A stretch of 13,102 nucleotides of DNA from an uncultured Altererythrobacter sp. (GTDB taxonomy: Bacteria; Pseudomonadota; Alphaproteobacteria; Sphingomonadales; Sphingomonadaceae), in assembly GCA_946886565.1 (NCBI GenBank), contig CAMPIX010000039.1, forward strand, positions 1 through 13,102, in the 5' to 3' direction. Below are positions 1 to 13,102 of the stretch, piece by piece (position 1 is the first letter of the stretch; each line of letters opens with the position of its first letter). The notes beneath the pieces are model-generated. The model had not been told where the DNA came from and ran no database searches. It was given only the letters and a program-made list of their open reading frames with translations. A program made the translations under genes and the position numbers.

Positions 1-20
1 CCCCGGTCCGGGGAGGATCT

Positions 21-1307
21 TTAGCCGAACATGCCCTTCCGCGGTCCGAGGTAGCCGAACAGGTAGGCCGCCACCTTGCGCATCTGGATTTCCTCCGCGC
101 CCTCGGTGATGCGGTATCGGCGGTGGTGGCGGTAGATGTGCTCGAACGGCTTGTGCCGCGAATAGCCGATCCCGCCGTGGACCTGCATCGCGCGGTCGGC
201 CGCCTCGCACACCAGCCGGTTCGCCCAGTAATTGCACATCGAGACCTTGTCCGAGAGCTCGCGCTCGATCGCCTTGTGCGGCAGGCGGTCCATCTCCCAC
301 GCAGTCTTGTAGATGAGCAGGCGCAGCATCTCGCACTGGGTCGCGAGCTCGACCAGCGGGAACTGGATCGCCTGATTGCGCGCGAGTTCCTCGCCGAACG
401 GCTTGCGCTCGCGAGCATATTTCACGCTTTCCTCGACGCAGAAGGTCGCCGCGCCGAGGCTGCTCGCGGCCTGGCGAATGCGGTTCTGGTGGACGAAGCT
501 CTGCGCGAGCGCGAGCCCGCGGCCTTCCTCGCCGAGGATCGCCTCGTCGGGCACCCAGACGTTGTTGAGGCTCAACCGCGGGTGGTCGGTGGGCATGTTG
601 AACGTCCACATCCATTCCTCGATCTCGAGGCCGGGCGTGGGGTTGGGGACGAGAAAGCAGGTGATCCCCTTCGCGTCGCCGTCCTCCCCGCCGGTGCGGG
701 CGAACAGCGCGCAGTGGGTGGCGACGTGCATCCCGGTGATCCACATCTTCTCGCCGTCGATCCGCCAACCGGACGCCCCGTTGCGCGTCTCGCGCACGGC
801 GCGGGTCTCCATATGGGTCGCGTCGGAGCCATGGTCGGGCTCGGTCAGCCCGAAGGCGACGCGGCGCTGCCGCTCGAAGCCGCCGGTGATGAATTCCTTC
901 TTCTGCGCCTCGGTCCCGAACTCCTCGAACATCGCGACGAAGGGGAAATTGCCCACGATCGAGTGTTCGTTCTGCAAATCGTTGTGCAGGCCGAGGCCGC
1001 GCTGCGCGAAGCGGTCGCGGATCACCGCCATCCACAGGTTCGATCCGTCCTTGCCGCCGTATTTCCCGGGTGCGGAGAAGCGCCAGTGGCCCGCGGCGTC
1101 GGCGCGCCGGGTCGCTTCGCGCAGCAGCTCCTCCCACTCGCGGCGCGGCAGGCCGCCCGCGTCCCAGTCGGTGCGCGCGTGCTCGCGGCGGTGGTCGAAG
1201 AAGCGCACGTTGTCGTCGGCGGCGACCAGCGGCTCGATCTCGGCTTCGATGAAGCGCTCGAGTTCGGCATAGTAGTCTTCCAGTTCCTGGGGAACGGTGA
1301 AATCCAT
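21..1307 (-). CDS. Acyl-CoA dehydrogenase family protein (ACAD11/LvaC-like)
   Basis: FAD-dependent acyl-CoA dehydrogenase fold, 428 aa, cytoplasmic. Visible landmarks are the FAD/substrate segment FGLTEPDHGSD (residues 152-162), WITG (189-192), RKPFG (301-305), the C-terminal QVHGGIGYSRHKPFEHIYR block (375-393) and TEGAEEIQ (401-408). Glu402 of that last motif aligns by position with the catalytic base of medium-chain dehydrogenases. The ATG at 1307 was chosen because it gives the family-like start MDFTVPQELE and overlaps the upstream stop as TGATG; an in-frame ATG at 1325 lies inside the preceding gene. It is the last visible gene of a three-gene operon. Because it follows an APH-like kinase, a role like LvaC/ACAD11 (acting on a phosphorylated 4-hydroxyacyl-CoA) is more likely than classical beta-oxidation. 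The family call is sure; the substrate is inference. Confidence 0.93.
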   Translation of the reverse strand: MDFTVPQELEDYYAELERFIEAEIEPLVAADDNVRFFDHRREHARTDWDAGGLPRREWEELLREATRRADAAGHWRFSAPGKYGGKDGSNLWMAVIRDRFAQRGLGLHNDLQNEHSIVGNFPFVAMFEEFGTEAQKKEFITGGFERQRRVAFGLTEPDHGSDATHMETRAVRETRNGASGWRIDGEKMWITGMHVATHCALFARTGGEDGDAKGITCFLVPNPTPGLEIEEWMWTFNMPTDHPRLSLNNVWVPDEAILGEEGRGLALAQSFVHQNRIRQAASSLGAATFCVEESVKYARERKPFGEELARNQAIQFPLVELATQCEMLRLLIYKTAWEMDRLPHKAIERELSDKVSMCNYWANRLVCEAADRAMQVHGGIGYSRHKPFEHIYRHHRRYRITEGAEEIQMRKVAAYLFGYLGPRKGMFG

Positions 1308-2644
1308 CAGTGCTCTCCGATCCACTTCTTTCGCGCCACGGCCAGCGCGGGGTACTTGGGCACGTCCGCGGCGAGCTTGTCGAGCGCGCGGCGCCGCAGT
1401 TCGGCAAGCAGGCCGGGCATTGCGAGCGAGGCGTCGCCGGCTAGCAGGTCGTCGGCGAGGCCCCGGTCGGTGGCGAAGCGCGCGTTGTCGCCGCGCGCGA
1501 CCATCCCCAGCGCATTGCGCGCGACCGCGAGCTGAAAGCGGTCGTGCCCTTCCATTCGGTCTTTCACGGTCGCGAGCCAGTCGGCGACCGCGCTGGCGAT
1601 CTCCCCTGCGGTCGATTCGCCCGCGGGCGTAACGGCCCGAGGCGAAGGCGGGAGAGGGCGCGTGCGTTCGGCTGGCGGCGCATCATCCTCGAGCAGCAAC
1701 AGAAGGTCGAGCTCCTGCTCGCTCGTCCGGCGCGCGATGACCACACGTTCGAGCGTGCGGTCCTCGCCGCTGCGCCAGAAGCGCGCGTTGCGCAGACAGC
1801 CGAGCGCCCACCACACGGTGCGATAGATCAGCCAGAAGCGGAACCTTGCGGGATCGACGCGCGTGCCGCTTTCGGCCTCGTAGGCGGTAAACCACTGCTC
1901 GAACGAGCCGAGCCCCAGCGCCGGCCGGTCGATGCGTGCAAAGCGCCACACGGTCATGCAACCGAAGGCCAAGTCCTCGTGCCGGTCGCCGAAATGGGCC
2001 AACTCCCAGTCGAGCACGCCGGTGAGCCGTCCGTCGTCGGCGAGCACGTTGCCGAGCCGGTAGTCGCCGTGGTTGAGCACCGGCGCCACGCGCTCGGGCA
2101 GGTTATCGCGCAGCCAGCGCAGGCCGAGCGCGATGATCGGGCGGTCGTGGCCGGCCTCGGCAAATTGCTCCGCCAGTCCTTCAACCGCTTCGGCATAGTC
2201 CATCTCGGGAATGCCCGCGGGGAGCGTTTCGCGCGGGATCGCATGGATACGCGCGAGGTCGCGTGCGGCCCCGGCAAGCAGTTCGGCGGGCCGCTCCATC
2301 GCCAGGATCGCGCGCGGGTCGGGCGTGCCGGGGAGCGCGCGCATGACATAGCCGCTGCCGATCCCGTCGCCGGGTTCGAGCACCTGAACGACCCTGGGTG
2401 CGGTGACCCCGGCGGCGTGCGCCGCGCGGATTATCGCGGCCTCGACCTCGTGCCCGAACGGCCGCCCTTCCATGAAGGCGAGCGAAGGCGCGCGGCGCAG
2501 CACAAAGGCCGCGCCGTCGGCTTCGAAGCGCCAGGATTCCATCGTCGCCCCGCCGGTGAGGCGGAAGAGTTGGCCCGGCGCGCCGATCCCGGAGCGCGCG
2601 AGCGCTTTGGCAAGCCCAGCCTCGAGGTCCGGTGCTTCGGCCAT
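1307..2644 (-). CDS. APH-like phosphotransferase with C-terminal DUF6285-like domain (putative LvaA-LvaB fusion)
   Basis: A 445-aa protein in two parts. Residues about 20-300 form an aminoglycoside-phosphotransferase/choline-kinase-like fold, with the catalytic loop NHGDYRLGN (191-199) and the metal-binding LDWELAHFGD (211-220). A Pro-rich linker (about 321-345) leads to a helical tail (about 345-440) that resembles DUF6285, a small domain usually encoded as a separate gene beside such kinases and acyl-CoA dehydrogenases. In Pseudomonas putida, LvaA (kinase) works with the small LvaB to phosphorylate 4-hydroxyacyl-CoA before LvaC acts; mammalian ACAD10/11 carry related kinase and dehydrogenase parts. 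The neighbouring dehydrogenase fits this scheme. The ATG immediately follows the upstream TAG with no gap, and the stop overlaps the next ATG, so the three genes are probably translationally coupled. An antibiotic-resistance role is unlikely. The DUF6285 assignment is by recognition only. Confidence 0.9.
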   Translation of the reverse strand: MAEAPDLEAGLAKALARSGIGAPGQLFRLTGGATMESWRFEADGAAFVLRRAPSLAFMEGRPFGHEVEAAIIRAAHAAGVTAPRVVQVLEPGDGIGSGYVMRALPGTPDPRAILAMERPAELLAGAARDLARIHAIPRETLPAGIPEMDYAEAVEGLAEQFAEAGHDRPIIALGLRWLRDNLPERVAPVLNHGDYRLGNVLADDGRLTGVLDWELAHFGDRHEDLAFGCMTVWRFARIDRPALGLGSFEQWFTAYEAESGTRVDPARFRFWLIYRTVWWALGCLRNARFWRSGEDRTLERVVIARRTSEQELDLLLLLEDDAPPAERTRPLPPSPRAVTPAGESTAGEIASAVADWLATVKDRMEGHDRFQLAVARNALGMVARGDNARFATDRGLADDLLAGDASLAMPGLLAELRRRALDKLAADVPKYPALAVARKKWIGEH

Positions 2645-4183
2645 CTAGCTTCCCGCCACCCGCGCGAGCGTGCGACCGTCGTCGGCCTGTGCGAGTGCAA
2701 GCCGCGCGCCGAAGGGCTCTCCGCCTTCGAACAGCGCCCGCGTCGGCTCGTCGGCGAGATCGGCGTTGGCAGCGACGCGTTCGCCACGGGCATTGCGGCC
2801 GGGCACGATAGCCACCGGCCCGCGGCGGCTCTCGGCGATGGTATAGGTCTCGACCGTCAGGCTGTCGCCCGGTTCGTCGGCCTTGGGGACGCGCTCGGCC
2901 GGGCCATCGACCGTCTGCCAGCGGTCGGCGCCCGACCAGTCGGCGGGCTCGGTCGAGTACACTCCGGTGGCGTATTTGCTCATGAAACCGCCGTTCGCGC
3001 CGACGAGCGCGTAGCTGCCGCGGTCGGCACGCACCCGCGCTACGGCCTCGGCGATCGCGTGGGTCGAATAGTTGTTCCCGGCACCGCCGAAGAACGGCAG
3101 CCCGCCCGTCAGCGTCAGTCCGCGCGGATCGTCGATCGCGAGCCCGAAATGGTCGGTGACGTTGAACACCGGCACGGCGAAACACGAATAGAGGTCGAGG
3201 TAACGAATATCGTCGAGCGAGCGCCCGGCACGCGCGAGCGCAGCTTTGATCGAGGCGATCGAGGCGGGGCTACGCGAGAGGTCGGGACGCGCCATCACCG
3301 GCAGCTCGGTGGCGCCGGCGACGGCGTGGATATGGACCCAGCGATCCTCCGGAATGCCCAGCGCGCGCGCCTTCCCCGCCGAGACGATCACCAGCGCCGC
3401 GGCCTGGTTCACTTGATCGCGCGAGACGGTCGTGCGCGGATAGGGCTCGGCGACGATCCGGTTGCGTGTCGTCACCGTCGCCAGCTCGTCCGCGCTGCGT
3501 ATGTCGCGCGATGCGGTGTGAGGATTCGCCGCTGCCACGCGCGTGAACGGGGCGAACAGCTCGCCCATGAGCTGGCGATAGTCGGCGAGAGATAGCCCGA
3601 GCCGGGCGCGGCGCGCGTTCTCGAACAGCGCGTAGTGCGAAATCGCGCTGACCGCGCCGTGCTGCACGAGTTCGGCGTCGAACATGCCCTCGAGCCCGAA
3701 GCCGCGATCCTCGAGCTCGCCGCCGACATTCTCCGACCAGTCCCGCCGCTCGCCCGCATCGCGCAGCGCGCGCACGGTCGAAATGGCTTCGGAGCCTACG
3801 ATCGCCGCCGCTTCGCTGCGCCCGGCCGCGATCTCGCTCGCCAGTTCGCCGACCAGCCTTTGGCTGGTCTGTCCGCCGGTGGTATCGAGGATCGCGCGGG
3901 GCGGATTCGCGCCAACCCGCCGCCCGATCGCGCGCGGCCGATTGTCCGCCCCGCCGAACGGAGGTTCCGCGCCGGGGCGAGAAATCTCGAACTGGCGAAT
4001 CGCGGCGATGGTGTCGATCACCCCCGCCAGATCGCCCGTCGCGCTCGCATCGCCGATCGCCGCCTTCAGCCCCTCGCCCGCGAGGTCCATGTAGGACAGC
4101 GCGCGATAGCCTGCATCCTGCGGCCGCTCGGAATACTGGCCGACGCCGACGATTACGGGGGTGCGCTCAGGACTACTTGGCAT
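2645..4183 (-). CDS. Thiolase-like protein type 1 (acetyl-CoA acetyltransferase family, SCP-x-like)
   Basis: A 512-aa thiolase-superfamily protein beginning PVIVGVGQYSERP. Thiolase landmarks are GSEAISTVRAL (130-140), the YSCFAVPVFN segment (332-341) and GGLPFFGGAGNNYSTHA (360-376). At the usual position of the N-terminal nucleophilic cysteine the sequence reads DTTGGQTSQRLV (100-111), with no cysteine. The last ~70 residues (VETYTIAESRRGPVAIVPGR onward) resemble the extra C-terminal domain of thiolase-like protein type 1, known from mycobacteria, for which conventional thiolase activity is doubtful. It probably binds an acyl-CoA and serves the same fatty or 4-hydroxy acid route as the two downstream genes. 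The ATG at 4183 was preferred over in-frame upstream starts, because the upstream extension has no family character and would run through the divergent flavin reductase. GGAAGAG lies about 10 nt upstream. Confidence 0.88.
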   Translation of the reverse strand: MPSSPERTPVIVGVGQYSERPQDAGYRALSYMDLAGEGLKAAIGDASATGDLAGVIDTIAAIRQFEISRPGAEPPFGGADNRPRAIGRRVGANPPRAILDTTGGQTSQRLVGELASEIAAGRSEAAAIVGSEAISTVRALRDAGERRDWSENVGGELEDRGFGLEGMFDAELVQHGAVSAISHYALFENARRARLGLSLADYRQLMGELFAPFTRVAAANPHTASRDIRSADELATVTTRNRIVAEPYPRTTVSRDQVNQAAALVIVSAGKARALGIPEDRWVHIHAVAGATELPVMARPDLSRSPASIASIKAALARAGRSLDDIRYLDLYSCFAVPVFNVTDHFGLAIDDPRGLTLTGGLPFFGGAGNNYSTHAIAEAVARVRADRGSYALVGANGGFMSKYATGVYSTEPADWSGADRWQTVDGPAERVPKADEPGDSLTVETYTIAESRRGPVAIVPGRNARGERVAANADLADEPTRALFEGGEPFGARLALAQADDGRTLARVAGS

Positions 4184-4226
4184 GCGGCGGTTGCTCTTCC
4201 ATCGCCGCGAGATTAGCGAGGGTGCG

Positions 4227-4838
4227 GTGTTGGACAAGGCCGCATTCCGCAACGCGCTCGGCAGTTTCGTGACCGGCGTGACGATCGTCACCGCGCGCGA
4301 CGGGGATGGTGCGCCCGTGGGCCTCACCGCCAACAGCTTCAATTCGGTCTCGCTCGATCCGCCGATGGTGCTGTGGAGCCTCTCGCTCGACAGCCACAGC
4401 CTGCCCGCGTTCCGCGACGCGCAGAGCTGGGCGGTGCATATCCTCGCGACCGGGCAGCAGGAAATGTCGGACCGCTTCGCGCGGCGCGGGGCGGACAAGT
4501 TCGCCGGGCTCGCGTTGGCCGACGGGCCCGAGGGCGCACCACTGATCGAAGGCTGCGCTGCGCGCTTCGGGTGCCAGGCGCGCTTCGAATACGAAGGCGG
4601 CGACCACGCGATCTTCCTCGGCGAAGTGGTCGATTTCGACCGCAGCGAGGCCGAACCGCTGATTTATCACGGCGGGCGCTACGGCCGGCTTATGCCCGCC
4701 GACCGCGAGGGGCTCGACCCGCAGGACCACGCGCAGCTCGTCGTCGCGGGCCTGATCCGCGAGCATGGCGGCGAGTGGCGGTTGACCGAGGCGGGGCGCG
4801 CGCAGCTGGAACTGCTGCGGCGTATCGAGAGCGCGTAA
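4227..4838 (+). CDS. Flavin reductase family protein (FMN-binding split barrel)
   Basis: About 203 aa. The start AFRNALGSFVTGVTIVTAR followed by GLTANSFNSVSLDPPMVLWS is typical of short-chain flavin reductases (HpaC/NtaB type), which reduce FMN or FAD with NAD(P)H for two-component monooxygenases. The core domain covers about residues 5-155, ending near GEVVDFDR and YHGGRYGRL. A tail of about 45 residues (DPQDHAQLVVAGLIREHGGEWRLTEAGRAQ...) looks like part of a winged-helix or MarR-like segment and is not part of the core fold. The start is uncertain: GTG 4227 has a GAGGG about 4 nt upstream and gives the family-like N-terminus; TTG 4230 would do as well, and ATG 4182 would overlap the divergent gene's start codon. 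No oxygenase partner is visible in the window, so the substrate is unknown. Confidence 0.88.
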   Translation: MLDKAAFRNALGSFVTGVTIVTARDGDGAPVGLTANSFNSVSLDPPMVLWSLSLDSHSLPAFRDAQSWAVHILATGQQEMSDRFARRGADKFAGLALADGPEGAPLIEGCAARFGCQARFEYEGGDHAIFLGEVVDFDRSEAEPLIYHGGRYGRLMPADREGLDPQDHAQLVVAGLIREHGGEWRLTEAGRAQLELLRRIESA

Positions 4839-4927
4839 GTAGTCGGGGCGGGTTCGCTCGGACGGGAAGCCGGGCTAGAACCGCACCGAATCGCGCGTGC
4901 GCACGGGGCGACGGGGGCGCTGTTGCT

Positions 4928-5584
4928 ATGGCATCAGGGGGCGAACTTGCCGAACGGCTCATGTCGGTCCTCGACTGCGAGGCCGCCGACGCCGTGCGTC
5001 TTGCAGATGCGTTTCGCGAGCGGCGCCTGCCGCACGCGGCGGTGCTGGCCGGCCCTGCACAGACGGTCGCTTCGTGCTGGTTCGTGGTCGAGGGAAGCCT
5101 GAGCCTTTCGCTGTTCGGCGAGGGCGGGCAGACGGCGCAAGTCGCGACGTTCGGGCCGGGCGAGCTCGCCGGGGCTTTTCCCGAACCGCGCGAGCAGGCG
5201 GGCGAGCTGTGCGCACAGGGCCCGACCGAGCTGATCGAAGTGGAGACCGCGCGCCTGCTCGATCTCGTCGCGAGCGAGCATGCCGTGGGGCGGGGAATGA
5301 CGTTGCTGCTCGCGCGGCAGCACGCGTTGCTGGTCGACCGGTTGGCGGGACGGATGATGCTCTCCGCAACGGGACGGGTTTACGCCGAGCTTCTCCGATT
5401 GGCGGATGGCGCGGCGACGATCGCCCCGCTGCCGGTGGTCACTGCGCTCGCGCTGCGGGCGCACACCGCGCGCGAAACGGCCTCGCGCGCGCTTGCGGCC
5501 GCCGAACGGCGCGGGTTGATCGAGCGCGACGGCAGCGTGCTGCGGATCGTCTCGCCCGACCGGCTGCGCGCGCTCGCGACCTGA
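4928..5584 (+). CDS. Crp/Fnr family transcriptional regulator
   Basis: A 218-aa protein with a cyclic-nucleotide-binding-like beta-roll (about 20-115; WFVVEGSLSLSLFGEGGQ and ATFGPGELAGAF visible), a connecting dimerisation helix (about 118-147) and a C-terminal Crp-type helix-turn-helix. The recognition helix probably lies in RAHTARETASRALAAAERRG (177-196), followed by the wing LIERDGSVLRIV. The phosphate-binding motif of cAMP-binding CAP (FGExxLL...RxA) is not preserved and there is no Fnr-type N-terminal cysteine cluster, so it probably senses something other than cAMP or oxygen through [4Fe-4S]. The ATG at 4928 is the first plausible start; GGGGGCG lies about 10 nt upstream. It is 89 bp behind the flavin reductase and may or may not be co-transcribed. 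Its targets are unknown; its 3' end faces the TPR/SLOG gene with only 7 bp between stops. Confidence 0.87.
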   Translation: MASGGELAERLMSVLDCEAADAVRLADAFRERRLPHAAVLAGPAQTVASCWFVVEGSLSLSLFGEGGQTAQVATFGPGELAGAFPEPREQAGELCAQGPTELIEVETARLLDLVASEHAVGRGMTLLLARQHALLVDRLAGRMMLSATGRVYAELLRLADGAATIAPLPVVTALALRAHTARETASRALAAAERRGLIERDGSVLRIVSPDRLRALAT

Positions 5585-5591
5585 GATCGTA

Positions 5592-6722
5592 TCAGGGCAG
5601 ATAGATGCGGTAGAGGTCGCTCGTGCCGAGCGCGTGCCCCACCGCTCCGGCAAGCTCGGCATCGAGTTCGGGCTCGGCAAGCCGGGCGAGCGCCAGCGCG
5701 TCGACACTCGCCCAGAGGCCCGGGACACCGCCTGCCAACGCGGCGGCCGCGGCCATCGCGTCGCTTGCCGGTTCGGCCGCCTGGACATCGAGACCGAATT
5801 GCGCCTCGGGCCGATAGCGTGCGGCGGCCATCGCTCGCGACATGTTGTCGAACCGCTCGACGCCGGGCGCCGGGGTCGCGGCCGCGAGCAGGACCTGGAC
5901 GGTGGTGGCCCCGCCGGGCGGAAAGCCTGCGAAGTCGAGCGAGCGCTCGATCTCGACCGTCGTGGCCGCGTTGCCCGTTGCGGCCCAGGCCTCCCATGCC
6001 TTGCCGATCTCGGGCTCGCCGCCGTGCGGTGCGATCGCACGCAGCCCGACTGCAGCGGTTTCGAGATCTTTCGCCCGGCCGATCGCAAGCCCCTTCGCGA
6101 TCTGCGCGGCGAGGCCGCTGGTGACGGCATCGATGGCAGCTCCGCGGGCGGCGATGTGCACCGAGGCGGCGCGCGCCAGGCAAGCATCGAAGCGCGGTCC
6201 CCAGTCTCGCGAAACCGAGGTCACCGACGCGGCGCGGAAAGCCCCCGCTTCGACCGGTAGTATGAGATTGAGTTCGGTCCCGCGCTCGAGCAGCGCTTCG
6301 GCGACGAGGATGTCGGTCCCCGCGGCCAGCGCGCCATAGGCCTCGCACGGGGCGATCTCCGCCACCGCCCGCGCGATGCGCGCCTGCGCTGCGCCGTCGT
6401 CGGGCGCAAGCGCCATCACCCCGCCGTAGGCGAGCACCGGAGGGGGGGTAAAGGGGGCCAGCCATGCGGCGGATTCGCCGATCTCGCCAAGCAGGAGCCG
6501 GAACTGCCGCAGCGCGATCGCGTGATCCTCCCACGCGCGGGGGGCGAGCGATACCGCGCGCTCCAGATTTGCCCGCGCCGCGCCGGGATTGCCGGCGACC
6601 AGCTCGGCCTCCGCTCGCGTGGCGGCGAGCCAGTAAGCCGTGTCCGGAGCATGATCGCCGCTCGCCAGCAGAGTGAGCACTTCGCCGGCGATTTCCGCGC
6701 CCCGTCCGCGCTCGCCCCCCAT
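5592..6722 (-). CDS. TPR protein with SLOG-like nucleotide-binding domain
   Basis: 376 aa from the first canonical ATG (6722), but coding sequence clearly continues upstream (separate entry). Residues 1-90 are TPR-like helices (LAATRAEAELVAGNPGAAR, ERAVSLAPRAWEDHA, LRQFRLLLGE). About 95-250 is a Rossmann-like region: VLAYGGVMAL, then YGALAAGTDILVAEALLERG (129-148), LNLILPV (151-157), WGPRFDACLARAASVHI (174-190) and GLAIGRAKDLETAAVGLRAI (211-230). This pattern of small-residue loop, 'AAGTDIL..EALLERG' and a beta strand is what I know from SLOG/LOG-like domains in TPR signalling proteins. The last ~100 residues resemble the end of class III cyclase domains without the catalytic core. No signal peptide or membrane segment is present, so it is cytoplasmic. 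It is the last gene of the TIR operon, 72 bp or more behind the 193-aa gene. The SLOG call is by recognition and needs a profile search. Confidence 0.75.
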   Translation of the reverse strand: MGGERGRGAEIAGEVLTLLASGDHAPDTAYWLAATRAEAELVAGNPGAARANLERAVSLAPRAWEDHAIALRQFRLLLGEIGESAAWLAPFTPPPVLAYGGVMALAPDDGAAQARIARAVAEIAPCEAYGALAAGTDILVAEALLERGTELNLILPVEAGAFRAASVTSVSRDWGPRFDACLARAASVHIAARGAAIDAVTSGLAAQIAKGLAIGRAKDLETAAVGLRAIAPHGGEPEIGKAWEAWAATGNAATTVEIERSLDFAGFPPGGATTVQVLLAAATPAPGVERFDNMSRAMAAARYRPEAQFGLDVQAAEPASDAMAAAAALAGGVPGLWASVDALALARLAEPELDAELAGAVGHALGTSDLYRIYLP

Positions 6723-6938
6723 GGCGCTGAGCGATGCGGCGTTGATCAGCGCATAGGTCGAAGCGCGCTCCCCAGTGCGTGCTCCGGCGAGGTAGCGCTC
6801 GGCCGCGTGCGCGAACAGCGTCGCACGCTCGGCGCCCCGGCCGGTTCGCGCGGCGCGATATTTGAGCGCGCGGCCTTCACGGATATGCTCGTCGCCGCTG
6901 GTAGCGATCGCCTGTCTCCTGCTCCGAGGCGCTGTGTC
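6723..6938 (-). other. In-frame N-terminal coding extension of the TPR/SLOG gene without canonical start codon
   Basis: The frame of the TPR/SLOG gene stays open upstream of ATG 6722 to a TAG at 6941-6939. Its translation reads like protein of the same family, for example REGRALKYRAARTGRGAERA and AHAAERYLAG...STYALINAASLSAMGG, which forms a TPR-type helix running into the annotated start. No ATG, GTG or TTG occurs in this stretch. The best initiation context is AGGAG (6920-6916), 7 nt before an ATC codon at 6908-6906; initiation there would give a 438-aa protein. Either ATC is a rare start codon, or an ATG was lost by mutation or sequencing error. Confidence 0.6.
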
Positions 6939-7013
6939 CTACGCTGCCGTCGGGATGACAAGGAAAGAAGGGATCGGCGGGTGTGGTCCACCGTGCCAGA
7001 ATCTCGCCTCGAC

Positions 7014-7595
7014 CTACTGCTTTCCGGCCTCGTCGTACACCGGGTCGCCCGGTTCGGGCATCATCCAGCCCGGAAACGGGAACTGCGAGTCGACGAGGTT
7101 GAAGCCGAACGGCAGGCGCACCACCGGGCATTTGACGCTGCGCAGATGCCTTGCGATATCCCAGCTCGCGAGCGACGCCGTGTCGAATTCGAACGAGGCC
7201 TTGTACCTGCACGCGCTAATCTCGAAGTTTTCCAGCAAGCCGTCCAGGTCGGGGCCCATTTTGCTGCCGACGATGAACGGATCGTCCGCAAACGTCACCG
7301 TGTAGGAATTGCCGTGGTCGACGTAGTCGGCGGCGATCGTGAACATGAACTTCGCGCGGCCTTTCTGGTCGCGGACGTCGAGGTCCAGCTTCCGGTCGCC
7401 CGGTTTGTCGGGAGGAGGGGGTTCTCCGGCGGCGGATGGCAGGAGGGGTTCGAGATCGTCGAACCCGATGTCGCCATCGTATCGGATATGCGACGTATAT
7501 CCGAGCCAGAGTTTGGGCATGTGCCAGTCCTGCCTCCCTGTCTGCGCCGTCATTCCGATGTCGAGCCTGTGCGTGGCGATCACGGCATTGCTCAT
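7014..7595 (-). CDS. Hypothetical protein in TIR operon (193 aa)
   Basis: I do not recognise this family. It is a soluble, rather acidic protein with no signal peptide or membrane helix. The N-terminal part (IATHRLDIGMT...KLWLGYTSHIRYD) leads to a Pro-rich stretch (about 53-66), then a region of probable beta-strands (DRKLDLDVRD, AKFMFTIAADYVDHGNSYTV, RYKASFEFDTASLASWDIAR), ending FPFPGWMMPEPGDPVYDEAGKQ. The start was decided by the ribosome-binding site: GGGAGG sits 6 nt before ATG 7595 but touches ATG 7601 with no spacer. ATG 7595 also overlaps the TGA of the TIR gene as ATGA, a typical coupling. The close coupling to the TIR gene suggests that both products act together; it could be a partner, substrate or effector. 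Nothing more can be said from sequence. Confidence 0.82.
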   Translation of the reverse strand: MSNAVIATHRLDIGMTAQTGRQDWHMPKLWLGYTSHIRYDGDIGFDDLEPLLPSAAGEPPPPDKPGDRKLDLDVRDQKGRAKFMFTIAADYVDHGNSYTVTFADDPFIVGSKMGPDLDGLLENFEISACRYKASFEFDTASLASWDIARHLRSVKCPVVRLPFGFNLVDSQFPFPGWMMPEPGDPVYDEAGKQ

Positions 7596-9232
7596 CGGCA
7601 TCCTCCCACGGTAAAGAGCGTCGCGATACGTGCGCGATAGGTTTTCCAGTCGGCGTTCGCCGGGTCGCGTTCGGCGAGCGTGTCGCTGAGCTCGAGCGCG
7701 CGCGCCAAGTAGCCGTCGGCTGCGCTGCAGCGCCCCTCGCGGCGCAGCAGCTCGGCATGCCGGACATAGACCTGCATCTGCTGTTCGCGGTGATGCATGT
7801 TGTCCGGCTCGGCTGCGATCAGCTCGTCGATCAGCGCGAGGTAGCGGTCCGCGGCGGCGGAAGCGGCGTTTTCGTCGCCCGCACGCCAGTGCGCGTCGGC
7901 CAACCACATCAGGTGGAAGACGAGATCGTAGACCGCGGTACGGTCGTCTTCGGCGCGGTCGATCAGCGCTTCGTTGTGCGCCACTGCGCGTTCGAGATGC
8001 GGCAGCGCTTCGGCGACCGCGCCGCCCGCCTGCATGATGGTCGAGCCGACGTTCGCTTCGGTATAGGCGGCCTGCCGCAACCACTCAGGGCGGGTTGCTC
8101 CCCAGTCCTCGATCCGCCGCAGCAGCGCGAGTGCCTCGCGATATTCGCCCAGTGCGTTGGGCTGGTCCCCCTGCGCCACCGAAAGCAGACCGAGCCGGTT
8201 CACGCTTGTCGCGTGGTCGAGCACGAAGCGGGGATTTTTGGGCGCGTCGGTCAGCCGCGCGGCGGTTGCGCGGTTGGCTGCCTCGAAATAGCGCCGCGCC
8301 TCGCCGAACTCGCCTTTCGCCGCGTGATCCGAGCCCATGACCTGCATGACTTCGGAGCAGTTGCGGTTGCTCTCGCCTGCACCCGATACGAGCGCCTGCC
8401 TTTGGCAGTATTCGAGCACCTTGGGGTAGAATTCCATCGCCACGTCGAGCCGCCCGAGCGCGAGCAACTGCTGGCGAAAATCACGCACGAGATAGCGGTT
8501 GAGATCCTCGGTGTTGCGCGCCTGTGCCTCGGCCCGTTGCTGTGCGGCGATCGCGTCGCGGCGCGAATCGAGGGCGAAAGCGGTCATCGCCAGCAGGACT
8601 AGCGCGAGCGCTGCGCTCGCCACCGTGACCGCCGTCACGCGCCGCAGCCGGCGTTGCGCATCGCGCTGGATCAGCGCGTCGAGCGGTACGCCGACGACAC
8701 CGGCGACGATCTTGAGGAAGGCGAGCTTCGGCCCGTCGCCCTCGGCGCGAAAGTCCGCCGCGAGCGGCTCGATCCCACCGTCGGTCAGCGCGGCGGGAAA
8801 TGCGGTCGCGGGCTCGCCCTCGAACAGCGCGGCGAGAATCGGCCTTTCCGGATGCAGTTCGCGAAACAACTCGATCTCGCGTGCGACCCAATGCGAGCGG
8901 GGCGTTGCCGGCGTGCACACGACCACCAGCGCGCGCGACGCGGCAAGCGCTTCGCGCACCGCGCGCGACAGGTCGTCACTGGCGGGAAGGTCCTCGCGGT
9001 CGCGGAACACCGGGCCCGCACGATCGCCCCATGTTGCAACCTCGTCATGCGTCTCGGTCATGCGTCGCGGAAGCCGGTAGCCCTCGAGCCGCGTCTGGAG
9101 GGTGCGCGCGTGGCGCGCGTCGGCGTGCGCGTAGCTGACGAACGCGCGGAAGCGGTCGGGGCCGCCGCTTGCGCCATCCCGCCGATCCTGCGATCGGCTT
9201 CCCCCTTGTTGCACGCTGTTCCCCCGAACCAT
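7592..9232 (-). CDS. Membrane-anchored TIR domain protein with TPR repeats
   Basis: A 546-aa protein. Residues 27-190 form a TIR-like domain: FRAFVSYAHADARHARTLQT (28-47), GPVFRDREDLPASDDLSRAV (73-92), ALVVVCTPATPRSHWVAREI (101-120). Glu119 in HWVAREIE matches the position of the catalytic glutamate of NAD-cleaving TIR domains, as in SARM1. One hydrophobic helix (about 199-221, VTVASAALALVLLAMTAFAL) follows an Arg-rich stretch (RRLRRV), consistent with an N-terminus in the cytoplasm by the positive-inside rule. A Gln/Ala/Arg-rich coil follows, and then TPR-like repeats (about 260-545; GEFGEARRYFEAANRATAARL, GDQPNALGEYREALALLRRI, GAVAEALPHLERAVAHNEAL), predicted on the periplasmic side. ATG 9232 is preferred; GTG 9214 is possible, and ATG 9307 lies within the palindromic operator. 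It is the first gene of the operon with the 193-aa and SLOG proteins. The TIR call is strong; NADase activity is inferred. Confidence 0.88.
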   Translation of the reverse strand: MVRGNSVQQGGSRSQDRRDGASGGPDRFRAFVSYAHADARHARTLQTRLEGYRLPRRMTETHDEVATWGDRAGPVFRDREDLPASDDLSRAVREALAASRALVVVCTPATPRSHWVAREIELFRELHPERPILAALFEGEPATAFPAALTDGGIEPLAADFRAEGDGPKLAFLKIVAGVVGVPLDALIQRDAQRRLRRVTAVTVASAALALVLLAMTAFALDSRRDAIAAQQRAEAQARNTEDLNRYLVRDFRQQLLALGRLDVAMEFYPKVLEYCQRQALVSGAGESNRNCSEVMQVMGSDHAAKGEFGEARRYFEAANRATAARLTDAPKNPRFVLDHATSVNRLGLLSVAQGDQPNALGEYREALALLRRIEDWGATRPEWLRQAAYTEANVGSTIMQAGGAVAEALPHLERAVAHNEALIDRAEDDRTAVYDLVFHLMWLADAHWRAGDENAASAAADRYLALIDELIAAEPDNMHHREQQMQVYVRHAELLRREGRCSAADGYLARALELSDTLAERDPANADWKTYRARIATLFTVGGCR

Positions 9233-9303
9233 GTCTGCGCCCTGCAAATACGTACAGGGGCCCGCGCGGCGGGGGAAGCCCGCGCGAGATGACAGATGCG
9301 CTT

Positions 9304-9331
9304 GCACATATAAAAATATCTTTATATGTGC
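9304..9331. promoter_or_regulatory. AT-rich palindromic operator between TIR gene and arsR-type regulator
   Basis: A perfect 11-bp inverted repeat, GCACATATAAA (9304-9314) and TTTATATGTGC (9321-9331), with a 6-bp spacer AATATC. It is the only strongly AT-rich stretch in this GC-rich window. The right edge is 9 bp from the GTG of the ArsR-type gene, and the left edge is 72 bp from the divergent TIR start. ArsR-family dimers bind such 12-2-12-like palindromes, so this is most likely the autoregulatory operator of the met operon. A TTGCAC (9302-9307) and TATATG (9323-9328) could be promoter elements within it. Control of the TIR operon from the same site is possible but unproven. Confidence 0.7.
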
Positions 9332-9339
9332 TTTGAGCA

Positions 9340-10323
9340 GTGCGTATCGAGGCGATCATGCGGGCTCTTGCCGACCCTACGAGGCTGCGGATCATGCGGC
9401 TGCTCGCGGCGATGGAGCTTGCCGTCGGCGAGCTCGCGCAAGTCCTCGGACAGAGCCAGCCACGCGTCTCGCGCCACGTCGGCATCCTGTGCGACGCCGG
9501 GCTGGCCGAGCGGCATCGCGAGGGAAGCTGGGTGTTCCTGCGCGCGAGCGTCGGCAACGGGCGCGGCGCGCCGGTGGGCGAGGCGGTCGCGCGGCTGCTC
9601 GCCACCGCCGAGCGCGAGGATGGCGAATTCGCCGCGGCTTGCGCCGAAGACCGCCGCCAGCTCGCCGCGATCCGCGCCGCGCGCGAGAGCGGGGCCGAAG
9701 CCTATTTCGCGCGCCACGCCGAGCATTGGGACGAGCTGCGCCGGCTCCACAGTCCCGACGAGCTGGTCGAGAAGCACCTGGCCGAAGCCATGGGCGACGA
9801 ACCGCTCGGCCAGGTTCTCGACATCGGCACCGGCACGGGGCGCATGGCCGAGCTCTTCGCCGGCCGCGCCGAGCGGGTGGTCGCGCTCGACAAAAGCCTC
9901 GACATGCTCCGCTTCGCCCGCGCCAAGCTGCAAAACCTGCCCTCCGACGCGGTCGAACTGGTGCAGGGCGATTTCGCCGCGCTGCCCTTTGCGGCGCAAA
10001 GTTTCGACACGGTATTGCTGCATCAGGTGCTGCACTTCGCGCAGGATCCCGCCGCCCCGCTGGCCGAGGCGGCGCGCGTCGTCCGACCCGGCGGGCGGAT
10101 CGCGATCGTCGACTTCGCCGCACACGAGCGCGAGGAGCTGCGCGAGCGCCACGCGCATGTCCGGCTCGGCTTCGCCGATGCCGCCGTTGCGGCGCTGCTG
10201 ACCGAGGCGGGCTTCGATCCCGCACCGCCGATCGCGCTCGAGGAAGGCGAACTGGTGGTCAAGATATGGCTCGGCACGCGGCTCGGCGCTCCGGCAAGTG
10301 CGAAGAGAAAGGCCGCCGAATGA
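9340..10323 (+). CDS. ArsR-family regulator fused to SAM-dependent methyltransferase (methionine-cycle regulator)
   Basis: 327 aa. Residues 1-70 are an ArsR/SmtB winged helix (RALADPTRLRIMRLLA, then ELAQVLGQSQPRVSRHVGIL as helix-turn-helix, wing REGSWVFLR). Residues about 120-300 are a class I methyltransferase: motif I VLDIGTGTGRMAELF (159-173), acidic VVALDKS (180-186), VQGDFAALPF (208-217), SFDTVLLHQVLHFAQDP (221-237) and VVRPGGRIAIVDFAAH (247-262). There is no metal-binding CxC motif in the DNA-binding part. Its place directly ahead of metF and metH, with an ATGA overlap to metF, suggests a regulator of the methionine cycle whose methyltransferase fold binds SAM or SAH, in the manner of SahR-like ArsR regulators. 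GTG 9340 keeps the family N-terminus MRIEAIMRALADPTRLR; ATG 9358, with GAGG 5 nt upstream, is a good alternative. Confidence 0.9.
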   Translation: MRIEAIMRALADPTRLRIMRLLAAMELAVGELAQVLGQSQPRVSRHVGILCDAGLAERHREGSWVFLRASVGNGRGAPVGEAVARLLATAEREDGEFAAACAEDRRQLAAIRAARESGAEAYFARHAEHWDELRRLHSPDELVEKHLAEAMGDEPLGQVLDIGTGTGRMAELFAGRAERVVALDKSLDMLRFARAKLQNLPSDAVELVQGDFAALPFAAQSFDTVLLHQVLHFAQDPAAPLAEAARVVRPGGRIAIVDFAAHEREELRERHAHVRLGFADAAVAALLTEAGFDPAPPIALEEGELVVKIWLGTRLGAPASAKRKAAE

Positions 10324-11249
10324 GCCCCACCTTCGACCAGATGCAGGAAGCGCGCACCGCGCTCGGCGCGCCGCTGTTCTCCGGTCTGCCGGGGGACATC
10401 GACGTGTCGTTCGAATTCTTCCCGCCGAAGACCGAGAAGATGGCGCAGACGTTGTGGGATAGCGTCGAAACGCTCGCGCCGCTGGGCCCTCGCTTCGTAT
10501 CGGTGACATACGGTGCGGGCGGATCGACCCGCGAGCGCACCCACGAACAGGTCGTTCGGATCGAGCGCGAGACCGGCATTCCCGCGGCCGCGCACCTCAC
10601 CTGCGTCGAGGCGACCCGCGAGGAGATCGATGCGATCGCGCGGCATTACTGGGACAGCGGCATCCGCCACGTCGTCGCGCTGCGCGGCGATGCACCCGAC
10701 GCCGCCGCCGGCTATGTCCCGCATCCCGGTGGGTATGCCAATGCGGCGGAGCTGGTCGCGGGGTTGCGCGAGGTCGCCCCGTTCGAGATCTCGGTCGCCG
10801 CCTATCCCGAAGTCCACCCGGACGCGCGCGACGCGCAGGCCGATCTCGACAATCTCAAGCGCAAGTTCGACGCCGGGGCGACCCGCGCGATCACCCAGTT
10901 CTTCTTCGAGCCCGAGTGCTTCTTCCGCTTCCGCGACCGGGCCGCGGCGGCGGGGGTCGACGGCGAGATCGTGCCCGGGATCATGCCGGTGATGAGTTTT
11001 GCGGCGGTCCAGCGCATGTCGGGGCTGTGCGGCACCGCGATTCCCGAATGGATGGCGGGTCTGTTCGACGGCCTCGACGAACGGCCCGAGGCGCGCCAGC
11101 TCGTCTCCGCCACGATCGCCGCCGAACTGTGCCGCCGCCTCTATGCGGGCGGCGTGCGGCAATTCCACTTCTACACATTGAACCGCGCCGAGCTGAGCTA
11201 TGCGATTTGCCACATGCTCGGGGTGCGGCCCAAAGGAGGTGCGCAATGA
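10320..11249 (+). CDS. metF: Methylenetetrahydrofolate reductase [NAD(P)H]
   Basis: 309 aa, the usual bacterial MetF length. It reduces 5,10-methylene-THF to 5-methyl-THF with FAD and NAD(P)H, supplying the methyl group used by the methionine synthase encoded next. Family motifs: VSFEFFPPKTEKM (29-41, with Glu32 as the catalytic acid equivalent to E. coli Glu28), RFVSVTYGAGGSTRERT (58-74), AAHLTCV (90-96), VVALRGDAP (118-126), YPEVHP (162-167), ITQFFFEPECF (191-201), VPGIMPV (218-224) and the C-terminal HFYTLNRAEL (283-292). The start ATG overlaps the stop of the regulator (ATGA), and its own stop overlaps the next start in the same way, so the three are co-transcribed and coupled. Confidence 0.97.
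   Translation: MSPTFDQMQEARTALGAPLFSGLPGDIDVSFEFFPPKTEKMAQTLWDSVETLAPLGPRFVSVTYGAGGSTRERTHEQVVRIERETGIPAAAHLTCVEATREEIDAIARHYWDSGIRHVVALRGDAPDAAAGYVPHPGGYANAAELVAGLREVAPFEISVAAYPEVHPDARDAQADLDNLKRKFDAGATRAITQFFFEPECFFRFRDRAAAAGVDGEIVPGIMPVMSFAAVQRMSGLCGTAIPEWMAGLFDGLDERPEARQLVSATIAAELCRRLYAGGVRQFHFYTLNRAELSYAICHMLGVRPKGGAQ
11235..11239 (+). promoter_or_regulatory. Ribosome-binding site of the first metH half
   Basis: GGAGG with ideal 6-nt spacing to ATG 11246, within AAAGGAGGTG at the very end of metF. It fixes the start of the downstream gene and supports efficient re-initiation across the ATGA overlap. Confidence 0.85.
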
Positions 11250-12292
11250 GCGCCCGCGAACGACTGAACGCCGCCGCCGCCGAGCGTATCCTGATCAAAG
11301 ACGGGCCCTATGGCACCGCGATCCAGCGCGCGAAGCTCTCTGCCGAGGACTACGCCGGGGCCACCGGCCTGTCGCACGACCAGAAGGGCAACAACGACCT
11401 CGTCAACCTGACCCAGCCCCAGGTCATCCGCGACATCTGCGACAGCTACATCGCGGCGGGCGCGCACGTGCTCGCAACCAACACCTTCAACGCCAACCGT
11501 ATCAGCCAGGCGGATTACGGCGCCGAGGGGCTGGTGCACGAGATCAACGTCTCGGCCTCGCGCGTCATCCGCGAGGCGGTCGATGCGGCAAGCGCGAAGG
11601 ACGGTGTGCCGCGCTTCGTCGCGGGCGCAATGGGGCCGACCAACAAGACCCTGTCGCTGTCGCCCGACGTCGAGGACCCGGGCTTTCGCGAAGTGACCTT
11701 CGACGAGGTCAAACAGGTTTACCGCGAGCAGGCGACTGCGCTGATCGAGGGCGGAAGCGACTTCATCCTCGTCGAGACGGTGTTCGACACCTTGAACTGC
11801 AAGGCCGCGATCATGGCGGTGAAGGAGCTCGAGCGCGAGATGGGGCGGGAACTGCCGCTGATGCTCTCGCTCACGCTCACCGACCTCTCCGGACGCAACC
11901 TCTCGGGCCATACCGTCGAGGCGTTCTGGTACGCGGTGCGCCACGCGAAGCCGGTGACCATCGGCCTCAACTGCAGCTTCGGCGCCGACCAGCTGCGTCC
12001 GCACGTGCAACTGCTCTCCGGAATCGCCGACACGCTGCTGATGGCCTATCCCAACGCCGGTTTGCCCAACGAACTGGGCGAATACGACGAGGAGCCCGAG
12101 ACCACCGCCGCGCTGGTCAAGGCCTGGGCGGAGAACGGGCGCGCCAACATTCTCGGCGGCTGCTGCGGCTCGACCCCCGAACACATCGCCGCGATCGCGC
12201 AGGCGGTGGAGGGGATCGCGCCGCGCACGATGCCCGCACGCGACACCAAGATGCGCCTCGCCGGGCTCGAACCGTTCTCGATCGCAGCTTAG
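11246..12292 (+). CDS. metH: Methionine synthase, homocysteine S-methyltransferase part (split MetH, N-terminal half)
   Basis: 348 aa corresponding to module 1 of cobalamin-dependent methionine synthase, a zinc enzyme that transfers the methyl group from methylcobalamin to homocysteine. Seen: [11 protein letters not shown] (17-27, the usual DGAMGTxIQ variant), [14 protein letters not shown] (48-61), [10 protein letters not shown] (77-86), [20 protein letters not shown] (126-145), [12 protein letters not shown] (177-188), and the three zinc cysteines Cys243 in GLNCSFG and Cys306/Cys307 in [11 protein letters not shown]. It ends [13 protein letters not shown], which in full-length MetH is the linker just before the pterin-binding module, so the split falls exactly at the domain boundary. 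Split MetH is known in alphaproteobacteria. It probably acts in complex with the product of the next gene. Confidence 0.95.
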
Positions 12293-12294
12293 TT

Positions 12295-12413
12295 CCCTCT
12301 CCCCTTAAGGGGAGAGGGTTAGGGAGAGGGGAATGTCTCTCTGTTTCAGATACTTCAGGCCGGCGGAGACGGAATCCCCCACTCCCCGGCCCTCTCCCCT
12401 GAAGGGGAGAGGG
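12295..12413. repeat. 119-bp intergenic element with 40-bp inverted ends (REP/MITE-like)
   Basis: This fills nearly all of the 128-bp gap between the two metH halves. The left arm 12295-12334 and the right arm 12374-12413 are inverted copies of each other, with 34 of 40 positions matching by my reading, around a 39-bp centre. Each arm starts with its own palindrome: 12295-12318 is a perfect 24-bp palindrome, and 12390-12413 has 11-bp arms (CCCTCTCCCCT / AGGGGAGAGGG) around GA. The G-run pattern AGGGGAGAGGG...GGGAG.GGGG is the kind of short dispersed repeat common in sphingomonad and related genomes. No ORF or transposase is present. One GANTC site (CcrM target) lies at 12372-12376. Whether it is mobile cannot be told from one copy. 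Confidence 0.8.
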
Positions 12414-12415
12414 AG
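12390..12415 (+). promoter_or_regulatory. Hairpin overlapping the ribosome-binding site of the second metH half
   Basis: The stem CCCTCTCCCCT (12390-12400) / AGGGGAGAGGG (12403-12413) would form in mRNA with a minimal loop. The likely Shine-Dalgarno GGGAG (12411-12415), 5 nt before ATG 12421, shares its first three G residues with the right arm. Left-arm copies upstream (12295-12305) could pair with the same right arm, giving alternative folds. The repeat thus supplies and may partly mask the RBS. The structure is deduced by eye; the regulatory effect is inference. Confidence 0.5.
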
Positions 12416-12420
12416 ATAGA

Positions 12421-13102
12421 ATGACCGACCAACCTTCCTCCTCCCGCTTCGTCAATATCGGCGAGCGCACCAACGTCACCGGATCGGCGGCGTTCAAGAA
12501 GCTCGTCATGGCGGGAGACTATCCCGCCGCGGTCGAGGTCGCGCGCCAGCAGGTGGAGAACGGCGCGCAGGTGATCGACGTCAACATGGACGAGGGGCTG
12601 CTCGACGCGGTCGAGGCCATGACCACCTTCCTCAAGCTGATCGCCGCCGAGCCCGACATCGCGCGGGTACCGGTGATGATCGACAGCTCCAAGTGGGAGG
12701 TGATCGAGGCCGGGCTGAAGTGCGTCAGCGGCAAGCCGATCGTCAATTCGATTTCGATGAAGGAAGGCGAGGCTGAATTCCTCGACCACGCGCGCAAGTG
12801 CATGGACTACGGCGCCGCCGCGGTCGTCATGGCGTTCGACGAGACCGGGCAGGCCGACACCAAGGAGCGCAAGGTCGAAATCTGCACGCGTGCCTACGAG
12901 CTTCTCACCGCGATCGGCTTCCCGCCCGAAGACATCATCTTCGACGCCAACATATTCGCGGTGGCGACGGGAATCGAGGAGCATGACCGTTACGGCCTCG
13001 ACTTCATCGAGGCGGTGGAGGAAATCAAGGCGCGCTGCCCCCACGCACACACCAGCGGCGGCCTCTCCAACCTCAGCTTCAGCTTCCGCGGCAACGAGAC
13101 CG
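12421..13102 (+). CDS. metH: Methionine synthase, pterin-binding and B12 part (split MetH, C-terminal half), 3' truncated by window
   Basis: The first 227 residues are visible; the frame is open at the window end. It starts [20 protein letters not shown], the pterin-binding module of MetH, which transfers the methyl group of 5-methyl-THF to cob(I)alamin. Seen: GERTNVTGS (14-22), [19 protein letters not shown] (46-64), [18 protein letters not shown] (83-100), [14 protein letters not shown] (104-117), [12 protein letters not shown] (134-145), [15 protein letters not shown] (174-188) and [15 protein letters not shown] (212-226). The cap, B12-binding and SAM-activation modules must lie downstream, so the complete gene should be about 850-900 codons. 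It is in a different reading frame from the first half and separated by the 119-bp repeat element. ATG 12421 is the only start consistent with the conserved FVNIGERTN beginning. Confidence 0.95.

Follow-up and report, generated by a model that had tools for sequence, protein, structure and literature searches.

Thoeris defence pairs a ThsB-type TIR protein with ThsA, an effector in which a SLOG domain is fused to SIR2 or to another effector domain. Proteins annotated TPR-S (PF20308) form a second point of reference, and were reportedly predicted by Burroughs and Aravind in 2020 to sense NAD-derived signals. Two further families bear on this work, pNTSase1 (PF20301) and DP-EP (PF08985, DUF1888). 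In PMC11655445, the Shewanella DP-EP member SO1698 is described as a self-cleaving endopeptidase and the protein is employed as a tool. Across full-text literature drawn mostly from outside the subscription journals, PF20301, PF20308, PF08985, DUF1888 and pNTSase1 could be traced only to this tool use (PMC11655445), and we make no claim that the links reported below are unpublished.

Here, we compare these systems with a locus in a 13,102-nucleotide stretch of DNA (the window). It belongs to a recurring unit of Sphingomonadales and Caulobacterales which, by domain assignments that draw in part on predicted structures, comprises a membrane TIR-TPR protein, a DP-EP-like beta-sandwich protein, a cytosolic TPR-SLOG-cyclase-like protein and a convergent CRP/FNR-type gene, and which is a new variant among the known TIR/TPR-S-type systems. 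Our best explanation, to which we assign a probability of roughly 0.45, is that the window holds a probably damaged copy of this four-part unit, in which the middle protein and the TPR half of the TIR protein would form an input switch, the TIR domain would generate a signal from NAD+, and the SLOG protein would sense it. The features, in window positions, are:

7592..9232, minus strand: gene 1, TIR-membrane helix-TPR protein of 546 residues (P0001), from translation and Pfam
about 9142-8810, minus strand: gene 1 TIR domain (this and the next three computed from the translation)
8878-8876, minus strand: gene 1 Glu119 codon
about 8638-8570, minus strand: gene 1 membrane helix
about 8554-7595, minus strand: gene 1 TPR half
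7014..7595, minus strand: gene 2, middle protein, an ORF of 193 residues as it stands
6942..7013, minus strand: gene 2 conserved C-terminal tail (HGGxHPP motif), beyond the in-frame TAG at 7014-7016, from relatives
5592..6893, minus strand: body of gene 3, TPR/SLOG protein, from a gap-free match to P0006
about 6893-6447, minus strand: gene 3 TPR (this and the next two placed via P0006)
about 6446-5946, minus strand: gene 3 SLOG
about 5906-5598, minus strand: gene 3 cyclase-like domain
6894..6991, minus strand: 5' part of gene 3 as in P0007, P0009 and P0010, spread over two frames, with the frame break placed by eye
4928..5584, plus strand: gene 4, CRP/FNR-type regulator convergent with gene 3, from Pfam and locus counts
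9340-10323, plus strand: ArsR-type HTH and methyltransferase gene upstream of gene 1, from Pfam

The stop codons of genes 3 and 4 are separated by 7 bases, and the stop of gene 1 overlaps the start of the gene 2 ORF in an ATGA, the coupling reported in the initial annotation of this DNA. That annotation drew a three-gene operon; the trio does recur, but the convergent CRP/FNR-type gene belongs to the unit as well.

Pfam bears out the TIR domain claimed for gene 1, with PF13676 (TIR_2) at 41.1 bits and PF08937 (ThsB_TIR) at 31.8 bits against a cut-off of 21.2, both above cut-off. The predicted NADase-type residue, Glu119, lies in a SHWVARE motif that fits the SxWVxxE pattern of TIR NADases, and is a glutamate in every member of a 70-protein alignment, one from the window and 69 from other loci; we take its role to be catalytic, as in SARM1 and bacterial TIRs. 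The membrane helix described after the TIR domain is likewise found in 70/70, and lysines and arginines are more numerous on its TIR side in 52/70. In the TPR half, a pair of cysteine columns is fully occupied in 53 of the 70 proteins, empty in 17 and half occupied in none, counts that come from related and so not independent sequences; the pair is absent from the window's own P0001. Such pairing is what a disulphide formed in an oxidising environment would produce. By these features the TPR half, earlier called periplasmic, probably does lie outside the membrane, and the TIR domain should face the cytosol. A sequence search of solved structures returned no match for the gene 1 protein.

Gene 3 had been read as a TPR/SLOG protein. 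The predicted structure of P0006, which is 74% identical to its product, contains both the TPRs and the SLOG fold, but also a third, cyclase-like domain absent from that reading. This domain has the fold of class III cyclases and in gene 3 aligns over only about 100 cyclase residues; so short a domain would be expected to lack the catalytic metal-binding aspartates. Gene 3 has homologues among the proteins that carry the TPR-S annotation: against PF20308 (cut-off 27.6 bits) its homologues P0025 and P0019 score 41.8 and 25.7 bits, and the window ORF and P0006 give no match. The window ORF has no Pfam match of any kind at E 1, and its protein found no solved structure by sequence search.

A scan of genome contigs with a gene 3 alignment yielded 150 relatives, of which we kept the best 80; by their titles these come from Sphingomonadales, Caulobacterales or less closely named bacteria. 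The membrane helix-TPR half of the TIR proteins (the TM-TPR scaffold) is present at 73/80 loci. Among the exceptions, L044, L055, L057 and L062 have other genes upstream of gene 3 and no middle gene by HMM, and L002, L008 and L019 are cut by contig ends. Middle-gene HMMs assign 60 loci to an Asp-Pro class, 8 to the window's HGG class and 12 to neither, a count in which the HMMs recover their own members because they were built from these loci. Besides the four loci just named, the 12 include L030 and L060 (middle ORF by eye), L047 (fragmentary), L001 (short ORF), L008 (cut), and L051, L054 and L077, with the TIR gene downstream of gene 3; in L051, an ORF behind the TIR gene ends in CDPIIVDRG. 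A CRP-type gene lies 700 bases or less from gene 3 in 72/78 loci (68 convergent, 4 co-directional), the count leaving out L043 and L058, which have too little sequence behind gene 3. The proposed TIR/middle/SLOG order recurs in other genomes, as does the combination of TIR and SLOG with TPRs and without SIR2; Pfam scans of the three window proteins at E 1 found no SIR2.

Because these 80 loci were chosen by similarity, we also used an evenly drawn sample of 246 genomes from the order of G001, a Pacificimonas genome, and found gene 3 in 53 of them. The 55 gene 3 matches gave 51 stretches once three SLOG-only matches and the second piece of one place were left out. With HMMs built from proteins of the first 80 loci, the scaffold is present in 36/51 stretches and a middle gene in 33 of those 36, the exceptions being L121 (which is the L001 locus again), L150 (where a DP tail can be made out by eye) and L178; a CRP-type gene is present in 39/51. 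Gene 3 also stands independently of the unit, since 14/51 stretches hold it without TIR or scaffold (6 with a CRP-type gene and 8 without; L148 lies at a contig start). Searched on their own, middle genes of the HGG class occur in 8/246 genomes and PF20301 in 12/246, and 16 loci from middle-gene searches (L081-L096, four of them repeats) carry the scaffold in 16/16, gene 3 in 16/16 and TIR in 15/16.

The initial annotation had offered 'nucleotide-signalling or defence', and the two halves fare differently. Nucleotide signalling stays the natural reading of the unit's domains, but defence is unsupported. PADLOC matches the window's three proteins only once and partially, through a SAVED-TIR profile (TIR residues 72-132, E 3.7e-8), and matches 0/18 gene 3 relatives; a profile scan of viral contigs with the gene 3 alignment found no relative, phage records gave no match to P0001, and flanking genes are not shared. 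A Thoeris-like arrangement, with the TIR making cyclic ADP-ribose and the SLOG protein serving as a ThsA-like effector, would explain the ThsB_TIR score and the SLOG fold of P0006. It is nevertheless highly improbable given that the SLOG protein has TPR and cyclase-like domains in place of SIR2, that the TIR is membrane-bound with TPRs, and that no neighbourhood is shared. For want of SIR2 we reject membership in Thoeris, gene 3 being, on the model of P0006, a TPR-SLOG-cyclase-like protein and not a SIR2-SLOG or other effector-SLOG fusion.

An origin in a phage or plasmid was considered and set aside on the same viral and phage searches, together with plasmid records, where P0006 has one match, on a 1.8-Mb Novosphingobium replicon. 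By megablast, the DNA of the whole window matches six plasmid records; the five matches listed correspond to the flanks (42-1306 and 11366-13102), and none of these five falls inside the four-gene unit.

Judged by its reading frames, the window's copy of the unit is probably damaged; intact relatives exist. P0004 and P0005 continue past the position of the window's TAG into the conserved tail, of which the window keeps 24 in-frame codons beyond the TAG. The gene 3 start given earlier, 6722, is hardly the true one, as relatives P0006-P0010 have 58 to 80 additional N-terminal residues. In the window, the reading frame keeps a peptide matching these relatives as far as about 6893-6935, a scan for ATG, GTG and TTG found none in frame between the upstream stop and 6722 (a rarer start codon is possible), and comparison by eye with P0007, P0009 and P0010 reveals a frame break in the 5' part. 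Two lesions so close together, in about 100 bases, point to decay or to an error in the local sequence.

The 193-residue ORF was initially described as novel. It has no Pfam, NCBIfam or PADLOC match at E 1, but it is cut by the TAG and has pNTSase1/DP-EP-like relatives, so that on fold models and profiles the middle protein looks like a divergent counterpart of those proteins and no orphan. Its nearest relatives are P0004 (99% identical) and P0005 (51% identical). The predicted fold of P0005 best fits SO1698, with Foldseek alone giving an E of only 7.5e-3; no nucleotidyltransferase is among the fold matches listed, which rules out nothing. Clustering the middle ORFs of 63/80 loci with P0003-P0005 produced clusters of 52, 10, 2, 1 and 1; the Asp-Pro-class alignment (n=54) leaves out L030 and L060 and includes the pair L038/L065, and alignment A3 takes in 29 members of the 52-member cluster. 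None of 10 HGG-class members matches any Pfam family at E 0.1, PF08985 and PF20301 included. Their tail has HGGxHPP where DP-EP has Asp-Pro, and DP pairs, found within the last 45 residues of 8/17 HGG-class proteins, are not conserved. Conservation singles out the tail within the middle protein, and this is probably its functional end. Profile searches of solved structures with the two middle classes gave no match for one and a best E of 0.15, taken as chance, for the other.

In L001 (Pacificimonas aurantium), a single case, a 30-codon ORF (5830-5922) occupies the place of the middle gene. It is preceded by a purine-rich stretch and contains VPDTGNGGG, which resembles the tail that L033 and L037 have (IDPDTGNMGG) and is in keeping with the DP-EP link described next.

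DP-EP genes turn out to share the partner of the middle genes. PF08985 occurs in 5/299 genomes of G001's phylum and 18/197 genomes of G531's order, which we treat simply as another genome group. All 19 DP-EP proteins collected (18 places; two in tandem) end in tails like SPDPQVINKPPM, in which 7 to 15 residues follow the Asp, and the TM-TPR scaffold is found with 19/19 of their genes. An HMM built from the membrane helix-TPR half of the TIR proteins gives E values no worse than 7e-40 for 18 short DP-EP loci; L098 scores 1.4e-10 on its short locus and 9.5e-42 when the same place is fetched as L117. At the five fully read DP-EP loci the scaffold protein consists of Trans_reg_C, nSTAND1, helix and TPR; the helix of L116 scores 1.43, below the threshold of 1.6 used for TIR proteins (1/5), and the cysteine pair is missing in 5/5. 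Across this change of head the TPR half and the middle protein stay paired, which makes them the likely input switch.

Profile comparison links the families weakly. DP-EP against pNTSase1 scores 20.5 (highest of 100 column shuffles, 14.1), or 17.2 over 21 columns with the tails removed (shuffle maximum 15.7). HGG against pNTSase1 scores 26.1 (highest of 100 shuffles, 15.1) and drops to 16.8 when query and template are swapped, and DP-EP against HGG gives 16.8, reached by 2/100 shuffles and so near noise. Unrelated profile pairs score up to 15.0 and reversed alignments 9.3-11.7. An initial comparison of the two middle classes gave no signal, the later signals needing longer alignments; hhalign probabilities for these links are 15% at best, and the DP-EP HMM detects no middle protein better than E 0.001. 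When 24 pNTSase1-class proteins served as queries in a large protein search, 3 proteins came back and none bridged to DP-EP; BFVD gave no match at E 0.001. Together, the fold (HGG class only), the tail, the shared partner and the weak profile similarity suggest kinship between DP-EP and the middle proteins, none being conclusive alone.

Kinship of this kind competes with the name of PF20301, 'predicted novel nucleotide synthetase'. Were the name apt, the middle protein would make a nucleotide signal sensed by gene 3, with the TIR as an NAD-depleting effector in conflict or abortive infection. The 22/29 pNTSase1-class proteins that match PF20301 at E 0.1 or better and the TPR-S relatives of gene 3 agree with such a role, but the name is itself a prediction, the HGG-class model matches SO1698, and what does not vary in the pNTSase1 class is its C-terminal Asp-Pro tail. 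DP-EP genes moreover adjoin the same scaffold, and PMC11655445 describes their Shewanella member as self-cleaving; we consider a synthetase role unlikely. Tentatively, and at somewhat below even odds, we read the pNTSase1 and HGG classes as DP-EP relatives and not synthetases, which with the TM-TPR scaffold would make up a general, tail-driven switch for membrane effectors, possibly with a peptide released at Asp-Pro. Its heads would be exchangeable, with TIR used in Sphingomonadales and Caulobacterales and winged-helix/STAND at DP-EP loci.

The initial annotation supposed that an envelope signal drives the TIR, which meets the difficulty that by a hydrophobicity threshold export signals are nearly absent from middle proteins (1/54 and 0/17) and absent from DP-EPs (0/19; by eye, L098 seems to have a signal peptide behind a long start). 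These counts conflict with contact between the middle protein and an outward TPR half. The unit could serve envelope or stress signalling and not defence, the TPR half sensing the envelope, the TIR being mild and output running through transcription by the CRP-type regulator. The frequency of CRP-type genes beside gene 3 in both samples, the Trans_reg_C transcription-factor head elsewhere on the same scaffold, the lack of viral or phage relatives, and the finding that no outside neighbour recurs in more than 7/80 loci (simple ORF picker, ORFs of 180 residues or more) point this way. Against it stand the patchy spread of gene 3, the lack of a known regulon, and the gene 4 product itself, in which HTH_Crp_2 scores 32.7 bits (cut-off 27) but cNMP_binding 23.5 bits, below its cut-off of 27.5. 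We hold this account to be doubtful.

In the four-part unit as we favour it, the middle protein and the TPR half would form the input switch, and the C-terminal tail of the middle protein would be read or released, perhaps by self-cleavage at Asp-Pro, a residue pair that the HGG class does not have. The activated TIR would then break NAD+ into an ADP-ribose-type signal, the SLOG protein would bind it and alter the cell's response, and the CRP-type protein would perhaps take part in the output; in the other genome group, a winged-helix/STAND head would take the place of TIR under the same switch. Should the middle protein prove to be such a DP-EP-like switch, a Pfam family named as a nucleotide synthetase would need re-reading, there would be both a role and a partner for the self-cleaving Shewanella protein, and membrane TIR proteins of bacteria would gain a testable activation step.

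The unit can be placed among the known systems. With DP-EP (PF08985, SO1698 of Shewanella oneidensis) it shares the SO1698-like fold, modelled in the window-class relative P0005, whereas the window's class has an HGGxHPP tail, no Asp-Pro and no profile match, and its scaffold partner has a TIR head in place of winged-helix/nSTAND1. The pNTSase1 (PF20301) proteins occupy the same slot between TIR-TM-TPR and SLOG proteins and have profile similarity to the window's class, which differs in its tail and in having no Pfam match. Gene 3 shares homology with annotated TPR-S proteins (PF20308), but in the window's group the N-terminus is shorter, the window's own ORF gives no match to PF20308, and SLOG and cyclase-like domains come after the TPRs. 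Thoeris (ThsA/ThsB) has in common with the unit a ThsB-type TIR and a SLOG domain; the unit, by contrast, is without SIR2, anchors its TIR in the membrane with TPRs, and adds a middle protein and a CRP-type gene.

Within positions 6890-7016 (minus strand) of the window, the conserved tail of gene 2, which encodes the middle protein, is preceded by an in-frame TAG, in contrast to its relatives, and the 5' end of gene 3, encoding the TPR-SLOG-cyclase-like protein, lacks an ordinary start codon and carries a frame break when compared with related copies. These lesions would reflect either decay or sequencing error.

The middle gene also varies at loci from other genomes. Its place between the TIR-TPR gene and gene 3 is occupied in Pacificimonas aurantium (L001:5830-5922) by a 30-codon ORF containing VPDTGNGGG, and a tandem pair of Asp-Pro-class (pNTSase1, PF20301) middle-protein segments lies upstream of gene 3 at L131:2679-4052. 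Several middle proteins of the HGG class, to which the window's belongs, have a His-rich stretch ahead of the tail (for example at L085, L087, L088 and L090) that could bind metal. At four further loci (L044, L055, L057 and L062) a CRP-type gene adjoins gene 3, and both the TIR and scaffold genes are absent.

Among the loci of the self-cleaving endopeptidase family DP-EP (PF08985; SO1698 of Shewanella), a gene for a protein that resembles GGDEF proteins by eye, on C-terminal sequence only, adjoins the DP-EP gene at L116, L118, L119 and L120 and lies one gene farther away at L117, with both orientations occurring across the five. L117 additionally encodes, after a single winged-helix/nSTAND1/TPR gene, a tandem DP-EP pair (7812-8733) whose second member has an apparent signal peptide by eye.
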